DNA from: Natronomonas gomsonensis
GTDB taxonomy: Archaea > Halobacteriota > Halobacteria > Halobacteriales > Haloarculaceae
Reading direction: 5' to 3'
Length of the DNA stretch: 64,000 nucleotides
Assembly (NCBI RefSeq): GCF_024300825.1
Contig: NZ_CP101323.1
Location: 2,542,001-2,606,000 of the forward strand
Below are positions 1 to 64,000 of this stretch, in pieces. Within the stretch, counting starts at the first letter, position 1; each line of letters opens with the position of its first letter. The notes under the pieces were generated by a model that was not told the DNA's origin, ran no database searches, and saw nothing but the letters and a program-made list of their open reading frames with translations. The translations under genes were made by a program, and so were the position numbers.

Positions 1-225
1 CTCGTCTTCGGTCTCGGCGATGAGTAACTCTGCCACGTCGTACGCCTCGAAGAAGGACTCGAGGAACGCACGGAGCGTCGACCCCTCGAAGGTGTACTCC
101 AACTTCGGCTGGCCGACGGCGCTGCGGACGTGTCCCGTACAGTGAACTCTGACGGTCGTCGTCTCCGATTGCTCGGTCGTACTCGTCTCCGACTCCTCGC
201 CGGTGAGGACGCCTGTATCGCTCAT
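1..225 (-). CDS. MoaD/ThiS-like small protein (haloarchaeal 'pterin cluster protein'), partial
   Basis: The C-terminus runs off the left edge of the window; 75 residues are visible. After an acidic Ser/Thr-rich leader of about 28 residues comes a stretch starting VRVHCTGHVR that fits the first beta strands and helix of a ubiquitin-like MoaD/ThiS fold. I recall similar haloarchaeal proteins being named pterin cluster protein; that is memory, not a search. The C-terminal Gly-Gly that would decide a sulfur-carrier role is outside the window. The start at 225 is supported by a CGAACATGTTCG palindrome exactly 39 nt upstream, a spacing shared with genes at the right end of the window. Confidence 0.6.
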   Translation of the reverse strand, partial: MSDTGVLTGEESETSTTEQSETTTVRVHCTGHVRSAVGQPKLEYTFEGSTLRAFLESFFEAYDVAELLIAETEDE

Positions 226-263
226 GTTTGAATGTAGGCACTCCGCACCCAAACGAACGGCCC

Positions 264-275
264 CGAACATGTTCG
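264..275. promoter_or_regulatory. CGAA-N4-TTCG palindrome (CGAACATGTTCG)
   Basis: Perfect 12-bp palindrome, 39 nt from the start of the MoaD-like gene (minus strand) and 54 nt from the zinc-ribbon gene (plus strand). No good TATA box lies between it and the minus-strand start, as expected for an activator-dependent promoter. Same motif as at 60452, 61188, 62583 and 63858. Confidence 0.6.
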
Positions 276-328
276 GAACAGTCGACGCCTCACCGAGGGC
301 TTATTTCCCGTCCGTCCTACGTCGGGAC

Positions 329-433
329 ATGGGCGATAGAGCCTGCAAGCGCCGATTCTGTCCGGTCTGTGACGCGCCGGCGACGGACCTCGACCAGGAG
401 TGCCCGGAGTGCGGCGAACCACTGGACGGTTAG
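329..433 (+). CDS. 34-residue CPxCG-type zinc-ribbon microprotein
   Basis: A very short protein with two CxxC knuckles (FCPVC and ECPECG) 17 residues apart, enough to bind one zinc ion. Small CPxCG zinc-finger proteins are common in haloarchaea and some affect biofilm or stress responses, but no role can be assigned here. The ATG at 329 is preferred because an AT-rich TTATTT box lies about 28 nt upstream. An in-frame start at 203 would overlap the divergent MoaD-like gene. Its stop overlaps the stop of the convergent HPP gene by a few bases. Confidence 0.65.
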   Translation: MGDRACKRRFCPVCDAPATDLDQECPECGEPLDG

Positions 434-939
434 CGGTAGGCAGGGTGGCTCTCGCCGACGACGCGCTCGAAGAGCCACATCACCGACAGGTGGACGGCAA
501 CCAAACCAACGACGCTCGCGACGATGATGGTCGCCTGCAACGGCGTCGACAGCAGTCCGAGCGAGACGATGAGCGTCGTCGCACACGCCGGCGCGTGATT
601 GGTGTCGGTCGCTATCATCGCCCAACTGGTCGCGACGATAGAGAGGACACCGCTCGTGGCCAACCGCAACCCGTCGGTCGACAGCGCGGGCGGCAGCGTC
701 GTCAGCGTGACGCCCGGTGCAACGGCCCAGTACGCGCCCAATCCCGCGATGGCACCGATGACGTGACTTCCGACGACGCGGTAGGCGTGGGTCCGCTCGC
801 CGCGGCGGTCGAATGCGAGGATGTACGCCGACGGGCCGAGACTCGGGAAGACGAACGGCTGGCCGCTCGCCCACGCGACGGCGCCCAACACCGTAAACAG
901 TAGTCCTGCGTAGAGACTCGTCCCGACTCGGCGTCGCAT
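430..939 (-). CDS. HPP family membrane protein
   Basis: A 169-residue protein with about four hydrophobic segments, starting MRRRVGTSLYAG. It fits the HPP integral membrane family, whose members include chloroplast and cyanobacterial nitrite transporters; substrate here is unknown. The signature region reads HAPACATTLIV, so the family's His-Pro-Pro has become His-Ala-Pro. The longer reading back to 1272 adds an Arg-rich, non-family extension and would overlap the divergent lipoprotein gene, so the start at 939 is used. Confidence 0.75.
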   Translation of the reverse strand: MRRRVGTSLYAGLLFTVLGAVAWASGQPFVFPSLGPSAYILAFDRRGERTHAYRVVGSHVIGAIAGLGAYWAVAPGVTLTTLPPALSTDGLRLATSGVLSIVATSWAMIATDTNHAPACATTLIVSLGLLSTPLQATIIVASVVGLVAVHLSVMWLFERVVGESHPAYR

Positions 940-1124
940 ACCTCGCCGTCCGTCGCCGTGGTTCAAAACCCTCCGATTCTCGGCCGGAAAACTGACCGAC
1001 TCTGAAACCCAACCGACGGAACCACTGGTGGCTGCACCTCCCGAACTAAATACGCTTCGCCGGTCCACGGTGGCTGTGGCTCGTCGGGTGTTTATAACCG
1101 GTACCGGCGTGAAGGCGGAAACGG

Positions 1125-2318
1125 ATGAAACGAAACACCCCCGCTGACGCCCTCTCTCGCCGACGAGTCCTGTCGTCGGTCGTGGCTGCCGGAGCGATTT
1201 CCGTGGCCGGCTGTACGACGACGCTCCCGCCGTTGGGCCAGCGCGTCCGGTTCGGCCGCATCGACTTCCCACCGTCGGACCCGCCGGCGTACCGCAGGTG
1301 GATTCCCACCCGGTCGGCGCTTCCCGAGGACCACGCGGCGGCGACCCACGCCGCTCGTCCCGGAACCCTCCCGCCGGGGACGATCGGTCGCGGGCTATTC
1401 GTCGGCCCGTCCGATTACCTCGGCACCGACTTCGACGAGTACGAACGTGCGGTCGCCGCCGGTGGTGCGTTCGTCTTCGAGGGGTCGACCGGTCCGGATG
1501 TCGTCGCCGACGCTCTCGACGGCACCGGTTACGAACCCGCCGGTAGCTACGAATCCTACACGCTCTACGACAGAGACGACACGCCGCGTGCGGTCGCCGT
1601 CACCGACGGGGCCGTCATCTGGGCGCAGGGTGAGAACCGTCACCGCTCCATCGAAGTCGCCGCCGACGTCGGCGCTGGCCGCATCGACCGTCGGCACGAG
1701 ACCGACGACGACTTCGAAGCGATGACGAACGCGATGGGGACGAACGATTTCGACATCATCGACGGTCTCGATCTCGGGTTGGAGTCGACTGCCGACGCCC
1801 TCGTCACCGGCACGTCCCACGCCTACCGGGAGGACACTGCGTACTTCCGGAGTCAGCACCTCTTCGAGAGCGCCGAGTCGGTTCCGGAGGAGTCGATCAA
1901 ACGGGAACTCCGTGCCAGCGAGACCGCAGTCAGAGCCGAGGCTGTCGACGTGCGAACGGAGGGACGGCGTGTGATCATCGAGACCAGAACCGACGGTTCG
2001 GATATCGGTGTCGACTGGCGAACGCCACAGATTACGTGGGGAGCCGACCACGACCCCGACTCCGGAACGGTGACCCTCCGCCACGAGGCTGGCCATCCGG
2101 TCGACGCCGAGGCGCTGGTCGTGTCGAAACGGGAAACCGGGGCGTCCAACAGCGGGTTCCCGGAGGCCGACGGCCGGCAGTTCGCCGAGGCCTACGACAC
2201 CGTCGAACCGGGAGACACCCTTGAGGTCACTGTCGGGGAGTCGACGGTCTCAGTGTTCGTCTCGTTCCGCCCGTCCGAACACCGAACCAGCCGACTGTTA
2301 ACCTACAACCTGTCGTGA
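1125..2318 (+). CDS. Tat-exported lipoprotein of unknown function
   Basis: A 397-residue protein. The N-terminus has a twin-arginine signal (SRRRVLSSVV) followed by a lipobox ending SVAGC, so it is probably exported folded and lipid-anchored outside the cell. The rest is acidic with mixed beta/alpha character; I recognise no catalytic motif. A TTTATAA box at about 1090 sits about 30 nt before the ATG, consistent with a leaderless transcript. The following regulator gene is close behind. Confidence 0.7.
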   Translation: MKRNTPADALSRRRVLSSVVAAGAISVAGCTTTLPPLGQRVRFGRIDFPPSDPPAYRRWIPTRSALPEDHAAATHAARPGTLPPGTIGRGLFVGPSDYLGTDFDEYERAVAAGGAFVFEGSTGPDVVADALDGTGYEPAGSYESYTLYDRDDTPRAVAVTDGAVIWAQGENRHRSIEVAADVGAGRIDRRHETDDDFEAMTNAMGTNDFDIIDGLDLGLESTADALVTGTSHAYREDTAYFRSQHLFESAESVPEESIKRELRASETAVRAEAVDVRTEGRRVIIETRTDGSDIGVDWRTPQITWGADHDPDSGTVTLRHEAGHPVDAEALVVSKRETGASNSGFPEADGRQFAEAYDTVEPGDTLEVTVGESTVSVFVSFRPSEHRTSRLLTYNLS

Positions 2319-2431
2319 CTGCTATCGATGTCTCCACTCGGACGTGCGCCAACGACGCTGCAGGAACGCTTTCGGTCGGCGTCCGCGAAGCGAGCGGTGA
2401 ACTATTTGTATCTCCCCCGAGAGGCACGGCC

Positions 2432-2794
2432 GTGAGCGGACCGTCAGATCCCGCCCTCGGAACCGTCGTCGGACTCCTCGACGATGACTATGTCCGGACG
2501 GTGCTGGAGGCGACCGCTCGGAAACCGCACTCGACGGCCGAACTCGCCGAGGTGGCCGACGTGTCAAGACAGACGGTGTACCGCCGGCTCGAGGGGCTGA
2601 AGGCGGCCGGCCTCGTGGCCGAATCCACACGCCCCCGGGCTGACGGTCACCACGAGACCGTCTACGAGGCGGCACTGTCGGAACTCCGGGTCGAACTCAC
2701 CGACGAGGGGTTCTCGTTCACCATCGACCTCGAACCGCCCGAATCCGACGCCGCCGACGAACTCACGAAACTGTGGGAGGGGTTCCGATCATGA
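2432..2794 (+). CDS. Winged helix-turn-helix regulator (ArsR-like)
   Basis: A 120-residue DNA-binding protein. Residues about 18-65 form a winged helix: STAELAEVADVSRQTVYRRL is the HTH, followed by a wing rich in charged residues. The GTG at 2432 is chosen because a CTATTTGT box lies 23-30 nt upstream; an earlier GTG at 2315 would overlap the previous stop and add a non-conserved tail. It overlaps the next gene by an ATGA, so the two are probably one transcript. In haloarchaea such regulators are often paired with a small membrane protein. Confidence 0.75.
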   Translation: MSGPSDPALGTVVGLLDDDYVRTVLEATARKPHSTAELAEVADVSRQTVYRRLEGLKAAGLVAESTRPRADGHHETVYEAALSELRVELTDEGFSFTIDLEPPESDAADELTKLWEGFRS

Positions 2795-3105
2795 CACTGC
2801 TGGGCTTCGAACCGGTCGTTCTCGTGTTGATGGCGTTCGCGGCCGCGTCGGTCGCTCTCGGCCTGTTCATCAGCTATCAGGCCTATCGCGGCCTGCGACG
2901 GAACGACAGCAGACAGATGCTGTATCTCTCCGTCGGGATGATTCTCCTGTTCGGCGTCGCCTACGGCTTGGCGTTTATCACCTCGGTGTTCCTGCAGTTC
3001 CGCATCCTGCCGTTGATATATCAGGATGCGCTCCGCGTCGGTGTCCGCATCGCGCAGTTCGTCGGCTTGGTCTGTATCGCCTACTCGATGTACGCCTCCC
3101 GGTGA
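2791..3105 (+). CDS. Small membrane protein (DUF7521-like), partner of wHTH gene
   Basis: A 104-residue protein with three hydrophobic helices and a basic loop (RGLRRNDSRQ) after the first. It starts at the ATG inside the ATGA overlap with the upstream regulator, so the pair is translationally coupled. Comparable wHTH plus three-helix pairs occur widely in haloarchaea; I believe the membrane part is the DUF7521 family, from memory. Function unknown; a membrane sensor coupled to the regulator is a reasonable guess only. Confidence 0.65.
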   Translation: MTLLGFEPVVLVLMAFAAASVALGLFISYQAYRGLRRNDSRQMLYLSVGMILLFGVAYGLAFITSVFLQFRILPLIYQDALRVGVRIAQFVGLVCIAYSMYASR

Positions 3106-3214
3106 CCTCCGCTCGCGGCGTCGGCGTTCCGATGTCGTGGAGACGACCTTGCCGATTCGGTTACTCGACCCGTTGACAAATTTTATCAAGAATGCGTGGG
3201 AGGATGCACACTGC

Positions 3215-3634
3215 ATGACGCGCGCACTCAAGGGCTCCGGGTTTCTGGGGCTCGCAGTGATGATGGCGGTGGGGTTGCATCAGTTCGTAATTCTGTCAGG
3301 TGGGGACGCCGTCCCGGGGTGGATGATTGGCGGTCACGCACACCTCGGTGTACTCTCGATTCTGGCAATCGTAATGGGGTTCGCCGTCCCTGCACTCGGT
3401 GTCACCGGGAACCTCCGGACGGCCGTAACCGGACTGTTCATCGCAGGACAGTGGGGCATCCCCGGAATCGTCTGGCTGGGTGAGGGCTTCGGACTCATGT
3501 TCCTCATGCCGACCGGGTTCATCTGGGGCGGTGCACTCATCGTCTCGATGCTCATCATGTTCTACAAATCCGTCACACAACCCGGCGGCGCTGTCGGTGG
3601 TGGCCCATCGACTGTGGCACCCTCGGACGACTGA
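3215..3634 (+). CDS. Four-helix membrane protein, function unknown
   Basis: A 139-residue protein with about four hydrophobic segments and a short polar Gly/Pro-rich tail. It contains a GGHAHLGVLSIL segment within a helix; His-rich helix starts of this type recall haem-copper/NO-reductase-like helices, but one His pair is not enough to claim metal binding. The ATG at 3215 is preferred over the longer frame because AAATTTTATC lies about 30 nt upstream, matching a leaderless promoter. Confidence 0.6.
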   Translation: MTRALKGSGFLGLAVMMAVGLHQFVILSGGDAVPGWMIGGHAHLGVLSILAIVMGFAVPALGVTGNLRTAVTGLFIAGQWGIPGIVWLGEGFGLMFLMPTGFIWGGALIVSMLIMFYKSVTQPGGAVGGGPSTVAPSDD

Positions 3635-4101
3635 CGGAAGCGACGACTGCCCTCCGATACGGGGCATCGGTTTTTCGCTGCGTTGAATCCCGGGGCATTG
3701 AAACCGCTCGGTCCCGAAAACACAACTCGGTGGCGGTGACGAAAGTTACCCCCTCTGAGCCCCTTGTGATGAGGGACTTTCTCCGAGCCACCGTTCCAGT
3801 TCTGATGAGACACCTCAACAGTCCGCCAGCAAGTAGCATCCGCGCGAGCGAAGCGAGCGCGGTTCTCCGCGCCGAACGCAGTGAGGCGCGGGTTGCGGGC
3901 TTGCCCGCAACCGTACCGTCGTGGCGGCTTCGCCGCCACGCACGGGACCGAGGGCCGACCAACGGGAGGCCCGACGTGTCTTTTTCATGAACGTTCGGAA
4001 GACGCCGTTGGCGTCTTCCGCAGCCCATCAGAAATCTCCGATTTCTGAGGGCGTTTTTGCCGGTCGCTCGCCCTCGGCGAGCGACCGTGCAAAAAGGTTC
4101 G
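3635..4101. repeat. Intergenic array of short-loop hairpins
   Basis: No gene is seen in these 467 bases. The right half holds five perfect inverted repeats with tiny loops: 3891-3912 (10-bp stem, loop TT), 3920-3940 (9 bp, TTC), 3996-4020 (11 bp, GTT), 4029-4047 (8 bp, TCC) and 4061-4087 (12 bp, CTC). The last is extended by TTTTTGC/GCAAAAA to 4054-4095 with one bulged T. A weaker stem lies at 3857-3872. Stem sequences differ from each other, but the geometry is the same. The array follows the 3' end of the minus-strand engB and of the plus-strand membrane gene, so it may act as a bidirectional terminator. Confidence 0.75.
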
Positions 4102-4722
4102 CTAGAAGAACTTGAACAAATCGTCCCGCTGCTGTTCGTGGAGGTGGTGGCGAACGGCTTGATTGAGCGCTTCGATGTTGCCGCGTTTCGCCGAGATGGG
4201 TGCGAGAATCTCGTCGAACTGCTGCCAGGGGGTATAGAGGCCGAGGCGTTCGGCGAGGTCGTCGAGGCGTTCGTCGCGGTCGTCGACTTTGTCCATCTTG
4301 TTGACGGCGACGACGGTGGGGACGCCGAGTTCCTGCAGGAAGCCAAACATCTCGACGTCGTGTGGTATCTCCTCGGGGCCGGAGTGGCGGTCGATGATGT
4401 CGACGACGGCCTTTCCGTCGACGACCAACACGGCGACGAGAATGTTGTCGGCGTACTCCTCTACGTACTGGACCACGTCGCGTTTGATGTCCTCGCGGAC
4501 CTCCTCGGGGACGCCGGACATGAATCCGAACCCGGGCAAGTCGGTGATGACGAAGTCCTCCGCGGCCCAGTCGTAGTGGTTGGGTTTCCGGGTGACGCCG
4601 GGGCTGCCGCCGGTGGCGAACTTCGAGTGGCCGGTGAGTTCCCGCATCAACGTCGATTTGCCGACGTTGGAGCGCCCGACGAGGACGACTTCGGCCTCCC
4701 GGTTCGGGCGTGTATCGAACAT
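4102..4722 (-). CDS. engB: GTP-binding protein EngB (YihA family)
   Basis: A 206-residue P-loop GTPase of the TrmE-Era-EngA-EngB-Septin-like group. Visible motifs are G1 GRSNVGKST (residues 16-24), G3 DLPGFG, G4 NKMD and G5 SAK, in the expected order. In bacteria EngB helps assemble the large ribosomal subunit; the archaeal role is presumed similar. Length matches the family. It ends at a hairpin array. Confidence 0.88.
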
Positions 4723-4767
4723 ACCGTCGATTGACGGTTCGACCGGATAAGGAGCGCGGTCCTCGGT

Positions 4768-5241
4768 TCAGGCCGACTCGACGGCTTCGAGAACCGCCTC
4801 GTAGTCGGGTTCGTTCGTGGGGTCGTCGGCGACCCACTCGTAGACGACCGTTCCGTCACCGTCGAGAACGAAGACGGCGCGGTTGGCGATGTCGAACAGC
4901 CCGAGGTCGGGGATGTCGATTTCGAGGTCGTAGGCGCCGATGGCGTCGCCGGCCATGTCGCTGACGAGGTCGAACTCGATGCCGTGTTCCTCGCGGAAGG
5001 CGCCCTGTGAGAACGGCGAGTCGGCGCTGATACCGTACACCGTTGCGCCGGCGTCCTCGAAGTGTTCGAGCCGCTCTTGGAACGCCACCATCTCGTTGGT
5101 ACACGGCGGGGTAAACGCGCCCGGGAAGAACGCCAACACGACCGGTCCGTCGCCGAGGTGGTCGGCGAGGTCGAACGATTCGTGGTCGCTGGTTCCAACC
5201 GTCGCGGTGAACGTCGGTGCGGAAGTTCCTGTCGAGACCAT
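4768..5241 (-). CDS. 1-Cys peroxiredoxin (AhpC/TSA, AhpE-like)
   Basis: A 157-residue thioredoxin-fold peroxidase that reduces hydroperoxides in the cytoplasm. The peroxidatic site is the TPPCT motif with Cys47, and it is the only Cys in the protein, so no intramolecular resolving Cys exists and an external thiol must regenerate it. Family features FFPGAFTPPCT and the later VLDGDGTVVYEW strand are present. It lies 45 nt upstream of engB on the same strand, so co-transcription is possible. Confidence 0.85.
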   Translation of the reverse strand: MVSTGTSAPTFTATVGTSDHESFDLADHLGDGPVVLAFFPGAFTPPCTNEMVAFQERLEHFEDAGATVYGISADSPFSQGAFREEHGIEFDLVSDMAGDAIGAYDLEIDIPDLGLFDIANRAVFVLDGDGTVVYEWVADDPTNEPDYEAVLEAVESA

Positions 5242-5337
5242 ACACGTCGTACGGTTGGATTAAAGATAAACCCCGTCCCGTTCGTGTTCGGCCTGTCGGT
5301 TCGGTAGCGTTAACGCCCCTCGCTTCGATGGCCGCCT

Positions 5338-6633
5338 GTGCGACTCGTCCAGGTGACCATTCCCGCTGGGAAGCGACAGGCCGTACTCAGTGTCCTCGAC
5401 GAGGAGGGTATCGACTACGTCGTCACCGAGGAGACGAGCGGCCGCGAGTACACCGCAGTCGCGTACTTCCCGCTTCCGACGAACGCGGTCGAACCCATCC
5501 TCGAAGAGCTCCGAGAGGTCGGTCTCGACCGCGAGGCGTACACGGTCGTGTTGAGCGCCGAAACAGTCGTCTCCGAACGGTTCGAACAACTGAAGGAGAG
5601 CTACGCGGAGAAGGAGGAAAGCGAAGAGCGCATCGCCAGACAGGAACTCGAAGCGCGCGCGGAGGAACTGGCGTCGTCGCTGCCGACCTACGTCGTGATG
5701 ACGGTCGTCTCGGCGATTATCGCCACCGCGGGACTGCTGCTCGACTCTCCGGCGACGGTCGTAGGGTCGATGGTTATCGCCCCGCTCATCGGCCCGGCGA
5801 TGGCCGCGGCGGTCGGCAGCGTCATCGACGACACGGACCTGTTCAGACGCGGCGCAGTACTGCAGTTGCTCGGCGTCGTCCTCTCTATCGTCGCGGCGAC
5901 GGCCTTCGCCATCTTCGTCCAGACGACGAACCTCGTTCCGCCGGGGTTGGACCCGCTTGCGCTCTCGGAGGTCGAAGAGCGGCTGTCGCCGAACTTCCTG
6001 TCACTTGCGGTCGCAATCGGGGCCGGCGTCGCCGGTGCGGTGAGTTTGATGACCGGCGTCTCGGCGGCGCTGGTCGGCGTCATGATTGCCGTCGCGCTCA
6101 TCCCGCCGGCGGCGACGGTCGGGATCGGCATCGCCTACGGCGAGCCGTCGCTGGCGCTCGGGTCGGCCGTCCTCGTCGCCGTCAACGTCCTCTCTATCAA
6201 CCTCGCGGCGCTCGTCGTGTTGTGGTACTCCGGCTACCGGCCCCAGCAGTTCTTCCAGCGCGACCAGGCCCGTGTGGCGACGCTCAAGCGCGTCGTCTTT
6301 CTCGTCGGCGCCATCGCCGTCCTCTCGCTGTTCCTCGGCGGCGTCACGTTCGACTCCTATCAGACCGCCACCACCGAACAGGACATCCGTGCCGGCGTCG
6401 ACGCCGAACTCGAGGACCCGGCCTACGACGGCTACGAACTCGTCGAACTCGAGGTGGGGACGACGAGCGAGTACGTCCTCTTCCACCGTCCCTCGGAGGT
6501 CGTCGTGACCGTCGGCGTCCCGCCCGATGCGCCACGGCCGGGGCTTGCGGCCGCTATCGACCAGCGACTGGCTGCCGAGTACGGTCTCGACGTGGACGTT
6601 CAGGTTCGGTACCTCGAAATCGAGGAGAGTTGA
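5338..6633 (+). CDS. DUF389 / TIGR00341 family membrane protein
   Basis: A 431-residue protein. Residues 1-110 form a soluble alpha/beta domain, followed by a charged coiled segment rich in Glu. A membrane domain of about six helices covers roughly residues 118-340, including the conserved GSMVIAPLIGPAMA motif, then a soluble C-terminal domain. These match the DUF389 family, whose transport substrate is unknown. It starts with GTG at 5338; translation begins directly with the beta strand RLVQVTIP. Stand-alone transcription is likely. Confidence 0.82.
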   Translation: MRLVQVTIPAGKRQAVLSVLDEEGIDYVVTEETSGREYTAVAYFPLPTNAVEPILEELREVGLDREAYTVVLSAETVVSERFEQLKESYAEKEESEERIARQELEARAEELASSLPTYVVMTVVSAIIATAGLLLDSPATVVGSMVIAPLIGPAMAAAVGSVIDDTDLFRRGAVLQLLGVVLSIVAATAFAIFVQTTNLVPPGLDPLALSEVEERLSPNFLSLAVAIGAGVAGAVSLMTGVSAALVGVMIAVALIPPAATVGIGIAYGEPSLALGSAVLVAVNVLSINLAALVVLWYSGYRPQQFFQRDQARVATLKRVVFLVGAIAVLSLFLGGVTFDSYQTATTEQDIRAGVDAELEDPAYDGYELVELEVGTTSEYVLFHRPSEVVVTVGVPPDAPRPGLAAAIDQRLAAEYGLDVDVQVRYLEIEES

Positions 6634-6697
6634 TGGCTCAAAGGCCTCTTTGAGCTACCGTCGTTTATACGCTGTCTCCCACCGACTACCCTCGTGT

Positions 6698-7441
6698 ATG
6701 TCCCCGAAGAAACTCTCGGCGCTCGTCGTGGCGACGGCCCTCCTCGCAGCGGGGTTGGTCGGCGCCGCGATGGTGATGCCGACTGGAGCACAGAACGCCG
6801 ACGAAACGGCTGACCGGACGATCACCGTCGACGCGACCGGCGAGGCCGACGCCGCACCGAATCAGGCCGTCCTCCGAATCGCCGTGACTGCCGAAGGTGA
6901 CGACCCCCAGACGGTTCGCGACGACCTCTCGACAGGCGCCGCGGACCTCCGTGAGAACCTCGCCAACGCGAACGTCTCCGAGGAGCAATACGAAACCGGC
7001 GAGTACCGCATCCGACAGGACCGCCGGCCGCCGCGTGAGGAACAGACCGCCGACGCCCCCGAGTACCGTGGCGCCCACGAATTCGAGGTGACGCTCGATG
7101 ACCCCGACCGCGTCGGTGCGGTTATCGATGCCGCCGCGGACGCCGGTGCCGAAGTCAACCACGTCTCCTTTACGCTCTCGGATGAGCGCCGCGAGGAACT
7201 TCGTTCGGACGCCATCGCCGACGCGATGAGCGATGCGCGACTGCAGGCCGACACCATCGCGAACAACGGCGACCTCAGCGTCACCAGCGTCGCGAATGTC
7301 GACGCCTCCGAACAGCGGTACTCGCCGGTTCGATACGAGGCCGCCGCAGCGGGCGCGGCCGCCGACGGCACCTCGGTGTCCCCCGGCGATGTCACGGTCT
7401 CGTACAACGTCCGCGTGACCTACAACGCGACGACGAACTGA
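6698..7441 (+). CDS. SIMPL (DUF541) domain secreted protein
   Basis: A 247-residue protein with an N-terminal Sec-type signal or membrane anchor (KKLSALVVATALLAAGLVGAA). The remainder matches the SIMPL fold: an ITVDATGEADAAPNQA start, a central VSEEQYETGEYRI segment and a VTVSYNVRVTY ending. Members are periplasmic or membrane proteins of unknown function linked to oxidative or envelope stress in some bacteria. The ATG at 6698 follows a TTTATAC box about 30 nt upstream; the longer frame back to 6527 runs inside the DUF389 gene and is rejected. Confidence 0.82.
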   Translation: MSPKKLSALVVATALLAAGLVGAAMVMPTGAQNADETADRTITVDATGEADAAPNQAVLRIAVTAEGDDPQTVRDDLSTGAADLRENLANANVSEEQYETGEYRIRQDRRPPREEQTADAPEYRGAHEFEVTLDDPDRVGAVIDAAADAGAEVNHVSFTLSDERREELRSDAIADAMSDARLQADTIANNGDLSVTSVANVDASEQRYSPVRYEAAAAGAAADGTSVSPGDVTVSYNVRVTYNATTN

Positions 7442-7521
7442 CGGTCCACGCGGCACCTGCCGCGTCACTTGCTGTCCCTCGACAGCCCGCTTTTTATGTC
7501 CGCTCCGACCGTACTGAAGGT

Positions 7522-7971
7522 ATGGACGAGACGACCGTCGACAGTTGGGGCGAGGCGATTCCGTTGGCGCGAGCGCTCGGCTACGACGGGTCCGTTCGGG
7601 TCTCCAAGGTCGACGAACCCACGCTCCCGACCGACCTCGACGTGGTCTCCTCGAACTTCCCGTGGTCTGTGCATAAGGGCGCCCTCGCCGTCTATCGGGA
7701 ACGCGAACGCGGCGACCATCTCCAGATACGCGAGTACCCGGCGTTCTGGGTCGTCTCCCTGGACCACTACAACCCCCACTTCCGCCCGATCGAACACGCC
7801 ACCGTCGATATCCCGGTCCACATGATTCTCGCCCTCGGGGCGCTGACCCCCGTTCGTGGCTACCGCTGGGTGTTCGGCGACCGGCTCCCCTCCCCCACCG
7901 CCGCGGTCGCCTTCTCGACGTCGACCATCGGGATGCTTCCGCGATTCGGCCGGAAACTGCTGTTCAGTTAG
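7522..7971 (+). CDS. Conserved hypothetical protein, 149 residues
   Basis: A soluble-looking protein with mixed charge and several aromatic residues. No recognised motif; two weakly hydrophobic stretches near residues 95-105 and 125-140 are too short for clear membrane helices. G/C-rich third positions and a TTTTTATG box about 30 nt upstream support a real gene with a leaderless start. Confidence 0.6.
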   Translation: MDETTVDSWGEAIPLARALGYDGSVRVSKVDEPTLPTDLDVVSSNFPWSVHKGALAVYRERERGDHLQIREYPAFWVVSLDHYNPHFRPIEHATVDIPVHMILALGALTPVRGYRWVFGDRLPSPTAAVAFSTSTIGMLPRFGRKLLFS

Positions 7972-8051
7972 GCGGTCGCGGGACCGCCCGACACTCCACC
8001 GTACCGCTCGGAGCCGCCACGCTCAAACGACTCCTCCGACGACTGCTGACT

Positions 8052-8408
8052 GTGACCGCCCGCCACTGGATTCGTGTCCTCCTCGCAGTACTCGTGTACG
8101 GAACCGCAATCAGTATCGGCGGTGCCCTCTTCGTATCCGACCCCACCGACCCGATTCTCGTAGTCCCCGTCGGTGGTGGCCTCGCGGTTATCGCCCACGC
8201 CGTCCGGACGGCACAGCTGGACGAAGTCGGCTACGCCGTCGGGGGCATGTGGGCCACGATACTCGTCGTCTCGGTCGGCGTCGGCGTCGTCGAAACGGTC
8301 GCTCTTTCCGGCCGTTCCCTTGCGAGCGATTCGGTCGACGTGTTGGGGGCAGTGGTTGTTACGACCGTTCTTATCGTCGGATACGTAGTGGCGCTGAAAC
8401 GCGCTTAG
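8052..8408 (+). CDS. Small four-helix membrane protein
   Basis: A 118-residue protein with four hydrophobic segments and very short loops. It starts at a GTG (8052) giving the basic N-terminus MTARHWIR typical of a cytoplasmic end. Not recognised as a named family. It is convergent with the NOG1-type GTPase, and a hairpin array fills the space between the two stops. Confidence 0.55.
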   Translation: MTARHWIRVLLAVLVYGTAISIGGALFVSDPTDPILVVPVGGGLAVIAHAVRTAQLDEVGYAVGGMWATILVVSVGVGVVETVALSGRSLASDSVDVLGAVVVTTVLIVGYVVALKRA

Positions 8409-8420
8409 CGGAACATCGTT

Positions 8421-8496
8421 CGAGGTTGCCGCAGGCGACCTCGCTACTCACGGCGACCGCTGGCCGCCGTTCGTCAGCGGAACCTTCGGTTCCGCT
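8421..8496. terminator. Three tandem hairpins between convergent genes
   Basis: Three inverted repeats with 3-nt loops follow one another: 8421-8443 (10-bp stem with one G-T pair, loop GCA), 8450-8470 (9 bp with one A-C mismatch, loop GCT) and 8476-8496 (9 bp perfect, loop TTC). The last touches the stop codon of the GTPase gene. Same geometry as the array at 3891-4087. A bidirectional terminator is the simplest reading. Confidence 0.6.
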
Positions 8497-9474
8497 CTAC
8501 CCCTCAAACGGCAACTCGGCTTCGTACCCGACCGCATCGACTATCGCATCGACGACTTCTTCGACGCCCTCGCCGGTCTCGACGCTCATGTAGTGGTCGG
8601 CCTCGACGTCCGTCGAGCGGTCGGCCTTGTTGCAGACGACCACCACGGGAGCGTCGAACTGCGATTCGATGTCGGCGAGCAACTCCAGTTGATCATCGAG
8701 CGGGTAGCCACAGGCTCCGCTGGCGTCGACCATTACCAACACCGCGTCGGCGAGATGCGTCAGCGCCGAAACCGCCTGAGCCTCGATGGCGTTGCGCTCC
8801 TCGGCGGGCCTGTCGAGCAGTCCCGGCGTATCGACCAACTGATACCGGATTCGGTCGCGTTCGAGGTGGCCGACGTTGATTCCCGTCGTCGTGTAGGGGT
8901 AGGTGGCGGTCTCGTTGCGTGCGTTGGTCACGCTGTTGACGAACGAGGACTTGCCGACGTTGGGGTAGCCGGCGACGACGATGGCCGGTTCGTCGGCGCG
9001 GATGTCGGGGAGAACTTTTAGCGCGTCCCGTGCTTCGCTGATGGCCAAGAGGTCGTCTTCGACCTGCTCGGTCACGTCGGCGAGTCGGGCAAAGGCCTGC
9101 TTGCGGAGCTTTCGTGCGGTTTCGAGGTCGGCGTTGCGGATGCGACTGTGGTACTCCTCGCGAATCTTGTCACACTGCCGACTGGCCCACATGACCTCCG
9201 AGAGCCGCTGCCGGAGCGCGTCGACGCCCTCGACGTCCGTATCCGCCAGCGTCGCGTCGGCGAGTTCGTAGTAGAACTCGTCGACCAATTCGAAGTCGGG
9301 CCACGACGTGACGACGTTGCCGAGGTTGTCCGAGAGGATGTTCGAGGCGGTCTGGAGCATCGACTCCTGGGCCTCGAACCCGGACTTCGCTCGCCCCGCG
9401 CGTGCCGCCCGCGAGAACGCCTTGTCGACCAACTCCTCCGACCGGGGCGTGGTCGGAAGGTCTTCGAAGTGCAT
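8497..9474 (-). CDS. NOG1-type GTPase
   Basis: A 325-residue protein of the NOG1/Obg-related group, cytoplasmic and thought to act in large-subunit ribosome assembly. Residues about 1-160 form the helical NOG1 N-terminal domain. The GTPase core then shows G1 GYPNVGKSS, G2 YPYTTTGINVGH, G3 DTPGLLDRP and G4 NKAD. Length agrees with archaeal NOG1 proteins, which lack the eukaryotic C-terminal extension. A GTATAAGG-like box lies just upstream on the minus strand. Confidence 0.86.
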   Translation of the reverse strand: MHFEDLPTTPRSEELVDKAFSRAARAGRAKSGFEAQESMLQTASNILSDNLGNVVTSWPDFELVDEFYYELADATLADTDVEGVDALRQRLSEVMWASRQCDKIREEYHSRIRNADLETARKLRKQAFARLADVTEQVEDDLLAISEARDALKVLPDIRADEPAIVVAGYPNVGKSSFVNSVTNARNETATYPYTTTGINVGHLERDRIRYQLVDTPGLLDRPAEERNAIEAQAVSALTHLADAVLVMVDASGACGYPLDDQLELLADIESQFDAPVVVVCNKADRSTDVEADHYMSVETGEGVEEVVDAIVDAVGYEAELPFEG

Positions 9475-9482
9475 ATCCTTGT

Positions 9483-9665
9483 TTGTACGTCCGGCCGTAT
9501 AAGGGCCGTGTATCGGCGTTCGTCACGCTCCTCGGGGCGACCCTCGGCGGCCCCGCGGGCGTCCTCGGCGGACTCGGTATCTTCGTCGTCGGCGTGCTCG
9601 TCGCGTTCCTCTTCGCCACCGACAGCGCCATCGGCGGCGCGATTGGCGGGTTCCTCGCCGATTAA
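9483..9665 (+). CDS. Possible 60-residue Gly-rich membrane protein
   Basis: The frame encodes a hydrophobic, glycine-zipper-like sequence (GATLGGPAGVLGG, then IFVVGVLVAFLF) with almost only G or C in third positions, like a real haloarchaeal gene. No ATG or GTG stands at a sensible place: the only nearby candidate is TTG at 9483, because the in-frame ATG at 9402 lies inside the divergent GTPase gene. It ends 24 nt before the ASCH gene. The start is uncertain. Confidence 0.4.
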   Translation: MYVRPYKGRVSAFVTLLGATLGGPAGVLGGLGIFVVGVLVAFLFATDSAIGGAIGGFLAD

Positions 9666-9689
9666 GTTCGTGGCACCCCAACGGCCGGT

Positions 9690-10010
9690 ATGGCATCCAT
9701 CGACGCCGACGCCCTGCTGCCGAACGACCGCGTGAAACAGGCCGTCCTCGCGGGTGACGTGACGCAACTCAGCCGCGGCGCCTCGAACCGCTATGCGACC
9801 GAAGGCGACACCTTCGCCATCGAGGAGACGACCTTCGAGGTGTCCAGCGTCGAGGAGCGCACGCTCGGCGATTTGACCGACGAGGACGCACAGCGGGAAG
9901 GCTCTGACTCACTGGAGGCGTACAAGGAGCGAATGAAGATGGTCCACGGCGGGAACTTCGAGTGGGACCCGACGAGCGAAATCGTCACCTACCGCTTCGA
10001 ACGTCAGTAG
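9690..10010 (+). CDS. ASCH/PUA-like domain protein
   Basis: A 106-residue protein. The sequence around ALLPNDRVKQAVLAGDVTQLSRG and the later EETTFEVSSVEERTLGDLTDEDA segment fit the ASCH beta-barrel fold related to PUA, proposed to bind RNA. The segment LEAYKERMKMVHGG is typical of the haloarchaeal form. No enzymatic residue pattern can be asserted. It has its own start 24 nt after the small membrane ORF. Confidence 0.68.
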   Translation: MASIDADALLPNDRVKQAVLAGDVTQLSRGASNRYATEGDTFAIEETTFEVSSVEERTLGDLTDEDAQREGSDSLEAYKERMKMVHGGNFEWDPTSEIVTYRFERQ

Positions 10011-10061
10011 TCGTCCGAACCGCCCATCAACACTTTTGCCAACACGCTCGTAGTCGGACGC

Positions 10062-10277
10062 ATGATTGCCCCCGCAGAAGCCGTCCGCGAAGCCCTCTTG
10101 GACGTTTTCGAGGAGCGATACGAGGGCGCGGTGGTCTACGCCGATGCCGATGGGGAGACGGTTCTCCACGAAGGGCCCGTCCGAATCAAAGCCAACGGCT
10201 GGCTCGAACTCCCCAGCGGGCGACTGTTGTCGCCCGAGTCGGTCCACCACGTCGATACCTACGAGGCGACCGATTAG
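10062..10277 (+). CDS. Conserved small hypothetical protein, 71 residues
   Basis: An acidic soluble protein with predicted helix (APAEAVREALLDVFEERY) followed by several beta strands. No known motif. Codon use matches neighbours and a short gap separates it from the ASCH gene. Its stop overlaps that of the convergent hisE by 4 nt. Confidence 0.55.
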   Translation: MIAPAEAVREALLDVFEERYEGAVVYADADGETVLHEGPVRIKANGWLELPSGRLLSPESVHHVDTYEATD

Positions 10278-10567
10278 CGCCGCTTTCGCAACTCCGCTCG
10301 CAGGTCTTCGAGGTCCATCTCCTTCATCGACAGCAACACGAGCATGTGGTAGACGATGTCGGCGGCCTCGTGGGCCAACTCCTCGCGGTCGTCGTCTTTC
10401 GCCGCCAGAATCAGTTCGGTCGTCTCCTCGCCTAACTTCTCTAGCACCGCGTTCTCGCCTTTCTCGTGGGTGAAAAGCGAGGTTGTGTAGGAGTCCTCCG
10501 GCAGCTCCTCCTTGCGGGACTCGATGACGTCGAACAGTTCGTCGAGTACGTCGTCTGCGTCGTCCAT
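10274..10567 (-). CDS. hisE: Phosphoribosyl-ATP diphosphatase
   Basis: A 97-residue all-helical MazG-like pyrophosphatase that converts phosphoribosyl-ATP to phosphoribosyl-AMP in the second step of histidine synthesis. Metal-binding motifs are visible: EKLGEETTELILAAK and then EELAHEAADIVYHMLVLL, with the Glu and Asp residues in the family spacing. The start ATG shares one base with the upstream stop (TGATG), so it is translationally coupled to the DUF151 gene. Confidence 0.9.
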   Translation of the reverse strand: MDDADDVLDELFDVIESRKEELPEDSYTTSLFTHEKGENAVLEKLGEETTELILAAKDDDREELAHEAADIVYHMLVLLSMKEMDLEDLRAELRKRR

Positions 10568-11010
10568 CAGGCCATCACCTCCCGAACGTCGTCGAGTTCG
10601 TCGTACTCGTCGAGCGGTTCGCGATTGGCCTCGAACACCGACGCCTCGATTTCGATGTCGGCGTTCGTTCGGGCCGCAAGCGCCAGCGAGTCGCTCGGTC
10701 GGGCGTCGACGACCGCCTCGTCCCGCGGCGTCTCGAGGTGGAGGTCCGCGACGTAGGTGCCGTCGTCGAGACCGGAAACGACGACGCGCTCGACGCGCCC
10801 CCCGAGTTCCTCCATCACGTCCAACAGGAGGTCGTGGGTGAGCGGCCGGCCGATATCGGTGGCGTCGAGGCCCCGAGCGATGCTCGTCGCCTCCTCGACG
10901 CCGATGAAGATGGGCAACACCTCGTCGTCGCCCTCGACGCCGAGCGTCACGACCGCCGCGAGTCCCGAGGCGGTCTCGGCGACGCGAACCCCCTCGATGT
11001 GTGCGTTCAT
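10567..11010 (-). CDS. Bifunctional nuclease family protein (DUF151)
   Basis: A 147-residue DUF151 protein. It shows the family features VLPIFIGVEEATSIARGL and the later ARPSDSLALAARTNADIEIE. Plant members have DNase and RNase activity; archaeal substrate is unknown. The start at 11010 (MNAHIEGVRVAE) is favoured over the longer frame, which adds Arg-rich shadow sequence. It is the first gene of a two-gene unit with hisE. Confidence 0.82.
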   Translation of the reverse strand: MNAHIEGVRVAETASGLAAVVTLGVEGDDEVLPIFIGVEEATSIARGLDATDIGRPLTHDLLLDVMEELGGRVERVVVSGLDDGTYVADLHLETPRDEAVVDARPSDSLALAARTNADIEIEASVFEANREPLDEYDELDDVREVMA

Positions 11011-11069
11011 ATAGTCGAGAGGTGACGGCGGTTGAAAAAGCCACTCGCTTGCGGGCGGTGACGATGTCG

Positions 11070-11648
11070 CTACCGGAAAAATGCCAGGCCGTGAACCCGT
11101 GAATCGTCGGTCAACTCCGGATGGAACGCCGTCCCGACGACGTTGTCCGCTCGGACGGCGACCGGCCGTCCATCGAACGTGGCGAGTACGTCGATTTGGT
11201 CGCCGACCTCGTCGATGGCCGGCGCGCGGATGAAAACGGCGGGAAACGGCTCTTCGAGACCGGTCACGTCGAGGCCCGCCTCGAAACTGTCCTTCTGTCG
11301 GCCGAAGGCGTTGCGGTCGACGCTCACGTCGAGGATGTCGAGCGTCGTCACGCGGTCGTCCTTGGCGTCGCGGCTGGCGACGATGAGGCCGGCACACGTG
11401 ACCAACATCGGCTTGCCGGCCGCGGCGTGGGCGCGAATCTCCTCGTCGATGCCCTCCTCCCGAAGCAGTCGCGAAATCGTCGTCGACTCTCCGCCGGGCA
11501 TGAGCAGTAGGTCACACTCCGGGACGACGCCGGCGGTCCGAATCTCCTCGACGGTGACCGACTCGCCGTGGCGCTCTGCGGCCCGGCGGATGGCCGCCGC
11601 GTGTTCGGCCACGTCGCCCTGTACCGCGATGACGCCCGCTGTGAGCAT
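11070..11648 (-). CDS. pdxT: Pyridoxal 5'-phosphate synthase glutaminase subunit
   Basis: A 192-residue class I glutamine amidotransferase that supplies ammonia to PdxS for vitamin B6 synthesis. Motifs: AGVIAVQGDVAEH at the start, LLMPGGESTT (oxyanion region), the nucleophile segment MLVTCAGLIV with Cys in the elbow, and the terminal catalytic FHPELTDD with His and Glu. The ATG at 11648 gives the family N-terminus; an in-frame GTG at 11663 would add five residues. PdxS is not in the window. Confidence 0.9.
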   Translation of the reverse strand: MLTAGVIAVQGDVAEHAAAIRRAAERHGESVTVEEIRTAGVVPECDLLLMPGGESTTISRLLREEGIDEEIRAHAAAGKPMLVTCAGLIVASRDAKDDRVTTLDILDVSVDRNAFGRQKDSFEAGLDVTGLEEPFPAVFIRAPAIDEVGDQIDVLATFDGRPVAVRADNVVGTAFHPELTDDSRVHGLAFFR

Positions 11649-11697
11649 ATGCGAGGTAGTCACCAGCGGTGGAAAAAGGACTCGAAACGGCCGGCCG

Positions 11698-12663
11698 CTA
11701 CAGTTCGGGTTCGATGTAGATGGTCTTCACGCGGTCGTCCCGCTCGCGCATCGCCGCCTCCATCTCGCTGATGCCGGTGTTGACCTCCTCGGTCGTCAGC
11801 CCCGAATCGAAACTCACGTCGGCTGTGACGAGGACCTGACCCGACCCGATGAACATCGTCCGGAAGTCGTCGACGTGGGTGACGCTCTCTTGGGATTCGA
11901 CGATTCCCCGGAGGTCACTTTCGACGTCGCTCGCGAGGCTCTCGCCGAGAATGAGCCGTTTGTTCTCGATGGCCAACAGCACCGCAAAGCCCATCAGCAA
12001 CACGCCGATGACGACCGCGCTGAAAGCGTCGTAGATGGGGTTCTCGGTGATGCGTGTGGCGACGATACCGAACAGCGCGACGACCAACCCCGCGAGAGCG
12101 ACGGTGTCCTCGGTGAACGCCGTCAGCGTCGTCAGGTCGCTCGTCCGGTCGAAGGCCTCCCGGTAGCCCGACCAGCCGTAGGTCTCCATCTGTCGCCGGA
12201 GTTCGGAGTTTGCCTTCACGAACGCGTAGGTCTCGAAGGCGATGCCGCCCAAGAGGATGGCGACGACAATCCAGAAGGGGTCAACCGGCGGCGTGATGTC
12301 GATTGTGTAGCCGAGGAACTCCGCGGGACCGGCTTCCGTTTCGTGGCCGCCCGCTCTGACCTCGCTGATGCCGTGTTTGAGGCTCTCCCAGCCGGCGATG
12401 CCGAACAGCAGCACCGAGACGAGAAAGGCATAGAAGAACTGCGCTTTCCCGTAACCGAACGGGTGTCTCCTGCTCGCGTCCTGTTGGCTGTACTTGATGC
12501 CGACCAACAGCAACACCTGATTGCCGGTGTCGGAGATGGAGTGATACGTCTCGGCCAGCATCGAGGGGCTTCCGGTCAACAGAAAGCCGATGAACTTCAG
12601 GACGGCGATACCGCCGTTGGCGAACATCGCCGCGAGGACGACGCCCGTACTACTGCCTGCCAT
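11698..12663 (-). CDS. Cation diffusion facilitator family transporter
   Basis: A 321-residue membrane transporter for divalent metal export. About six helices span residues 8-240, with the metal site HSISDTGNQ in TM2 and the second acidic site in TM5. The DASRRHPFGYGK loop after TM2 is typical of the ZnT9-like subgroup. A cytoplasmic ferredoxin-like domain makes up the C-terminal 80 residues. Metal specificity cannot be read from the sequence. Confidence 0.86.
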   Translation of the reverse strand: MAGSSTGVVLAAMFANGGIAVLKFIGFLLTGSPSMLAETYHSISDTGNQVLLLVGIKYSQQDASRRHPFGYGKAQFFYAFLVSVLLFGIAGWESLKHGISEVRAGGHETEAGPAEFLGYTIDITPPVDPFWIVVAILLGGIAFETYAFVKANSELRRQMETYGWSGYREAFDRTSDLTTLTAFTEDTVALAGLVVALFGIVATRITENPIYDAFSAVVIGVLLMGFAVLLAIENKRLILGESLASDVESDLRGIVESQESVTHVDDFRTMFIGSGQVLVTADVSFDSGLTTEEVNTGISEMEAAMRERDDRVKTIYIEPEL

Positions 12664-12728
12664 AGGACTACCGTTCGGGGGCGCACACTAAGCGTTGGTG
12701 TCATGCGGCCGGGGGTTCTACCGCGGGT

Positions 12729-13250
12729 ATGCTCGTCGTCCTCTCCGACACTCACGGCCGTGACTCGGCGCGACTCGAGGGGCGGACCGCCGAAGCCGTC
12801 GACGCGGCCGACCTCGTTATCCACGCTGGCGACTACATGACCGAGACCGTCCTCGATGCCTTCGAGGCGCGCTGTGACATCCGTGGCGTCTACGGAAACA
12901 ACGACCCGCCGGCGGTTCGGGAGCGCGTCCCCGCCGAGGAACTCGTCGAGTGGGCGGGACTCCGAATCGCGGTCGTCCACGGCCACGAACACACCGACAC
13001 GGCGCTGTCGATGCTCGGCCGGCAGACCAATGCCGACCTCCTCGTGTTCGGTCACTCCCACGCGCCGGAGTTCCGCGACGGTCCCGTTCCGATGTTGAAT
13101 CCGGGGAGTCACGCCGACCCGCGGTGGAACCGGCCCGGACACGCGGAGTTGGAGTTCGACGACGCGGCCGGTCGCGCCGAGGGACGACTCGTCGAACCCG
13201 CTGGCGAGGTGTTCGAGCGGTTCGTCGTCGACCCGCGGCCACTCGAGTAG
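12729..13250 (+). CDS. Metallophosphoesterase (YfcE/MJ0936 family)
   Basis: A 173-residue calcineurin-like phosphodiesterase. Motifs in order: LSDTHGRD (D-x-H), HAGDYM (GD), YGNND (GNND), VVHGHE (GH) and VFGHSHAPE (GHxH), all metal ligands of the binuclear site. Archaeal relatives hydrolyse phosphodiester model substrates and possibly 2',3'-cyclic nucleotides; the in vivo substrate is unknown. Confidence 0.88.
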   Translation: MLVVLSDTHGRDSARLEGRTAEAVDAADLVIHAGDYMTETVLDAFEARCDIRGVYGNNDPPAVRERVPAEELVEWAGLRIAVVHGHEHTDTALSMLGRQTNADLLVFGHSHAPEFRDGPVPMLNPGSHADPRWNRPGHAELEFDDAAGRAEGRLVEPAGEVFERFVVDPRPLE

Positions 13251-13424
13251 CCGTCGCTCGGTGAGTGATAGAGGAAGAACGCGCCGAACGCCGGGCGGGG
13301 ATGTCGGAGGGGTCGTCAGCGGGGATGGAGGGCCGAAGCGTTCAGCGCGTTCGGTACGTCTACCGGTGATAATAAGGCACCAACGGAAGGTCAAAAGGCG
13401 ATTTGACGTATCGAAACGCCGGAA

Positions 13425-14288
13425 CTACCGACCGCGGAGGTACGTCAGCGCGACGACGACGGTCAGCACCGTCGCCCCGCCGAGGAAGAACGCGACGCCC
13501 GGCTGTAGCCCCGCCCCGAACAGCGCGTCGAACAGCGGGTCGAGGAACTCGGCGGCGCCGTCCGCGGGTGTCGCCGCCTCCTCGGCGGTGGGCATCGGCG
13601 TCGCCGTCTCCGCGGTCGTCGACGCCTCTTCGGTCGGTACCGGCGTGTCCATCGGTTCGACGGTTCTCGTACTCTCGGTGGCCTCCGGTGCCGGCGTCTC
13701 CGTCACGTCGAAGGCGCCCACGTCGTTGCCCTCGGTGGTCGTCGCGGTTGCCTGCGGTGTCTGCTCTGGTGTTGGGGTCTGTGTCGCCTCTGCGGCCCCA
13801 CCGGCTCCATCGGCGCCACCGTTTCCACCGCCGCCGGCGGGGGCGGCGCCTTCGGGGACGCCACCGAACAGTTCCTGGACGGCGAAGGCGCCGACGACGA
13901 GGGCGAGAAAGCCGCCGAACAGTCGCGACAGCGCCGCCCGGAGTCCCGAGGCGCGTTCCTTCTCGCCAGCGAAGATGACCAGCGGGCTGTCGGCGGGGCC
14001 GTAGACGCGCATCTCTCGGCCCTTCTCGGAGTAGGCCGTCCCGACGACTTCGATTGCGCCGGCGTCTTCGAGCTTTTCGAGGTGATACTGGGCGTTCTGC
14101 AGGGAGGTGTCGGCCCGGTCGGCGAGCTCTCCGGGTGGCGCCGGGTCCTCGTGGAGTTCAGCGAGGAGCCGACGGGCCGTCGTAGAGGAGAGCGCGGCCA
14201 TCAGGTCGTCGGCCTCCTCGCTGTCGAGGCCGACGACCCGTGGCTCGCCGTCGGGAGAGACGTCCGGGCTGGAGGGCAGGAGGCTCAT
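13425..14288 (-). CDS. Membrane-anchored wHTH regulator with Thr/Pro-rich linker
   Basis: A 287-residue protein. Residues about 25-95 form an ArsR-type winged helix (SSTTARRLLAELHEDP, LADRADTSLQNAQYHLEKLEDAG). A hydrophobic helix follows at about 120-140, then roughly 100 residues of Gly, Thr, Pro, Ala and Glu without predicted structure, and a second hydrophobic helix near the C-terminus ending YLRGR. The DNA-binding end would be cytoplasmic and the linker outside, so it may pass an envelope signal to DNA. Target genes are unknown. Confidence 0.75.
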   Translation of the reverse strand: MSLLPSSPDVSPDGEPRVVGLDSEEADDLMAALSSTTARRLLAELHEDPAPPGELADRADTSLQNAQYHLEKLEDAGAIEVVGTAYSEKGREMRVYGPADSPLVIFAGEKERASGLRAALSRLFGGFLALVVGAFAVQELFGGVPEGAAPAGGGGNGGADGAGGAAEATQTPTPEQTPQATATTTEGNDVGAFDVTETPAPEATESTRTVEPMDTPVPTEEASTTAETATPMPTAEEAATPADGAAEFLDPLFDALFGAGLQPGVAFFLGGATVLTVVVALTYLRGR

Positions 14289-14389
14289 TGTCGTTCGTTT
14301 TTAACCGCGGGGCTAAGAACTTTGTTCTGCGGCGTCTCGCCGAGCGGCCGCCCCGAAACGACTTTGCGGTGGCGCGGTAACCGGCGAGT

Positions 14390-14533
14390 ATGTTCCCCCT
14401 GCAGCTGCCCGAGGTCGACCCCGTCCTCGTCGGCATCATCGCGATACTGCTGCTCATCGTCTTCGCCTTCTTCCTGCTCATCCGGCGGACGCTGCTCAGC
14501 TTTTCCGAAGGGATGCGCGAAGGCCGGAAGTAG
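14390..14533 (+). CDS. 47-residue single-helix membrane protein
   Basis: MFPLQLPEVDPVLVGIIAIL begins a protein with one long hydrophobic helix followed by a basic end (LIRRTLLSFSEGMREGRK). Codon use is strongly haloarchaeal. I recall similar short conserved haloarchaeal proteins (a DUF7859-like group), unverified. It converges on the threonine aldolase gene 6 nt away. Function unknown. Confidence 0.65.
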   Translation: MFPLQLPEVDPVLVGIIAILLLIVFAFFLLIRRTLLSFSEGMREGRK

Positions 14534-14539
14534 CCGCAG

Positions 14540-15544
14540 TTACGCCGCCCGCTCGATTCGCCGAACCGCGGCGTCGATGTCACCGTCGACGTCGAGGTGC
14601 GTACAGAACCGCACGAGGTGCTCTCCGAACGGCACGCCCAACACGTCTTCGTCTTCACAACGTTCGAGGAACGCCTCGGCCGGGTCTTCGGTTTCGACCA
14701 ACACGATGTTCGTCTCCGGCTCTCGCGTCGACAGTCCCCGAATCGCTCCCACTCCCTCGGCCAGTCGCCGGGCGTTTTCGTGGTCGTCGGCCAGTCGCTT
14801 TCGGTTCTCCAACGCGAGGAGTCCGGGTGCGGCGACCATCCCGGCCTGTCGCATCCCGCCGCCGAACAGTTTCCGAACCCGGTGGGCCGCCTCGATGAAC
14901 GCCTCGCTGCCGGCGAGCATCGACCCGACGGGCGCGCCGAGTCCCTTCGAGAGACAGCACATCACCGAATCGACCTCGCGAGCGAGACGAGCGGCGTCGG
15001 TCCCCAGTGCCGCCGCAGCGTTGAACAGTCGCGCCCCGTCGAGATGCACCGACACACCGTGGTCGCCCGCCACCTCGCAGGCGGCGTCGATTCGCTCTGC
15101 CGAGATGGCCGTCCCGCCCTTGCTGTTGTGGGTGTTCTCCAGACACAGCAACCCGGTTCCGGGGCGGTGGTCGTCGGCCTCGACGTACCCCTCACGAACC
15201 GCATCGGGCGTGACGACGCCGCGGTCGCCGCCGTCTATCGTCCGCGCCTGCAGGTCGGCGTGCTGTGCGAGGCCGCCCAACTCCCACTTGTAGACGTGGC
15301 TCTCGCGTTCGACGAGTACCTCTTGGCCCGGTTCGGTGTGGACCTTCGCGGCGATTTGGTTGCCCATCGTCCCCGAGGGAACGAACAGTGCGTCCTCCTT
15401 GCCGGCCAAATCGGCGAACGTCGATTCGAGGTCGTTTATCGTCGGGTCTTCGCCATACACGTCGTCGCCGACCGTGGCGTCGGCGGCGGCCTCCCGCATC
15501 GCAGGAGAGGGTTTCGTCACCGTGTCGCTGCGTAAATCTATCAT
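14540..15544 (-). CDS. ltaE: Low-specificity L-threonine aldolase
   Basis: A 334-residue PLP enzyme of fold type I that cleaves L-threonine or allo-threonine to glycine and acetaldehyde. Visible motifs: LRSDTVTKP at the N-terminus, [30 protein letters not shown] (the Asp that holds the PLP nitrogen) and [12 protein letters not shown] with the Schiff-base Lys. Length is normal. Confidence 0.9.
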
Positions 15545-15672
15545 ACAGGATTACTGGTCGCTCCCGTCTTAGCGGTGGCGGGTCGACGGGTATCTCACGA
15601 GCACCGCCGGCCCGCGTCGTCGAGGGACCGTCGGACCGGCGGTTTTTAGCCGATGACGACTGACTCTCGGGT

Positions 15673-16152
15673 ATGGACGTGAAGTCACGCCACCACCTCC
15701 GGTCGGACGAAATCAGCGAACTGGAGGCCGACCTCGCCGACCACCTCGGCGTCGACCTCGACGGAAACGACTACGAACGCGTCGAGTTCACCGATGTCGA
15801 TCGCGAAGTCGTCCTCGTCGACGGCGACCCGCTCGTCGCCTCCTTCGACGGCGACCTCTTTCTCACGGTCCGCGGCGCCAACGAGTATCCGCCACAGAAC
15901 CACGTCGTCACCGTCGACTCGGGAGCCATCTCCTTCGTCTCCGACGGCGCGAACGTGATGCGTCCGGGCATCACCGAAGCGACCGACGACATCGAACCCG
16001 GCGACCTCGTCGTCATCGTCGAGGAGACTCACAGCAAGGCCCTCGCCATCGGTCGGGCGGAGGCCGACGGCGACGACATGGTCGGCGACAGCGGGAAAGT
16101 CGTCGAGTCGCTGCACCACGTCGGCGACGACCTCTACGAGTTCCACGTCTAA
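15673..16152 (+). CDS. PUA domain RNA-binding protein (MCT-1-like)
   Basis: A 159-residue protein. Residues about 1-75 form the pre-PUA domain found in archaeal and MCT-1/Tma20-type proteins. Residues 76-150 form a PUA domain with GANVMRPGITEATDDIEPGDLVVI and SKALAIGRAE. Such proteins act in tRNA or translation-initiation contexts in eukaryotes; the archaeal function is open. Stop overlaps that of the convergent PHP gene by 4 nt. Confidence 0.85.
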   Translation: MDVKSRHHLRSDEISELEADLADHLGVDLDGNDYERVEFTDVDREVVLVDGDPLVASFDGDLFLTVRGANEYPPQNHVVTVDSGAISFVSDGANVMRPGITEATDDIEPGDLVVIVEETHSKALAIGRAEADGDDMVGDSGKVVESLHHVGDDLYEFHV

Positions 16153-16922
16153 AGCGACAACTCGGCGGTCTTGAGGCCGTGTGCCGCGACGAACTTCTCC
16201 AGTTCCTCCTTCCGTTCGCCCATCTCGGTCGGGTCGTGGCTGTCGGTGCCGGGAACGAACTCGACGCCGTATTCCGCCAGTACGTCGAGAAAGTCGGGAT
16301 TGGGATGGAACTCGCCGTAGTCGGCGAGGATGCGGCCGGCGTTGAGTTCGAGTTTCGTTCGGGAGTCGGCGGCCGCCTCCGCGACCGCCCGGTAGTGGTC
16401 TTCGGTCGCGTACCCACGGAGGGCGGGGTTGCGCTCCACTAAATCGACGTGGGCTGCGATGTCGAACAACTCCGATTCCAGCAGCGAAACGGCCTCCTCG
16501 TAGAACGTGTCGACCAACCGCGAGCGCTCATCGTCGGTCTTCTTTTCGAAGTACGGTTCGATGTGGACGTTCATCCCGTCGAGGTGGTGGACGCTGCCGA
16601 TGGCGTAGGCGAAATCGGCCTCGTCCAGAAACGTCGCAATCGTCTCCTCGTCCCGGGCGTCGTAGTCCATCTCGACGCCGTCGTACACGTCGACATCGAA
16701 GCGGTCGTCGACGGTCTCGATGGCGTCGCGTCGACGCTCGTAGGTCACGTCGAGGTTGAAGCCGAGCGCCTTCTTCGCGCGCTTCTGGGCCGGCCGCGAG
16801 GAGACGTTGCAGTGGTCGGCGAAGCCGATGGCGTCGAGGCCGGCGTCTTCGGCGGCGCTGCACATCGACCACATGAAGCGGCCGTCGGAGTACGTCGAGT
16901 GGGTGTGATAGTCGACCCGCAC
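16149..16922 (-). CDS. PHP domain phosphoesterase, histidinol-phosphatase-like
   Basis: A 257-residue PHP-fold protein. The metal-binding N-terminus DYHTHSTYSDGR (HxH plus D), the FADHCN motif, GVEMDYD, a central AIGSVHHLDG and the terminal GTDSHDP supply the expected His and Asp ligands. The overall pattern is closest to HisK-type histidinol phosphatases, so a role in histidine synthesis is possible. PHP proteins differ in substrate, so this stays a likelihood. Confidence 0.8.
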   Translation of the reverse strand: MRVDYHTHSTYSDGRFMWSMCSAAEDAGLDAIGFADHCNVSSRPAQKRAKKALGFNLDVTYERRRDAIETVDDRFDVDVYDGVEMDYDARDEETIATFLDEADFAYAIGSVHHLDGMNVHIEPYFEKKTDDERSRLVDTFYEEAVSLLESELFDIAAHVDLVERNPALRGYATEDHYRAVAEAAADSRTKLELNAGRILADYGEFHPNPDFLDVLAEYGVEFVPGTDSHDPTEMGERKEELEKFVAAHGLKTAELSL

Positions 16923-16976
16923 GACTCGACTGTCGTCGCGGGGTTCCTTTAACCCGCTGGCGTCCCTACGTGGAGT

Positions 16977-17888
16977 ATGCGCGTCGTCTCACTGCTGCCC
17001 TCGGCGACCGAAATCGTCTACGCCCTCGGCGTCGAACCCGTCGGAACCTCCCACGAGTGCGATTACCCGCCGGAAGCGACCGGGGTGCCGTCCGTCGTCG
17101 AATCCCGAATCGACGCCTCCGCGTCCAGCGCCGACATCGACCAACAGGTCCAACAGGCCGAATCTGACGGCGGCGTCTACGCCATCGACCGCGAGGCGCT
17201 GTCCGAAGCCAACCCCGACCTCGTCATCTCACAGGGCATCTGTGAGGTGTGTGCCGTCGACACCGTCGTCGTCGAGGAGGCCATTGCGGACCTTGGATTG
17301 GACTGTGAGTTGCTGACGACCGACCCCCACAGCCTCGGTGACATCTTCGAAGACATCGAGCGAATCGGTGCGGCGCTGGGTCGGGAGGAGCGCGCCGAGA
17401 GCCTCCTCGCCGACCTCCGTGGTCGCGTCGAGGCGGTCGAAGAGCGCGTCAGCGACACGGACGACCGACCGGAGGTGGCCATCCTCGATTGGCTCGACCC
17501 CGCGATGGTCGCCGGCCACTGGGTACCCGAGTTGGTCGAGTTGGCCGGCGGCCGCTACGGACTCGCCGACCCCGGCGACGCCTCGACGCCGCGGGAGTGG
17601 GCCGAAATCCGCGAGTACGACCCCGACGTCCTCGTCGCGGCGCCGTGTGGGTTCGAACTGGAACAGACGTTCGAGAACCTCACGGACCTGACCGACCGGC
17701 CGAGGTTCGACGACCTCCGGGCGGTTGAGACCAACCGCGCCTACGCGATGGACGGCCACCACCTGATGAACCGACCCGGGCCGCGGGTCGTCGACACACT
17801 GGAGACGCTGGCGGCACTGCTGCATCCCGAGACGTTCGAAGCGCCCGAGGAGTGGGCGGCACGACCGCTCGCCCGGACGACGGTATGA
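16977..17888 (+). CDS. BtuF-like cobalamin-binding protein without signal peptide
   Basis: A 303-residue protein of the class III substrate-binding fold (BtuF/FhuD type). It starts directly with VVSLLPSATEIVYALG, a core strand of the fold, so there is no export signal and it may be cytoplasmic. The pairs LVISQGIC and PDVLVAAPCGF mark the two lobes. Haloarchaea carry such leaderless forms, often annotated cobalamin-binding. It overlaps the JAMM gene by ATGA, which suggests co-translation though no shared role is known. Confidence 0.75.
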   Translation: MRVVSLLPSATEIVYALGVEPVGTSHECDYPPEATGVPSVVESRIDASASSADIDQQVQQAESDGGVYAIDREALSEANPDLVISQGICEVCAVDTVVVEEAIADLGLDCELLTTDPHSLGDIFEDIERIGAALGREERAESLLADLRGRVEAVEERVSDTDDRPEVAILDWLDPAMVAGHWVPELVELAGGRYGLADPGDASTPREWAEIREYDPDVLVAAPCGFELEQTFENLTDLTDRPRFDDLRAVETNRAYAMDGHHLMNRPGPRVVDTLETLAALLHPETFEAPEEWAARPLARTTV

Positions 17889-18295
17889 CACTGTCGTTGC
17901 CGTCGGAACTCAGAGGGGAGATACTCGCCCACGCCCGCGAGGGCGCCCCCGAGGAAGTCGTCGGCGTGTTGGCCGGTGACCACGGCACCGAAACATCGAC
18001 TGTTCAGCGGTGCTATCGGGCCGACAACGCCGCTGCGACGCCGCGGACGCGCTACGAAATCGCACCGACCGAGGAACTCGACCTCCTGGAACGCATCGAC
18101 GCGGCGGGATTGGACGTGGTCGGCTTCTATCACTCCCACCCTCGGGGGCCGGCCGAACCGAGCGACACCGACGCCCGACTGGCGGCGTGGCCCGACCGCT
18201 CCTACGTCATCGTCTCGCTTTCTGGCGATGCAGAACTCGGCAGTTGGCGCTGGCGCGGCGAGCGATTCGAGCGCGAGGAGATACGCGCCCCCTGA
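17885..18295 (+). CDS. JAMM/MPN+ metalloprotease, desampylase-like
   Basis: A 136-residue protein. It has the full JAMM signature: a Glu near residue 24 (APEEVVG) and HSHPRGPAEPSDTD with His83, His85, Ser93 and Asp96. Haloferax HvJAMM1 with this architecture removes ubiquitin-like SAMP proteins from targets, so isopeptide cleavage is the likely role. The start is the ATG in an ATGA overlap with the previous gene; an earlier in-frame start would lie inside that gene. It faces the E1 gene at only 6 nt. Confidence 0.85.
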   Translation: MTLSLPSELRGEILAHAREGAPEEVVGVLAGDHGTETSTVQRCYRADNAAATPRTRYEIAPTEELDLLERIDAAGLDVVGFYHSHPRGPAEPSDTDARLAAWPDRSYVIVSLSGDAELGSWRWRGERFEREEIRAP

Positions 18296-18301
18296 GACCG
18301 C

Positions 18302-19120
18302 TCAGATGGCGCAGGTCTCGGTGTACTCCACGTCGTGTATCGACTCGATTCCCCCCTCACCGTCGCCACAGACCGGACAGTCGGGGCGTCGCTCGATTGT
18401 GATTTCCTCGAAGGTCATGTCACCGGCGTCGTAGAACAGCATCCGACCGTCGAGCGTCTCGCCGTAGCCGAGGACGAGTTTGACGGCTTCGGTCGCCTGA
18501 ATGCAGCCGACCGTTCCGGGAAGCACGCCGAGGACACCGGCCGTCGCACAGTCGGGGACGGTGCCCGCCGGTGGCGCCTCGGGGAACAGACACCGATAGC
18601 AGGGGCCGTCGTCGTTCGCTTCGAACGTCGTTATCTGCCCCTCGAAGCGGAGAATCGCTCCGTGGGCGAAGGGGACGCCTGCGAGCGTACACGCGTCGTT
18701 GACGAGATACCGCGTCGCGAAGTTATCCGAACCGTCGACGACCACGTCGTAGGCTTCGAGCAGGCCCTCGATGTTGTCGGCGGTGACGCGCGTTTCGTGT
18801 GTCTCGACGGTCACGTCGGGGTTCTGTCGTTCGACGAACTCGCGGGCGGAGTCGACTTTCGGCCGCCCCACGTCGGTGTCGCCGTGGATGACCTGTCGCT
18901 GGAGGTTCGACCGCTCGACCACGTCGTCGTCGGCGATGCCGAGCGTGCCGACGCCCGCGGCGGCGAGATACTGGATAATGGGTGAGCCGAGGCCGCCCGC
19001 CCCGATGCACAGCACGTTCGCATCGAGGAGTTTCTTCTGTCCCTCCGGCCCCACGCCGTCCATGATGATGTGTCGGGAGTAGCGGTCGAGTTGCTCGGCA
19101 TCCAACGAGAGGTCTGTCAT
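18302..19120 (-). CDS. ubaA: SAMP-activating E1-like enzyme UbaA (MoeB/ThiF family)
   Basis: A 272-residue adenylyltransferase that activates the C-terminal glycine of SAMP and MoaD-like proteins for protein conjugation, tRNA thiolation and molybdopterin synthesis. ATP-binding GAGGLGS (residues 40-46), SNLQRQ, the catalytic Cys191 (VPDCATAG), and zinc pairs C174/C177 and C248/C251 are all present. The ATG at 19120 is chosen; the longer frame adds 18 unrelated residues. Convergent with the desampylase gene. Confidence 0.9.
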   Translation of the reverse strand: MTDLSLDAEQLDRYSRHIIMDGVGPEGQKKLLDANVLCIGAGGLGSPIIQYLAAAGVGTLGIADDDVVERSNLQRQVIHGDTDVGRPKVDSAREFVERQNPDVTVETHETRVTADNIEGLLEAYDVVVDGSDNFATRYLVNDACTLAGVPFAHGAILRFEGQITTFEANDDGPCYRCLFPEAPPAGTVPDCATAGVLGVLPGTVGCIQATEAVKLVLGYGETLDGRMLFYDAGDMTFEEITIERRPDCPVCGDGEGGIESIHDVEYTETCAI

Positions 19121-19222
19121 GCCTCGCCATAGCGGTCGGAAATATAAATCCCCGAGGGTGGCCGCACCACTCACGAGCGTCGATTCGACTCGAAAACCGG
19201 AGTTTCAGCGTTGTGGTGCGGT

Positions 19223-19963
19223 TCAGTACTCGGGTTCGTCTCGGCTCTGTCGGAGCATCAACACGACGAGCGCAATCGGCGAGAGGAACGCGAGAACGAG
19301 TGCGATGCCGTACAGCGCCAACACGTCGTTGTCGGGGAGGCCGCTGTTGTCGCCCCCGCTCTCGCCACCGTTTCCACCGTCGCTGCCGTCGCTTTCGCCG
19401 TCTCCGCCCTCGCTGCCGCCGTCGCTGCCGTCGCCGCTGCTGCCGCCACCGCTGTCGCCACCGTCGGCCATCCCCATCTCGCCTTCGGTGATGTCGGGCG
19501 TTCCCTCGCCGCTGCCGACGGCGACGGCGCCTTTCATGCCCTGTGTCTGGTGGGGTTCACAGACGTACGTCGAGATGCCGTCACTCTCGAAGGTGACCGA
19601 GTAGGTCGTACCGGTGGTGTCGGTGAGTTCGCTGCCGTATCGCTCGCCGGACTCCTTTTCGACGACGTTGTGGAACCCCTGGTCCCACTCCCAGATAACC
19701 GTCGTCCCGGGGTCGACGTGAATCGCCGGCGGGTCGAAAACGAGGTTGCCGCCGGGGCCGACCGTGACTCGAACCTCGTCCTCGCCGGTCCGGTCGACGG
19801 TGCCTTCGAAGTTCGGTACGCCTTCGAACCAACCGCCGTAGTCGAACTCCTCCTGTGCGTATGCAGTCGTCGCCGAGGCCGACGCGGCGGCGGCCGCCGT
19901 CGCGCCAGCAGTAACGCGGACGAAGTCCCGTCGGCTCACGCCACCGGTGTCGTTCGTGGACAT
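19223..19963 (-). CDS. Halocyanin-domain protein with C-terminal membrane anchor
   Basis: A 246-residue blue copper protein. A Tat signal (SRRDFVRVTAGA) is followed by one halocyanin domain with copper ligands His (FHNV), Cys and His (YVCEPHQTQGM) and Met. A Gly/Ser/Asp repeat linker of about 50 residues leads to a C-terminal hydrophobic helix and a short charged tail. It should sit on the outer face of the membrane as an electron carrier. The linker is low-complexity DNA as well. Confidence 0.85.
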   Translation of the reverse strand: MSTNDTGGVSRRDFVRVTAGATAAAAASASATTAYAQEEFDYGGWFEGVPNFEGTVDRTGEDEVRVTVGPGGNLVFDPPAIHVDPGTTVIWEWDQGFHNVVEKESGERYGSELTDTTGTTYSVTFESDGISTYVCEPHQTQGMKGAVAVGSGEGTPDITEGEMGMADGGDSGGGSSGDGSDGGSEGGDGESDGSDGGNGGESGGDNSGLPDNDVLALYGIALVLAFLSPIALVVLMLRQSRDEPEY

Positions 19964-20025
19964 CCTTGTCGCCGCTTGTCGGGCGCGTTATATGAGGATT
20001 ATCACTTCGAATTCCGCTGCGTGAA

Positions 20026-20418
20026 TCACTCCGATTCGAAATCCAACGCGGCGGAGTTGATGCAGAACCGCTTACCGGTCGGTTCCGGCCCGTCGTCGAA
20101 GACGTGTCCGAGATGGCCTTCACAGCGGGCACAGACGACCTCGGTACGGACCATCCCGTGGCTGCGGTCTTCGCGTAACTCGACAGCGCTTTCCTCGGCG
20201 TCGTAGAAGGAGGGCCACCCCGAGTTCGAGTCGAACTTCGTCTCCGAGTCGAAGAGGACGGCGCCACAGCCGGCACAGCAGTAGTTGCCGTCGTCGTCCT
20301 TGCCGAGGTACTCGCCGGTGAACTTCGGTTCTGTGGCCTGCTCGCGGAGGATACGGTACTCCTCGTCGGTCAGCACCTCGCGCCACTCCTCGTCGGTCCG
20401 TGGTATGTCGTCGGCCAT
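20026..20418 (-). CDS. msrB: Peptide-methionine (R)-S-oxide reductase
   Basis: A 130-residue MsrB that repairs methionine-R-sulfoxide. Zinc-binding pairs CAGC and CARC, the FDSNSGWPSFYD signature, the GHLGHVFDDGP motif and the terminal RFCINSAAL with the catalytic Cys are visible. The ATG at 20418 gives the usual archaeal length; the longer frame adds an Arg-rich shadow. The partner msrA lies 3 kb away. Confidence 0.92.
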   Translation of the reverse strand: MADDIPRTDEEWREVLTDEEYRILREQATEPKFTGEYLGKDDDGNYCCAGCGAVLFDSETKFDSNSGWPSFYDAEESAVELREDRSHGMVRTEVVCARCEGHLGHVFDDGPEPTGKRFCINSAALDFESE

Positions 20419-20507
20419 ACCCCGCTTTGGGGAGCCAGCGGCTTCCGACTTCCGGCGGCGCGCTCGACGCCGCAAGGACAAAGAGGGCTCCGGCGGTGTC
20501 TCCGGAT

Positions 20508-20687
20508 ATGCGAGACGAAGCGGTGATTCGGGAGCGAATCGCGGAACTGGAGGCCCAGTACGACGACTACGACCCGCCGTCCTCGGAGTTCGAGGACACC
20601 GCCGAGGTCGCCATCCTCCGGGCCATCGAGGAACTGGAATGGGTCTTAGAGGAGTACGACGAGACAGCCGGGTTCACCACCTCCTGA
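20508..20687 (+). CDS. Small acidic helical protein, 59 residues
   Basis: MRDEAVIRERIAELEAQYDD starts a short, very acidic protein made of two predicted amphipathic helices, perhaps a coiled coil. No family recognised. Codon use and a normal start context favour a real gene. Confidence 0.5.
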   Translation: MRDEAVIRERIAELEAQYDDYDPPSSEFEDTAEVAILRAIEELEWVLEEYDETAGFTTS

Positions 20688-20730
20688 CCGCGAGGGAAGG
20701 CTTAACGGACGACCCAGCGTACTGTTCGGT

Positions 20731-21147
20731 ATGACTCTCCTACAGCGCGTGGTCGTCCCGGTTGCGACCGAAGACGACGCGGCCGAGACGTGTGCGGCGC
20801 TTTCGCCGTATCTCGACGAAATCGAGCAGGTCGTCGCGGTCCACGTCATCGAGAAGGCCGGCGGCGGCATCGACAAGGCGCCGCTGGAGAAACGCCAAGA
20901 AGACGCCGAAGCCATCCTCGATGTCGTCGAAGACGCCCTCGGCGACGACGTGCCCGTCGAGCGGGATACGGCGTACGGAACCGATGTCGTCGAGACGCTG
21001 TTGGCGGAGGCGAACGGTCACGACGCGACGGCTATCGCCTTCGTCGCTCGCGAGGGAAGTCGACTCGTTCGACTGCTGTCGGGCGATACGTCGGTCCGAC
21101 TCGTCACCGAGGCGACGCTGCCGGTCGTCGCGCTACCGAACGAGTGA
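20731..21147 (+). CDS. UspA-domain protein, permease-associated
   Basis: A 138-residue universal stress protein fold (VVVPVATEDDAAET; AVHVIEKAGGGIDKAP; ALPNE at the end). The ATP-binding G-2x-G-9x-G motif is not complete (FVAREGSRLVRLLSGD), so nucleotide binding may be altered. It is followed after 10 nt by another Usp gene and then an APC permease. In many haloarchaea such Usp domains are fused to the C-terminus of cationic amino-acid permeases; here they are separate. A clear paralogue lies at 38442. Confidence 0.75.
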   Translation: MTLLQRVVVPVATEDDAAETCAALSPYLDEIEQVVAVHVIEKAGGGIDKAPLEKRQEDAEAILDVVEDALGDDVPVERDTAYGTDVVETLLAEANGHDATAIAFVAREGSRLVRLLSGDTSVRLVTEATLPVVALPNE

Positions 21148-21157
21148 GGCAGTCGCC

Positions 21158-21721
21158 GTGAGGACCACCGACGAGCGGGCGACCGAACACGAGAGACCGA
21201 CCGTGATGGTCGCGCTGTCGAACCCCCGAACCGAACCGGCGCTGGTTTCGCTCGCGGCGGTGTGGGCGAAACACCACGACGGGCGGGTCCTCGCGATACA
21301 TATCGTTCAGGTACCGGACCAGACGGCCCTGTCGGCCGCCGCGAAGAACCGCGAGCGAATCGACGCCGAGTCCGCCGAGCTGCTCGCGACCGCCAATGCC
21401 GACGCCGAAGCCGCCGGCGTCCCCATCGAGACGAAGACGGTACTCTCCCATCGCGGCCTCGCGGAGGTGTTCGACGCGGCACGAACGAACGACGCCGACG
21501 CCAAATTGCTGGTCGAGACGGGTGACGTGGAGGCGGCAATCGAAGCGGCGGCCGCAGACCACACCCTCGTCGTCGTCGGCGCGACTGAACGTGGGTTGCT
21601 CGCTCGCGTCGTCGGCGGGTCGCTCGCGCTGTCGGTGCTCGAAGACATCGAAACTCCGGTGGTACTCGCCGAACGACCGACTTCGCGGTCGCTTCGCGAA
21701 CGGCTGTTTCGGCGCCGGTAG
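21158..21721 (+). CDS. UspA-domain protein, permease-associated
   Basis: A 187-residue Usp-like protein starting from a GTG at 21158, 10 nt after the previous stop. It contains VMVALSNPRTEPALVSLA, AIHIVQVPDQ and VVVGATERGLLARVVGGSLA, the last resembling the phosphate-binding loop of the family. It ends SLRERLFRRR. Because the fold and tail match the soluble part of haloarchaeal APC permeases, it is probably a regulatory component of the permease downstream. Confidence 0.7.
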   Translation: MRTTDERATEHERPTVMVALSNPRTEPALVSLAAVWAKHHDGRVLAIHIVQVPDQTALSAAAKNRERIDAESAELLATANADAEAAGVPIETKTVLSHRGLAEVFDAARTNDADAKLLVETGDVEAAIEAAAADHTLVVVGATERGLLARVVGGSLALSVLEDIETPVVLAERPTSRSLRERLFRRR

Positions 21722-21799
21722 CGGTTGTCCCTGATAAACGACGGCTGAAAATTGGAGATACACTAAAGGCGGTTGCGTGGTACGGTCCGACACACCACG

Positions 21800-23266
21800 A
21801 TGTCAGCCGACGAATACAAACTGATAGACGAACAGGTCGGACTCTGGGGTGCGGTCGCACTCTTGGTCGGGACGGCGCTGGGCATGAGCATCTTCATCGT
21901 CCCGACGCAGATGGCCGCGGCGGCCGGCCCGAGTATCACCGTCGCGATTCTCGTCTCCATCGTCCCGATGGTGCTCGGGGTACTGTTGCTGTTACAACTC
22001 GGCGGGGCGATTCCCGTCGCCGGCGGTATCTACGTCTACGGCTCGCGGCTGGTCGGCCCCTTCTGGGGGATGCTCGGCGTCTCGGTACCGGTGCTCGCGG
22101 TGTGGTCGTACCTACTCTTTGCCGCCGTCGGCTTCTCGGATTACCTCAACGGCTTGCTGGACACCCTCGGTATGGGGTCGGTCCCGACCGTCGCGGCGGT
22201 GTGGGGACTGCTCGGCCTGTTTCTCGTATTGAACTACGTCGGCGTCCAAATCGTCACGAAGGTCCAAATCGCGTTCGTCATCGCACTCATCCTCGGGATG
22301 GTCGCCTTCGTCGTCAGCGGGATTCCACACGTCGACACCGCGAACTACACGCCTGTGTTCCCCTCCGGCGAGGGCCAACCGTTCGCCGACAGTTTCGCGC
22401 CGTTCCTGCTGGCCGTCGTCACGCTGTATATCCCCTTCCAGGGGTTCGGCATGATAATCGAAATCGGCGAGGAACTCGAAAATCCCGTCGAGAACATCCC
22501 GCGCGTCCTCGCCATCGGGATGGCCATCGTGACGGTGCTCTCGATAGCTATCGTGTTCACGCTCATCGGGGCGATTCCGCTGGAGAACATGACCGTCTCG
22601 GGTGAACTCGGCGGCGAACCCGTCGAAGGCGGCCTCGCCGCGGTCGCGACGGGCGTCCTTCCGACGCCGATACTGCTGGTCGTCGGCGTCTCGGCGCTCA
22701 TCGCCGCCGCGACGACCGTCAACACGCTGTTTACCTCCTACTCCCGAACCGTGATGCGGGCGGCCCGCGACGAGGTCGTCCCCGACGTGTTCGCGTCGGT
22801 CCACGACGACTACAACACGCCACACCGCGCCATCCTTCTGTTCGGCATCCCGCCGTTGCTCGCGGCGCCGTTCGTCGGCCAACTCGACGCCATCACGCCG
22901 CCCGACGTACTCGACTGGCTCGTCGTCGTCGTGGTCACCGGCATCTTCATCGCCTTCGCCATCGGCGGCGTCGCGCTGTGGAACCTCCCGAAGGTGTTCC
23001 CCCAACGCTACGAGTACTCCATCTACAAGCTCCCGATGCCCGTCCTCCGAATCGTCGCCGTCGGCAACGTCGTCGTCTCGGTGGCGTTCACCGTCCTCGT
23101 CGTCTCCAGTGCGCCCTCGGCGTTCGCCGTCGTCCTCGCGTGGATGGCGCTGTCGGCCGCGCTGTACTTCTACCGCATCCGCGCCTACGACAAGAAGGGC
23201 GTCGACCTCAAAGAGCGGATGGCACTGTTGCACAAACACGAACAGGTCGGCGGGTCGGACGACTGA
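21800..23266 (+). CDS. APC family amino-acid permease
   Basis: A 488-residue membrane protein with about 12 hydrophobic helices. The first begins LWGAVALLVGTALGMSIFIVP, the conserved unwound TM1 region of APC transporters, and GFGMIIEIGEELENP in the centre is the TM6 region. The C-terminal soluble tail is short, so the Usp domain usually fused there is missing; two Usp genes just upstream may replace it. The ATG at 21800 is used rather than a GTG at 21773. Substrate not predictable. Confidence 0.85.
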   Translation: MSADEYKLIDEQVGLWGAVALLVGTALGMSIFIVPTQMAAAAGPSITVAILVSIVPMVLGVLLLLQLGGAIPVAGGIYVYGSRLVGPFWGMLGVSVPVLAVWSYLLFAAVGFSDYLNGLLDTLGMGSVPTVAAVWGLLGLFLVLNYVGVQIVTKVQIAFVIALILGMVAFVVSGIPHVDTANYTPVFPSGEGQPFADSFAPFLLAVVTLYIPFQGFGMIIEIGEELENPVENIPRVLAIGMAIVTVLSIAIVFTLIGAIPLENMTVSGELGGEPVEGGLAAVATGVLPTPILLVVGVSALIAAATTVNTLFTSYSRTVMRAARDEVVPDVFASVHDDYNTPHRAILLFGIPPLLAAPFVGQLDAITPPDVLDWLVVVVVTGIFIAFAIGGVALWNLPKVFPQRYEYSIYKLPMPVLRIVAVGNVVVSVAFTVLVVSSAPSAFAVVLAWMALSAALYFYRIRAYDKKGVDLKERMALLHKHEQVGGSDD

Positions 23267-23314
23267 ATCCCCGCCGACCACCAATTGAAGCATCTCGAAC
23301 TCCTATCGGAAGCC

Positions 23315-23842
<528 letters not shown>

Positions 23843-23893
23843 AGACGGCGGCCGTCCCGCATCTCTTTGTACCCTGGGGGAGACATTCCGTCC

Positions 23894-24325
23894 ATGTACG
23901 ACCGGATTCTTCTCCCGACCGATGGCAGCGACGCGAGCAACCGCGCAGTCGAGGAAGCCATCGGACTCGCCGAAGCGACGGGCGCGGAACTGCACGTCCT
24001 GTTCGTCGTCGAAGACATCCCCTACGCCCCGGAGATGATGGACGACGAGGTCGAAGCACGGCTTCGGAAAATCGGCGAGGACGCCCTCGAAGAGATTCGC
24101 ACCCGCGCCGACAAGGCCGGCGTCGAAGTCGTCACCGACCTCGAAGAGGGGGCGCCGCATACGGCTATCCTCGGGTACGCCGACGAGGCCGACATCGACG
24201 CCATCGTGATGGGCACACACGGTCGAAGCGGGCTGGACCGCTACCTGCTCGGGAGCGTCACCGAACGCATCGTCCGCACCGCGGACGTGCCGGTGTTGAC
24301 CGTCCGGATGTCTTCGGAGGGGTAG
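23894..24325 (+). CDS. Universal stress protein UspA
   Basis: A 143-residue classical Usp with an intact ATP-binding motif: ILLPTDGSD at the start and GTHGRSGLDRYLLGSVTERIVRTADVPVL near the end, giving the G-2x-G-9x-G-S/T pattern. Cytoplasmic stress-related protein; probably a dimer. Monocistronic. Confidence 0.88.
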   Translation: MYDRILLPTDGSDASNRAVEEAIGLAEATGAELHVLFVVEDIPYAPEMMDDEVEARLRKIGEDALEEIRTRADKAGVEVVTDLEEGAPHTAILGYADEADIDAIVMGTHGRSGLDRYLLGSVTERIVRTADVPVLTVRMSSEG

Positions 24326-24329
24326 CCGT

Positions 24330-24587
24330 TCAGCGCAGGCCGAAGGAACGAAGCGAGCCGTAGGCGGCCAGCGCCGACAGCGCCACGGCGCCAGCCGCGA
24401 CGCCGAGGAAAAGCGGGTCGGTCCGCACGCCGTACACCGCCGCCTGCAGCGCGCCGAAGCCGGACATCGCCGACAGCCACAGCAACGCGAGCCCGCCCAA
24501 CGCGCCGCGGACGGTGACCCAGCCGTCGCCCGGCCCCTCGCTCGGGGCGTCGGCGTCGATTTCGCCGTCGTCCGTCCCGGATTCCAT
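24330..24587 (-). CDS. Small two-helix membrane protein
   Basis: An 85-residue protein with an acidic N-terminus (ESGTDDGEIDADAP) and two hydrophobic helices separated by a short loop. No recognised domain. The ATG at 24587 fits; the longer frame is antisense to the enoyl-CoA hydratase gene. Confidence 0.5.
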   Translation of the reverse strand: MESGTDDGEIDADAPSEGPGDGWVTVRGALGGLALLWLSAMSGFGALQAAVYGVRTDPLFLGVAAGAVALSALAAYGSLRSFGLR

Positions 24588-24668
24588 ACCACGACGAGGG
24601 GCGTCGCGCCGATAAGCCCTCTCCCTCGCGATACACAGAGTAAAGTCACTGGCCTCGGGGGAACGTCT

Positions 24669-25436
24669 ATGAGCGTCGAGTTGACCCGCGACGGTGCCGT
24701 TGCGACCATCACGATATCGAACCCCGAACGAAAAAACGCAGTCGACGCCCCGGCGTCGAAGGAGATGGCCGAACACGTCCACGACGCCGCCTACGACGAC
24801 TCGGTTCGCTGTGTCGTCGTCACCGGCGAGGGTGACGCCTTCTGTTCCGGCCTCGATTTGGCCGGCGACATGGGCGGTGGCAGTCCCGCCGCGGAACTCG
24901 AACACGGACTCAACGCCATCGCCAGCGGCCTGATTCGGATGGAGAAACCGACCGTCGCGAAGGTTCCCGGCCCCGCAGTCGGCGCCGGCGGGTCGCTGGC
25001 GGCGGCCTGTGACTTCGTCTACGCCGCCGAGGACGCCTTTTTCGAGTGGGGCTTTACGAACATCGGCCTCGCTCCCGACACGGGCGCCACATACGTCCTG
25101 CCGCGACTCGTCGGCGTCCGGAAGGCCCTGGAGTTGCTCATCACCGGCGACCGAATCGGCGCCGAGGAGGCCGTCGAGTTGGGCGTCGCAAACGACGCGG
25201 TGCCGGCCGAGGAACTCGACTCGTTTGTCGCCGAGCGCGTCGAGACGCTCGCCGGCCGGCCGACGATGGCCGTCGGCGCCGCGAAACGACTCGTCTACCG
25301 GAGCCACCAGCGCTCCTTAGAGGAGACGCTTCGGGAGGAGGCGCTGGCCCAAGAGACGATGATAGACAGCGACGACTTCGCAGAGGGCGTCGCGGCGTTC
25401 ATGGCCGACCGCGACCCGGAGTTCGAGGGGCAGTAG
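24669..25436 (+). CDS. Enoyl-CoA hydratase/isomerase family protein
   Basis: A 255-residue crotonase-fold protein. The oxyanion-hole segment AFCSGLDLAGDMGG and the second one VGAGGSLAAACDFVYAAEDA are clear. The position of the second catalytic Glu is occupied in GLAPDTGATYVLPRLVG by Asp/Gly, so true hydratase activity is uncertain and an isomerase or other crotonase reaction is possible. No fatty-acid genes adjoin it. Confidence 0.82.
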   Translation: MSVELTRDGAVATITISNPERKNAVDAPASKEMAEHVHDAAYDDSVRCVVVTGEGDAFCSGLDLAGDMGGGSPAAELEHGLNAIASGLIRMEKPTVAKVPGPAVGAGGSLAAACDFVYAAEDAFFEWGFTNIGLAPDTGATYVLPRLVGVRKALELLITGDRIGAEEAVELGVANDAVPAEELDSFVAERVETLAGRPTMAVGAAKRLVYRSHQRSLEETLREEALAQETMIDSDDFAEGVAAFMADRDPEFEGQ

Positions 25437-25545
25437 CGCCCTCCTGCGGTTGCCTCTGGGGTGGTCCGTGTCGACTAATGACATAAACCACCCCGCATTC
25501 GAGGCAGTAGGACGATTCTGTAGTAGGTGTCACGTGTAGTCGACC

Positions 25546-26493
25546 ATGACACAGATTCGCGACGACAGCCGAGAGATGCGCATCAGCGAGGACACCGTCG
25601 GTGGTGGCTACTTCCGACACGCCGTCTACAACCACTGGGACCCCTACGAGGACATCTCCCAGGAACTCATCGAACAGGACCGCGAGCGAGCGATGTCGAT
25701 GGACGGCGACGAGGAGGAGTTCTTCGACGTGGCGCAGTACCTCGCGCTGTTCGGCGCGGGCGAGGAGGCGGTCACCGAGGACCTCGCGCCGCTGATGATT
25801 GCACTCGGAGACATCAACGACCAGATGTTCGTCTCCAGCCAGATTTACGAGGAGGCCAAACACACCCAGTTCTTCGACCGCTACTGGCGGGAGGTCATCT
25901 ATCCGGTCGCCGAGGAGCGCGGCTGGGAGAAAATCGCCCCCACCGACCAGCGGTTCTTCCCGGATGGCTACATCGAGCTGTTCGACCGCACCGAGGAAGC
26001 CATGCAAACGCTTCTGACCGACGACACCCCCGAAAACCGCGTGCGGGCGTACTGCCACTACCACCTCGTCGTCGAGAGCATTCTCGCCCAGACCGGCTAC
26101 TACGGCCTCACGACCGCACTCGGGCCCGACGACGACGACCCGCTGACGCCGCCGGACCGCGAGACGCCGCACCTCGAAGGCCTCGTGAAGGGAATCAACT
26201 ACATCCGGAGCGACGAGGGTCGACACGTCGGCTTCGGGATGCAGAAAGTCCAGAAACACCTCGCCGAGGACGGCGTCGACGAAGCGGTCGTCCAAGAGAC
26301 GCTGATGGAGTTGATGCCGATGGTCGCCGAAACCGTCTCGGTCGGCGACAGCGTCATCGACCCGATGCCGCTCGTCAACTACGCTCGCGACAAACTCACC
26401 CGCCGCATCGACATCATCACCGACGCACAGGCCGAGATTCCGGACGTCGAGGAACTCGTCAAACTCGACGACGAACCTGCGGCCGCCGACTGA
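25546..26493 (+). CDS. R2lox-like ligand-binding oxidase (ribonucleotide reductase R2 fold)
   Basis: A 315-residue ferritin-like di-metal protein, usually annotated ribonucleotide reductase beta. Ligands are visible as E74, E103/H106 (EEAKH), E177 and E224/H227 (DEGRH). V76 two residues after the first Glu and Y172 five residues before E177 match the Val-Tyr ether cross-link positions of R2lox proteins (V71 and Y162 in the Mycobacterium protein, from memory). No gene for the large subunit is nearby. R2lox enzymes carry a Mn/Fe cofactor and a bound fatty acid; the reaction is unknown. Confidence 0.75.
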   Translation: MTQIRDDSREMRISEDTVGGGYFRHAVYNHWDPYEDISQELIEQDRERAMSMDGDEEEFFDVAQYLALFGAGEEAVTEDLAPLMIALGDINDQMFVSSQIYEEAKHTQFFDRYWREVIYPVAEERGWEKIAPTDQRFFPDGYIELFDRTEEAMQTLLTDDTPENRVRAYCHYHLVVESILAQTGYYGLTTALGPDDDDPLTPPDRETPHLEGLVKGINYIRSDEGRHVGFGMQKVQKHLAEDGVDEAVVQETLMELMPMVAETVSVGDSVIDPMPLVNYARDKLTRRIDIITDAQAEIPDVEELVKLDDEPAAAD

Positions 26494-26560
26494 TACGGGT
26501 CGCACCCGACGACGAACGAACCGCACGTTTCTTGTCCGTCTCACGCCTTCCATCTCCTAA

Positions 26561-27334
26561 ATGGACGACACCGTGTTGCTCACCGGAGCCAAGGGCGCAG
26601 TCGGAACGGCCATCCGGGAAGGCATCGGCGACGACTACGACTGGCGCTACCTGTTTCACAACCCGCCGCCGTTCGACCCCGACCACCCGTATCTCGTCGG
26701 CGACGTGACCGACGAGGAACTGATGGCCGAGGCCTGCGAAGGCGTCTCCGCCGTGGTCCACCTCGCCGGTGACCCGCGACGCGACGCGCCGTGGGACTCC
26801 GTTCTCGACAACAACATCCACGGCACGAAGGTGCTGTACGACGCCGCAATCGACGCCGGCGTCGAGAAGTTCGTCTTCGCCTCCTCGAACCACGCCGTCG
26901 GCCACTTCGAGACCGACCGGAAACCCGACCTCTACCGGACCGACGACGAGTTCCGCCTCGACGGGACGGAACTGCCCCGTCCCGGGAACTTCTACGGCAT
27001 CTCGAAGGCCACCGGCGAGACAATCGGTCGCTACTACCACGACGAACACGGCATCTCGGTGTGTAACATCCGCATCGGCAACCTCACCCGGAACCACCCG
27101 CCGAAGGAGTACGAACGCGGGCAGGCGATGTGGCTCTCCTATCGGGACTGTGCCCACATCCACGACTGTGCCTTGCAGGCCGACTACGACTACGAAATCG
27201 TCTACGGTATCTCCGACAACGACCGGAAGTACTACTCGCTGGAGCGCGCCAAGGAGGTCCTCGGCTACGAACCGCGGGACAACTCCGCGGAGTTCACCTT
27301 CGAGGGTGAACCGAAAAACGATACCGACAACTGA
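26561..27334 (+). CDS. azf: Extended SDR, Azf-like NAD-dependent glucose-6-phosphate dehydrogenase
   Basis: A 257-residue NAD-dependent epimerase/dehydratase-type protein. The Rossmann motif TGAKGAVG (residues about 8-15), HLAGDPR, and the catalytic Tyr-Lys in YGISKATGE are present. The FASSNHAVGHF segment and overall length agree with uronate dehydrogenase relatives and with Haloferax Azf, the archaeal zwischenferment of the oxidative pentose-phosphate route. Assignment within this subfamily rests on memory, so a sugar or uronate dehydrogenase of other specificity is possible. Confidence 0.68.
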   Translation: MDDTVLLTGAKGAVGTAIREGIGDDYDWRYLFHNPPPFDPDHPYLVGDVTDEELMAEACEGVSAVVHLAGDPRRDAPWDSVLDNNIHGTKVLYDAAIDAGVEKFVFASSNHAVGHFETDRKPDLYRTDDEFRLDGTELPRPGNFYGISKATGETIGRYYHDEHGISVCNIRIGNLTRNHPPKEYERGQAMWLSYRDCAHIHDCALQADYDYEIVYGISDNDRKYYSLERAKEVLGYEPRDNSAEFTFEGEPKNDTDN

Positions 27335-27340
27335 CCGTCG

Positions 27341-27865
27341 CTACCCCTCACGTTCCGCCGGCTCGTCCGTCGACTCGATTTTCCGCAACCGTTCGACGCC
27401 GTCTATCTCCTCGATGCCCGCGACGACCGGGTCGGGGACGAGGTGGGCCCACTCCTCGCCGGCCAGTATTCGCCGTCGAATCTCCGATCCACAGAACTCC
27501 TCGCGGTTGTGCAGTGGCGTCCCCCGGACTTCATAGCCGTCCTCCTCGAAGAGCCGTTCGACGAAGGGATTGTTCGTGTAGGCCACCTCGAAACGGGGAC
27601 ACAGCGTTTCGATGTGTTTCACCCAGACGGCGTTTCGCTCCACGTCGGCGATGGGGATGAGGTAGGTCTTGGCGTCGACCTCGTCGAGGACGTTCTGGAC
27701 CATCTGGACGCGCTCGCCGGACGTGAAGGGGTTGCGCTTCGTGTGTGACTGGCCGGCGCTGCCGATGCCGACGACGACCTCCTCGACCTCGTCGGCGATG
27801 CCTTCGACCAACCGACGGTGCCCCTCGTGAAACGGCTGGAACCGTCCGATGACTAACCCTCGCAT
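27341..27865 (-). CDS. nadM: Nicotinamide-nucleotide adenylyltransferase (archaeal type)
   Basis: A 174-residue nucleotidyltransferase making NAD from NMN and ATP. The N-terminal GRFQPFHEGH carries the (H/T)xGH motif, and GSEIRRRIL near residue 130 corresponds to the ISTSSR-like ATP motif. NPFTSGERVQMV is typical of the archaeal NadM. Convergent with the Azf-like gene 6 nt away. Confidence 0.9.
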   Translation of the reverse strand: MRGLVIGRFQPFHEGHRRLVEGIADEVEEVVVGIGSAGQSHTKRNPFTSGERVQMVQNVLDEVDAKTYLIPIADVERNAVWVKHIETLCPRFEVAYTNNPFVERLFEEDGYEVRGTPLHNREEFCGSEIRRRILAGEEWAHLVPDPVVAGIEEIDGVERLRKIESTDEPAEREG

Positions 27866-27907
27866 GGCTACGCTCTCGGTGGCCGAACGGTTAGATTCCG
27901 GGGTAAC

Positions 27908-28486
27908 TCACTCGAAGAGCCCGTCCACGTCGGCCTCCCGGGCCTGCCGCCGTTCGACGTGCTGGACGAGCCGTTTTCGGGCCGTCGGCGACCCACCGCG
28001 TAAGTAATCCAGCGTCAGCGTCACGAACGGACTCGTCTCGTTGCCCTCGGCGATATCGGCTTCGGCGTAGCCGACTCCCTGCTCGACGAGTTCGTCGCCG
28101 CGGGTTTCCGCGAGCGCCTCGGCAGCGATGCCGGCGGCGGGGAACTGCAAATCGGCCGTCGTGACGGCCTCGTCATCGATGTGGATTCGGGGTGGTCGCT
28201 CCCGCTCGCCCAGTTCGGGGTCGGCGGCGAGTTCGCGAAGCCACGCTCGAAGGTCGTCGTGGCCACAGCCCTCCAGATACTCGATGGCGCTTTCGGCCAA
28301 CCCGACCGCTCCCGACCAGTTGCCGGTTCGGGCCTTGTGCGTCGCCGCCGTCGCCTGTACGAGTCCCTGCAGACAGTCGTCGCGCTCGCCAGCGGGTGCC
28401 TCCAGCCACCGATGTTCCCACGGCTCGTGAGCGGCGAGATAGTGGCCGGCGTTGAACAACGCCGCGCCGGCACGGAGGTGGTCCAT
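27908..28486 (-). CDS. DUF309 domain protein
   Basis: A 192-residue protein. The first third has the helical DUF309 signature: LFNAGHYLAAHEPWEHRWLE, then LQGLVQATAATHKARTGN. Conserved His, Glu and Trp residues there may bind a metal or ligand but no reaction is known. The C-terminal part is acidic. The start at 28486 (MDHLRAG) is chosen; the longer frame runs through the tRNA-Arg gene. Confidence 0.78.
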   Translation of the reverse strand: MDHLRAGAALFNAGHYLAAHEPWEHRWLEAPAGERDDCLQGLVQATAATHKARTGNWSGAVGLAESAIEYLEGCGHDDLRAWLRELAADPELGERERPPRIHIDDEAVTTADLQFPAAGIAAEALAETRGDELVEQGVGYAEADIAEGNETSPFVTLTLDYLRGGSPTARKRLVQHVERRQAREADVDGLFE

Positions 28487-28556
28487 ACGCCGAGTTGGGG
28501 ACGGGTCGGCAAAACTCCAGCGCGAGCAGTCGCTCGCCGTACAGCGTCGAGAGAAA

Positions 28557-28629
28557 CGTCCGGACGGAGATTTGAACTCCGGTCCCTGGCTCCGCAAGCC
28601 AAGAGGATAGTCCACTACCCTACCCGGAC
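28557..28629 (-). tRNA. tRNA-Arg (anticodon GCG)
   Basis: On the minus strand the 73 bases fold with a 7-bp acceptor stem (GTCCGGG with TCCGGAC, one G-T pair), a T arm CGGAG-TTCAAAT-CTCCG, and an anticodon stem TTGGC/GCCAG around loop TTGCGGA. The anticodon GCG reads CGC and CGU. CCA is not encoded. No intron. Confidence 0.9.
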
Positions 28630-28758
28630 TCATCTGTTCATACCCCGGTTCGACGTATAGGGGTTACGATTCGACAGCCACTACACCATCCGGCGACCAG
28701 TCGGTTCCCCGCCATCTACCCGTATATTTATTACAACGGGATTATAAGTGTGAATATA

Positions 28759-29391
28759 ATGTCGGCCGGCGATGCAGTGGGGGACTCCTCGGGGGAGGAT
28801 GCGGGGGTTAATCTCGACGGGGTGTCGAACCTCTTGGTGCTTGCACCGACGATGAGTAGCGCCGCTCGCCAGTCGTACTACGAGGCGCTGTTGCCGGAGC
28901 GGCCCTCGACGCTGGACGTGTTGGCCGTCGAGTATCGGCGCTCGCCGGACCAGTGGCTCGACGAGTGGCAGCAGTACGTCGGCGACCGCCCGCGGCAGTG
29001 TACCATCGTCAGCACCGACGAGACGACGCGGTCGGCGGCCGCGGCGAGCGGCGGTCCGGTCACCTACGGTCCGAACACCGCCGCCTGCGTCGAGAATCCG
29101 AGCGATTTGACGGGGTTGGGTATCACTGTCAGCGAGTATCTCTCCGAGCACGGCGGCCCGAACACGGTCGTCACGTTCGACTCGCTGACCGCGCTGTTGC
29201 AGTACGCCGACCTCCAGCGAGCGTTCCGGTTCCTCCACGTCCTCGCGAATCGCGTGAAGACGGCCGGGGCAGTCGCACACTTCCATATGGACCCCGGGGC
29301 CCACGACGACCGCGAGGTGGCGACGCTGTCGTCGCTGTTCGACGCCGTCGCGGAGTTCGACGACGGCGAGTGGTCGCTCCGGCGCCGGTAG
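28759..29391 (+). CDS. DUF7504-like (RecA/GvpD-fold) protein
   Basis: A 210-residue protein. Strand VSNLLVLAPTMSS at the start and NTVVTFDSLTALLQYADLQRAFRFLHVL in the middle resemble the haloarchaeal DUF7504 group, a degraded RecA-like ATPase fold. The Walker A lysine is absent (APTMSSAARQ). A homologous domain forms the N-terminal half of the gene at 44985. ATG at 28759 is favoured because TATATTTATT lies 26-35 nt upstream; a GTG at 28750 is the alternative. Role unknown. Confidence 0.65.
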   Translation: MSAGDAVGDSSGEDAGVNLDGVSNLLVLAPTMSSAARQSYYEALLPERPSTLDVLAVEYRRSPDQWLDEWQQYVGDRPRQCTIVSTDETTRSAAAASGGPVTYGPNTAACVENPSDLTGLGITVSEYLSEHGGPNTVVTFDSLTALLQYADLQRAFRFLHVLANRVKTAGAVAHFHMDPGAHDDREVATLSSLFDAVAEFDDGEWSLRRR

Positions 29392-29511
29392 CGACCGAGG
29401 GTTTTTGACCGAAGCCGCGACCAGAAACGCTATGTCGAAACGACGCCGTAGCGGCCGGTCGCACCGACAACGACAACGCTTTTCGGGTGGCCGTACTTGC
29501 CCTCCATAGCA

Positions 29512-30906
29512 ATGGGCGCCATCGACGATATTTATGCGGAACTCGACGCGGACGTCGAGAAAGAGGAGTTCCGCGAGGCCGTCGAACAGAAGGTCGAACA
29601 GATGGGGGGATTGGCGGACGAGGAGACCGCCGCGATGCTCATCGCCCACGACCTCGACGGCGGCGAAGTCGAAACTATCGCGGACATCGAACCCGGGATG
29701 GACGAGGCGAAGTTCCTCGCGAAAGTGACGAGCGTCGGCGACCTTCGGACGTTCGAACGCGACGGCGAGGACGAAGACGGCACGGTGCTCAACATCGACG
29801 TGGCCGACGAGTCGGGGTCGGTTCGCGTGGCGCTGTGGGGCGAGGACGCCGTCGCGGGCGAGGAGGAACTGGAACCGGGACAGGTGTTGCGCGTGAAGGG
29901 CCGTCCGAAAGATGGCTACAACGGCCTCGAAGTGAGTGCCGACAGAGTCGAGGGCGAACCCGACGCGGATGTCGACGTGGAGGTCGGCGGCGAGGTGACT
30001 GCCGACTCGCTGACCATCGGCCAATCGGACGTGAACCTCCGGGGGGTCGTCCTCGACACCGACTCGATTCGGACCTTCGACCGCGACGACGGTTCGGAGG
30101 GCCGGGTGTCGAACCTGACGCTGGGCGACGAGACGGGTCGGGTCCGGGTGACGCTGTGGGACGAACGGGCCGACCGCGCCGAGGAACTCGACGCCGGCCA
30201 GAGCGTCGAGGTCGTCGACGGCTACGTCCGCGAACGCGACGGGGCGCTGGAACTGCACGTCGGCTCTCGTGGTGCCGTCGACGAACTCGAAGAGACTGTC
30301 GAGTTCGTCCCCGAAGCGACCGATATCGACGCCCTCGAACTCGACGAGACGGCCGACATCGCGGGCGTCGTTCGTTCGGCGGACCCGAAGCGGACCTTCG
30401 ACCGTGACGACGGCTCCGAGGGACAGGTCCGCAACATCCGCCTGCAGGACAAGACCGGCGACATCCGCGTGGCGCTGTGGGGCGACAAAGCCGACCTCGA
30501 CCTCGGACCCGGCGACGAAGTGTTCTGTGCGGAGGTGGAGATACAGGAGGGCTGGCAGGACGACCTCGAAGCCTCCGCCGGGTGGCGCTCGACGGTGACT
30601 GTCATCGACGGTGCGGAACCGGACCGCGGCGGTGATTCCGCCGGCCTCGACGAGTTCGCCAACGGCTCGAAGCCCACCTCAGGCGGGGAATCCGAGGAGA
30701 CGGATGCCGACGACGGCGAGGAAAGCGACGATAGCGACGAGGAGACGTTCACCGGAACCGTCGTCCAGCCGGGTGACCCGGTCATCCTCGACAGCGGCGA
30801 GGAGACGTTACACGTCGAGACCGACGCCGACGTACACCTCGGCCAGGAAGTGACGGTTCGGGGTCGACGCGACGGCGAACGGTTCGTTGCCGACGACGTG
30901 TTCTAG
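29512..30906 (+). CDS. rpa2: Single-stranded DNA-binding protein, replication factor A (RPA2-type)
   Basis: A 464-residue protein with at least three OB folds, near residues 65-150, 170-250 and 285-370. Each starts from a similar pattern such as VTSVGDLRTFERDGEDEDGTV, VVLDTDSIRTFDRDDGSEG and VVRSADPKRTFDRDDGSEG, so the folds arose by duplication. An acidic linker of about 50 residues precedes a small C-terminal beta domain. Archaeal RPA binds ssDNA during replication and repair. It is upstream of the histone gene, the order I recall from Haloferax. Confidence 0.86.
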   Translation: MGAIDDIYAELDADVEKEEFREAVEQKVEQMGGLADEETAAMLIAHDLDGGEVETIADIEPGMDEAKFLAKVTSVGDLRTFERDGEDEDGTVLNIDVADESGSVRVALWGEDAVAGEEELEPGQVLRVKGRPKDGYNGLEVSADRVEGEPDADVDVEVGGEVTADSLTIGQSDVNLRGVVLDTDSIRTFDRDDGSEGRVSNLTLGDETGRVRVTLWDERADRAEELDAGQSVEVVDGYVRERDGALELHVGSRGAVDELEETVEFVPEATDIDALELDETADIAGVVRSADPKRTFDRDDGSEGQVRNIRLQDKTGDIRVALWGDKADLDLGPGDEVFCAEVEIQEGWQDDLEASAGWRSTVTVIDGAEPDRGGDSAGLDEFANGSKPTSGGESEETDADDGEESDDSDEETFTGTVVQPGDPVILDSGEETLHVETDADVHLGQEVTVRGRRDGERFVADDVF

Positions 30907-30957
30907 GGTCGCGCCGCCTGCGTTACAGTTAAGGCCGACTCGGCCCGCGTGTGGGGT

Positions 30958-31391
30958 ATGAGCGTCGAGCTACCGTTCGCTCCGGTCGATACCGTCATTC
31001 GCCGGAACGCGGGGAACCTGCGGGTCAGCGCCGAAGCCGCCGAGGAGCTCGCGCGTCGGGTTCAGACCCGTGGCGCCGAGTTGGCGGTCGAGGCTGCCGA
31101 ACAGGCAACGGAGGACGGTCGAAAGACGCTGATGGCCGAGGACTTCGATGCCCCGGTCGTCGACAAAGACACCTTGGAGTTGCCGGTCGCGCCCATCGAC
31201 CGAATCGCCCGACTCGACATCGACGACCGGTATCGGGTGTCGATGGACGCACGAATAGCACTCGCCGGCGTCCTCGAATCGTATGCCGACACCGTCGCCG
31301 CCGCGGCCGCCATCCTCGCGCGCCATGCTGACCGTCGAACCATCAAGGCCGAGGATGTCGAGACCTACTACGAACTCCAGCCCTACTTCGA

Positions 31392-31395
<4 letters not shown>
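30958..31395 (+). CDS. hstA: Archaeal histone with two fused histone folds
   Basis: A 145-residue protein holding two histone folds in tandem: LPFAPVDTVIRRNAG...LMAEDFD (residues 4-62) and LPVAPIDRIARLDI...TIKAEDVETYY (residues 73-140). Haloarchaeal histones are such head-to-tail fusions that fold into a pseudo-dimer; they act more as regulators than as bulk packers. Start ATG at 30958 is supported by the family N-terminus MSVELPFAP. Its stop overlaps the deacetylase start by ATGA. Confidence 0.92.
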
Positions 31396-32396
<1,001 letters not shown>

Positions 32397-32402
32397 CCGG
32401 CG

Positions 32403-33749
32403 TCAGGGCCGCGGGTCGAAGTACGACGCCAACTCGGTGCCGAACTCCTCGGCCAGTTCCCCGATGTCACGGCCGGCAAGCAGGTCGTAGTCGTCTTCGA
32501 GTGCCGACTCGACGTGCGGCCCCAACGACACCTCGAACAGTTTCGATTCGACGAGTTCGGCGGGCGTTCGAGCCTCTCGAGGCCGTTCGACGACGTACCG
32601 TCCGTCCTCGTCGATGAACGGGCCGGCCACGCTCTCGTCGTCGTCGTAGGCGTCGTAGAACCCCTCGGCGTGAGAGCGGACGCCGACCGGTGGGCCGTCG
32701 TGGCGCTCGACGGCCGGCAACCTGGCGACGCCGCATTCGACGAACAGCACCGCCGTCTCGTCAGCGAACCGGGCGCTCCGAAGCGGTGCAAAGCCCGCGC
32801 GTTCGAGGGTGCCCTCGATGCCCGACAGCGACTTGTCGAGTTGGGGGTACAGTTGGTCCTCGACGATATCCGGGGTCTCGAAGCGGACGGCGACGGGTGC
32901 TGTCCCCCGGTCGGCGACGTGGTCTCGGATGTCGTTCGCTGAGAGGGGGTCGGGGTCTCGTGGGTCGAACAGTTCGATTCGAGGGTCGGCGAGCATCTCG
33001 CGGGCGTAGTGAATCAGTCGGCCGACGTTGCGTGGCGAGCAGACGGCGGCGACGTTGCGTTCGGGGTCGGTCGGGTCGATGACGACCAGCGGGTCGTCGA
33101 AGGATTTCGCCCCGTGGTCCTCGGGGTCGAGGTGAATCGGGGGGTTCCAGTCGGCGGCCGCTTCGAGTAGTTCGCGAAAGCCGCCGTACTCGACGACGAG
33201 CAGTTCGGTCAGAAACCCCGAAAACCCCTTCGTCCGGAGGTCGCTGCCGTAGGCGCCGACCGCACCGAGAAACGCCTTCGCCAGTCGAACGTCGTCGGCC
33301 AGCGAATCGATTCGCCCCTCCAGATACGCGGTGTGGAACGGCGTCCGGTCGACGGCCGAGCGGATGTTCGCGGCGTCATCGACGGCGTAGCAGGGCACAC
33401 AGTCCACGTCGAAGCCGCGGTACTCGCCTTTGACGTAGGGGTGTTCGGCGAACTCCTCGTGGCCCTCCGGAACGACTTCGTGGCCGACCGCCAGCCCGTA
33501 GCGTTCGAGGTCCTCACGAGCGAGGTCCGGCGAAAACCGGACGAAGAGGTCGATGTCTCGGTCGCCGGCGAGCCACGTTCCGCGGGCGGTCGAACCGACC
33601 AGCCGCGTGTCCGCCTCGACGGGGAGGTCCTCGATGGCGCCCTCGGCACGAGCGGTGAGGTCGGCGACGACCCTCTCCAGGGCCTCGCGCTCCTCCGGTT
33701 GAGGGACGACCCGGTCGCGGACCTCCGAGACGACCGACTCGAATGTCAT
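32403..33749 (-). CDS. cca: CCA tRNA nucleotidyltransferase, archaeal class I
   Basis: A 448-residue enzyme that adds or repairs the CCA end of tRNAs. The polymerase motif GSTARGTWLAGDRDIDLFVRF contains the GS and DxD catalytic residues (class I). Later segments give the archaeal palm and tail domains (VDCVPCYAVDD; AYLEGRI; RTKGFSGFLTELLVVEYGGF). None of the three tRNA genes in the window encodes CCA, consistent with a need for it. Confidence 0.92.
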   Translation of the reverse strand: MTFESVVSEVRDRVVPQPEEREALERVVADLTARAEGAIEDLPVEADTRLVGSTARGTWLAGDRDIDLFVRFSPDLAREDLERYGLAVGHEVVPEGHEEFAEHPYVKGEYRGFDVDCVPCYAVDDAANIRSAVDRTPFHTAYLEGRIDSLADDVRLAKAFLGAVGAYGSDLRTKGFSGFLTELLVVEYGGFRELLEAAADWNPPIHLDPEDHGAKSFDDPLVVIDPTDPERNVAAVCSPRNVGRLIHYAREMLADPRIELFDPRDPDPLSANDIRDHVADRGTAPVAVRFETPDIVEDQLYPQLDKSLSGIEGTLERAGFAPLRSARFADETAVLFVECGVARLPAVERHDGPPVGVRSHAEGFYDAYDDDESVAGPFIDEDGRYVVERPREARTPAELVESKLFEVSLGPHVESALEDDYDLLAGRDIGELAEEFGTELASYFDPRP

Positions 33750-33843
33750 ACTCGCGGTTGCGCCGTCGGCTGGTAAAGCGTGTCGATGCCGGGGCGAAGC
33801 GAAAGCCCTATTTGTCGTATCCGGGTATGAACGACTGCAACGT

Positions 33844-33916
33844 GCCGCCGTAGCTCAGTTGGTAGAGCACCTGGTTGTTACCCAGGTTGTCCCAGGTTCG
33901 AGACCTGGCGGCGGCG
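33844..33916 (+). tRNA. tRNA-Asn (anticodon GTT)
   Basis: A 73-base cloverleaf: acceptor GCCGCCG with CGGCGGC, anticodon stem CCTGG/CCAGG around TTGTTAC (anticodon GTT), and T arm CCAGG-TTCGAGA-CCTGG. CCA is not encoded and there is no intron. Confidence 0.95.
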
Positions 33917-33972
33917 TGGTTCTCCGGTCGCTACACGGGTACCGATCGGTGTTCCAGTCGTCGTTTCCATTC

Positions 33973-35154
33973 TTACCACGCCTCCCGCAACACCGCTTCG
34001 AGTTCCTCGATGGTCGGATTCAGCCCGTCGGGACAGTACGGCATCAGCCCGTCGGTGTGAACGTCTTCGGCGATGTCGGTGAGATCGGATTCGTCCATGT
34101 CGTCGATTTCCCGCAGACTGCTCGGCAGTCCGAGGGCGTCGCGTATCGCTTCGACTTCTTCGACGACGGCCTCGGCGGTCGCTTCGGGCGTCCCACCGTC
34201 GACGCCGAGCCCTTCCGCCAGCAGGTCACGGCCGCCGTCGACCTCCGCGAACAGATACCGGAGGGCATGTGGTGCGATGATGCCGTGGGCACCGCCCTGC
34301 TGGATGTCGTAGCCGCGGGCGAGGCCGTGTCCGAAGGCGTGAATCAACGACAGCGTCAGCCCGTCCGGACGCGAACAGCCGTACTGGGCCAACACCGTCC
34401 CCACGACGGCGTCGTGTAGCGTCTCGTCGTCGCGGTCGCCCGCCCCGAGTGCGGGCAGTCCACGCGAGAGCAATCGCAAGGCTCGAACCGCGGTGCCGTC
34501 GGTTATCGGCGTCGCGGTGTTGGCGTACACCGTCTCGACGGCCTTGTCGAAGCCGTTCATCGCCGAGGCACACAGCACGCCGTGAGGCGTCGTCCGGAAC
34601 AACTCGGGGTCGTAACACAGCGCCGCGGGCATCAACCGCTCGTCGTAGACGCCGCCGCGAATCAACTCCCCGCCGTCGCGGGTAGTGACGCTGCCTACCA
34701 TCGAGAGGTCCGCACCCGCAAGCGTCGTCGGCACCGCAACGACCGGCCGGAGGTCACCCTCCGGCGCCGGAATCGACCCAGTGGCTTCGAAGGTCTCCCG
34801 GAGTTTCTCGTGGGCGGCCTCGGCGTCAGCGACGACAGCGATGATTTTCGCGATGTCGAGGCTGCTCCCGCCGCCGACCGCCACGAGGGCGTCGGCGTCG
34901 GATTCGGTGACACGGTCGGCGCCGTCAAACGCCGTCTCCAGCCGCTTTTCCGGCGTCGTCTCCGCGAACTCGCCGACGAGGCGGTCGCCGAGGCCGTCAC
35001 GCAGGGGGTCCATGACTGCGGGGGTCGTCCCGACTGTCGTTCCCGTGACGACGAGCGCTCGCTCGACACCAAGCGCCTCAAGTTCCGCATCGAGGTGGCG
35101 CACGCAGTTCTTCCCGTAGCGGATGGTTCCGGGGTCGTACTCGAATCTGAACAT
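33973..35154 (-). CDS. Iron-containing alcohol dehydrogenase family protein
   Basis: A 393-residue class III alcohol dehydrogenase. NAD-binding GGGSSLDIAK (about residues 94-103) and the metal region SLIHAFGHGLARGYDIQQGGAHGIIAP with two His of the iron site are clear; the preceding TTLAGADLSMVGSVT is typical too. Substrate unknown. It lies between tRNA-Asn and the gene-poor start of the island. Confidence 0.86.
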   Translation of the reverse strand: MFRFEYDPGTIRYGKNCVRHLDAELEALGVERALVVTGTTVGTTPAVMDPLRDGLGDRLVGEFAETTPEKRLETAFDGADRVTESDADALVAVGGGSSLDIAKIIAVVADAEAAHEKLRETFEATGSIPAPEGDLRPVVAVPTTLAGADLSMVGSVTTRDGGELIRGGVYDERLMPAALCYDPELFRTTPHGVLCASAMNGFDKAVETVYANTATPITDGTAVRALRLLSRGLPALGAGDRDDETLHDAVVGTVLAQYGCSRPDGLTLSLIHAFGHGLARGYDIQQGGAHGIIAPHALRYLFAEVDGGRDLLAEGLGVDGGTPEATAEAVVEEVEAIRDALGLPSSLREIDDMDESDLTDIAEDVHTDGLMPYCPDGLNPTIEELEAVLREAW

Positions 35155-35841
35155 ACTGGCGTGTCGGGCGACAGGGGTTTGTGTGTTGGTGTGGAGACGA
35201 CGACCGTCTTGCTCGGTGTCCCGTTTCGCACACCCTCATTTCGGGTCGAAAGCGTTTCGATGGGGCGTGATAGTGGTCGTTCGACTATTGTACACCCATG
35301 TTCCCCTCCGAAAGTGTGGGTTCTGTGAGGACGTGTGGACAGTCGAAGCCGAGTATCCTGTTCCAATGGCTCTCACTCCCTTCCCGAGACGACCGCTGAC
35401 ACGGACTGTTGTGGCGGTTCTCCAGTCCGATGCGAGATAATGGGGTGACGACACCGTTCCGACCCGAACTCCGAACTGCCGGCACACCCCATCGTTGGTA
35501 GGGTGTGCTCCGTCATTTGGGGTTTTCGAGAATGCTGTGTGTCGAGTCAGTATCCCCTCGTGGTCGTTGTACGCTGGCTGTTCCGGACCCCATCGCGCTC
35601 ACTCGGACGGTTTCGAATACACAGCCTCCGAAGATGGTCACTTTTCGGCCAATCAGATGCCTGTGACTCAACGAGGCAACGCCAGAGACGTGTGTTCATT
35701 AGCAATTGGCCGAAACACGAGGGTGTTCTGTCGGCATACGTCTGTGGGTTTTATCGGGCACCCTGACGGGTGCGATGCCTCGGAGACTACTGACACACGC
35801 GAGCATTGATTGGGAAACACGCAGCGAACGCGTGGTGAGTC
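35155..35841. other. Gene-poor stretch with inverted repeats
   Basis: No convincing gene in 687 bases; the short open frames lack haloarchaeal codon bias. Visible structure: TCGAAA-GCG-TTTCGA at 35246-35260; an 8-bp inverted repeat GCACACCC/GGGTGTGC at 35482-35489 and 35501-35508; an 11-bp perfect inverted repeat TTTCGGCCAAT/ATTGGCCGAAA at 35643-35653 and 35705-35715 with a 51-nt interval; and a 6-bp GCACCC/GGGTGC hairpin near 35758-35773. Base composition is less GC-rich than on the left. Confidence 0.5.
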
Positions 35842-36606
35842 ATGATGGGTGAGTTCCACGGGAATCAACACACTGACTCGGAGTATAATGAATACGAGTA
35901 CGAGGATTTGGTGGAGGATGTCGCCGCACTAGCCGAAGAACTCGGTCGGTCGCCGACGACAGAAGACGCAAGCCAGGCGGACGGACTGCCTTCCATCGCC
36001 ACGCTGTACAAGATTATTAAGGACGACTGGGTGAGCACGCTTCGGGACGCTGGCGTTGAGCCAACGAAGAACCAGCGTCGGTCGCTGCCAATTGACCGAC
36101 GCGAGCGGATGCTCGAAGACTTACGACAGACGAACCGTGAGACAGAGGGGGACGTACTCCGACTCCGCCAGTATGATGAAAACGGGTCGTTCGATGGCAG
36201 TTCGATGAAGGTACGATTCGGGTCGTGGTCCGAGGCATGTACCGAAGCAGGGATTGACTGTGGAACGAGACACGGTGAACGGTGCGTTGGACCGAACGGC
36301 AACCAACTCGATAGCCGCCACGAACTGGCTGTTGCTCGGTATCTCGACGAAGCCGGAATCGAATACGAGACACATGTCGGAGTTGGGTCGACACGTTGGA
36401 CGTGTGACTTCTACCTTCCAAATCAGTGCCTGTGGGTCGAAGTAGACGGATACGTTGCGGGTGAACGGCCGAACGAACGCATGTTCACACAGAAACTCGG
36501 CTACTACGCGTTTCGTGGAATGGATTTCGTGGTCGTCAAGACGCCTGAAGAGTTGAGAGAATCACTAGCCTCTACACGAACAGGAGACGATACCCGGCAA
36601 ACCTAA
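35842..36606 (+). CDS. PD-(D/E)XK nuclease with homing-endonuclease-associated repeats
   Basis: A 254-residue protein. Residues about 20-75 and 85-142 are two copies of the helical repeat found beside homing endonucleases (LAEELGRSPTTEDASQ...DDWVSTLRDAG; RFGSWSEACTEAGI). The C-terminal domain has a Vsr/DUF559-like nuclease core: E161 in DSRHELAVARYL, D189 in TCDFYLP and E200 in LWVEVDG. It has no transposase or host intein around it. It ends 29 nt before an intron-containing tRNA gene. Codon use is weaker than in flanking core genes. Start could also be the second Met at 35845. Confidence 0.72.
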   Translation: MMGEFHGNQHTDSEYNEYEYEDLVEDVAALAEELGRSPTTEDASQADGLPSIATLYKIIKDDWVSTLRDAGVEPTKNQRRSLPIDRRERMLEDLRQTNRETEGDVLRLRQYDENGSFDGSSMKVRFGSWSEACTEAGIDCGTRHGERCVGPNGNQLDSRHELAVARYLDEAGIEYETHVGVGSTRWTCDFYLPNQCLWVEVDGYVAGERPNERMFTQKLGYYAFRGMDFVVVKTPEELRESLASTRTGDDTRQT

Positions 36607-36635
36607 GAGGGGGGAGCGGATATTCGGGTACACAA

Positions 36636-36753
36636 GGGCCCTTAGCTTAGTCTGGTCTAAAAGCCCCCGGCTCATATTCCTGTCAGTAATATCGGGCTGG
36701 TGCCCGCAGGATGGGACACCGGGTGAGCGCTGGTTCAAATCCGGCAGGGCCCA
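36636..36753 (+). tRNA. Elongator tRNA-Met (anticodon CAT) with an intron
   Basis: The acceptor stem GGGCCCT/AGGGCCC, T arm GCTGG-TTCAAAT-CCGGC, D stem GCTT/AAGC and anticodon stem CCCGG/CCGGG can all be formed. The anticodon loop reads CTCATA before an insertion and A after it, so the intron follows position 37, the usual archaeal site; I place it at 36677-36717 (41 bases), with an uncertainty of a base or two. Haloarchaeal elongator tRNA-Met and tRNA-Trp normally carry such introns, removed by the splicing endonuclease at a bulge-helix-bulge. Confidence 0.88.
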
Positions 36754-36763
36754 TCCAGATTTT

Positions 36764-36791
36764 GCACGATTCGTAGCCAAAGGAATCGTGC
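36764..36791 (+). terminator. Hairpin after tRNA-Met
   Basis: A 9-bp perfect stem GCACGATTC/GAATCGTGC with a 10-nt loop begins 11 nt after the tRNA. It follows a run of TTTT. It could end the tRNA transcript; a protein-binding site is the alternative. Confidence 0.5.
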
Positions 36792-36932
36792 GTATTAGCG
36801 TCCCTAAGATGGACTCCTCCCTTTCCATTCGATATTTGGGATATGATTTCGTTCGGAGTTCAACCAACCGTTAGATGCGGGTCGCCGCTGTCGTGCGTTC
36901 GCGAATAGTCGATACGAAGAGCCAGCAGCACG

Positions 36933-37106
36933 ATGTCGAGTGGTTCGGCCGAGGTCCCGCAGGAGAAGTACGCGGCCGGTGGGCGTGAATTGCGGTTATC
37001 GATTCCCTTTGGGTCTGAAATATTTGATGTGGATACGACCGTCGATATGCTAGATACTCGATTCTCGCAGCCGCGGGTTTCGTCACCGCGAGCCGAACAC
37101 TTCTAG
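36933..37106 (+). pseudogene. Possible truncated gene start (57 residues)
   Basis: An ATG frame encodes MSSGSAEVPQEKYAAGGREL followed by LRLSIPFGSEIFDVDTTVDMLD and then a short unrelated tail. The first part resembles the lead-in of haloarchaeal wHTH or nucleotidyltransferase proteins, after which a HTH would be expected, but it ends by running into the 3' end of the opposite Lrp-type gene. I read it as a truncated fragment; it may also be chance. Confidence 0.3.
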
Positions 37107-37826
37107 GGCGTCTTTCTCTAAGCCGGATTTCGAGAACAGCGAGATGACATCTCCGGTTTGGATTTCGGTCTCGCCTTTCGGCGTAAGCATATCGCCGTCT
37201 CGTTCGATTCCGACGACCAACATCTCATCAGCGAGTAGCCCCTCATTGACTGCCTGCTCGATTGTCAGCCCTGCAACTTCTGCGCCCTCCGAGACCGTGA
37301 ATTCGACGACCTCTGCGCCCCCTGCGAGACTCATGAAATCGGTCAGTGACGGACCGAGGGGGATGTCGTCCGGGCCGAATGGGTTGTACGGTTGGTGATA
37401 CTCCTCTTCGATGACGCTCTCGTCTTCGATTTCTAAGCCGATATCCGATAACTCGCTCGCGATACGGCTGATGTCGCTGGTATTCGACCCGACTGCCGTG
37501 ACTGTGAGGTTCGTTTTCCCCGTCATCAGTTCTCGGACCGACACGACACCGGAGACATCGAGGGCGGCTTGAGCGAGTCGGTCTCTGTCCGGAATCGGGG
37601 CCGTACAACTGAAGTGATAGGTGACGTGCCCCTCGATGGATTTGTAGTTGATGTCCGCGAGATACCCTCGCAGAATCCCCTCCGCTTCGAGCTGACGGAT
37701 TCGATTTCGAATCGTTGCTGGCGTCACCTCCATCTCGTCGGCGATATCCGCGGCTGACGTGTTCCGGGCGTCACGCGCCAGGTGATAGAGGATTCGCTTA
37801 TCGATCTCATCGGCCCGGTATTCCAT
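37083..37826 (-). CDS. Lrp/AsnC-type regulator fused to a TrkA_C (RCK_C) domain
   Basis: A 247-residue protein. Residues 1-55 form the AsnC HTH (DEIDKRILYHLARDARNTSA, VTPATIRNRIRQLEAEG), 60-140 the Lrp ligand-binding domain, and about 165-245 a TrkA_C domain (EVVEFTVSEGAEVAGLTI, GDMLTPKGETEIQTGDVISLF). The same ligand domain occurs in the TrkA proteins encoded divergently, so it probably controls the trk cluster in response to the same small ligand. Start 37826 is chosen because AATTAATT lies 25-30 nt upstream. Confidence 0.82.
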   Translation of the reverse strand: MEYRADEIDKRILYHLARDARNTSAADIADEMEVTPATIRNRIRQLEAEGILRGYLADINYKSIEGHVTYHFSCTAPIPDRDRLAQAALDVSGVVSVRELMTGKTNLTVTAVGSNTSDISRIASELSDIGLEIEDESVIEEEYHQPYNPFGPDDIPLGPSLTDFMSLAGGAEVVEFTVSEGAEVAGLTIEQAVNEGLLADEMLVVGIERDGDMLTPKGETEIQTGDVISLFSKSGLEKDALEVFGSR

Positions 37827-37919
37827 ACCGGAAATAGGGTTAGAACGCATAATTAATTCCCGATATACGCGTGGGCGAACCGCCGTTGTGGCACCCTTGA
37901 TATATCATTACTCCACTAG

Positions 37920-37932
37920 GTATTCCGAATAC
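37920..37932. promoter_or_regulatory. Palindrome GTATT-CCG-AATAC between the Lrp-type gene and the trk cluster
   Basis: A 13-bp palindrome in a strongly AT-rich intergenic region, between the divergent regulator (start 37826) and the 38090 gene. Further ATAC/GTAT half-sites follow up to 37975, then a TATA-like AATATTTATG at about 37978. Lrp-family proteins often bind such AT-centred 13-15-bp palindromes, so it is a candidate operator. Confidence 0.4.
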
Positions 37933-38089
37933 TAAAAAATACTGTGCTTGTATTTCGCATCTCAAAAATTGAATACCAATATTTATGCCGTCTCGATAAT
38001 CTAGGGGAGATAGCCCGCATTGACCACGACGAGATCGTCGGTCATCGTGGGTCCCGACCGGTGTAGACGCCAAACAACCCGACCAACCC

Positions 38090-38440
38090 ATGACGCCATC
38101 CAACACTGACCCTCCCGACGACATCCCTGCTGACGTTGCTGAGACCCTCGAAGGGTTTAGCGACCACGAACTTCGGGAGGTCATTCATTACGCACAGCAA
38201 CTCCTCGGAGACCATCCACCGCTGACGGATGCAATCGAGTCACGAACGGGCGAAGAGATCGTTCGTGTGGAAGACCACGACGAGTATGTCATCGTCGTCG
38301 TCAAGCGCCCCGATGAGACGGGCGAAGCTCGTGGCCCGTTCGCATATCGGGTCGATTGGGCACCGGACATTGAGGGTGGAGAAGGCAAGTATCGGTGGCA
38401 TTACCTCGGGAAAGTTCACGGCGACTCCGGAGGCAACTGA
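38090..38440 (+). CDS. Hypothetical acidic protein, first gene of trk cluster
   Basis: A 116-residue soluble protein. A helical N-terminal part (LEGFSDHELREVIHYAQQLL) leads to a beta-rich part containing EYVIVVVKRPDE and a final YRWHYLGKVHG. I have seen similar haloarchaeal proteins annotated hypothetical. It is followed after one base by the Usp gene, so it belongs to the same transcript. Confidence 0.6.
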   Translation: MTPSNTDPPDDIPADVAETLEGFSDHELREVIHYAQQLLGDHPPLTDAIESRTGEEIVRVEDHDEYVIVVVKRPDETGEARGPFAYRVDWAPDIEGGEGKYRWHYLGKVHGDSGGN

Positions 38441-38441
38441 G

Positions 38442-38885
38442 ATGGTCGAGCAGTTCTTCCAGCGAGTCGTCATCCCCGTTGCTAACCGCGACGACGCGGC
38501 GGCGACGACTGCTGCACTCCTCCCCCATGTTGAAAATACGGATTCCACTGTGATCGCAGTCCATGTCATCGAAAAAGCCGGTGGGGCTCCCGACAAAGCA
38601 TCCGTCGCTCAACTGGAGGAGCGCGCAGAGGACATCTTCAGCATCGTTACCGATGGGTTCGCGGATACCGGTGTATCCCTCTCAACGCGACTCCTCTATG
38701 GAACCGACATCGCGGCGTCCATCATCGACGCCGCTCACGAGAGCGACGCCAGTGCAATCGTGTTCACGCCCCGCGGCGGGAGCCGCTGGCGCAAACTACT
38801 GACCGGAGATGTAAGCCACAAACTCGTCGAAAACAGTGATATCCCGATTCTGGTTCTCCCGGACGAAGAGGTGAACGAGGCGTGA
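38442..38885 (+). CDS. UspA-domain protein of the trk cluster
   Basis: A 147-residue Usp-like protein, closely similar along its length to the one at 20731 (shared VVIPVANRDDAA, AVHVIEKAGG, LLYGTDIA and GGSRWRKLLTGD features). It has the same incomplete nucleotide loop. The start at 38442 directly follows the previous stop; the longer frame is out of phase with that gene. Usp proteins are known to bind and regulate Trk/Ktr channels in other microbes. Confidence 0.75.
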   Translation: MVEQFFQRVVIPVANRDDAAATTAALLPHVENTDSTVIAVHVIEKAGGAPDKASVAQLEERAEDIFSIVTDGFADTGVSLSTRLLYGTDIAASIIDAAHESDASAIVFTPRGGSRWRKLLTGDVSHKLVENSDIPILVLPDEEVNEA

Positions 38886-38941
38886 GAAAGACTGGACATC
38901 GACCGTGTGAACAGCCTACAAACAGATAATCTACACTACAC

Positions 38942-39628
38942 ATGTACATCATCATTGTTGGAGCCGGTGATATCGGAAGACCACTCATCGACATTGCCAC
39001 TCGTGCCGGAAACGAAGTCGTGGTTATCGAGAGGGATTCACAGAAAGCCGACGCGGTCGCCAGCGAGTATGACTGCTTGGTGCTTAACGCCGATGCCACC
39101 ACGAAAGAAACGCTCGCCGATGCCGGTGCTGGGCGTGCTGATGCGATAATCTCGACGACCGATCAGGACGCCACGAACGTCATGGTCTGTCTGCTCGCAA
39201 AAGAGTTCGATATTCCGGGAATCATGTCCGTCGTCCACAATCCCGAGCATATGAATCTCTTCCGGCAGATAGAGGTAAATACGATTGAAAACCCCCAGCA
39301 ACTCATCGCTGGATACCTCTACCGGGCGGTCGCAAGGCCAGCCATCGTCGATTACATGCGAATCGGTGAGGATGCAGAAGTCTTCGAGATTACCGTCACG
39401 GAAGACGCTCCAATCGCTGGAAAGACACTCACCGAAGTGGGCGAGGAGAACCTCCTATCGGAGGATGTCCTCATCGTTGCAATCGAACGCGAAAGCGAAG
39501 ACAAGCCGCTGACTCCCCGAGGGAAGACCCGAATCAACGCGAACGATTTGTTGACCGTCTATTCAGCGACCGGAGCGGACCCAGAACTCACCGACATCTT
39601 CGGCCATTACGAAGACCGAGCAGTGTGA
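38942..39628 (+). CDS. trkA: TrkA potassium-transport regulatory protein
   Basis: A 228-residue RCK protein. RCK_N Rossmann motif VGAGDIGRPLIDIA binds NAD(H) or nucleotide; the acidic residue after strand 2 is Glu in VVIERD. RCK_C covers residues about 140-225. It gates the TrkH channel encoded next, 25 nt downstream. A second copy is at 41402. Confidence 0.9.
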   Translation: MYIIIVGAGDIGRPLIDIATRAGNEVVVIERDSQKADAVASEYDCLVLNADATTKETLADAGAGRADAIISTTDQDATNVMVCLLAKEFDIPGIMSVVHNPEHMNLFRQIEVNTIENPQQLIAGYLYRAVARPAIVDYMRIGEDAEVFEITVTEDAPIAGKTLTEVGEENLLSEDVLIVAIERESEDKPLTPRGKTRINANDLLTVYSATGADPELTDIFGHYEDRAV

Positions 39629-39653
39629 GTGCTCAAAATGAAGATTTACAAAT

Positions 39654-41279
39654 ATGTCTAATACATCAATAGGCCGTCCCGGATTTCTGAGCACCTCGAA
39701 GACAGTCGTTAGAGACGTTGGCGCGCTTCAAGTCCTCATCGGCGGATTGATGGCGATACCGCTACTCGTCTCCCTGCTCTATCAAGAGTGGTACAGCGCA
39801 CTCGCGTTCCTAATTGCTGCAGGGGTTACCGCGCTTGCTGGTGGAGCGGCGTACAAACTCTGTGAAGATGCGCCCGAACCGAAACGCCATCATGCGATGA
39901 TCGTCGCGGCACTCGGGTGGTTCGTCACGGCGGCCTTCGGTGCTCTCCCGTTCATCATCGCGGCCTACATCACACCACACGCGGTACTGGAATCGTTCGT
40001 TCCAGCAGGGGCGAGCTATCAATCGAGTCTGCTCAACTTTCAGAACCCGCTACACGCCTTCTTCGAGAGCATGAGCGGGTATACGACCACCGGCCTCACC
40101 ATGAGTGTCCACGAGCCATCGGTGGGCCATGGGTTCCTCTGGTATCGCTCACAGATGCAGTGGGTCGGCGGCGCAGGGATGATCGTCCTCTCGTTGGCGA
40201 TTCTCCGACAGCCACACGGAACGGCCGGCATCTCGCTGTACCAGTCCGAAGCACGAAACGAGAAATTGCGGCCCAGTATCGTGGGCACAGCACGGGCAAT
40301 TTGGAAGATCTACGTCGGTATCACTGCTCTGGTCGCCGTCTACCTCGCGGTGGCGACGTTCCTCGTCGCGCCAGGCTACGGCATCGAGAATACGATCTTC
40401 GATGCAATCAACCACGCCATGACCGGCCAGTCTACCGGCGGTTTCAGCACTCTCGACGATTCTATCGCCGGCTACGACTCGTATGCGATGGAGCTCGTCC
40501 ACATCCCGGCGATGATTACTGGTGCAATCGCGATTCCGGTCTACTACGGGGTCCTTTCCGAGCGGGATTTCCGGGAGTTCACGCGTGACCCACAGGTCAG
40601 AGTGTTGTTCGGGCTGTTCGTCGTCGGTGTAATCGGCCTGTCGGCGTTTCTCGCCCGGTGGGTAGGCGTTCCGTATCACGGTGATCCGATAGGGTACGTC
40701 GGACGGGTAGCGACGAGTCAGGCGTTCCGTGACGGGCTCTTCCAGTACATTAGCGCGCAGACGACCACTGGATGGCAGACCTCTTCGATCGGTGACTGGA
40801 ACAACGGCGCGGTCATGGTCATCGTTCTCGGTGCGATGTTACTCGGTGGCTCCGCCGGGGCGACCGTCGGGGGAATCAAAATCTTGCGTGGCTACATCAT
40901 CGCTCGTGGGATTAGTTGGGAGGTCTCTCGAGTGTTCCTTCCGGGACACGCTATCGACGACCTCCGAATCGGTCAGCAGACGTTCAAGGCCGACGAGGCA
41001 AACGACGAAATTCGCGCGGCGACGACCTTCGCATTCGTATATCTCATATTGTTAGCTCTGTCGCTGTTCGTCCTGTTGGCGGTACTACCCTCGGATTTCA
41101 CCCTCGCGGATGCAATCTTCGAAGTCGCGACTGCACAGGGTACTGTCGGTCTCTCCTCGGGGATTACCGGCCCGAGTATGCCGGTCGTTGCGGAAGTACT
41201 GTTCATCGTTCAGATGTGGATGGGGCGACTCGAAATTATCCCTGTCCTCGTCCTGATTAACAGTCTCCTCAGGAGGTGA
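39654..41279 (+). CDS. trkH: TrkH potassium channel/transporter subunit
   Basis: A 541-residue membrane protein of the TrkH/KtrB superfamily. Pore loops can be seen as SMSGYTTTGLTM, GQSTGGFSTLDD, SAQTTTGWQTSS and ATAQGTVGLSSG, each with the filter Gly between helices, giving the four M1-P-M2 repeats. It forms the ion path of the Trk uptake system with TrkA. Follows trkA by 25 nt. Confidence 0.9.
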   Translation: MSNTSIGRPGFLSTSKTVVRDVGALQVLIGGLMAIPLLVSLLYQEWYSALAFLIAAGVTALAGGAAYKLCEDAPEPKRHHAMIVAALGWFVTAAFGALPFIIAAYITPHAVLESFVPAGASYQSSLLNFQNPLHAFFESMSGYTTTGLTMSVHEPSVGHGFLWYRSQMQWVGGAGMIVLSLAILRQPHGTAGISLYQSEARNEKLRPSIVGTARAIWKIYVGITALVAVYLAVATFLVAPGYGIENTIFDAINHAMTGQSTGGFSTLDDSIAGYDSYAMELVHIPAMITGAIAIPVYYGVLSERDFREFTRDPQVRVLFGLFVVGVIGLSAFLARWVGVPYHGDPIGYVGRVATSQAFRDGLFQYISAQTTTGWQTSSIGDWNNGAVMVIVLGAMLLGGSAGATVGGIKILRGYIIARGISWEVSRVFLPGHAIDDLRIGQQTFKADEANDEIRAATTFAFVYLILLALSLFVLLAVLPSDFTLADAIFEVATAQGTVGLSSGITGPSMPVVAEVLFIVQMWMGRLEIIPVLVLINSLLRR

Positions 41280-41401
41280 CCCGTATGTATCATCACAGTA
41301 GACCCAACACAACCGTACTCAATGTCCCCGGTCCGCCCGACTGTACCACTGTCAGTCGATTGTATCGCTAGCTGACTTTCACCGTTCCGATTCAACAACC
41401 A

Positions 41402-42067
41402 ATGTACGTAATCATCATCGGCGCAGGCCGTACCGGGAGCACAGTCATCGACCTCGCAACCAAGGACGACCATGAGGTGGTCGTCATCGAACGCGACACG
41501 GAACTTGCCGAAGAGGTGAGTGCCACCTACGACTGTCTGGTCATCAACGCGGATGCAGCATCGAAGGACATCCTCCTCGAAGCCGGCATCGAGGAGGCGG
41601 ATGCCCTCATCTCGACAACGGAGAGCGATTCGGTGAACCTCATGATAACCATGTTCGGGAAGCAATACGGGGTCGAGACGCTCGTCAGTTCGATAAACGA
41701 CCCCGCACACATGGAACTCTTCGAGGACCTCGGCGTGAATCTCGTCGAGAGTCCCCACCGACTCAACGGCCAATACCTCTATCGTGCCGTCCAACACCCT
41801 GCGATTCAGGATTTCATGCCGGTTGCAGGTGAAGCCGAGATCTTCGAAGCCACGGTCGATGAGGGGGCACCAATCGACGGCCTCAGTCTCATCGATGCAG
41901 ACAAAGAAGACCTGCTACCTGAAGAGACGATTATCGTGGCCATCGTACGGGACGACGAGTTACTTATCCCACAGGGGGACACCGGAATCCAAGCGGGTGA
42001 TACTGTCACGGTATTTGCCAGAAACGGAGCGAGGAGTCCGATTACGGGAGTATTTACGAGGGACTAA
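41402..42067 (+). CDS. trkA: TrkA potassium-transport regulatory protein, second copy
   Basis: A 221-residue RCK_N plus RCK_C protein. The Rossmann motif is GAGRTGSTVIDLATKDDH and the strand-2 acidic residue is again Glu (VVIERD). It is similar to the copy at 38942 but clearly diverged, so the pair arose by an old duplication or separate acquisition. It precedes the double Usp gene by one base and is in the same unit as the second trkH. Confidence 0.9.
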   Translation: MYVIIIGAGRTGSTVIDLATKDDHEVVVIERDTELAEEVSATYDCLVINADAASKDILLEAGIEEADALISTTESDSVNLMITMFGKQYGVETLVSSINDPAHMELFEDLGVNLVESPHRLNGQYLYRAVQHPAIQDFMPVAGEAEIFEATVDEGAPIDGLSLIDADKEDLLPEETIIVAIVRDDELLIPQGDTGIQAGDTVTVFARNGARSPITGVFTRD

Positions 42068-42068
42068 C

Positions 42069-43205
42069 ATGCCGGATACCCCGGAGGAGCCTACCGTTCG
42101 AATCACCGCCCCAAGCCGGTCGTCCGGGTCGGATGATGAGTCCTATCTTCGTAGCGGCTCGCCTATTCAGACCCCGGAGTATATCGTCGTGGTTCCCGTT
42201 ACCGACGCGCTGCTTGAGAGGCCGGGCATCAACGTCCGGCAATTCCTTCGGACAGCGGTTGCCCTTGCGGCGGATAACGACGGTCGGGTGCTCTTAGTTG
42301 GGATCGAGACCGTTGCGGGCGAAGCGGTTCTTGACACCGTTCGAGAGCATGTACAGACAGCGCAACCAACCGACGGCGAGAACACGGCAGTCGAGAACAT
42401 CAAGCAACGACAGACACAGTTGGCAGAGATGGCTAATGTGGCCCAGGAACTCGACCCGGATGTCTCGGTCAATGCAGTCGTCCGGGCCGTAACAGACTCC
42501 ACTCGAAGGATTCTCGATATCGTCGATGGTAACAATGAGACCGTCGTCTTGCTGTTACGCGGTACTGGACTCGATGAAGGATGGCTACTCAACCGAAGCA
42601 CGATTGATGCGCTCTTGGCTGAGAGTGAGTGTGACGTATTCGTCGAAAATATGGGCACTCATGGGGGTGAGAACGCGCTGTACGTTCCGGACGTTGAGGA
42701 GCATACGGTCGCGTCCCTCGCCAAATCCGAATCGGAGTCGATCGAATCGATACTGCTACCGGTCGGAACTGGTCCACACGCTGCCCTTGCTGCGGAAGCA
42801 GCGCGCGCAGTGGCACGCGCCAGTGGTGCATCAATCACCGTGCTCCACGTCATATCGCCGACTGCATCTGCCGAGACGAGAGCCGACGGCGAGGACCTTC
42901 TGAAGTTCGCTGCATACATCCTCGGTTCCGAGGTGGCGGTTGAAACTGAACTCAAAGAGGCGTCTGATACGACCGATACGATTGTCCAAGAGGCGAAGAC
43001 GTATGATTTCGTCTCGATAGGCTTCCCCGAGCAGAAATCCAGGCTGAAACAGTTGGTCTTTGGGTCGGTACAAGAGACGCTTTCAGAGTTACGTGGGACA
43101 ACGGTACTCATGTCACGTGACTCGAATCGAACGATGCGTTCGCTCTACTATCGATGGAAACGCGGTATCACATCGACAGAGGACGACGGTGACTCCCGAA
43201 ACTGA
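42069..43205 (+). CDS. Double UspA-domain protein of the trk cluster
   Basis: A 378-residue protein with two Usp-like domains, about residues 35-200 (EYIVVVPVTDALLERPGIN; VVLLLRGTGLDEGWLLNRSTIDALL) and 215-350 (SILLPVGTGPHAALAAEAARA; FVSIGFPEQKSRLKQLVFGS). Both nucleotide loops are partly degenerate. It sits between trkA-2 and trkH-2, so regulation of Trk by nucleotide or stress state is the likely role. Confidence 0.75.
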   Translation: MPDTPEEPTVRITAPSRSSGSDDESYLRSGSPIQTPEYIVVVPVTDALLERPGINVRQFLRTAVALAADNDGRVLLVGIETVAGEAVLDTVREHVQTAQPTDGENTAVENIKQRQTQLAEMANVAQELDPDVSVNAVVRAVTDSTRRILDIVDGNNETVVLLLRGTGLDEGWLLNRSTIDALLAESECDVFVENMGTHGGENALYVPDVEEHTVASLAKSESESIESILLPVGTGPHAALAAEAARAVARASGASITVLHVISPTASAETRADGEDLLKFAAYILGSEVAVETELKEASDTTDTIVQEAKTYDFVSIGFPEQKSRLKQLVFGSVQETLSELRGTTVLMSRDSNRTMRSLYYRWKRGITSTEDDGDSRN

Positions 43206-43241
43206 TGACGTTCTGTCCGGGATGGTGAACGACGAACTACG

Positions 43242-44795
43242 ATGAGAGTAAATACAGATACGGTCGGACGCGACGTTGGACGCATCGTTCAGGCGGTTTC
43301 GTTGATGATGCTCGTTTCTATCATCGTAGCAGCCGTCAATCAAGAATTCTACGCCATCCCCGCTTTCGTGGTCTCGGCGATTGTGATGGCGGGAATCGGA
43401 ACCGGGTTGGTGTGGCGATATCGGGACGCAGAGCCACCGGAGAAACGGGAAGCAATGATTACCGCGGCGACCGCGTGGGCTGTGGTCGGCGTCCTCGGTG
43501 GACTACCTTTCATTCTCATCGCGTGGACGATTCAGTTCGACCCGTTTCCCGCCTGGGCGAATACACCCCCGATGGACGCGACGACGGCGGTGTTTCTCCA
43601 CCCGCTCGATGCGGTGTTCGAGAGCATGAGTGGCTTCACCGGAACCGGGCTGACGATGGCCGCCGTCGAAGAGAAACTCCCACGCTCGCTACACTGGTGG
43701 CGGTCGTTCATCGAATGGGTCGGTGGCGTCGGGGTCATCGTCCTCACTGTCGCAATCCTCCGGCGGGGTGGCGGGAGTAGTGGGTCCTATACCCTCTATG
43801 AGAGCGAAGCGCGCTCGGAGAAGATTCACCCGAGCATCGTAACGACAGTACAGGAAATCTGGAAGATTTTCGTGGGCCTCACCGTTGGCTCGATCGTCCT
43901 GTTTCTCCTCGTCGGGATGCCGTTGTGGGACGCAATCAACCACGGGATGACCGGAATTGCGACGGGCGGGTTCTCCGTCCACGCGGATTCCATCGGACAC
44001 TACAACAGCCCGCGAATCGAGTATGCGACGGTCCCGATAATGGTTGCAGGAAGTATCGCCTTCCCCATCCACTATCTGATATTCAAAGGGAAGTTGCGGA
44101 ATTTCTACACCGACTTGCAGACGCGGTGGGTGTTCCTCTGGTTTACCGCCGGGTCGCTCGCACTGACGGGGATTCTGTACGCGAACGGGCAGTACGCGAC
44201 GCTCGAAGAGACGTTCAGGGTGAGTCTGTTCCAGTTCGTCTCTGCGACATCGAACACCGGCTTCGGGAGCGCGACGATCGGCGGCGGGACCGAACAGGTC
44301 TGGAGTGCTGGCGCGACGCTGATGGCGTGTCTGGGCATGCTCACCGGGGCAGCGGCTGGGTCGACGGTGAGTGGAATCAAACTGATTCGAGTGATTACGC
44401 TCGTCAAGGGAACGGTCTGGCAGATACAGGAGGTGTTCCGACCCAGCACTGCCGTCCGATATTTGCAGATTGGAGAGCGCAAACTCGACGAGAAACAGGC
44501 CCAGCGCGAATACACCGAAGCGACAGTCGTGTTCATCCTCTGGATTACGTGTTTGGTGATTGGCATCGCTGTCCTCCTCCGTGTTCTCTCCCCCGCACAC
44601 CCGCTGGAATACGTCATCTTCGACGTGATGAGCGCACAGAGTAACGTCGGGTTGGATTCGGGAATTACCGGTCCGGAGATGCCCGATGCGGCAAAGGCGA
44701 TGTTGATTATCAACATGTGGGTGGGCCGTCTAGAGATTATCCCGGTTGCGGTGCTGTTCGGGGCGGTTTTCCAGCGCCTTGACCTCTACCGTTAG
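43242..44795 (+). CDS. trkH: TrkH potassium channel/transporter subunit, second copy
   Basis: A 517-residue TrkH protein. Pore segments are SMSGFTGTGLTM, GIATGGFSVHAD, SATSNTGFGSATI and SAQSNVGLDSG. The last two motifs differ from the first copy, so ion selectivity or affinity may differ. It starts 36 nt after the Usp gene. The broken integrase begins 5 nt after its stop, on the other strand. Confidence 0.9.
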   Translation: MRVNTDTVGRDVGRIVQAVSLMMLVSIIVAAVNQEFYAIPAFVVSAIVMAGIGTGLVWRYRDAEPPEKREAMITAATAWAVVGVLGGLPFILIAWTIQFDPFPAWANTPPMDATTAVFLHPLDAVFESMSGFTGTGLTMAAVEEKLPRSLHWWRSFIEWVGGVGVIVLTVAILRRGGGSSGSYTLYESEARSEKIHPSIVTTVQEIWKIFVGLTVGSIVLFLLVGMPLWDAINHGMTGIATGGFSVHADSIGHYNSPRIEYATVPIMVAGSIAFPIHYLIFKGKLRNFYTDLQTRWVFLWFTAGSLALTGILYANGQYATLEETFRVSLFQFVSATSNTGFGSATIGGGTEQVWSAGATLMACLGMLTGAAAGSTVSGIKLIRVITLVKGTVWQIQEVFRPSTAVRYLQIGERKLDEKQAQREYTEATVVFILWITCLVIGIAVLLRVLSPAHPLEYVIFDVMSAQSNVGLDSGITGPEMPDAAKAMLIINMWVGRLEIIPVAVLFGAVFQRLDLYR

Positions 44796-44799
44796 CCGA

Positions 44800-44937
44800 G
44801 AAATCAACTGCGTTGTCGATCCCCTCGGCACCACACCACGCAACGAACTGCTTCAGTCGGTACCCATGTGCCTGAATGGTCGCATTCGTGAGTTCGTGGC
44901 GCCGTTGTCGCGGTACATCTGCCGTGTTTCTGTCGGT
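44800..44937 (-). pseudogene. Fragment of a XerC/D-like tyrosine integrase (N-terminal domain)
   Basis: Minus-strand reading gives DRNTADVPRQRRHELTNATI followed by QAHGYRLKQFVAWCGAEGIDN, which fits the SAM-like core-binding domain of haloarchaeal integrases (strand-separating helices before the catalytic domain). Only about 45 residues remain; the reading runs into the end of trkH and no catalytic Arg/His/Tyr region exists. It is therefore a remnant. Confidence 0.6.
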
Positions 44938-44984
44938 GAACGTGATTTCAGTTCGTCCGCCATTGGCCTGTTTGGCGAAGCCAC

Positions 44985-46079
44985 TCACAGCGAGCCGGCG
45001 CCTTGCCGACCGGTCATGTCGGTCGGAGTGAGGGCGTACCACTCGAAGGAGATTTCGGAGGGGTCGGGGCTGAACACGTCGACGGAGGCGAGTTTGCTGT
45101 CGGCGAAGACGGCGTGTACGTCGCGGTCCCGAACCTCCTCCGCCGAGAGGCGCTTCAGGTGGCCGTCGACGACGACACTCCGCCAGCGGTCGGGGCGTTC
45201 GTATCGGGTGACGACCAGCGACACCGCCTTCGACTCTTCCAGTCGAGTCTGCTTTTGACTTCCTTCGAACGACGACATGTGGAGGTACAGTTCTCGCCGC
45301 TCGGCGTCGTACCCGTAGGACATCGGGACGGCATACGGCCCTTCACTACCGAACGCGAGGACGCCGTAGCCGGCCGCGTCGAGGAACGCATCGATTTCCG
45401 CGTCGGTCATCTCCGTCGTCGTCGTCGCCTCCGCCTCCGGGGTGTCTTCGGTGTCCTCCGGTTTCGGTTCGGTCGCCGCTGTAGCTGTCGTTTCGTCGGA
45501 CTCGCCCGGTTCGATGACCTTCGTGAAGAGGGATTTCAGCATGTGAAGCGTCTGCTCGTCGGTCGCCGTCGGGTGGAGGTGGGCGTGGACATCCGCCCCC
45601 GCGCCTTGCAGCGTCGCGAGGACGGTGTTGAGAAACCGGTAGACGAGGTCGTCGTCGTGATACGGTAGGAGCGATTCGATGTCTCGGAGACAGATTCTCA
45701 CTGTCCCCTCGGTTTCGTCCCACTTCTCGATGAGTCGGGAGAACGCGACCGAAATCCCCGTCAGGTCGTGCGGGTTGACTTTGAAGCCGTACAGCGGCGT
45801 CCCCGCTCCGACTTCAGAGGTCGTCGCTTCCTCGTCGGCCTGTGGGGTGGTGATGATGACCGCCGCCTCCGAGGGGTCGTGGAGCCGTTCCAACTGGACG
45901 TCGAGTGCCTCCCGGAGCGATTCGAACGACTGCGCCGCAGTGAACTGGACGACTCGGTACTCCCCGCTGGCGTCGTCGAATACGTCGGTACAGAACGCCT
46001 CGTCGGCGTCGAGCGGTGTCGATTCGAGATACAGGGTCGGTCCGACATCATCGTCGGCTCTGTCGCTGCGTGTCCCCAT
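44985..46079 (-). CDS. DUF7504-like domain fused to a PNPOx-like FMN-binding domain
   Basis: A 364-residue fusion. Residues about 1-190 resemble the RecA-like DUF7504 group (LYLESTPLDADEAFCTDVF; TPLYGFKVNPHDLTGISVAFSRL; LLPYHDDDLVYRFLNTVLATL). After an acidic Thr/Glu linker, residues about 228-364 match the pyridoxamine-phosphate-oxidase-like split barrel (LDAAGYGVLAFGSEGPYAVPMSYGYD; SVVVDGHLKRLS). Separate homologues of both halves occur in the window (28759 and 50299). It lies downstream of nirK on the same strand, 38 nt away. Confidence 0.72.
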   Translation of the reverse strand: MGTRSDRADDDVGPTLYLESTPLDADEAFCTDVFDDASGEYRVVQFTAAQSFESLREALDVQLERLHDPSEAAVIITTPQADEEATTSEVGAGTPLYGFKVNPHDLTGISVAFSRLIEKWDETEGTVRICLRDIESLLPYHDDDLVYRFLNTVLATLQGAGADVHAHLHPTATDEQTLHMLKSLFTKVIEPGESDETTATAATEPKPEDTEDTPEAEATTTTEMTDAEIDAFLDAAGYGVLAFGSEGPYAVPMSYGYDAERRELYLHMSSFEGSQKQTRLEESKAVSLVVTRYERPDRWRSVVVDGHLKRLSAEEVRDRDVHAVFADSKLASVDVFSPDPSEISFEWYALTPTDMTGRQGAGSL

Positions 46080-46117
46080 CGTGGGTCAACCCTGCGGACC
46101 GGTGGGGATACGTTTTG

Positions 46118-47203
46118 TCACTCCATCGGGTCGAAGATGTCGGGGTTCTCCGGCCCTTCCGCGGAGACCACCGCGAGGGCGCCCTTGCGGGCGACCCGCG
46201 AGAGCGCGTGGTCGACGAGTTTGAAGTCCCCGGGAACGGGGAACGACATCGTCGCGACACAGGCGCTTCCGGGGAGGACGGGCGTCGTCTGGACGTAGCG
46301 CATCGGTTCGCTGGCGAGGGCGCCCTGCTCCCAGACCTCGTCCCACACCGACCCGATGGGGTGGAAACTGCTGAAGAGGTTCGGCCCACCGACGCCGTAG
46401 AAGATTCGGGCCGTCTCGCCGGTCTGGACGTTCATCTCGGCGTAGTTGTCGGGCGTGATGGCGTACTTCTCGCCGTTCATGAGGACGTAGGTGGGGTCCT
46501 CCATCGCCATCCGCTCGAAGTCGAACTCGTGGTGGCCCTTCTGTCCCGTCGTGCCGTTCGTGTACAGTTCGTGTTGGCCGAGGTAGAACTCGTGGTCGAC
46601 CGGCGGCAGCCCCTCCTCGGGTTCGACGAGGATGAGGCCGAACATCCCACTGGAGATGTGGTAGTCGACGTTCGCTACCGCACAGTGGTAGATGAACGCG
46701 CCGGGGTAGGTCACTTTGAATCGGAGATGTGCCTCCTCGCCGGGGGCGACGTTCGTCGCCTCCGCACCACCGCCCGGCCCGCGGGCAGCGTGGAAGTCGA
46801 CGTTGTGGACCATCGAACTGTCCTCGTGATTGCGGATGGTGAGGTCGACGGTGTCGCCCACGCGGGTGCGGACGAGCGGGCCCGGAACCTGCCCGTCGAA
46901 GGTCATGTAGGTGAACGTGACGCCGGGTTCGACTTCCGCGACGACTTCCCGGGTTTCGAGCTCCACTTCGACGGTGGCGGGACTCGACCGCGTAATCGGT
47001 GCGGGGATGTCCCGAGGGTCGGCGGCGATTCGGTCGACGTCGACCGGCTTGGCCTCGTCAAGTTCTTCTTCGGTCTGGAGCGACAACGGGGAGGTTTGGA
47101 CCTCTTCGGTCGTCAGCGAGCCGACCGTACAGCCTGCGAGGGCCATCGCCCCGCCGAGTCCGGCGGTCTGCAAAACACGTCGTCGAGTGGTCGTGGGCAT
47201 CAT
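46118..47203 (-). CDS. nirK: Copper-containing nitrite reductase
   Basis: A 361-residue two-cupredoxin enzyme reducing nitrite to nitric oxide. A Tat signal (TRRRVLQTAGLGG) and lipobox ALAGC place it outside the membrane. Type 2 and type 1 copper ligands are seen in SMVHNVDFHAARGPGGG, GAFIYHCAVANVDYHISSGMFG and later FSSFHPIG. Length fits. ATG at 47203 or 47200 are both possible. It is divergent from a halocyanin that may donate electrons. Confidence 0.93.
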   Translation of the reverse strand: MMPTTTRRRVLQTAGLGGAMALAGCTVGSLTTEEVQTSPLSLQTEEELDEAKPVDVDRIAADPRDIPAPITRSSPATVEVELETREVVAEVEPGVTFTYMTFDGQVPGPLVRTRVGDTVDLTIRNHEDSSMVHNVDFHAARGPGGGAEATNVAPGEEAHLRFKVTYPGAFIYHCAVANVDYHISSGMFGLILVEPEEGLPPVDHEFYLGQHELYTNGTTGQKGHHEFDFERMAMEDPTYVLMNGEKYAITPDNYAEMNVQTGETARIFYGVGGPNLFSSFHPIGSVWDEVWEQGALASEPMRYVQTTPVLPGSACVATMSFPVPGDFKLVDHALSRVARKGALAVVSAEGPENPDIFDPME

Positions 47204-47310
47204 TGTTCTACTAAATCATACGATATCTTATGTTATATACTAGAATACGGTTTCTCAATGGCCGAGAATCCGGTTCTATGGTTATATCGTAAACGTACGT
47301 TGTATGGTGT
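47204..47310. promoter_or_regulatory. AT-rich divergent promoter region of nirK and halocyanin
   Basis: This 107-bp space between divergent starts is clearly AT-rich (TTATGTTATATACT around 47229-47242 and GGTTATATCG around 47280). It contains the palindrome AACGTACGTT at 47292-47301 and a loose repeat TTCTC/GAGAA at 47253-47268. The CGAA-N4-TTCG motif of other anaerobic promoters is not found. Confidence 0.55.
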
Positions 47311-48327
47311 ATGACCGAAACGACTACGGGCCGACCGCTCGGCCGCCGACGGTTTTTGCAGACGACCGCCCTCGCGGCGGGCGGGACGGCGTTGGTCGCC
47401 GCCCACCCTGCGGCCGCTCAGGCCGACGCTGACTTCGAGGAGTGGTTCGGCAACGTCTCGAACTACGAGGGCATCGTCGACATGCGCGGCGCGGAGACGG
47501 TGTCGGTCGCCGTCGGTGCGGCGGGCAACGGGGGCGGGTTCGCCTTCGAACCCGCCGCGGTCAGGGTCGACCCGGGAACGGAGGTGACCTGGGAGTGGAC
47601 CGGCGAGGGTGGCGTCCACAACGTCGCCGCGGAGGACGGAAGCTACGAGAGTGAGATGGTTTCCGATGCCGGCGAGACGTTCGCCCACGCCTTCGACGGC
47701 GAGGGCGTTTCGCTGTACGCGTGTTCGCCGCACAAGACGATGGGGATGAAAGGCGCCGTCGTCGCCGGCGACATCGACGTCGGTGCATCCACGGCCGCCC
47801 CGGATTACGTCTCCCGTGAGCCGGAGTACGACGGCTGGTTCGACGGCGTTGACAACTTCGACGGAACCGTCGACATGCGGGGTCGGGAGGAGGTCCGAAT
47901 CGCCGTCGATACCGACGGCGACGGTGCGCCCGTCTTCTCCCCGCCGGCGGTCCACGTCGACCCCGGAACGCGGGTCCTCTGGGAGTGGGCGGGAGACGGC
48001 GCTCACGCAATCGAGGCGTCCGACGGGAGCTACGCCAGCCCCGAGCAGTCCAGCGGGATGTGGGGGCTGGCGTTCGACGGCACCGGCATCAGCAAGTACG
48101 CTTCGTCGGTCCACGGCAATACTGGAATGCGCGGGGCCGTCGTGGTCGGTGACGTCTTCGAAGGCGTTCGCGAACTGACCGTCGAACAGGTGTCGCTGCT
48201 GGGAGTGTACGGTGCGGCCCTGCTGTCGCCGGTCGTCCTCGGCGTTCTCATGTGGGTTCGGTCGTGGTACAGGACCGAGGAGACGGAGCCGTTGCCGTCC
48301 CGGGCGCCCCCGAACTCCGGCGTGTAG
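47311..48327 (+). CDS. Two-domain halocyanin with C-terminal anchor
   Basis: A 338-residue protein. Tat signal GRRRFLQTTALAAGG. Domain 1 (residues about 42-150) has the full copper set: His (VHNVAA), Cys, His and Met (YACSPHKTMGM). Domain 2 (about 170-275) keeps the fold and a His (AHAIEA) but reads YASSVHGNTGM, so the copper Cys is Ser and that site is probably dead. A hydrophobic helix near the C-terminus anchors it. Divergent to nirK, so an electron donor role is likely. Confidence 0.82.
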   Translation: MTETTTGRPLGRRRFLQTTALAAGGTALVAAHPAAAQADADFEEWFGNVSNYEGIVDMRGAETVSVAVGAAGNGGGFAFEPAAVRVDPGTEVTWEWTGEGGVHNVAAEDGSYESEMVSDAGETFAHAFDGEGVSLYACSPHKTMGMKGAVVAGDIDVGASTAAPDYVSREPEYDGWFDGVDNFDGTVDMRGREEVRIAVDTDGDGAPVFSPPAVHVDPGTRVLWEWAGDGAHAIEASDGSYASPEQSSGMWGLAFDGTGISKYASSVHGNTGMRGAVVVGDVFEGVRELTVEQVSLLGVYGAALLSPVVLGVLMWVRSWYRTEETEPLPSRAPPNSGV

Positions 48328-48418
48328 GCGTTCGCCTTTCGTCGGGCATTGCCACGCTCGGGTGACCGAGTTACACGAGCAACTGGGGTTTGATACGGAA
48401 TCACACCGTAGGTACTCC

Positions 48419-49855
48419 ATGGAAGACTTCGATTTCGTCGTCGTCGGTTCGGGGTCGGGACTCGACGTGGCCAACGCCGCTGCCAACCAAGGGCAGTCGG
48501 TCGCCGTCGTGGAAAAGGGCCCGCTCGGGGGGACGTGTCTCAACCGGGGATGTATTCCCTCGAAACACCTGTTGTATCACGCGGACGTACTCGAAACCAT
48601 CGAGCGGGCCGGGGAGTTCCACATCGACGCCGAGGTGAACGATGTGGAGTTCGCCGAACTCGTCCGGTCGGTCAACGAGGAGGTCTCGGAGGACGCCGAG
48701 TCGATTCGGCGTGGACTGCGCTCGTCGTCACAGCACGACCTGTTCGAGGGCGAGGGCCGGTTCGTCGACGACCGAACCCTCGAAATCGTCGGCGGCAACG
48801 ACGAGGGGGCGCGACTCCGGGGTGAAACGGTGCTCATCGCGGCGGGAACGCGACCGGCCGTCCCGCCTATCGACGGCATCGAATCGGTCGATTACCTGAC
48901 GAGTACCGAAGCCCTCCAGTTGGAGACGCCGCCGGAACACCTCGTCATCGTCGGCGGCGGCTACATCGCGGCTGAACTCGGCCACTTCTTCGGGACGTTC
49001 GGCAGCGACGTGACCATCGTCGGCCGGCGGCCGAACCTGCTTCCCGACGCCGACGAGGGGGTCGCGGCGGCGTTCACCGACCGCTATGCCGACCGCTTCA
49101 CCGTCCACACCGGCCACACGGCGACGGCCGTCAGCGACGGCGGCGACTCGGTGACCGTCGAGGCAAAGCCCTACGAGTACGGCGACGACGGCGGCATCGT
49201 CGAGGGCGCCGACCCCGTCACCGCGACCGGCGATGAACTGCTCGTCGCCGCTGGCCGCGTGCCGAACTCGGACACGCTGAACGTCGAGGCGACGGGCGTC
49301 GAAACCGACGACCGGGGGTTCGTCGAGACCGACGAGTACCTGCGGACGACCGCCGACGGCGTGTGGGCGCTGGGCGACATCGTCGGGGAGTACCTGCTGA
49401 AACACAGCGCCAACCACGAAGCGCAGGCGGTCGCCCGGAACCTCTTCGGCGAGGAACTCCAGGCGGTCGACTACGAGGCGATGCCGTTCGCCGTCTTCGC
49501 CTCGCCGGAGGTCGCCGGTGTGGGGGCGACGGAAAGTGACCTCCGAGCCGACGGCGTCGAGTACGCCACCCGGACGTACCCTTACGACAAAACTGCCCGC
49601 GGGAGCGCCATGCGTGCCGAGGGGTTCGTGAAGGTACTCATCGACCTCGACGGCGAGATACTCGGCTGTCACATCGTCGGTCCCGAGGCGTCGAACCTGG
49701 TTCAGGAGGTCGTCGTCGCGATGAAAGCGGGGTCCGGGACGGTTCGGGACATCCGCGAGTCGGTTCACATCCACCCGGCGCTGTCCGAGGTGGTCCAGCG
49801 GGCGTTCGCCGGGCAGTTCACCCGCCCGGACGACGCCCACGGCCACGACCACTGA
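48419..49855 (+). CDS. Pyridine nucleotide-disulfide oxidoreductase (dihydrolipoyl dehydrogenase-like)
   Basis: A 478-residue FAD enzyme. FAD motif VVGSGSGLDVANAA, redox-active GGTCLNRGCIPSK (Cys40 and Cys45), NAD motif IVGGGYIAAELGHFF, and the terminal HIHPALSE with His-Glu are clear. The GxGxxG is GSGSGLDVA rather than the usual GAG, which is more like mycothione or mercuric reductase relatives. No lipoyl-complex genes nearby, so another disulfide substrate is possible. The longer frame is rejected because it overlaps the halocyanin gene. Confidence 0.8.
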   Translation: MEDFDFVVVGSGSGLDVANAAANQGQSVAVVEKGPLGGTCLNRGCIPSKHLLYHADVLETIERAGEFHIDAEVNDVEFAELVRSVNEEVSEDAESIRRGLRSSSQHDLFEGEGRFVDDRTLEIVGGNDEGARLRGETVLIAAGTRPAVPPIDGIESVDYLTSTEALQLETPPEHLVIVGGGYIAAELGHFFGTFGSDVTIVGRRPNLLPDADEGVAAAFTDRYADRFTVHTGHTATAVSDGGDSVTVEAKPYEYGDDGGIVEGADPVTATGDELLVAAGRVPNSDTLNVEATGVETDDRGFVETDEYLRTTADGVWALGDIVGEYLLKHSANHEAQAVARNLFGEELQAVDYEAMPFAVFASPEVAGVGATESDLRADGVEYATRTYPYDKTARGSAMRAEGFVKVLIDLDGEILGCHIVGPEASNLVQEVVVAMKAGSGTVRDIRESVHIHPALSEVVQRAFAGQFTRPDDAHGHDH

Positions 49856-49938
49856 CCGGCCGTGACTTTTGCCGCGTGGTTCCGACGACACACGACCGAA
49901 TCGGCCTTTTGTACCGACTCGACGTATCCATCCCCGTA

Positions 49939-50295
49939 ATGACGAACGCAGCAATCGTGATTCTCGCAGGCACCGAATCGCACGCCGACCGCGGCCGACT
50001 CGTCAACGGCCTCGAAGCGGCCAAGGAGTTCGCCGAAACCGACGGCGACGACGTCGAGTTGATTTTCGACGGCGCCGGCACCCAGTGGGTGCCCGAACTG
50101 GAGGACGAAGACCACCGACACCACGACCTGTATCTGTCGGTTCGGGAGGACGCTTCGGTCTGTGATTTCTGTTCAGGGGCCTTCGGCGTCGACGAGGCGG
50201 TACACGACGCCGGCGTCGTCGTCGCCGACGAGAACGACGGCCACCCGAGCATCCGCTCGCTCGTCGCCGACGACTACGAAATCATCACCTTCTAA
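49939..50295 (+). CDS. DsrE-family-like small protein
   Basis: A 118-residue alpha/beta protein. The start AAIVILAGTESHADRGRLVNGL with the later VELIFDGAGTQWV and VCDFCSGAFGVDEAV fits the DsrE/DsrF fold; CDFCSG provides Cys residues at the position of a possible persulfide. Many haloarchaeal relatives carry this pattern. Sulfur relay is a family possibility, not shown. Confidence 0.65.
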   Translation: MTNAAIVILAGTESHADRGRLVNGLEAAKEFAETDGDDVELIFDGAGTQWVPELEDEDHRHHDLYLSVREDASVCDFCSGAFGVDEAVHDAGVVVADENDGHPSIRSLVADDYEIITF

Positions 50296-50298
50296 CGC

Positions 50299-50730
50299 TC
50301 ACTCGACCGTTCGGCGCCCGACGACCGACTCCATCTCCAACTCGAAGAGGCTGAAATCGACCGCCTCGACGGCTTCGTCGAACAGCCGAAACGGCGGGAA
50401 CCACTCCCTGAGCGTCGCCTCCTCGACGTCGCTTTCGAACTCGCGTACGGGCCCGCGGACCTGAATGCTCCAGGAATCGGCCGTCGAGGCCTCGTAGACG
50501 ACGAACGTCGTCGTTCCCGTCGTCTCCAGGAACTGCCGTTTCTCGCTGTCGTCGTCGTGGCCACTCACTCTGAGCAGGAGTCGCTCCCCGTCGTAGTGGT
50601 AGCTCAACGGCACCGCGTAGGCGTCGTCGCCGTCAGCCAACCCCAACACCCCGTGTTCGCCGATTCGAAGGTACTCCTCGAGTTCGGCGTCGGTCATCCC
50701 GACGGTGTACACGTAGTCGACGTGTTTCAT
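50299..50730 (-). CDS. Pyridoxamine 5'-phosphate oxidase-like FMN-binding protein
   Basis: A 143-residue split-barrel flavin-fold protein (LEEYLRIGEHGVLGLADGDD, AYAVPLSYHYDGERLLLRV, FVVYEASTADSWSIQVRGPV). The same domain ends the fusion at 44985. It is probably an FMN or F420-type reductase, or a haem-binding relative; substrate unknown. Confidence 0.75.
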   Translation of the reverse strand: MKHVDYVYTVGMTDAELEEYLRIGEHGVLGLADGDDAYAVPLSYHYDGERLLLRVSGHDDDSEKRQFLETTGTTTFVVYEASTADSWSIQVRGPVREFESDVEEATLREWFPPFRLFDEAVEAVDFSLFELEMESVVGRRTVE

Positions 50731-50795
50731 GTGGCTAGTACCACCCCCAGTCGCTTAAGCGGGTCCCCGGTCGGGGCGCGGCGTCGCCCTGCCAG

Positions 50796-52844
50796 TCACT
50801 CACGGTGGATTTCGACCGTGACCGCGCTGTGTTTGTACTCGGGAATCTTCGCGACGGGGTCCAACGTGTCGCCGGTGAGTCGGTTGATGAGCGGGTCGGC
50901 GTAGTGAAACGTCGCGAAGACGGTCCCCCGACGAATCGCCGGCGTGAGGTCGGCCTCGATGGTCACCGACCCCCGGTCGCTTTCGACGCGAACCGAATCG
51001 CCGTCGGCGATGTCGCGTCGCTCGGCGTCCTCGGGGTGTATCTGTAAGACGTCCTCGCCGCGCATGCGGACGAGCGTTTCCGACCGCCGCGTGAGCGCGC
51101 CGCTGTTGAAATGCTGGAGGACCCGGCCGGTCGTCAACACGAGTTCGTCGTCGGCGACTTCGTCGACGGGGTCGACGTGTTCGACCGCCCGGAGGTTCGC
51201 GGTTCGGCGTCCGGATTCGAACCGGTCGCTGTGGAGGACGCAGACGCCCTCCTCGGCACCCGCTGGAAACGGCCACCGCTGGCTTCCCGTCCCGATGCCG
51301 GCGTAGCTCATGCCGGCGTACTGTGGCAGCACTTCGGTGAGTTCCTCGAAGACGGCCTCGGGACCGTCGTACTCGAAGCGGACGCCATCGTCGGCTAACC
51401 CCTCGCCGAGTGCACACAGCACCGCGAGGTCGAGGCGGGCGTCGCCGGGCGGTTCGGTGTTGGGTCGCATCCGCATGACCTGTCGGTCGGTGTTGGTGAC
51501 GGTTCCGGCCTTTTCGGCCCACGCGCTCCCCGGAAGAATCACGTCGGCGTACTCGGCGGTTTCGGTCTCGAAGAGGTCCAACACGACCAGACAGTCCAGT
51601 TTTTCGAAGCGCTCGCGGACGCGGTCGGCGTTCGGTTCCGTCACGGCGGGGTTTTCACCGAACACCAGCGCTCCGCGCAGGTCCTCGCCGAAGGCGTGTG
51701 TCATCTCGACTTCGGTGAGTCCCGGCGTCGCCGGCGGTTCGAACCCCCACACGTCGGCGGCGTCCTCGCGGGCCTCGGAATCGGTAACGGGGCGATACCC
51801 GGGCAGGACGTTCGGCAGCGCACCGACGTCGCCGGCGCCCTGGACGTTGTTCTGGCCGCGAAGCGGATTCACGCCCGTCCCGCGCTCGCCGACGTTGCCG
51901 GTCAAAAGGGCCAAGTTCAACAGCGCGTGGACGTTGTCGGTGCCGCAGTGGTGTTGGCTCATCCCCATCCCGGTGAAAATCGCTGCCCGGTCGGCCTCGG
52001 CGTACGCGCGGGCGGCCGCCCGGAGGTCGTCGGGGTCGACGCCCGCCTGCCGGGCGTTGTCGTCGACAGCAACGCCCTCGAGGAACTCGGCGAACGCGTC
52101 GACGCCCTCGACGCGCGTTTCGAGGAACGCCTCGTCCGTGAGGTCCTCCTCGACTATCACCTTCGCGACGGCGTTGAGAAGCGGGATGTCGAACCCCGGT
52201 TTGACCGGCAGGTGATGTGTGGCCGCCTTCGTGGTGTCGTTCTCTCGTGGGTCGACGTGAATCAGTTCGGTTCCGTCCCGAACCGCGGGCAGGAGATACG
52301 ACCGGAAGATGATGGGGTGTTGCTCGGCGGGGTTCGCGCCGGCGACGAGGTAGGCGTCGGCCTCTTCGAGGTCCTCCAGCGTGTTCGTCATCGCGCCGGC
52401 GCCGAAGCGCTCGCCCATGGCGGCGACCGTCGAGGAGTGACACAACCGCGCGCAGTTGTCGACGTTGTTCGTCCCGAGACCCCGTGCCAGTTTCTGGAGG
52501 ACGTAGTTCTCCTCGTTGGTGCAGTTCGAGGAGGCGAAAAACCCCAGCGCGTCGGGACCGTCGGTTTCGACGATTTCCGAGAAGGCCTCCGTAACCTCCT
52601 CCAGGGCCGTCTCCCAGGAGACGGGGACGAACGTCTCGCCGTCGCGGACGAGTGGCGTGGTCAGGCGGTCCTCGTGGTCGACGATTTCCCACGCCGCCGC
52701 TCCCTTCGGACAGATTTCTCCGCGGGTGTTGACGGGGCCCTTCCAGCCGGTCGCCTTCCCCGAATCCGGGTTGTACGTGATGCCACAGCCGACACCACAG
52801 TACGGACAGATGCTTTCACGTGGCTGTGTGGGTCGATTTGACAC
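50796..52844 (-). CDS. Formate dehydrogenase alpha-like molybdopterin oxidoreductase
   Basis: A 682-residue enzyme of the DMSO reductase family. [4Fe-4S] ligands C13, C16, C20 and C45 (CPYCGVGCGIT, ICPKG), then the catalytic pair C135-H136 in NNVDNCARLCHSSTV where formate dehydrogenases have Sec or Cys plus His. Later segments TGMGMSQHHCGTDN and PLRGQNNVQGAGDVGALPN, and the C-terminal cofactor-binding domain, complete it. No signal peptide, so cytoplasmic. No beta or gamma subunit gene is next to it. A nitrate reductase role cannot be fully excluded. Confidence 0.8.
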   Translation of the reverse strand: MSNRPTQPRESICPYCGVGCGITYNPDSGKATGWKGPVNTRGEICPKGAAAWEIVDHEDRLTTPLVRDGETFVPVSWETALEEVTEAFSEIVETDGPDALGFFASSNCTNEENYVLQKLARGLGTNNVDNCARLCHSSTVAAMGERFGAGAMTNTLEDLEEADAYLVAGANPAEQHPIIFRSYLLPAVRDGTELIHVDPRENDTTKAATHHLPVKPGFDIPLLNAVAKVIVEEDLTDEAFLETRVEGVDAFAEFLEGVAVDDNARQAGVDPDDLRAAARAYAEADRAAIFTGMGMSQHHCGTDNVHALLNLALLTGNVGERGTGVNPLRGQNNVQGAGDVGALPNVLPGYRPVTDSEAREDAADVWGFEPPATPGLTEVEMTHAFGEDLRGALVFGENPAVTEPNADRVRERFEKLDCLVVLDLFETETAEYADVILPGSAWAEKAGTVTNTDRQVMRMRPNTEPPGDARLDLAVLCALGEGLADDGVRFEYDGPEAVFEELTEVLPQYAGMSYAGIGTGSQRWPFPAGAEEGVCVLHSDRFESGRRTANLRAVEHVDPVDEVADDELVLTTGRVLQHFNSGALTRRSETLVRMRGEDVLQIHPEDAERRDIADGDSVRVESDRGSVTIEADLTPAIRRGTVFATFHYADPLINRLTGDTLDPVAKIPEYKHSAVTVEIHRE

Positions 52845-52925
52845 ACGTCTAAATCGGCGTCACTCAACATTAGTGTTCACGCCCGACGGGTTACCCAACC
52901 GACAAAAACCGACCGCGAACCGACG

Positions 52926-53141
52926 CTATTCGTCGGCAGTGCTGATTCCCAGCGCGCGGTACAGCGGACAGAGGCCGGTCAGGCTCGTCCCGACGAGGAC
53001 GGCCCCGACGACGAGCGCGATGATGCCTGCCGTCAAGCCGAGTTCGAGAACGTTTGCGACGGCCGCGATACCGACGGCCGCGAGCAGTGCGCCAACCGCG
53101 AGCCGAACCCGTCCGTCGAGTACGCCGATATTTCGCTCCAT
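52926..53141 (-). CDS. DUF2892 (YgaP-type) membrane protein
   Basis: A 71-residue protein: MERNIGVLDGRVRLAVGALL begins the standard DUF2892 pattern, followed by two helices and the GLCPLYRALGI end with a Cys. Proteins of this group occur beside sulfur-transfer genes but this one has no rhodanese domain. The other minus-strand frame over this region is an Arg-rich shadow. Confidence 0.82.
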   Translation of the reverse strand: MERNIGVLDGRVRLAVGALLAAVGIAAVANVLELGLTAGIIALVVGAVLVGTSLTGLCPLYRALGISTADE

Positions 53142-53193
53142 GCACAATAATACGCACGCAACGATGTTAAAGATGGCCCTGCCAGCAGCGTGT

Positions 53194-54444
53194 TCACAGT
53201 TCCTCCGTGTCGGCCCAGACGGCGGGGAGCCGCGCGTAGACGGCCGCGTTGGTCGCGAGAGCGTCGACCGTGATGTACTCGTCGACAGCGTGGACCGTGT
53301 CGGTTCCAGCCGCGAACTCGACGGTCGGCACACCAGCATTGCGAAGCTTCTTGGCGTCTCCCCCGCCGGTCGCACTCCGGCGGTACACCCGCTGGCCGGT
53401 CACGGTTTCGGCCGTCGAGGCGACGGCCTCGACGAGCGGGCTGTCGGGTGGCTCTACGGTCCCGACGCTCCAGGAGACCTCCGAGATGGTGACGCCGTCA
53501 CACGTCGCGACGCACTCTCGAACCTCCGAGAGAACGTCGGGCGTCTGTACCCCCGCCGTCAGCCGGATGTCGATTTCCGCCGTCGCGGATTGTGGGACGC
53601 TGTTTATCGCCTCGCCGCCCTCGATGGTTCCGAGGTTGATTGAGGGGTAGGCAAAGAGCTCACGAGCCGTCTCGGCGCCCATCGTCGGCGCGTAGTACTC
53701 GATTGACTCCTCCAGTATCGGTTCGACCGTGGCGTCGATGTCGAGTTCGCGCTTCCCGAACCGCTCCCGAAGCGTGGTCACGGCACCGTACAGGCGGTCG
53801 ATGGCGTTGTCGCCGAGAACCGGCCGCGACCCGTGGGCAGCCTCGCCGGTCGCCTCCAGCGTCAACCAGATGCTCCCACGGTCGGCGACGACGACGGAGT
53901 ATCGGCCGTCCGAGCAGGTCGGTTCACCGATGACGCAGGCGTCGGCGTCGAGTCGGTCGGCGGCCAACAGCGCGGGAAGGCCCGCGTCGCCGCCGACCTC
54001 CTCGTCGCTGACGAACGTGAACAGGAGGTCGACCGGCGGCTTCCCGTCGGCTTCGACGAACGCCCGCAGTGCGAGCAGCATCGCAGCCAGCGGCCCCTTC
54101 ATGTCGGTCGCGCCGCGGCCGTAGATGCGGTCGTCGACTCGTTCGCCGAGGGGGTCGTACTCCCAGGTTTCGGCGTCGAACGGCACCGTATCGAGGTGGC
54201 CGTTGAAACAGAACGTCCGGTCGCCGTCACCCGGAACTCGTACGAGGAGGTTCGGCTTCGCGGGGTCGACCGCGAACCGTTCGGTTTCGACGCCCAATCC
54301 GTCGAGTTCCGCTTCGATTCCCTCGACGAGGGTGCGCGTGTCGCCGGGCGGGTTCGACGTGTCGACGGCGAGTACATCGAGCGTCGTCCGCACCAGTTCC
54401 GACCGGTTCTCGGCAACGTACGTCGCAGGGTCGCTGTGAGTCAT
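53194..54444 (-). CDS. M20 family metallopeptidase (ArgE/DapE-like)
   Basis: A 416-residue zinc amidohydrolase. Metal-binding motifs are FNGHLDTVPF (HxD), RGATDMKGPLAA (D), FVSDEEVGGDAG (EE), and later VIGEPTCSDGRY and the terminal GTDTVHAVDEY (H). This fits acetylornithine, succinyl-diaminopimelate or acyl-lysine deacylases; substrate cannot be read from sequence. Stand-alone in the denitrification region. Confidence 0.85.
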   Translation of the reverse strand: MTHSDPATYVAENRSELVRTTLDVLAVDTSNPPGDTRTLVEGIEAELDGLGVETERFAVDPAKPNLLVRVPGDGDRTFCFNGHLDTVPFDAETWEYDPLGERVDDRIYGRGATDMKGPLAAMLLALRAFVEADGKPPVDLLFTFVSDEEVGGDAGLPALLAADRLDADACVIGEPTCSDGRYSVVVADRGSIWLTLEATGEAAHGSRPVLGDNAIDRLYGAVTTLRERFGKRELDIDATVEPILEESIEYYAPTMGAETARELFAYPSINLGTIEGGEAINSVPQSATAEIDIRLTAGVQTPDVLSEVRECVATCDGVTISEVSWSVGTVEPPDSPLVEAVASTAETVTGQRVYRRSATGGGDAKKLRNAGVPTVEFAAGTDTVHAVDEYITVDALATNAAVYARLPAVWADTEEL

Positions 54445-54561
54445 CGTGTAGTGTGGTGCTGTCGGTGCTGCGACACAGTCACCCGATAGAGGTGCTGGTG
54501 GTACGTCAGCGCTTCGACGGTTCGGGCAGCGGATTCGAAGGTCGTGGAACAGTCGGACTCC

Positions 54562-55449
54562 CTACAATCGCCGCCGGGAGACCAACAGGCCGGCCGCGGC
54601 CACCGGGAGGACACACCACGCGAGGAGCGCGGCGACGAGTCCCGGCGTCGAAAGCCCCGTCGCCGAGAGGACGGCCGCGAACCCGCTCCCGGCGGTCGTT
54701 CCCAGTTGGCCCAACACGAGCACGCGGAAGATGCTCGCGGGGTTGGTGAGGACGAACACACTCAGCACCGCCTCCGGCAACTCGAAGGCCGCGACGACGC
54801 CCAGCGCCAGCAGGTCGTGGACGAGGACGAACCACACCCACACGAGCAACACGCCGCCGAGGGCGTGGGTCTTCTCGCGGGCCAGCGTCGAGACGAGCAC
54901 GGCAATTGCGAGGAACGCCGCGCCGACGGCGACCGCACCGGCCAGGAAGGCGAGGAACGCCCCCCAGTAGGCGATGCCGAACTCCCGAACGAGCAGGGCG
55001 CCGACGACGCCGAAGCCAAGCACCGTCGCACCGGCGAGGACGGCGACCCGTCCGAGGTACGTCCCGGCGACGACCCGCCACCGCGACACCGGCAGCGAGA
55101 AGACGACCTCGAGCCAGCCCTCCTCGTCGCGGCCGACGACGGCGTCGTAGCCGAACGCCAGCGCCGAAAGCGGCACGAGATACACCGCGAGGCTGGTGAG
55201 GCTGGCGACGACCCGCTCCATCCCTTCGGGGCCGACCGCGGACCCGCTGAACGTCGCGAGCATCGTCCCGAACAGCGCGAACAGCGCCGCAAGCGCCAGC
55301 GCCCACCGACTCCGCAGCGCGAGTCGGTACTCGGTGACTGCGACCGTGGCTATCTGCCGCAGTCGCGGCCGCTCGCTGGACGCCGCGGACGCTTCGTGGG
55401 CGGCCGCGTAGCCGCCGTCGGGCGTCGGTTCGTCGGCCGAGTCGGTCAT
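54562..55449 (-). CDS. nosY: NosY-type ABC transporter permease
   Basis: A 295-residue membrane protein with an acidic/basic N-terminal tail and six hydrophobic helices. Its position downstream of NosF and NosD, with an ATGA overlap, identifies it as the permease part of the ABC transporter needed for CuZ maturation of NosZ. Internal EGWLEVVFSLPVSRWRVVAG is typical of the ABC-2 permease coupling region. Confidence 0.82.
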   Translation of the reverse strand: MTDSADEPTPDGGYAAAHEASAASSERPRLRQIATVAVTEYRLALRSRWALALAALFALFGTMLATFSGSAVGPEGMERVVASLTSLAVYLVPLSALAFGYDAVVGRDEEGWLEVVFSLPVSRWRVVAGTYLGRVAVLAGATVLGFGVVGALLVREFGIAYWGAFLAFLAGAVAVGAAFLAIAVLVSTLAREKTHALGGVLLVWVWFVLVHDLLALGVVAAFELPEAVLSVFVLTNPASIFRVLVLGQLGTTAGSGFAAVLSATGLSTPGLVAALLAWCVLPVAAAGLLVSRRRL

Positions 55450-56357
55450 GCGTTTACCTCCGTGTTGAGTGCGCCGTGGAACGCCGCTTCGAGACTCTCG
55501 CGTTCGACGGTCACGTCGACAATGTCGGCCGCCGAGTCGACCGCCGCGAAAAGCGGCGGAACGTCGCCTGCCGGACACCGGACAGAGACCGCCCCGTTGG
55601 CCGTCGAGACGGTGCCGAACGGTTCGGCGGCGTCTGTGAGTGACTCGAGGGACGCCTCGCGCTCCGGGCGGATTCGAACCGTCACGTCGTCGGTGTCGAC
55701 GAGTTCCGAGACTGGCCCCGCGGTGACGACGCGGCCGCCGTCAAGGATTGCCACCCGGTCACACAGCCGCTCGATTTCCGAGAGCACGTGCGATGAGAGG
55801 ACGACCGTCGCGCCCGTCTCCGTCCGCACGCGGTCGATGATGCCGTGGAACTCGGCGACGCCCCGGGGGTCAAGTCCCGCCGTCGGCTCGTCGAGGACGA
55901 GCACCTGCGGCTCCGGGAGGATGGCGGCGGCGAGTCCGAGCCGCCGGCGCATCCCGTTGGAGTATCCCGAGACGGCACGGTCGGCGGCCGACGGCGAGAG
56001 ACCGACCGTCTCGATGGCGTCGTCGATGCGGCCGTCACGCGGGAGGCCGCGCATCCGGGCGTGAAACGACAGCACCTCTCGGCCCGTGAGCGCGCCGGGG
56101 AAGCCGACCCGTTCGGGCAGGTAGCCGACACGCTCTCGTATCTCGGTGCCGGCGTCGGCGACCGACTGCTCGCCGACAGCCAGTCGGCCGCCGTCCGGTC
56201 GGTCCAGTCCGACCAGCAGTTTGAACAGCGTCGTCTTGCCGGCGCCGTTCGTCCCGAGGACGCCGAAGGTGCTGCCGTCGGGTATCTCTATCGACAGCCC
56301 GTCGAGGGCCGTCACGCTGCCGTACTCCTTGCGGACGTCGTTAGCTGTGATTCGCAT
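55446..56357 (-). CDS. nosF: NosF ABC transporter ATP-binding protein
   Basis: A 303-residue ATPase. Walker A GTNGAGKTT (about residues 36-44), signature SGYSNGMRRRLGLAAA, Walker B VLVLDEPTAGLDPRG and the switch His in VLSSHVLSE are all visible. The C-terminal 80 residues form an extra domain. It overlaps both nosD (17 nt) and nosY (4 nt), so the three genes are translationally linked. Confidence 0.87.
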   Translation of the reverse strand: MRITANDVRKEYGSVTALDGLSIEIPDGSTFGVLGTNGAGKTTLFKLLVGLDRPDGGRLAVGEQSVADAGTEIRERVGYLPERVGFPGALTGREVLSFHARMRGLPRDGRIDDAIETVGLSPSAADRAVSGYSNGMRRRLGLAAAILPEPQVLVLDEPTAGLDPRGVAEFHGIIDRVRTETGATVVLSSHVLSEIERLCDRVAILDGGRVVTAGPVSELVDTDDVTVRIRPEREASLESLTDAAEPFGTVSTANGAVSVRCPAGDVPPLFAAVDSAADIVDVTVERESLEAAFHGALNTEVNA

Positions 56358-57714
56358 AGTGCCTCCAGTCGTGTGGGGTGTCGGCCAGCGGCTGTCTGTC
56401 GACGATACCCGGCGAGTCGACGACGGGGAACGAACTCTCGGCGAGTCGAACCGCGTCGAAGGCGGGGCTGTCGACGAAGATTCGCGCCTGTGGCCGCTCG
56501 GCGACGAGGTGTTCGACCAGCCCCGCCGGTCGGTGGCGGACCTCGCTCGTCCCGTCGCCGTCGAGGTCGACGGCGCGGGCGTCCGACCAGTAGTTCCCGC
56601 GGTCGCTGCCGTTCCAGACGATGAGGTTCTGTGTCGTCGTCAGGACGGCGTCTTCGTTGTTGATGAAACTGTTCCCGACGACCTCCTGTCCGTTGCTGTC
56701 CGCGGTCACGTGGATGCCGACCGCATTGCGCAACAGGAGATTCCCGGCGATGCGGTTGTCCTGTGCGTTGTAGACGTACAGGCCGTTGCCGTTCTCCAGT
56801 AGGACGTTGCCCCGGATTTCGGAGCGCTCGATGTCCTTCAGGAGGATGCCGTGGCCGCTGGTGCCGTCGTTGCGGGCCGCCGTGTTGTTGAGGAGGGTCA
56901 ACCCGTCGCTGACCATCAGCGCATAACCCACGTCGTTGTCGACGGCGAGGTTGTCCTCCAGTCGGTTGTCGTTGGAGTACATGTAGTGGACGCCGTAACG
57001 GCTGTCCCAGATGGTGTTGTTCGTCGCGACGACGTCCTCGGCCCACGAGTAGTAGATGCCGTCGCGGACGTCCGTGATTTCGGTGTTCCGGATCGTCGAG
57101 TTCCTAGTCTCCCAGAGGTTGATGCCGTTGCCGCGGTCGGTGCGGCGCTCGACGTCCTCCCGTCCCTCGATGCGGCTGTCGGTGACGGTCACGTCGTCGG
57201 CGCCGTCGACCCACACACCGAAGGTGATTTCCGAGAGGTACAGGTCCCGGAGTTCGGTTCCGTTCGCCGTCCCCTCGACGAAGACGCCGGCGTCTTCGCC
57301 CCCGGCGTCGTAGCCGGAGTTTCGGAGCCACAGCCCCTCGACGGCGACGTTTTCGGCTGCGATGAGGAGTACGTTCCCCTCGCCGCCGCCGTCGACGACC
57401 GCGCCGGCCTCGCCGGCCCTGACGGTCACGTCGCTGGTGTTCACCCTCAAGCGGTCCTCGAAGCGGCCTTCGAGGACGACGGTGTCGCCGGGACCGGCGG
57501 CATCGATGGCCTGTTGGGCCTCAGAGAACGTCTGCCCGCCGACCGTCGCGGTCGACTCCTCGGGCACCGACGGCGGTTCATAGGCGTTGGTCTCGTCGAG
57601 GTCGAAGCCATCGGGCGCCTCGTCGGCCGGCGCCGCCACGACGAACGGCGCGGTCACCGACACGAGGAGGGCGGCCACGACCGCGACCGCGAAGCCGGCT
57701 TCGAGGCGGGTCAC
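56341..57714 (-). CDS. nosD: NosD right-handed beta-helix protein
   Basis: A 457-residue exported protein with a Sec-type signal or anchor (FAVAVVAALLVSVTAPFVVA). The body is a parallel beta-helix with periodic N-x-I/L repeats such as GNGINLWETRNSTIRNTEIT and NNTIWDSRYGVHYMYSNDNR, typical of NosD/CASH domains. It works with NosF and NosY in copper-sulfur site assembly of nitrous oxide reductase. Confidence 0.88.
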   Translation of the reverse strand: MTRLEAGFAVAVVAALLVSVTAPFVVAAPADEAPDGFDLDETNAYEPPSVPEESTATVGGQTFSEAQQAIDAAGPGDTVVLEGRFEDRLRVNTSDVTVRAGEAGAVVDGGGEGNVLLIAAENVAVEGLWLRNSGYDAGGEDAGVFVEGTANGTELRDLYLSEITFGVWVDGADDVTVTDSRIEGREDVERRTDRGNGINLWETRNSTIRNTEITDVRDGIYYSWAEDVVATNNTIWDSRYGVHYMYSNDNRLEDNLAVDNDVGYALMVSDGLTLLNNTAARNDGTSGHGILLKDIERSEIRGNVLLENGNGLYVYNAQDNRIAGNLLLRNAVGIHVTADSNGQEVVGNSFINNEDAVLTTTQNLIVWNGSDRGNYWSDARAVDLDGDGTSEVRHRPAGLVEHLVAERPQARIFVDSPAFDAVRLAESSFPVVDSPGIVDRQPLADTPHDWRHYANHS

Positions 57715-57717
57715 GGC

Positions 57718-58443
57718 TCAGTCACCACCCGGTTCGTTCCGAACGCCGCTGTCTCGTCGGCGGATGCCGCCGATTCGTTCATGGACCAGTTCGGGCACGT
57801 CCCCGAACCGCATCTCGCTGTCGCGGGCGAGGTAGGCGACGCCCAACAGGACGACCGCCAGCATCGTCAGGTAGCCGCCGGGGCCGAACCACGCGAATCC
57901 GCTGATGTTCGCCACCTCGTAGCCGCCCAACACGGGCGGGGTGAACCCTTCGACGCCACGCAGCGGGGCATCGGGGTCAAGCGAGTGGCCGGCCTGATAC
58001 AGCCGGTACTGGATGAGTGCGAACATGACGGCGAACGTCACGACGGTCCCGCCCAGTTGGGCGGTCAGTCCGCGTTTGAGCTTCCGGGCGGTCGGCGCCA
58101 GCGAGACGAACACGCCGGTCGCGGCGATGGCGACGAACGCCACCGGGCCGAGAATCCACTCCGGAACGCGGATGGATTTCTCGTGGACCGGGAAGTTCGG
58201 CTCGACGTAGACGGGGTCGGGGTAGTAGAACCCGACGTACTTGTTGAGGCTGTGGACCTCCACGTAGTCGCCGCCCAGCCGCGGGTAGGCGTACAGCTCG
58301 ATTGCGAGCGTCTCGGTCGGGTACTGCGGCGCGGTGAGCGTGATACGCCACATCGGCACCGCGAGTGCGACCAGCAGGAGCCCCGCCGCCAGCAGGGGCA
58401 ACCCACGCCGGAGTTCGCCGAACCGCGCGAGCGACGACTTCAT
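57718..58443 (-). CDS. Membrane protein of nos cluster, 241 residues
   Basis: About five hydrophobic helices, with an exterior loop after the first rich in aromatic residues (YAYPRLGGDYVEVHSLNKYV). It sits between nosZ and nosD, separated by only 3 nt on either side. Comparable membrane proteins are found at this place in archaeal and Thermus-type nos clusters. It might take part in electron or copper delivery, but no ligand motif is clear. Confidence 0.7.
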   Translation of the reverse strand: MKSSLARFGELRRGLPLLAAGLLLVALAVPMWRITLTAPQYPTETLAIELYAYPRLGGDYVEVHSLNKYVGFYYPDPVYVEPNFPVHEKSIRVPEWILGPVAFVAIAATGVFVSLAPTARKLKRGLTAQLGGTVVTFAVMFALIQYRLYQAGHSLDPDAPLRGVEGFTPPVLGGYEVANISGFAWFGPGGYLTMLAVVLLGVAYLARDSEMRFGDVPELVHERIGGIRRRDSGVRNEPGGD

Positions 58444-58446
58444 GGG

Positions 58447-60351
58447 TTATCCCTCCGGTTCGACGAGGAGCCGAGAGCGCATCTCCAAGTGGAGTGCACT
58501 GCAGAAGAACCCACAGTACATCCAGTAGACACCTGGCTCGTCGGCTTCGAAGGTCACTTTCGTCGTCTCCTGTGGCGCCATCTTGATGTTGATGTCGTGC
58601 TCGGGGATGACAAGCGAGTGTAAGATGTCGCTCGTCGTCTCGATGTTCGTCACCTGCATCTCGACGGTGTCGCCCTCCTTGACGGTGATGTCCGGGAAGC
58701 CGAACTCGTTGCGCATCGAGTACATCTTCACCTCGACGCGGTCGTCGGCGACCCGCTCGACGGACTCCTCCCCGGCGGCAGTGTGCTCTAAGTCGATGTC
58801 CTCGGGGTCGTACGTCTTCGCCGGGCTAATCTTGTCGCGGTGGACGATGGAGGCGTCGTGGGGTTCGGCGTAGGACGGCTTGTCCTTCACCAACTCCATT
58901 CCACCCTCGTCGTCGCCGATGTAGATGAGCTGGTCGTTCTCGGGGTGCATCGGCCCGACCGGCAGGAACCGGTCCTTCGAGAGCTTGTTCAGCGAGATGA
59001 GCCAGTCACCCGCCGGGTCGGCCGTGTAGGACTCGCTGGCGATGAGGTGGCCGGGGTTGTAGTGGACGTCGATTTTCTCGACGACCGGGTCCTCGCTGTC
59101 GAGGTCGGCTTCGACGGCGGCCTCGATGTCCCACTTGACGACCTGCGAGTCGATGAACAGGGTCGTGTAGGCGTGGCCGCGGCCGTCGTAGGCGGTGTGC
59201 AGCGGCCCCATCCCGAGCCGCGGTCGGCCGACGACCGCCTCCTCGGGGTCGTCGACTTCGCCCAGCGCCGCGATGTCGATGACCGTCGCCGTCGGGTCGA
59301 GTTTCCCGCTGGCGATGGCGTAGCTGTTGTCCGGCGTGACGCTGACGCCGTGGGGACTCTTCGGCGTCGGGATGTACTTGACGACGGGGTCGCTCCCGCT
59401 GTTCAGCGGACTGTCCTGCCGGCCGTCGACGACCGGCACCTCGTTGATTTCCTCGTAGTCGCCGGCCTCGACGGCGGCCTCGATGGCCGGGATGTTGAAC
59501 GCCTTCACCATGTCGCGGTCCGACTGGGTCATCTCCGATTCGGTGACGCCGCCCTCGCTGTTGTAGCCGGTGGTGAAGAACCACTTGCCCTCCTTGCCGC
59601 CGTCGCCGTTGTCCATGTTGCCGTCGACCAACACCTCCCACTCGACGTTCATCGTCTCGGGGTTGATGGCGGCGAACACCGACCCGTACTCGTCGGGGGC
59701 GTCGAGACTGCGGCCGTCGTTCTCCAGCGGGACGCGGAACTCGCCGACGCCGATGACGTACTTCGTGTCCGGAAGGACACAACAGGCGCCGTGGGTCCCC
59801 TGCTGGTTCGGGATGTCGACGATTGCGTCCGTCTCGAAGTACTTCAGGTTGATACGGGCCATCCGGCCGTTGGCCTTGTCGTTGACGAACGCCCAGCGGC
59901 CGTCGTAGTCGTTGTCCGTCTGGCTGACACGCGGGTGGTGGGTGTCCCCCCACGTGTAGCCGCCGGCCTCCTCCAGCATCTCGCTGCTCTTGTCGTCGTA
60001 GCCGTAGCCGCGTGCGCTCTCGTGGTTGAACACCGGAATGCGCATGATTTCTCGCATCGACGGCAACCCGAGAACGCGGATGTCCCCGGAGTGGCCGCCG
60101 CTGAGGAACGCGTAGTACTCGTCGAGTTCCCCGGGTGGGACGTGGGCGTCGGCGTTGCCGCTTGCGCCACCGGCTCCGGTCCCGTCGTCGCGGTCGAGCA
60201 GGCCGGTACAACCGGCCATGGCCCCGAGGGTCCCGGCGGCGGCACCGGCTTTCATGAAGTCCCGCCGGTCGAGGCCCAACTGCGGTAACAGCATCTCCTC
60301 CTCCCGGCCCTGTGCGTCGTCCGTCTCCGTATGGGTCGTTTCGTTCGTCAT
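58447..60351 (-). CDS. nosZ: Nitrous oxide reductase
   Basis: A 634-residue enzyme reducing N2O to N2. Tat signal LDRRDFMKAGAAAG with a lipobox MAGC, so probably a lipid-anchored external enzyme. The N-terminal beta-propeller holds the CuZ His residues, including GTHGACC, KSPHGVSV, GPLHTAYDGRGHAY, YNPGHL and EPHDASIVHRD. The C-terminal CuA domain shows CGFFCSALHLEM. First gene of the operon; a CGAACGTGTTCG motif lies 101 nt upstream. Confidence 0.94.
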   Translation of the reverse strand: MTNETTHTETDDAQGREEEMLLPQLGLDRRDFMKAGAAAGTLGAMAGCTGLLDRDDGTGAGGASGNADAHVPPGELDEYYAFLSGGHSGDIRVLGLPSMREIMRIPVFNHESARGYGYDDKSSEMLEEAGGYTWGDTHHPRVSQTDNDYDGRWAFVNDKANGRMARINLKYFETDAIVDIPNQQGTHGACCVLPDTKYVIGVGEFRVPLENDGRSLDAPDEYGSVFAAINPETMNVEWEVLVDGNMDNGDGGKEGKWFFTTGYNSEGGVTESEMTQSDRDMVKAFNIPAIEAAVEAGDYEEINEVPVVDGRQDSPLNSGSDPVVKYIPTPKSPHGVSVTPDNSYAIASGKLDPTATVIDIAALGEVDDPEEAVVGRPRLGMGPLHTAYDGRGHAYTTLFIDSQVVKWDIEAAVEADLDSEDPVVEKIDVHYNPGHLIASESYTADPAGDWLISLNKLSKDRFLPVGPMHPENDQLIYIGDDEGGMELVKDKPSYAEPHDASIVHRDKISPAKTYDPEDIDLEHTAAGEESVERVADDRVEVKMYSMRNEFGFPDITVKEGDTVEMQVTNIETTSDILHSLVIPEHDINIKMAPQETTKVTFEADEPGVYWMYCGFFCSALHLEMRSRLLVEPEG

Positions 60352-60451
60352 TGTCCTCTGGTATCGTTGGTCGCCGGGCGGTGCTACATGCGGCAGTACT
60401 GGAGGGACGCATATACCATCCTGAGCAGGGTCCCGACACCTGAGATGGTCC

Positions 60452-60463
60452 CGAACGTGTTCG
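60452..60463. promoter_or_regulatory. CGAA-N4-TTCG palindrome upstream of nosZ
   Basis: CGAACGTGTTCG, within a 14-bp palindrome 60451-60464. It is 101 nt from the nosZ start. A GGTATATGCG box on the minus strand near 60408-60418 lies between, which would fit a leader of about 60 nt if the motif-to-transcription-start spacing of the other copies applies. Confidence 0.55.
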
Positions 60464-60601
60464 GCCGACCGCCCATCTGTCGGGTCAATGCTCCGGGCAG
60501 CGGCGTTCGGCGCACCCGCTGTCGGAGGCTGGACACTCGAAGGATGGCGACACCGCCGCCGACACGCACGCGAGAAAGGAAGGGGGCTCGAACTCGACGG
60601 C

Positions 60602-61120
60602 TTACTCGACGACGACGACGCCTTTCATCCCCATCGTCTTGTGGGGATTACAGTAGTACTTGTACGTTCCGGCGCTGTCGAAGGCGTACTCGAAGGTCTC
60701 GCCGGATTCGCTGTAGAGGTCGCTCTCGAAGTCGCCGCCGTCGGCGACGACGTTGTGAGCGCCGCCGTTGCCGGTCCACTCCCAAAGGACCGTCGTGCCG
60801 CTGTCGACCCGAACCGCCGGCGGGTCGAACGTCAGTCCGTCGGAGCCGGCTCCCACGTCGACCGTGACCTCCGACTCGCCGGTCGCGTCGGTGACGCCGT
60901 CGTAGTTCGGCACGCCGTCGAACCAGCCGTCGAAGTCGGGTGTGTCACCACCGCTGTCGCCGCCGCTGTCGTCGCTGTCGCCCGGGGTGTCGTCACCGTT
61001 GCCGTTTCCGCTGTTGCCGTTGCCATTGCCACCGCCGGTACAGCCGGCGAGCAGGCCCGCGGCAACCGTCGTTGCAGTCACCTGAAGCACTCGCCGCCGC
61101 GTCGAATCGTGTCGTCCCAT
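60602..61120 (-). CDS. Halocyanin lipoprotein
   Basis: A 172-residue blue copper protein. Tat signal TRRRVLQVTATT, lipobox LLAGC, a Gly/Asn/Asp linker, then one halocyanin domain with His (AHNVVADGG), Cys-His-Met (YYCNPHKTMGM). It follows the same pattern as the halocyanin near nirK and probably feeds electrons to NosZ. A CTTTATCC box on the minus strand about 25-33 nt before the start supports the ATG at 61120. Confidence 0.9.
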   Translation of the reverse strand: MGRHDSTRRRVLQVTATTVAAGLLAGCTGGGNGNGNSGNGNGDDTPGDSDDSGGDSGGDTPDFDGWFDGVPNYDGVTDATGESEVTVDVGAGSDGLTFDPPAVRVDSGTTVLWEWTGNGGAHNVVADGGDFESDLYSESGETFEYAFDSAGTYKYYCNPHKTMGMKGVVVVE

Positions 61121-61187
61121 TACGTTCGGAGCGAGGACACCGATGGATAAAGACCGTCGAGGGGCGTCTCACCGCTCGGGACCTGGC

Positions 61188-61199
61188 CGAACATGTTCG
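61188..61199. promoter_or_regulatory. CGAA-N4-TTCG palindrome between halocyanin and regulator genes
   Basis: CGAACATGTTCG, identical to the copy at 264. It is 68 nt from the halocyanin start (minus) and 91 nt from the Bat-type regulator start (plus), so it could serve both directions and allow autoregulation. Confidence 0.55.
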
Positions 61200-61289
61200 C
61201 CCCGGCGGCGAGCGTCGCTCACACGGGTGAATCCCAACATATGGGAGGCGACGACGGGGCTTTGCCGTCGCGTTCCGTACCCTTTGGGT

Positions 61290-61979
61290 ATGCCACGTGC
61301 CGAACTCACCATTGACCTCCCGGAGCGAACCTGGATTCACCAGGTGACGACGACGCACGCCGACGCGACGTTTCGCGTGCTCGCGACGATGCCCACCGAC
61401 GACGTTGGGTTCGCACTCGTCGAGATTACTGCCCCCGAGCTGGAGCCGGTGATTCGCTCGATGGTCGAAAACCCTCAAATAAATGATGCCGAGCCGCTCC
61501 AGCAGTCCGCGGGCCGCGTCGTCGTCCAAATCGAGACGACCGCCCCCTTGTTGTTGCTGTCGGCGCAGGCCTCGGGCATTCCCATCGAACCGCCGGTGGT
61601 CATTCGGGAGGGCACCGCCGAAATCGAGGTTCGGGCCTCCCACGACCGACTATCGACCCTCGGCGAGGAACTCGACCGGTTCGGACTCTCCTACACCGTC
61701 GAGGCCGTCCACGAGGACACGGACCCCGACCGACTGCTCTCGAAGCGACAGGCCGAGTTACTGTTGACGGCCGTCGAGTGTGGCTACTACGACACGCCGC
61801 GGGAGTGTTCGCTCACCGAACTCGCCGACGCGGTGGGGCTCGCCAAATCGACGTGTAGCGAGACGCTCCACCGCGCCGAGGGGCGGGTCATCCGCCGGTT
61901 CACCGAACAGAACCTCGTCCCGCGAGGCGACATCGAGGCCCAGACCGACTCGCCGACGATGCTCTCGAACCGAACATAA
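61290..61979 (+). CDS. Bat-type helix-turn-helix regulator (HTH_10)
   Basis: A 229-residue protein. The N-terminal 150 residues form a beta-rich sensor-like domain; the C-terminal part has the bacterio-opsin-activator HTH: LLSKRQAELLLTAVECGYYD, then SLTELADAVGLAKSTCSETLHRAEGRVI. Three Cys occur inside or next to the HTH and none in a separate cluster, so it differs from NarO as I remember it. Its place inside the nos region suggests control of these genes. A GTG at 61227 is an alternative start. Confidence 0.8.
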   Translation: MPRAELTIDLPERTWIHQVTTTHADATFRVLATMPTDDVGFALVEITAPELEPVIRSMVENPQINDAEPLQQSAGRVVVQIETTAPLLLLSAQASGIPIEPPVVIREGTAEIEVRASHDRLSTLGEELDRFGLSYTVEAVHEDTDPDRLLSKRQAELLLTAVECGYYDTPRECSLTELADAVGLAKSTCSETLHRAEGRVIRRFTEQNLVPRGDIEAQTDSPTMLSNRT

Positions 61980-61982
61980 TCG
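61971..61982 (+). promoter_or_regulatory. Imperfect copy of the CGAA-N4-TTCG motif (CGAACATAATCG)
   Basis: One base differs from the consensus right half (ATCG for TTCG). It overlaps the last codons of the regulator gene and lies exactly 39 nt before the DUF2249 start at 62021, the same spacing as at 264 and on both sides of 62583. Confidence 0.45.
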
Positions 61983-62020
61983 GGGGAACGTCCACCCAAC
62001 TCCGCCGTCGAGTGGCGGGT

Positions 62021-62254
62021 ATGTCCGAGTCGACACTCGACGTTCGCGAACTCGCGCCGACCGAACGCCACCCGACGATTCACGAGGCCTTCGAGGAGTT
62101 AGACGCCGGCGAGACGCTGACGATACGCAACGACCACGACCCGAAGCCACTGTTCTACGAGTTCAGCGCGGAGGTAGAGGCCTTCGACGCCGAGGGCTAC
62201 GAGGTCGAACAGCGCGGTCCCCAAGAGTTCGTCGCTCGCCTGCCGAAAAAGTAG
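62021..62254 (+). CDS. DUF2249 domain protein
   Basis: A 77-residue protein that is nearly all DUF2249: LDVRELAPTERHPTIHEAFEELDAG, then LTIRNDHDPKPLFYEFSAE and the end EFVARLPKK. Such SirA-like-fold proteins cluster with denitrification and anaerobic genes in many microbes, function unknown. The ATG at 62021 is preferred over 62012 because of the motif spacing. Confidence 0.82.
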   Translation: MSESTLDVRELAPTERHPTIHEAFEELDAGETLTIRNDHDPKPLFYEFSAEVEAFDAEGYEVEQRGPQEFVARLPKK

Positions 62255-62268
62255 TCGCCGAGTCGCAC

Positions 62269-62544
62269 TCACCGCCAGATGGCGGTCACGACGCCGTCCT
62301 CGACGGTCACCGTGTCGTACTGCAACCTCCGGTCGTCGAGTTTGGGGTACAGCAACTTCGGCGCCCGGTCGTTCAACTGCAACAGCAGGTCGTCGCCGAG
62401 TTCCGGCACCGTTTCGAGCGTCCGCTGGAGCGGTTCCGGCGGCGGGAGTTCGCGCACATCGAGGAACTCCGTCGGTCGGTCCTCCGGGGCGGCAAGCGCT
62501 CGCCGCCACGCCGCTATCGGTGGGTCGGTCATCGTCCCGGACAT
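62269..62544 (-). CDS. DUF2249 domain protein, second copy
   Basis: A 91-residue protein. The N-terminal part is a short helix (PPIAAWRRALAAPEDRP), followed by DUF2249 starting FLDVRELPPPEPLQRTLETV and a short YDTVTVEDGVVTAIWR end. The LxLxxDHDPxPL core is replaced by LLLQLNDRAPKLLYP, so a His and Asp are lost. The start at 62544 (MSGTMTD) is supported by a motif copy 39 nt upstream; 62532 is an alternative. Confidence 0.72.
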   Translation of the reverse strand: MSGTMTDPPIAAWRRALAAPEDRPTEFLDVRELPPPEPLQRTLETVPELGDDLLLQLNDRAPKLLYPKLDDRRLQYDTVTVEDGVVTAIWR

Positions 62545-62582
62545 ACTCGAACCGTGGCGGGGGACGCTCCAGTGTGTTCTCC

Positions 62583-62594
62583 CGAACAGGTTCG
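62583..62594. promoter_or_regulatory. CGAA-N4-TTCG palindrome in divergent DUF2249/radical SAM promoter
   Basis: CGAACAGGTTCG. It lies 39 nt from the DUF2249 start on the minus strand and 39 nt from the radical SAM start on the plus strand, an exactly symmetric layout. No good TATA box is seen on either side. Confidence 0.6.
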
Positions 62595-62632
62595 GGACGG
62601 CACTCTCGGGGGCGTGAGACGAACGACGACGT

Positions 62633-63787
62633 ATGTCGAGGAAAGCGCCCACTTCCGAGGGACCGCCGGCCGCTCCGGTCGACACCGACGACCGCCCGTT
62701 CGTTCTCGTCTGGGAGTTGACTCAGGCGTGTGACCTCGCCTGCGACCACTGCCGGGCGTCCGCTCGCCCCCAGCGCCACCCCGAGGAGTTGACGACCGAG
62801 GAGGGCAAACGACTGCTCGATGCGGCCCGCCGCTTCGGCGACGGGCAACTGGTCGTCCTCTCGGGTGGTGACCCCATGGTTCGGGAGGACGTTCGGGACC
62901 TCGTCGCCTACGGCAGCGACGTCGGCCTCCGGATGACGCTCACCCCGAGCGGAACGGCGTCGCTGACGGCCGACCGAGTCGGTGAGGTGGCCGACGCTGG
63001 CCTCAAGCGGCTCGCGCTCAGCATCGACGGCCCCGCGGCCGTTCACGATACCTTCCGGGGGGAGGTGGGAAGTTTCGAGCGGACGAAAGCCGCCGCCGAA
63101 ACCGCCCGCGAGGTCGGCCTCCCCTTGCAAATCAACACGACCGTCTGTGCGGCGACCGTCGAGACGCTGCCGGCGGTTCGGGACATCGTCGCCGAGTTGG
63201 GCGCCGTCCTCTGGTCGGTGTTCTTCCTCGTCCCCGTCGGTCGGGGCCGTCGACTGGAGTCCGTCAGCCCCGACCGCGCCGAGTCGGTCATGGAGTGGCT
63301 CCACGCCGTCGCCGACGAGGCGCCGTTCGGCGTGAAGACGACCGAAGCACCACACTACCGCCGCGTCGGACTCCAACGGGAAGGTTCCGAACCGGCAGTG
63401 GGTGACGCCCCGACCGACACCGATGGCCTCGGCCGACGGTCGGGCATCGTCGCCGGCGACGGCTTCGCCTTCGTCTCCCACACCGGCGAGGTGTTCCCCT
63501 CGGGGTTCCTGCCGAAATCCGCCGGCAACGTCCGAGAGAGGGGGCTGGTCTCGACGTACCGGAGTGCGCCGCTGTTCGAGCGGCTTCGGGACCGCGACCG
63601 ACTGCGCGGGAAGTGTGGCGCCTGCCCCTACCGAGGTGTCTGTGGCGGGAGTCGTTCGCGGGCGTTCGCGACCACCGGCGACCCGCTCGAAAGCGATCCC
63701 CTGTGTCCGTACGTTCCCGAGGGGTACGACGGCCCGCTCCCGGACGGCGTCGCGGCGACCGATTCGGACGGGGGCGTTCCGTGGTGA
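62633..63787 (+). CDS. Radical SAM/SPASM protein
   Basis: A 384-residue protein. The radical SAM cluster Cys are CDLACDHC (C33, C37, C40), followed by GGDPMVREDV and the LSIDGPAAVHD barrel motifs. The C-terminal SPASM region has Cys residues in GKCGACPYRGVCGGSR and DPLCPY for extra Fe-S clusters. It resembles the TIGR04053-type group, related to haem-modifying AhbC/AhbD and peptide-modifying enzymes. The next gene looks like its peptide partner. Confidence 0.83.
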   Translation: MSRKAPTSEGPPAAPVDTDDRPFVLVWELTQACDLACDHCRASARPQRHPEELTTEEGKRLLDAARRFGDGQLVVLSGGDPMVREDVRDLVAYGSDVGLRMTLTPSGTASLTADRVGEVADAGLKRLALSIDGPAAVHDTFRGEVGSFERTKAAAETAREVGLPLQINTTVCAATVETLPAVRDIVAELGAVLWSVFFLVPVGRGRRLESVSPDRAESVMEWLHAVADEAPFGVKTTEAPHYRRVGLQREGSEPAVGDAPTDTDGLGRRSGIVAGDGFAFVSHTGEVFPSGFLPKSAGNVRERGLVSTYRSAPLFERLRDRDRLRGKCGACPYRGVCGGSRSRAFATTGDPLESDPLCPYVPEGYDGPLPDGVAATDSDGGVPW

Positions 63788-63857
63788 GGAGGGAACTCGG
63801 GGTTCGAATGCGGTCGTATCTTGGAACGGAGAACCGACTCCCGGCTATCGATTGTAG

Positions 63858-63869
63858 CGAACATCTTCG
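63858..63869 (+). promoter_or_regulatory. CGAA-N4-TTCG motif (CGAACATCTTCG)
   Basis: Fits the consensus half-sites and lies 38 nt before the ATG at 63907, within one base of the spacing at the other leaderless genes. Confidence 0.5.
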
Positions 63870-63906
63870 GGGAAATCGATTTGCCGACGGCGGACCGACG
63901 CCCGCC

Positions 63907-64000
63907 ATGGTCGAACGACCGGAACGAAGCCGAACCGAGGGCGGCGAACGGGCACCCACCGGCCGGGAGTGGGAGGTGTTCGTCCGGGACGCCGGCGACG
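63907..64000 (+). CDS. Probable radical-SAM-partnered peptide (Htur_1727-like), partial
   Basis: Only the first 31 codons are in the window: MVERPERSRTEGGERAPTGR, then EWEVFVRDAGD. The WEVFVR(D/E) start after a charged leader is what I remember of the haloarchaeal Htur_1727 family, named as a candidate ribosomally made, radical-SAM-modified peptide. Position right after a radical SAM/SPASM gene and the shared upstream motif agree. The C-terminus needed to confirm it is outside. Confidence 0.5.
   Translation, partial: MVERPERSRTEGGERAPTGREWEVFVRDAGD

Follow-up and report, generated by a model that had tools for sequence, protein, structure and literature searches.

A candidate free-standing homing endonuclease gene beside an intron-bearing tRNA(CAU) gene in haloarchaea

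The rRNA introns with LAGLIDADG endonucleases are mobile archaeal introns, and their nuclease is encoded inside the large rRNA intron. The archaeal tRNA introns differ in that, at about 30-50 nt, they cannot hold a gene. The mechanism of their transposition is called unknown (PMC4090602), and the integration of mobile elements has been proposed for their gain (PMC3293823).

In the cyanophage S-PM2, the psbA intron prevents the cleavage by the adjacent free-standing enzyme F-CphI, an arrangement named 'collaborative homing' (PMC6083498), and more phage cases of this type are described in PMC10448857. I-Bth0305I, a phage-derived enzyme, represents the EDxHD homing endonuclease family (PMC3943268). 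The locus described here shares with F-CphI and psbA the placement of a free-standing, in our case putative, homing endonuclease beside an intron-bearing gene. It also shares with the SegF-type intronless homing of phage T4 a free-standing nuclease gene located between two conserved genes, although no intron is involved in the latter (PMC6083498).

The locus lies in the window, a 64,000-nt stretch of the Natronomonas gomsonensis genome. A sequence-only reading had suggested that its nuclease either cuts intronless alleles of the neighbouring tRNA gene or drives the mobility of the adjacent island, and that neither role is described. The phage collaborative homing qualifies this statement of novelty. 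For archaea, we found no listed paper on a free-standing homing endonuclease tied to a tRNA intron in a literature search with thin coverage of subscription journals.

The nuclease gene and its fixed site

The nuclease open reading frame of 254 aa is at 35842..36606 on the + strand, as defined by the ORF list and the orthologue comparison. The N-terminus MGEF.GNQHT is conserved in several copies, so the second ATG at 35845 is the likely true start. Two homing endonuclease associated repeats (PF18780) are encoded at 35893..36057 and 36100..36258 on the same strand with scores of 33.5 and 39.1 bits, each over the cut-off, and the whole protein matches PF18780 with E=1.7e-18. These repeats are probably DNA-binding.

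The profile, Foldseek and residue conservation delineate an I-Bth0305I/Vsr-like nuclease core at about residues 154-233 (36301..36540, +). A profile of 11 orthologues matches PDB 3r3p, the catalytic domain of I-Bth0305I, with E=1.1e-5. Foldseek places 3r3p on top for the predicted model (probability 1.00, E=5e-3) and Vsr at rank 8 (E=0.8), the model being of modest quality with its 3 input sequences and mean pLDDT of 62.5. The fold closest to this model is itself that of a homing endonuclease. The repeats and the 3r3p matches by profile and fold bear out the initial description of a stand-alone homing-type nuclease that joins two homing-endonuclease-associated repeats to a Vsr-like core.

The candidate catalytic residues, already named in the sequence-only reading, are E161 (codon at 36322-36324), D189 (36406-36408) and E200 (36439-36441), all on the + strand. 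They are invariant in 12/12 full-length copies, when the Halorientalis salina copy is read across its frameshift with X. Loss of these residues in most orthologues, which the sequence-only reading named as evidence against itself, is not what we see. In the alignment of the profile with 3r3p, the E161 and E200 columns fall on E and the D189 column on A, and no HD pair was identified.

The NCBIfam scan of the open reading frame gave no match, and PHROGs gave only partial ones, several of them to annotated endonucleases and one to a Holliday junction resolvase. A multicopy family in its own genome was considered and rejected, for the gene is single at E<=1 and both PF18780 matches fall within it. 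Between paired copies the dN/dS is 0.17 (G170-G197), 0.16 (G374-G392), 0.26 (G000-G122, G000 being the window genome) and 0.08 (G304-G325), the last three pairs being at or near saturation of their synonymous sites. The protein thus is, or was, under selection for function.

Full-length relatives are sparse. The profile search, in which the best 6 candidates per genome were scored so that weak or decayed copies may be missed, found them in 12 of 392 genomes drawn evenly from the order, and the others gave only partial matches, mostly over the repeats. The carriers are spread over 8 genera and 4 families: the window genome, G122, G143 and Halorientalis salina NEN8 (G080) in family f1, Halorubellus salinus GX3 (G374) and G392 in f7, G270, G197 and G170 in f12, and G221, G304 and G325 in f4.

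A protein search of 146 genomes of the window genome's own family returned the window copy, those of G122 (59%) and G143 (48%), the broken G080 copy and four short partial matches. Among 170 genomes of family f4, there is no copy at E<=1e-30 besides the three known. A scan of viral contigs found no relative, and the matches in plasmids (18 records) and phages (2 records) are partial, none covering 80% of the query.

All 12 full-length copies are located just upstream of the same tRNA gene and on its strand, with the end of the reading frame 25-98 nt before the tRNA. The neighbour was called by aragorn in 11 of them and read from the sequence in G122, for which aragorn gave a wrong long intron. 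Among 18 control loci, which are the best-scoring partial matches of the repeat region in fetched stretches of about 3.4 kb (two shorter), only one has a tRNA and it is about 700 nt away. Chance neighbourhood is rejected by this contrast of 12/12 with 1/18, and the scatter over random loci that would have counted against a link with tRNA genes is not found.

The usual order at the locus, in Pfam names for the proteins, is RPA-like protein, histone, histone-deacetylase-type protein, CCA-adding enzyme, tRNA-Asn and tRNA-Ile2. In the window, the CCA-adding enzyme is at 32403..33749 (-, Pfam) and tRNA-Asn(GTT), the usual upstream neighbour of tRNA-Ile2, at 33843..33917 (+). Both are upstream in 9 of the 12 nuclease loci. 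At the G122 locus only tRNA-Asn of the usual block is seen, together with an Fe-alcohol dehydrogenase, and the G170 and G197 nucleases are outside the block yet still at tRNA-Ile2. Congeners have empty sites. The nuclease is thus an optional gene whose place is fixed, and the locus around it is otherwise syntenic.

As a separate observation on this neighbourhood, the calls of the nearby tRNA-Asn(GTT) include an intron of 30-33 nt in some genomes and none in others (L082-L088, L133, L231, L232, L235, L236, L254, L262).

The adjoining tRNA gene and its intron

The tRNA(CAU) gene at 36636-36753 begins 29 nt downstream of the nuclease reading frame. It consists of a 5′ exon at 36636..36676 with CTCATA at 36671-36676, a 41-nt intron at 36677..36717 and a 3′ exon at 36718..36753, all on the + strand. 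The intron is at tRNA position 37/38 and has a bulge-helix-bulge in the predicted fold. The close spacing of the nuclease and an intron-carrying tRNA was thus correctly noticed from the outset.

An upstream box of this gene, cccggcaaacctaagagg at 36593..36610 (+), was recognised by comparing by eye the 110 nt upstream of 40 related tRNA-Ile2 genes, and similar boxes are present at many of these loci. It is probably the tRNA-Ile2 promoter. The nuclease stop codon (36604-36606) is inside this box. A similar overlap of stop codon and box occurs in G221.

The tRNA gene had been taken for tRNA-Met. This identity is rejected, as the initiator tRNA of the window genome and its elongator tRNA-Met, which carries a 59-nt intron, are found at other loci. 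The gene is the third core CAU tRNA beside these two, and because both have separate genes elsewhere it is most likely the AUA-reading tRNA-Ile2. The elimination sets aside a fourth CAU tRNA located in a divergent tRNA cluster.

For comparison, Haloferax volcanii has three CAT tRNA genes and introns only in those for Met (75 nt), Gln (31) and Trp (103) (PMC2584109), and identical lengths are given in PMC7714728. By these accounts its introns are limited to the Met, Gln and Trp genes, and its tRNA-Ile(CAT) is therefore without one.

A cluster of nine tRNAs elsewhere in the window genome (L051, G000:C1:3503075-3507110; aragorn with introns allowed) includes an extra CAU tRNA, and one tRNA of the cluster is called with a 56-nt intron. 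It is possibly a mobile tRNA array.

Intron association and exchange at the locus

The tRNA-Ile2 introns are sporadic. By pattern matching, 143 of the 392 genomes are intron-bearing and 176 intronless, while 74 match neither pattern and are unclassified; G208 matches both and leaving it out changes nothing. All 12 carriers of the nuclease have the intron in tRNA-Ile2, a co-occurrence of the kind that the sequence-only reading proposed to check. The nuclease is present in 12/143 intron-bearing and 0/176 intronless genomes (Fisher p=5e-5).

Conditioned on genus, the exact probability is 0.014, the product of 1/5 (g55), 1/10 (g69) and 15/21 (g1). In g55, the sole intron-bearing genome has the nuclease and four intronless ones lack it. 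In g69, both of the two intron-bearing genomes have it and three intronless ones lack it. The nuclease-free congeners in g11, g44 and g68 also bear the intron. Phylogenetically independent pairs are about 3 concordant and 0 discordant with the rest equal (median p 0.25), an underpowered comparison with too few pairs for significance. Its tree is of two housekeeping proteins over 35 loci, five of the 40 loci missing for lack of one or both proteins.

The relation is one-way, as the nuclease implies the intron. The intron does not depend on the nuclease, because 131 of the 143 intron-bearing genomes are without it. The introns among the 143 intron-bearing tRNA-Ile2 genes are also longer in nuclease-bearing genomes, with medians of 39 vs 32 nt (p=9e-6, kinship ignored).

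The window genome and its nearest relatives, G117 and G131, show what is optional at the site. Their sequences are 92.9% and 93.5% identical across 6.7 kb up to 47/44 nt before the tRNA of the relatives. In 200-bp steps, this upstream identity is 82-100%, and 84-88% next to the break. In the window genome the flank alignments stop at -1432/-1429, and in G117/G131 at -47/-44. The next ones start at -46/-43 and -45/-42, with the tRNA region only 73.9% and 80.4% alike.

By this alignment, a segment of about 1.39 kb at 35204..36589 (+) is absent from both relatives, and its insertion ends at the tRNA promoter box. It contains the nuclease and about 640 nt before it. The latter part, 35204-35841, has no obvious gene.

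An island integrated at the tRNA may carry the nuclease as cargo or be driven by it, the latter as the sequence-only reading suggested. Integration into tRNA genes is common and occurs at either end (PMC3293823), and Halorientalis salina has, about 1 kb downstream of the tRNA, an att-like 13-nt copy of the tRNA-Ile2 3′ end (L036:71-83, -; by eye). In the window, however, no copy of the tRNA 3′ end exceeds the chance level: the single extra one (16 nt, <=3 mismatches allowed) has 3 mismatches, which 10/100 shuffles reach. The segment missing from the nearest relatives is, moreover, short at 1.39 kb with the nuclease as its only plausible gene. We hold the island reading to be very improbable, and the suggested role in island mobility finds no backing in the window.

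The tRNA gene itself diverges in the window species, within a well-conserved flank. The window exons differ from those of G117 and G131 at 10 positions, from nuclease-bearing G122 at 6, and from G143 and G221 at 3. They also differ at 3 from nuclease-free G121, so that exon sequence by itself does not follow the presence of the nuclease. Between the window and G122 introns the identity is 77% (0/500 shuffles as high), and between the window and G117 introns it is 56% (202/500). In species descent, G122 is more distant than G117/G131, as its neighbouring dehydrogenase is 75% vs 89-90% identical.

The intron likeness is not confined to the carriers. The G122 intron shares 67% identity with those of the nuclease-free G117/G131 as well, and the introns of G197, G221 and G080 (3/12 carriers) are, within the fetched loci, each most like that of a nuclease-free genome. 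Across families, the tRNA exons of G221 (f4) are identical to those of G143 (f1) and have 8 differences from four G221 congeners. On the downstream side of the tRNA, similarity mostly extends no further than about 200 nt.

The patterns of exons, intron and insertion fit a local replacement of the tRNA gene along with the nuclease and the intron. The nuclease tree does not appear to follow the families cleanly, by tests that are weak: the p-AU for one clade per family is 0.043 for f12 (borderline, uncorrected for three tests), 0.108 for f4 and 0.276 for f1. Two genomes of family f7, G372 and G423, have intronless and nuclease-free tRNA-Ile2 (L242, L243) with exons one difference from the G143/G221 type. 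They are possible donors, former carriers or good targets.

Where a homing enzyme would cut can be read in two ways. Its site may be in the promoter or 5′ flank, the insertion point of its own gene, with the intron a hitch-hiker or a feature of common donors. The insertion in the window could then destroy a flanking target by itself, and the persistence of most introns without the nuclease agrees with this reading. This reading is kept in play because the insertion edge sits precisely at the promoter box.

A flanking target accords less with other features. Visual comparison shows little likeness between genera in the flank preceding the box but a well-conserved tRNA, and the spacing of 25-98 nt between the reading frame and the tRNA is variable. 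The association with the intron (p=5e-5, and 0.014 when conditioned on genus) and the g55 and g69 contrasts also tell against it. We regard the flank target as unlikely, though as the main alternative, and prefer a target within the tRNA gene that the intron splits.

Several copies are in decay. Lesions are found in 3/12 copies: the G080 copy is frameshifted, that of G221 has a stop at codon 8, and that of G392 has ATA at the conserved start. The search for fragments covered the 40 fetched loci, of which 28 have no full-length copy. G118 (L240), whose tRNA-Ile2 is intronless, has a fragment at -251 to -31 relative to this tRNA. The fragment matches residues 140-181 and 225-253 and lacks 182-224, hence D189 and E200. 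This case is consistent with the intron being lost after the death of the enzyme, while a single case proves nothing.

This decay also bears on whether the nuclease is a resident of the locus for defence. Such a guard would be stably housed at the tRNA locus and might act, for example, against elements integrating at tRNA-Ile2, and the intron would independently block the integration, as in the proposal of Randau and Soll. The PADLOC candidate PDC-S69 is indeed matched by 11/11 copies tested (best E 5.4e-8; residues 146-232 in the window copy), and it has been proposed that introns shield tRNA genes from integration (PMC4090602). The sparse distribution, the lesions and the G118 fragment better fit a selfish gene, however, and we consider the guard improbable.

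Proposed mechanism and known systems

The reading we favour, with somewhat more confidence than doubt, is that the gene encodes a free-standing homing endonuclease mobile at the tRNA-Ile2(CAU) locus, shielded by and moving together with the 37/38 intron. The enzyme would recognise the tRNA-Ile2 gene, most likely across the anticodon region, and cut intronless copies when haloarchaea exchange genes. As the break is repaired from the donor, the nuclease, the intron and the neighbouring tRNA exon sequence would be copied into the recipient. The intron would split the target and so protect the carrier, and the archaeal splicing endonuclease would keep the intron-bearing tRNA functional. From comparison of genomes we infer the cutting, its exact target, the protection by the intron, the repair-driven transfer and its direction.

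In broader terms, the chances appear even that free-standing homing endonucleases can take archaeal bulge-helix-bulge tRNA introns along as mobile passengers. A protein-spliced intron, not a ribozyme, would then serve as the shield. This would open a DNA-level route for tRNA intron gain and for whole-tRNA-gene replacement between haloarchaeal families.

The locus thereby offers a concrete and testable alternative for archaeal tRNA intron gain in culturable halophiles. A single enzyme would act on a single target of about 120 bp, and both kinds of allele occur in nature, presumably cleavable when intronless and protected when intron-bearing. If true, the mechanism would explain the strong divergence of a normally conserved tRNA gene between otherwise close species.

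A bacterial homing enzyme likewise targets a CAU tRNA gene in its anticodon region, as proposed here, and reportedly belongs to the PD-(D/E)XK class. It differs in that it is encoded within a group I intron and the tRNA is another one. I-Bth0305I (PDB 3r3p) has the homologous nuclease domain and the best fold match. The likeness is in the sequence and fold of the catalytic domain. Its PDB entry is named 'mobile intron protein', whereas the gene here is free-standing and has the PF18780 repeats.

In the F-CphI system, the psbA intron gains potential mobility from the adjacent nuclease (PMC6083498). It is a phage system with a protein-coding target, a group I intron and an Endo VII motif. In contrast, the system here would operate on an archaeal chromosome, with a tRNA gene as the putative cleavage target, a protein-spliced bulge-helix-bulge intron and an I-Bth0305I-like nuclease core.

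Follow-up and report, generated by a model that had tools for sequence, protein, structure and literature searches.

A PaaB-like small gene paired with an AhbC-like radical SAM gene beside the nos genes of Natronomonas gomsonensis, and its probable place in anaerobic haem synthesis

The window analysed here is a stretch of 64,000 nt of the Natronomonas gomsonensis genome (contig NZ_CP101323.1, positions 2,542,001 to 2,606,000). A first-pass annotation had read its right-hand end as a radical SAM gene followed by the gene of a candidate modified peptide, both under the operator of the nos genes. The small gene has its ATG at 63907 and runs over the window end; as the contig continues, its stop could be placed at 64200. 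The features are listed below in window coordinates, those above 64000 lying past the window end.

61290-61979, plus strand: regulator gene of the HTH_10 (bacterioopsin-activator) type, PF04967 58 bits, with the motif upstream at 61188-61199
61971-61982: operator with one mismatch, CGAACATAATCG, 38 nt before the ATG of the DUF2249 gene at 62021
62021-62254, plus strand: DUF2249 gene, PF10006 87 bits
62269-62544, minus strand: DUF2249 gene, PF10006 43 bits, divergent from rSAM1, with its ATG at 62544
62583-62594, no strand: exact operator CGAACAGGTTCG, common to the minus-strand DUF2249 gene and the plus-strand rSAM1, 38 nt from each ATG
62633-63787, plus strand: rSAM1, 384 aa, a TIGR04053 radical SAM/SPASM protein, AhbD-like (haem b synthase)
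63858-63869, no strand: exact operator CGAACATCTTCG, 37 nt before the small gene
63907-64200, plus strand (window part 63907-64000; L005:5907-6200): small PaaB-like protein gene, TIGR04031 (Htur_1727 family), 97 aa
64202-65413, plus strand (L005:6202-7413), beyond the window: rSAM2, TIGR04347, an AhbC-like radical SAM/SPASM gene with a GTG start, downstream partner of the small gene

The genes annotated between 62269 and 64000 are real, although this range also covers the oppositely transcribed DUF2249 gene at 62269-62544. Reading beyond 64000, as had been proposed, gave an ORF of 97 aa and no large unrelated protein, since the frame ends at 64200. Because the window stops inside the small gene, rSAM2, which starts two bases after the small gene ends, was out of sight in the first reading. 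Further on, at 65465-66646 (L005:7465-8646), lies the gene of a membrane-type protein of 393 residues, for which neither Pfam (over cut-off) nor NCBIfam gave a match; relatives of it are found within 10 kb of haem genes in several Natrinema-type loci.

The window contains 11 exact CGAA-N4-TTCG sites, compared to 2.97 +/- 1.84 in shuffled sequences, and none of 100 shuffles reached 11. One exact site belongs to nosZ (60452-60463), which bears out the proposal of an operator shared with the nos genes. At the opposite end of the window, positions 264-275 (CGAACATGTTCG) are identical to the nos promoter motif of Haloferax mediterranei. Sites at 38-39 nt had been described for both genes and for the two DUF2249 genes; they are exact for rSAM1 (38 nt), the small gene (37 nt) and the divergent DUF2249 gene (38 nt), whereas that of the other DUF2249 gene has one mismatch. 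Of 80 relatives of the small gene, 39 have an exact site in the 200 nt before the start, versus 74 of 1064 (7%) other genes of the same loci (Fisher p 4e-21, a value that overstates independence as the loci are related), and the distance from operator to small gene was constant within clades. The small gene, with a motif upstream that is commoner than in other genes, is a putative member of this regulon, of which the HTH_10 gene is a candidate regulator. In H. mediterranei, the nos and nor promoters were less active when the motif was mutated (PMC10062603), and for H. volcanii the motif has been reported ahead of ahbD (PMC5746218). Anaerobic expression of the locus, as first suggested, is judged likely.

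The presence of a radical SAM gene with intact CxxxCxxC and SPASM cysteines was confirmed. rSAM1 has the sequence CDLACDHC and, at the C-terminus, the CxxCx5CGG of the SPASM domain, and scored 469.1 bits against TIGR04053 (cut-off 395). Against the NCBI equivalog model of AhbD, TIGR04545, it reached 321 bits, below the cut-off of 500, and this model had no match above cut-off in the whole genome. It shares 38-41% identity with AhbD-like proteins and about 30% with AhbC, and in the tree rSAM1 branched with AhbD-like methanogen-type proteins with moderate support (90/75; the tree omits one AhbD candidate, L161, owing to a stop codon inside the stretch used). An orthologue in Haloferax larsenii, 68% identical, lies in a locus with the order DUF2249, rSAM, halocyanin, nor-type oxidase, regulators and multicopper oxidase (nirK), which is like the published neighbourhood of HVO_2144. 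From neighbourhood and identity, rSAM1 is the apparent orthologue of HVO_2144, whose deletion strongly impaired anaerobic growth, with rescue by protohaem that was partial in denitrification and full in DMSO respiration (PMC5746218). Grouping with AhbD and not with AhbC, and having an apparent orthologue with a haem synthase phenotype, rSAM1 is predicted to have AhbD activity. No mention of Htur_1727 or TIGR04053 was found in the literature searched. A TIGR04053 protein 50% identical to rSAM1 is encoded on a plasmid of Thermus thermophilus JL-18, between nitrite reductase and cytochrome c genes of a denitrification cluster (L138:10342-13601), where it may serve for haem d1 rather than haem b.

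rSAM2 scored 664 bits against TIGR04347 (cut-off 525), a family named "pseudo-SAM/SPASM". The motif gives this label no support, as CxxxCxxC was kept in 78 of 78 rSAM2 members checked. Its score with the AhbC model (NCBI equivalog TIGR04546) was 400 bits, below the cut-off of 650, yet the protein was placed in a clade with TIGR04546 AhbC proteins with 99/98 support, and was 43-44% identical to AhbC of Halobacteriota genomes as against 31-35% to AhbD-like proteins. The rSAM2 of a Haloferax-like genome, 63% identical to that of N. gomsonensis, gave 46-47% with AhbC, in agreement with the 47% reported for HVO_1121 (PMC8305020). The AhbC grouping together with the conserved cysteines suggests that rSAM2 would have AhbC activity in haloarchaea. 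Two genomes of one genus (G004 and G005, genus g16) have a further AhbC-like match of 350-360 bits, away from the TIGR04031 pair.

The partner of the small gene was sought in 80 named haloarchaeal loci that contain it. The small gene was directly upstream of a TIGR04347 gene in 77 of them, and in 70 of these 77 adjacent pairs its stop codon overlapped the next start. rSAM1 was present in 38 of the 80 loci and absent from 42, being divergent and adjacent in 32. Co-occurrence was then counted by hand over the 292 genomes of the class from the best-E columns, the sums being equal to the over-cut-off tallies. TIGR04031 and TIGR04347 were both present in 170 genomes, 12 had only TIGR04031 and 3 only TIGR04347 (phi 0.89), so that 170 of 173 TIGR04347 genomes also carry TIGR04031. 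For TIGR04031 and TIGR04053, phi was 0.60, with 15 genomes having the first without the second and 39 the second without the first. Mirror-tree distances did not tell the partners apart, as all three correlated at 0.81-0.85. On the basis of the co-occurrence counts and gene order, the small protein as rSAM1's own was dropped as the main reading: the conserved partner of the small gene is rSAM2, not rSAM1.

Several exceptions were looked at individually. In G206, only 91 bases separate the start of rSAM2 from a contig end, and the apparent absence of the upstream gene may be just an effect of this break. In Halorientalis regularis, the small gene is beside nirK and rSAM2 is kept on another contig, which indicates that co-occurrence outlasts the loss of linkage. 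Three Halorientalis loci (L057, L061 and L065) have a TIGR04031 gene with no adjoining TIGR04347; in L057 and L061 it comes after a nirK-like gene with the operator at 37 nt, and in L057 a DUF2249 gene is next. Finally, in L044 and L163, from two of the 12 genomes with TIGR04031 but not TIGR04347, the small gene adjoins rSAM1 alone.

Two other explanations have to be weighed against these data. One is that the small protein serves denitrification or respiration as an accessory unrelated to haem, and that it neighbours the AhbC-like gene through the shared regulon alone. The region is indeed a denitrification cluster, and the small gene between nirK and a DUF2249 gene in Halorientalis, with its operator at 37 nt, would fit. 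The stop/start overlaps and the near-complete co-occurrence with TIGR04347 are nevertheless far tighter than shared regulation needs, and we consider this explanation very improbable. According to the other, the protein serves the anaerobic haem arm as a whole, as a scaffold or a regulator, either acting with AhbD (rSAM1) or bridging AhbC and AhbD so that iron-coproporphyrin passes from one to the other. It can draw on the dimeric nature of PaaB, which binds and bridges two partner subunits (PMC4498308), on the loci where rSAM1 is divergent and adjacent, and on L044 and L163. It does not sit well with the 15 and 39 genomes in which TIGR04031 and TIGR04053 go separately, nor with the many loci that lack rSAM1, and appears unlikely, if slightly less so than the first.

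The family link of the small protein given in the first-pass annotation proved correct: TIGR04031 gave 107.4 bits over model positions 1-71 (cut-off 57.2). The protein also matched the PaaB domain of Pfam, PF06243, with 34.5 bits (gathering threshold 27), as did 40 of 40 aligned relatives. When a profile of the family was compared to the PDB, only PaaB chains were recovered (3egr, E 8.7e-8; 4iit_B, E 3.1e-7). In an AlphaFold model of a Natronomonas relative, residues 20-75 form a confidently predicted core (pLDDT about 90), and the best structural match of the model was again PaaB, with a probability of 1.00 and a TM score of 0.77 by target; a second structural comparison gave Z 8.5 for PaaB 3egr versus 6.7 for the next match. 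With Foldseek, nothing was found at E < 0.001, PaaB being best at 2.2e-3, so that the fold assignment leans jointly on sequence profile and structure. Among TIGR04031 members, conservation follows the fold core, with an invariant Trp and Cys in a W-x-C-P motif present in 89 of 89 sequences read, and the C-terminal tail is variable, acidic and 11 to 85 residues long. A conserved fold followed by such a tail is unlike a leader-plus-core precursor. From profile and model, the small protein is best described as a folded PaaB-domain protein and not as a leader-plus-core peptide.

The small protein shares its domain and fold with PaaB, the bridging subunit of phenylacetyl-CoA epoxidase, and is distinct from it. 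Its score with the PaaB equivalog TIGR02157 was 25.4 bits, far below the cut-off of 85.45, and no paaA or paaC candidate was seen among the genes read around it. A true PaaB candidate lies elsewhere in the genome in a paa-like cluster, and has WVVP where TIGR04031 members have WxCP with the invariant Cys. The phenylacetate enzyme's own PaaB was thus rejected as an identity for the small protein.

A further possibility, in line with the NCBI name "Htur_1727 family rSAM-partnered candidate RiPP", is that a radical SAM enzyme modifies the TIGR04031 protein and that the product works in anaerobic cells. The strict coupling to a SPASM enzyme and the modifiable invariant Trp and Cys speak in its favour. 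A RiPP precursor is expected to have a short leader, a conserved C-terminal core and no stable globular domain; the small protein, with a PaaB domain, a conserved fold core and a variable tail, does not answer to this description. Moreover, the enzyme to which it is coupled groups with AhbC, which acts on tetrapyrroles, and the neighbouring genes that were read included none recognisable as a peptidase or an exporter. This possibility therefore has little chance of being right: the family model is matched well, and the modified peptide implied by its name is unsupported. The short ORF as a modified peptide of rSAM1, the central proposal of the first-pass annotation, is not supported, given the PaaB fold, the conserved neighbour being rSAM2, and the grouping of both enzymes with haem-pathway radical SAM enzymes. 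This grouping is largely the outcome, a haem pathway enzyme, that the annotation itself had named as speaking against a peptide.

As to the haem pathway, a search of the genome with the AhbD model recovered only rSAM1, rSAM2 and a MoaA-like protein, and rSAM1 and rSAM2 are the only AhbC/D-like genes. AhbA/B-type and ChdC-type homologues are present. rSAM1 and rSAM2 most likely belong to a haem branch that makes haem when oxygen is absent, beside denitrification genes; because both score below the NCBI AhbD and AhbC cut-offs, we describe them as working like AhbD and AhbC. In Methanosarcina barkeri, AhbC converts didecarboxysiroheme to iron-coproporphyrin III, from which AhbD makes haem, and AhbC makes Fe-coproporphyrin in E. 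coli without a TIGR04031-like partner (PMC3942049). In the non-haloarchaeal loci read, the surroundings of AhbC/D yielded no TIGR04031 relative. We consider it fairly probable that this locus represents the anaerobic arm of the alternative (Ahb) route to haem, co-regulated with denitrification and equipped with a haloarchaeal PaaB-like AhbC accessory.

The following mechanism is proposed, on the basis of the M. barkeri reactions and the bridging role of PaaB. Upon anaerobiosis, the AhbD-like and AhbC-like enzymes and the PaaB-like accessory would be induced together through the operator common with the nos genes. Acting as AhbC, rSAM2 would strip 12,18-didecarboxysiroheme of its two acetate side chains, which yields iron-coproporphyrin III, and rSAM1, acting as AhbD, would turn this into haem b by radical oxidative decarboxylation; the haem made would go to the respiratory chain while denitrification runs. 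The TIGR04031 protein would be an accessory of rSAM2, probably co-made by coupled translation, and most likely a small AhbC-binding adaptor, as PaaB bridges PaaA and PaaC; its invariant, family-specific Cys may touch iron or tetrapyrrole. The accessory may act as an adaptor, a stabiliser or a tetrapyrrole holder. The two loci without rSAM2, and an M. barkeri AhbC that needs no such partner in E. coli, imply that the accessory role is not universal, and it may concern the whole haem arm. More tentatively, and with the odds against it, a PaaB-fold protein may have been recruited in haloarchaea as a dedicated AhbC subunit that holds or passes iron-coproporphyrin III via the invariant Cys. We know of no counterpart of such a tetrapyrrole-holding subunit in haem synthesis. 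In a variant of this idea, rSAM2 may modify the folded PaaB-like protein and thereby enable it to hold or pass the tetrapyrrole.

Haloferax volcanii likewise has two radical SAM/SPASM enzymes in the same branch, ahbD (HVO_2144) and ahbC (HVO_1121), with ahbD beside nirK/nor and CGAA-N4-TTCG upstream. The difference is in the arrangement: in N. gomsonensis the AhbD-like, AhbC-like and small genes are adjacent and next to the nos genes, whereas in the Haloferax-like genome G113 the TIGR04053 gene is on one contig and the small gene-rSAM2 pair on another. The published alternative haem pathway of Haloferax does not include the small gene. Another small protein, of the CGCGG family TIGR03995 (putative rSAM-modified RiPP) and unrelated in sequence, is found beside TIGR04053. 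Its gene is stop/start adjacent to the AhbD-like TIGR04053 gene in a Haloarcula-like genome (L135:8187-9566) and directly precedes it in Halomarina (L139:15538-17028); the N. gomsonensis copy is unlinked, 0.7 Mb away. Each haem radical SAM enzyme can thus have its own small neighbour.

AhbA/B-type proteins, with four PF17805 domains, were present in 19 of 26 sampled haloarchaeal genomes without TIGR04347 over cut-off; TIGR04053 is likewise missing from these 19 (G003, G010, G014, G015, G019, G022, G026, G032, G036, G060, G068, G070, G156, G159, G183, G229, G238, G252 and G277). As AhbA/B is kept there without an AhbC-like enzyme, another route past the step after AhbAB should exist, perhaps through an oxygen-using enzyme.

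In our reading, a family annotated as candidate modified peptides is better seen as one of folded proteins that assist anaerobic haem synthesis. If this is true, experiments would turn to haem biochemistry instead of the hunt for a peptide, in a group that has genetically tractable members.
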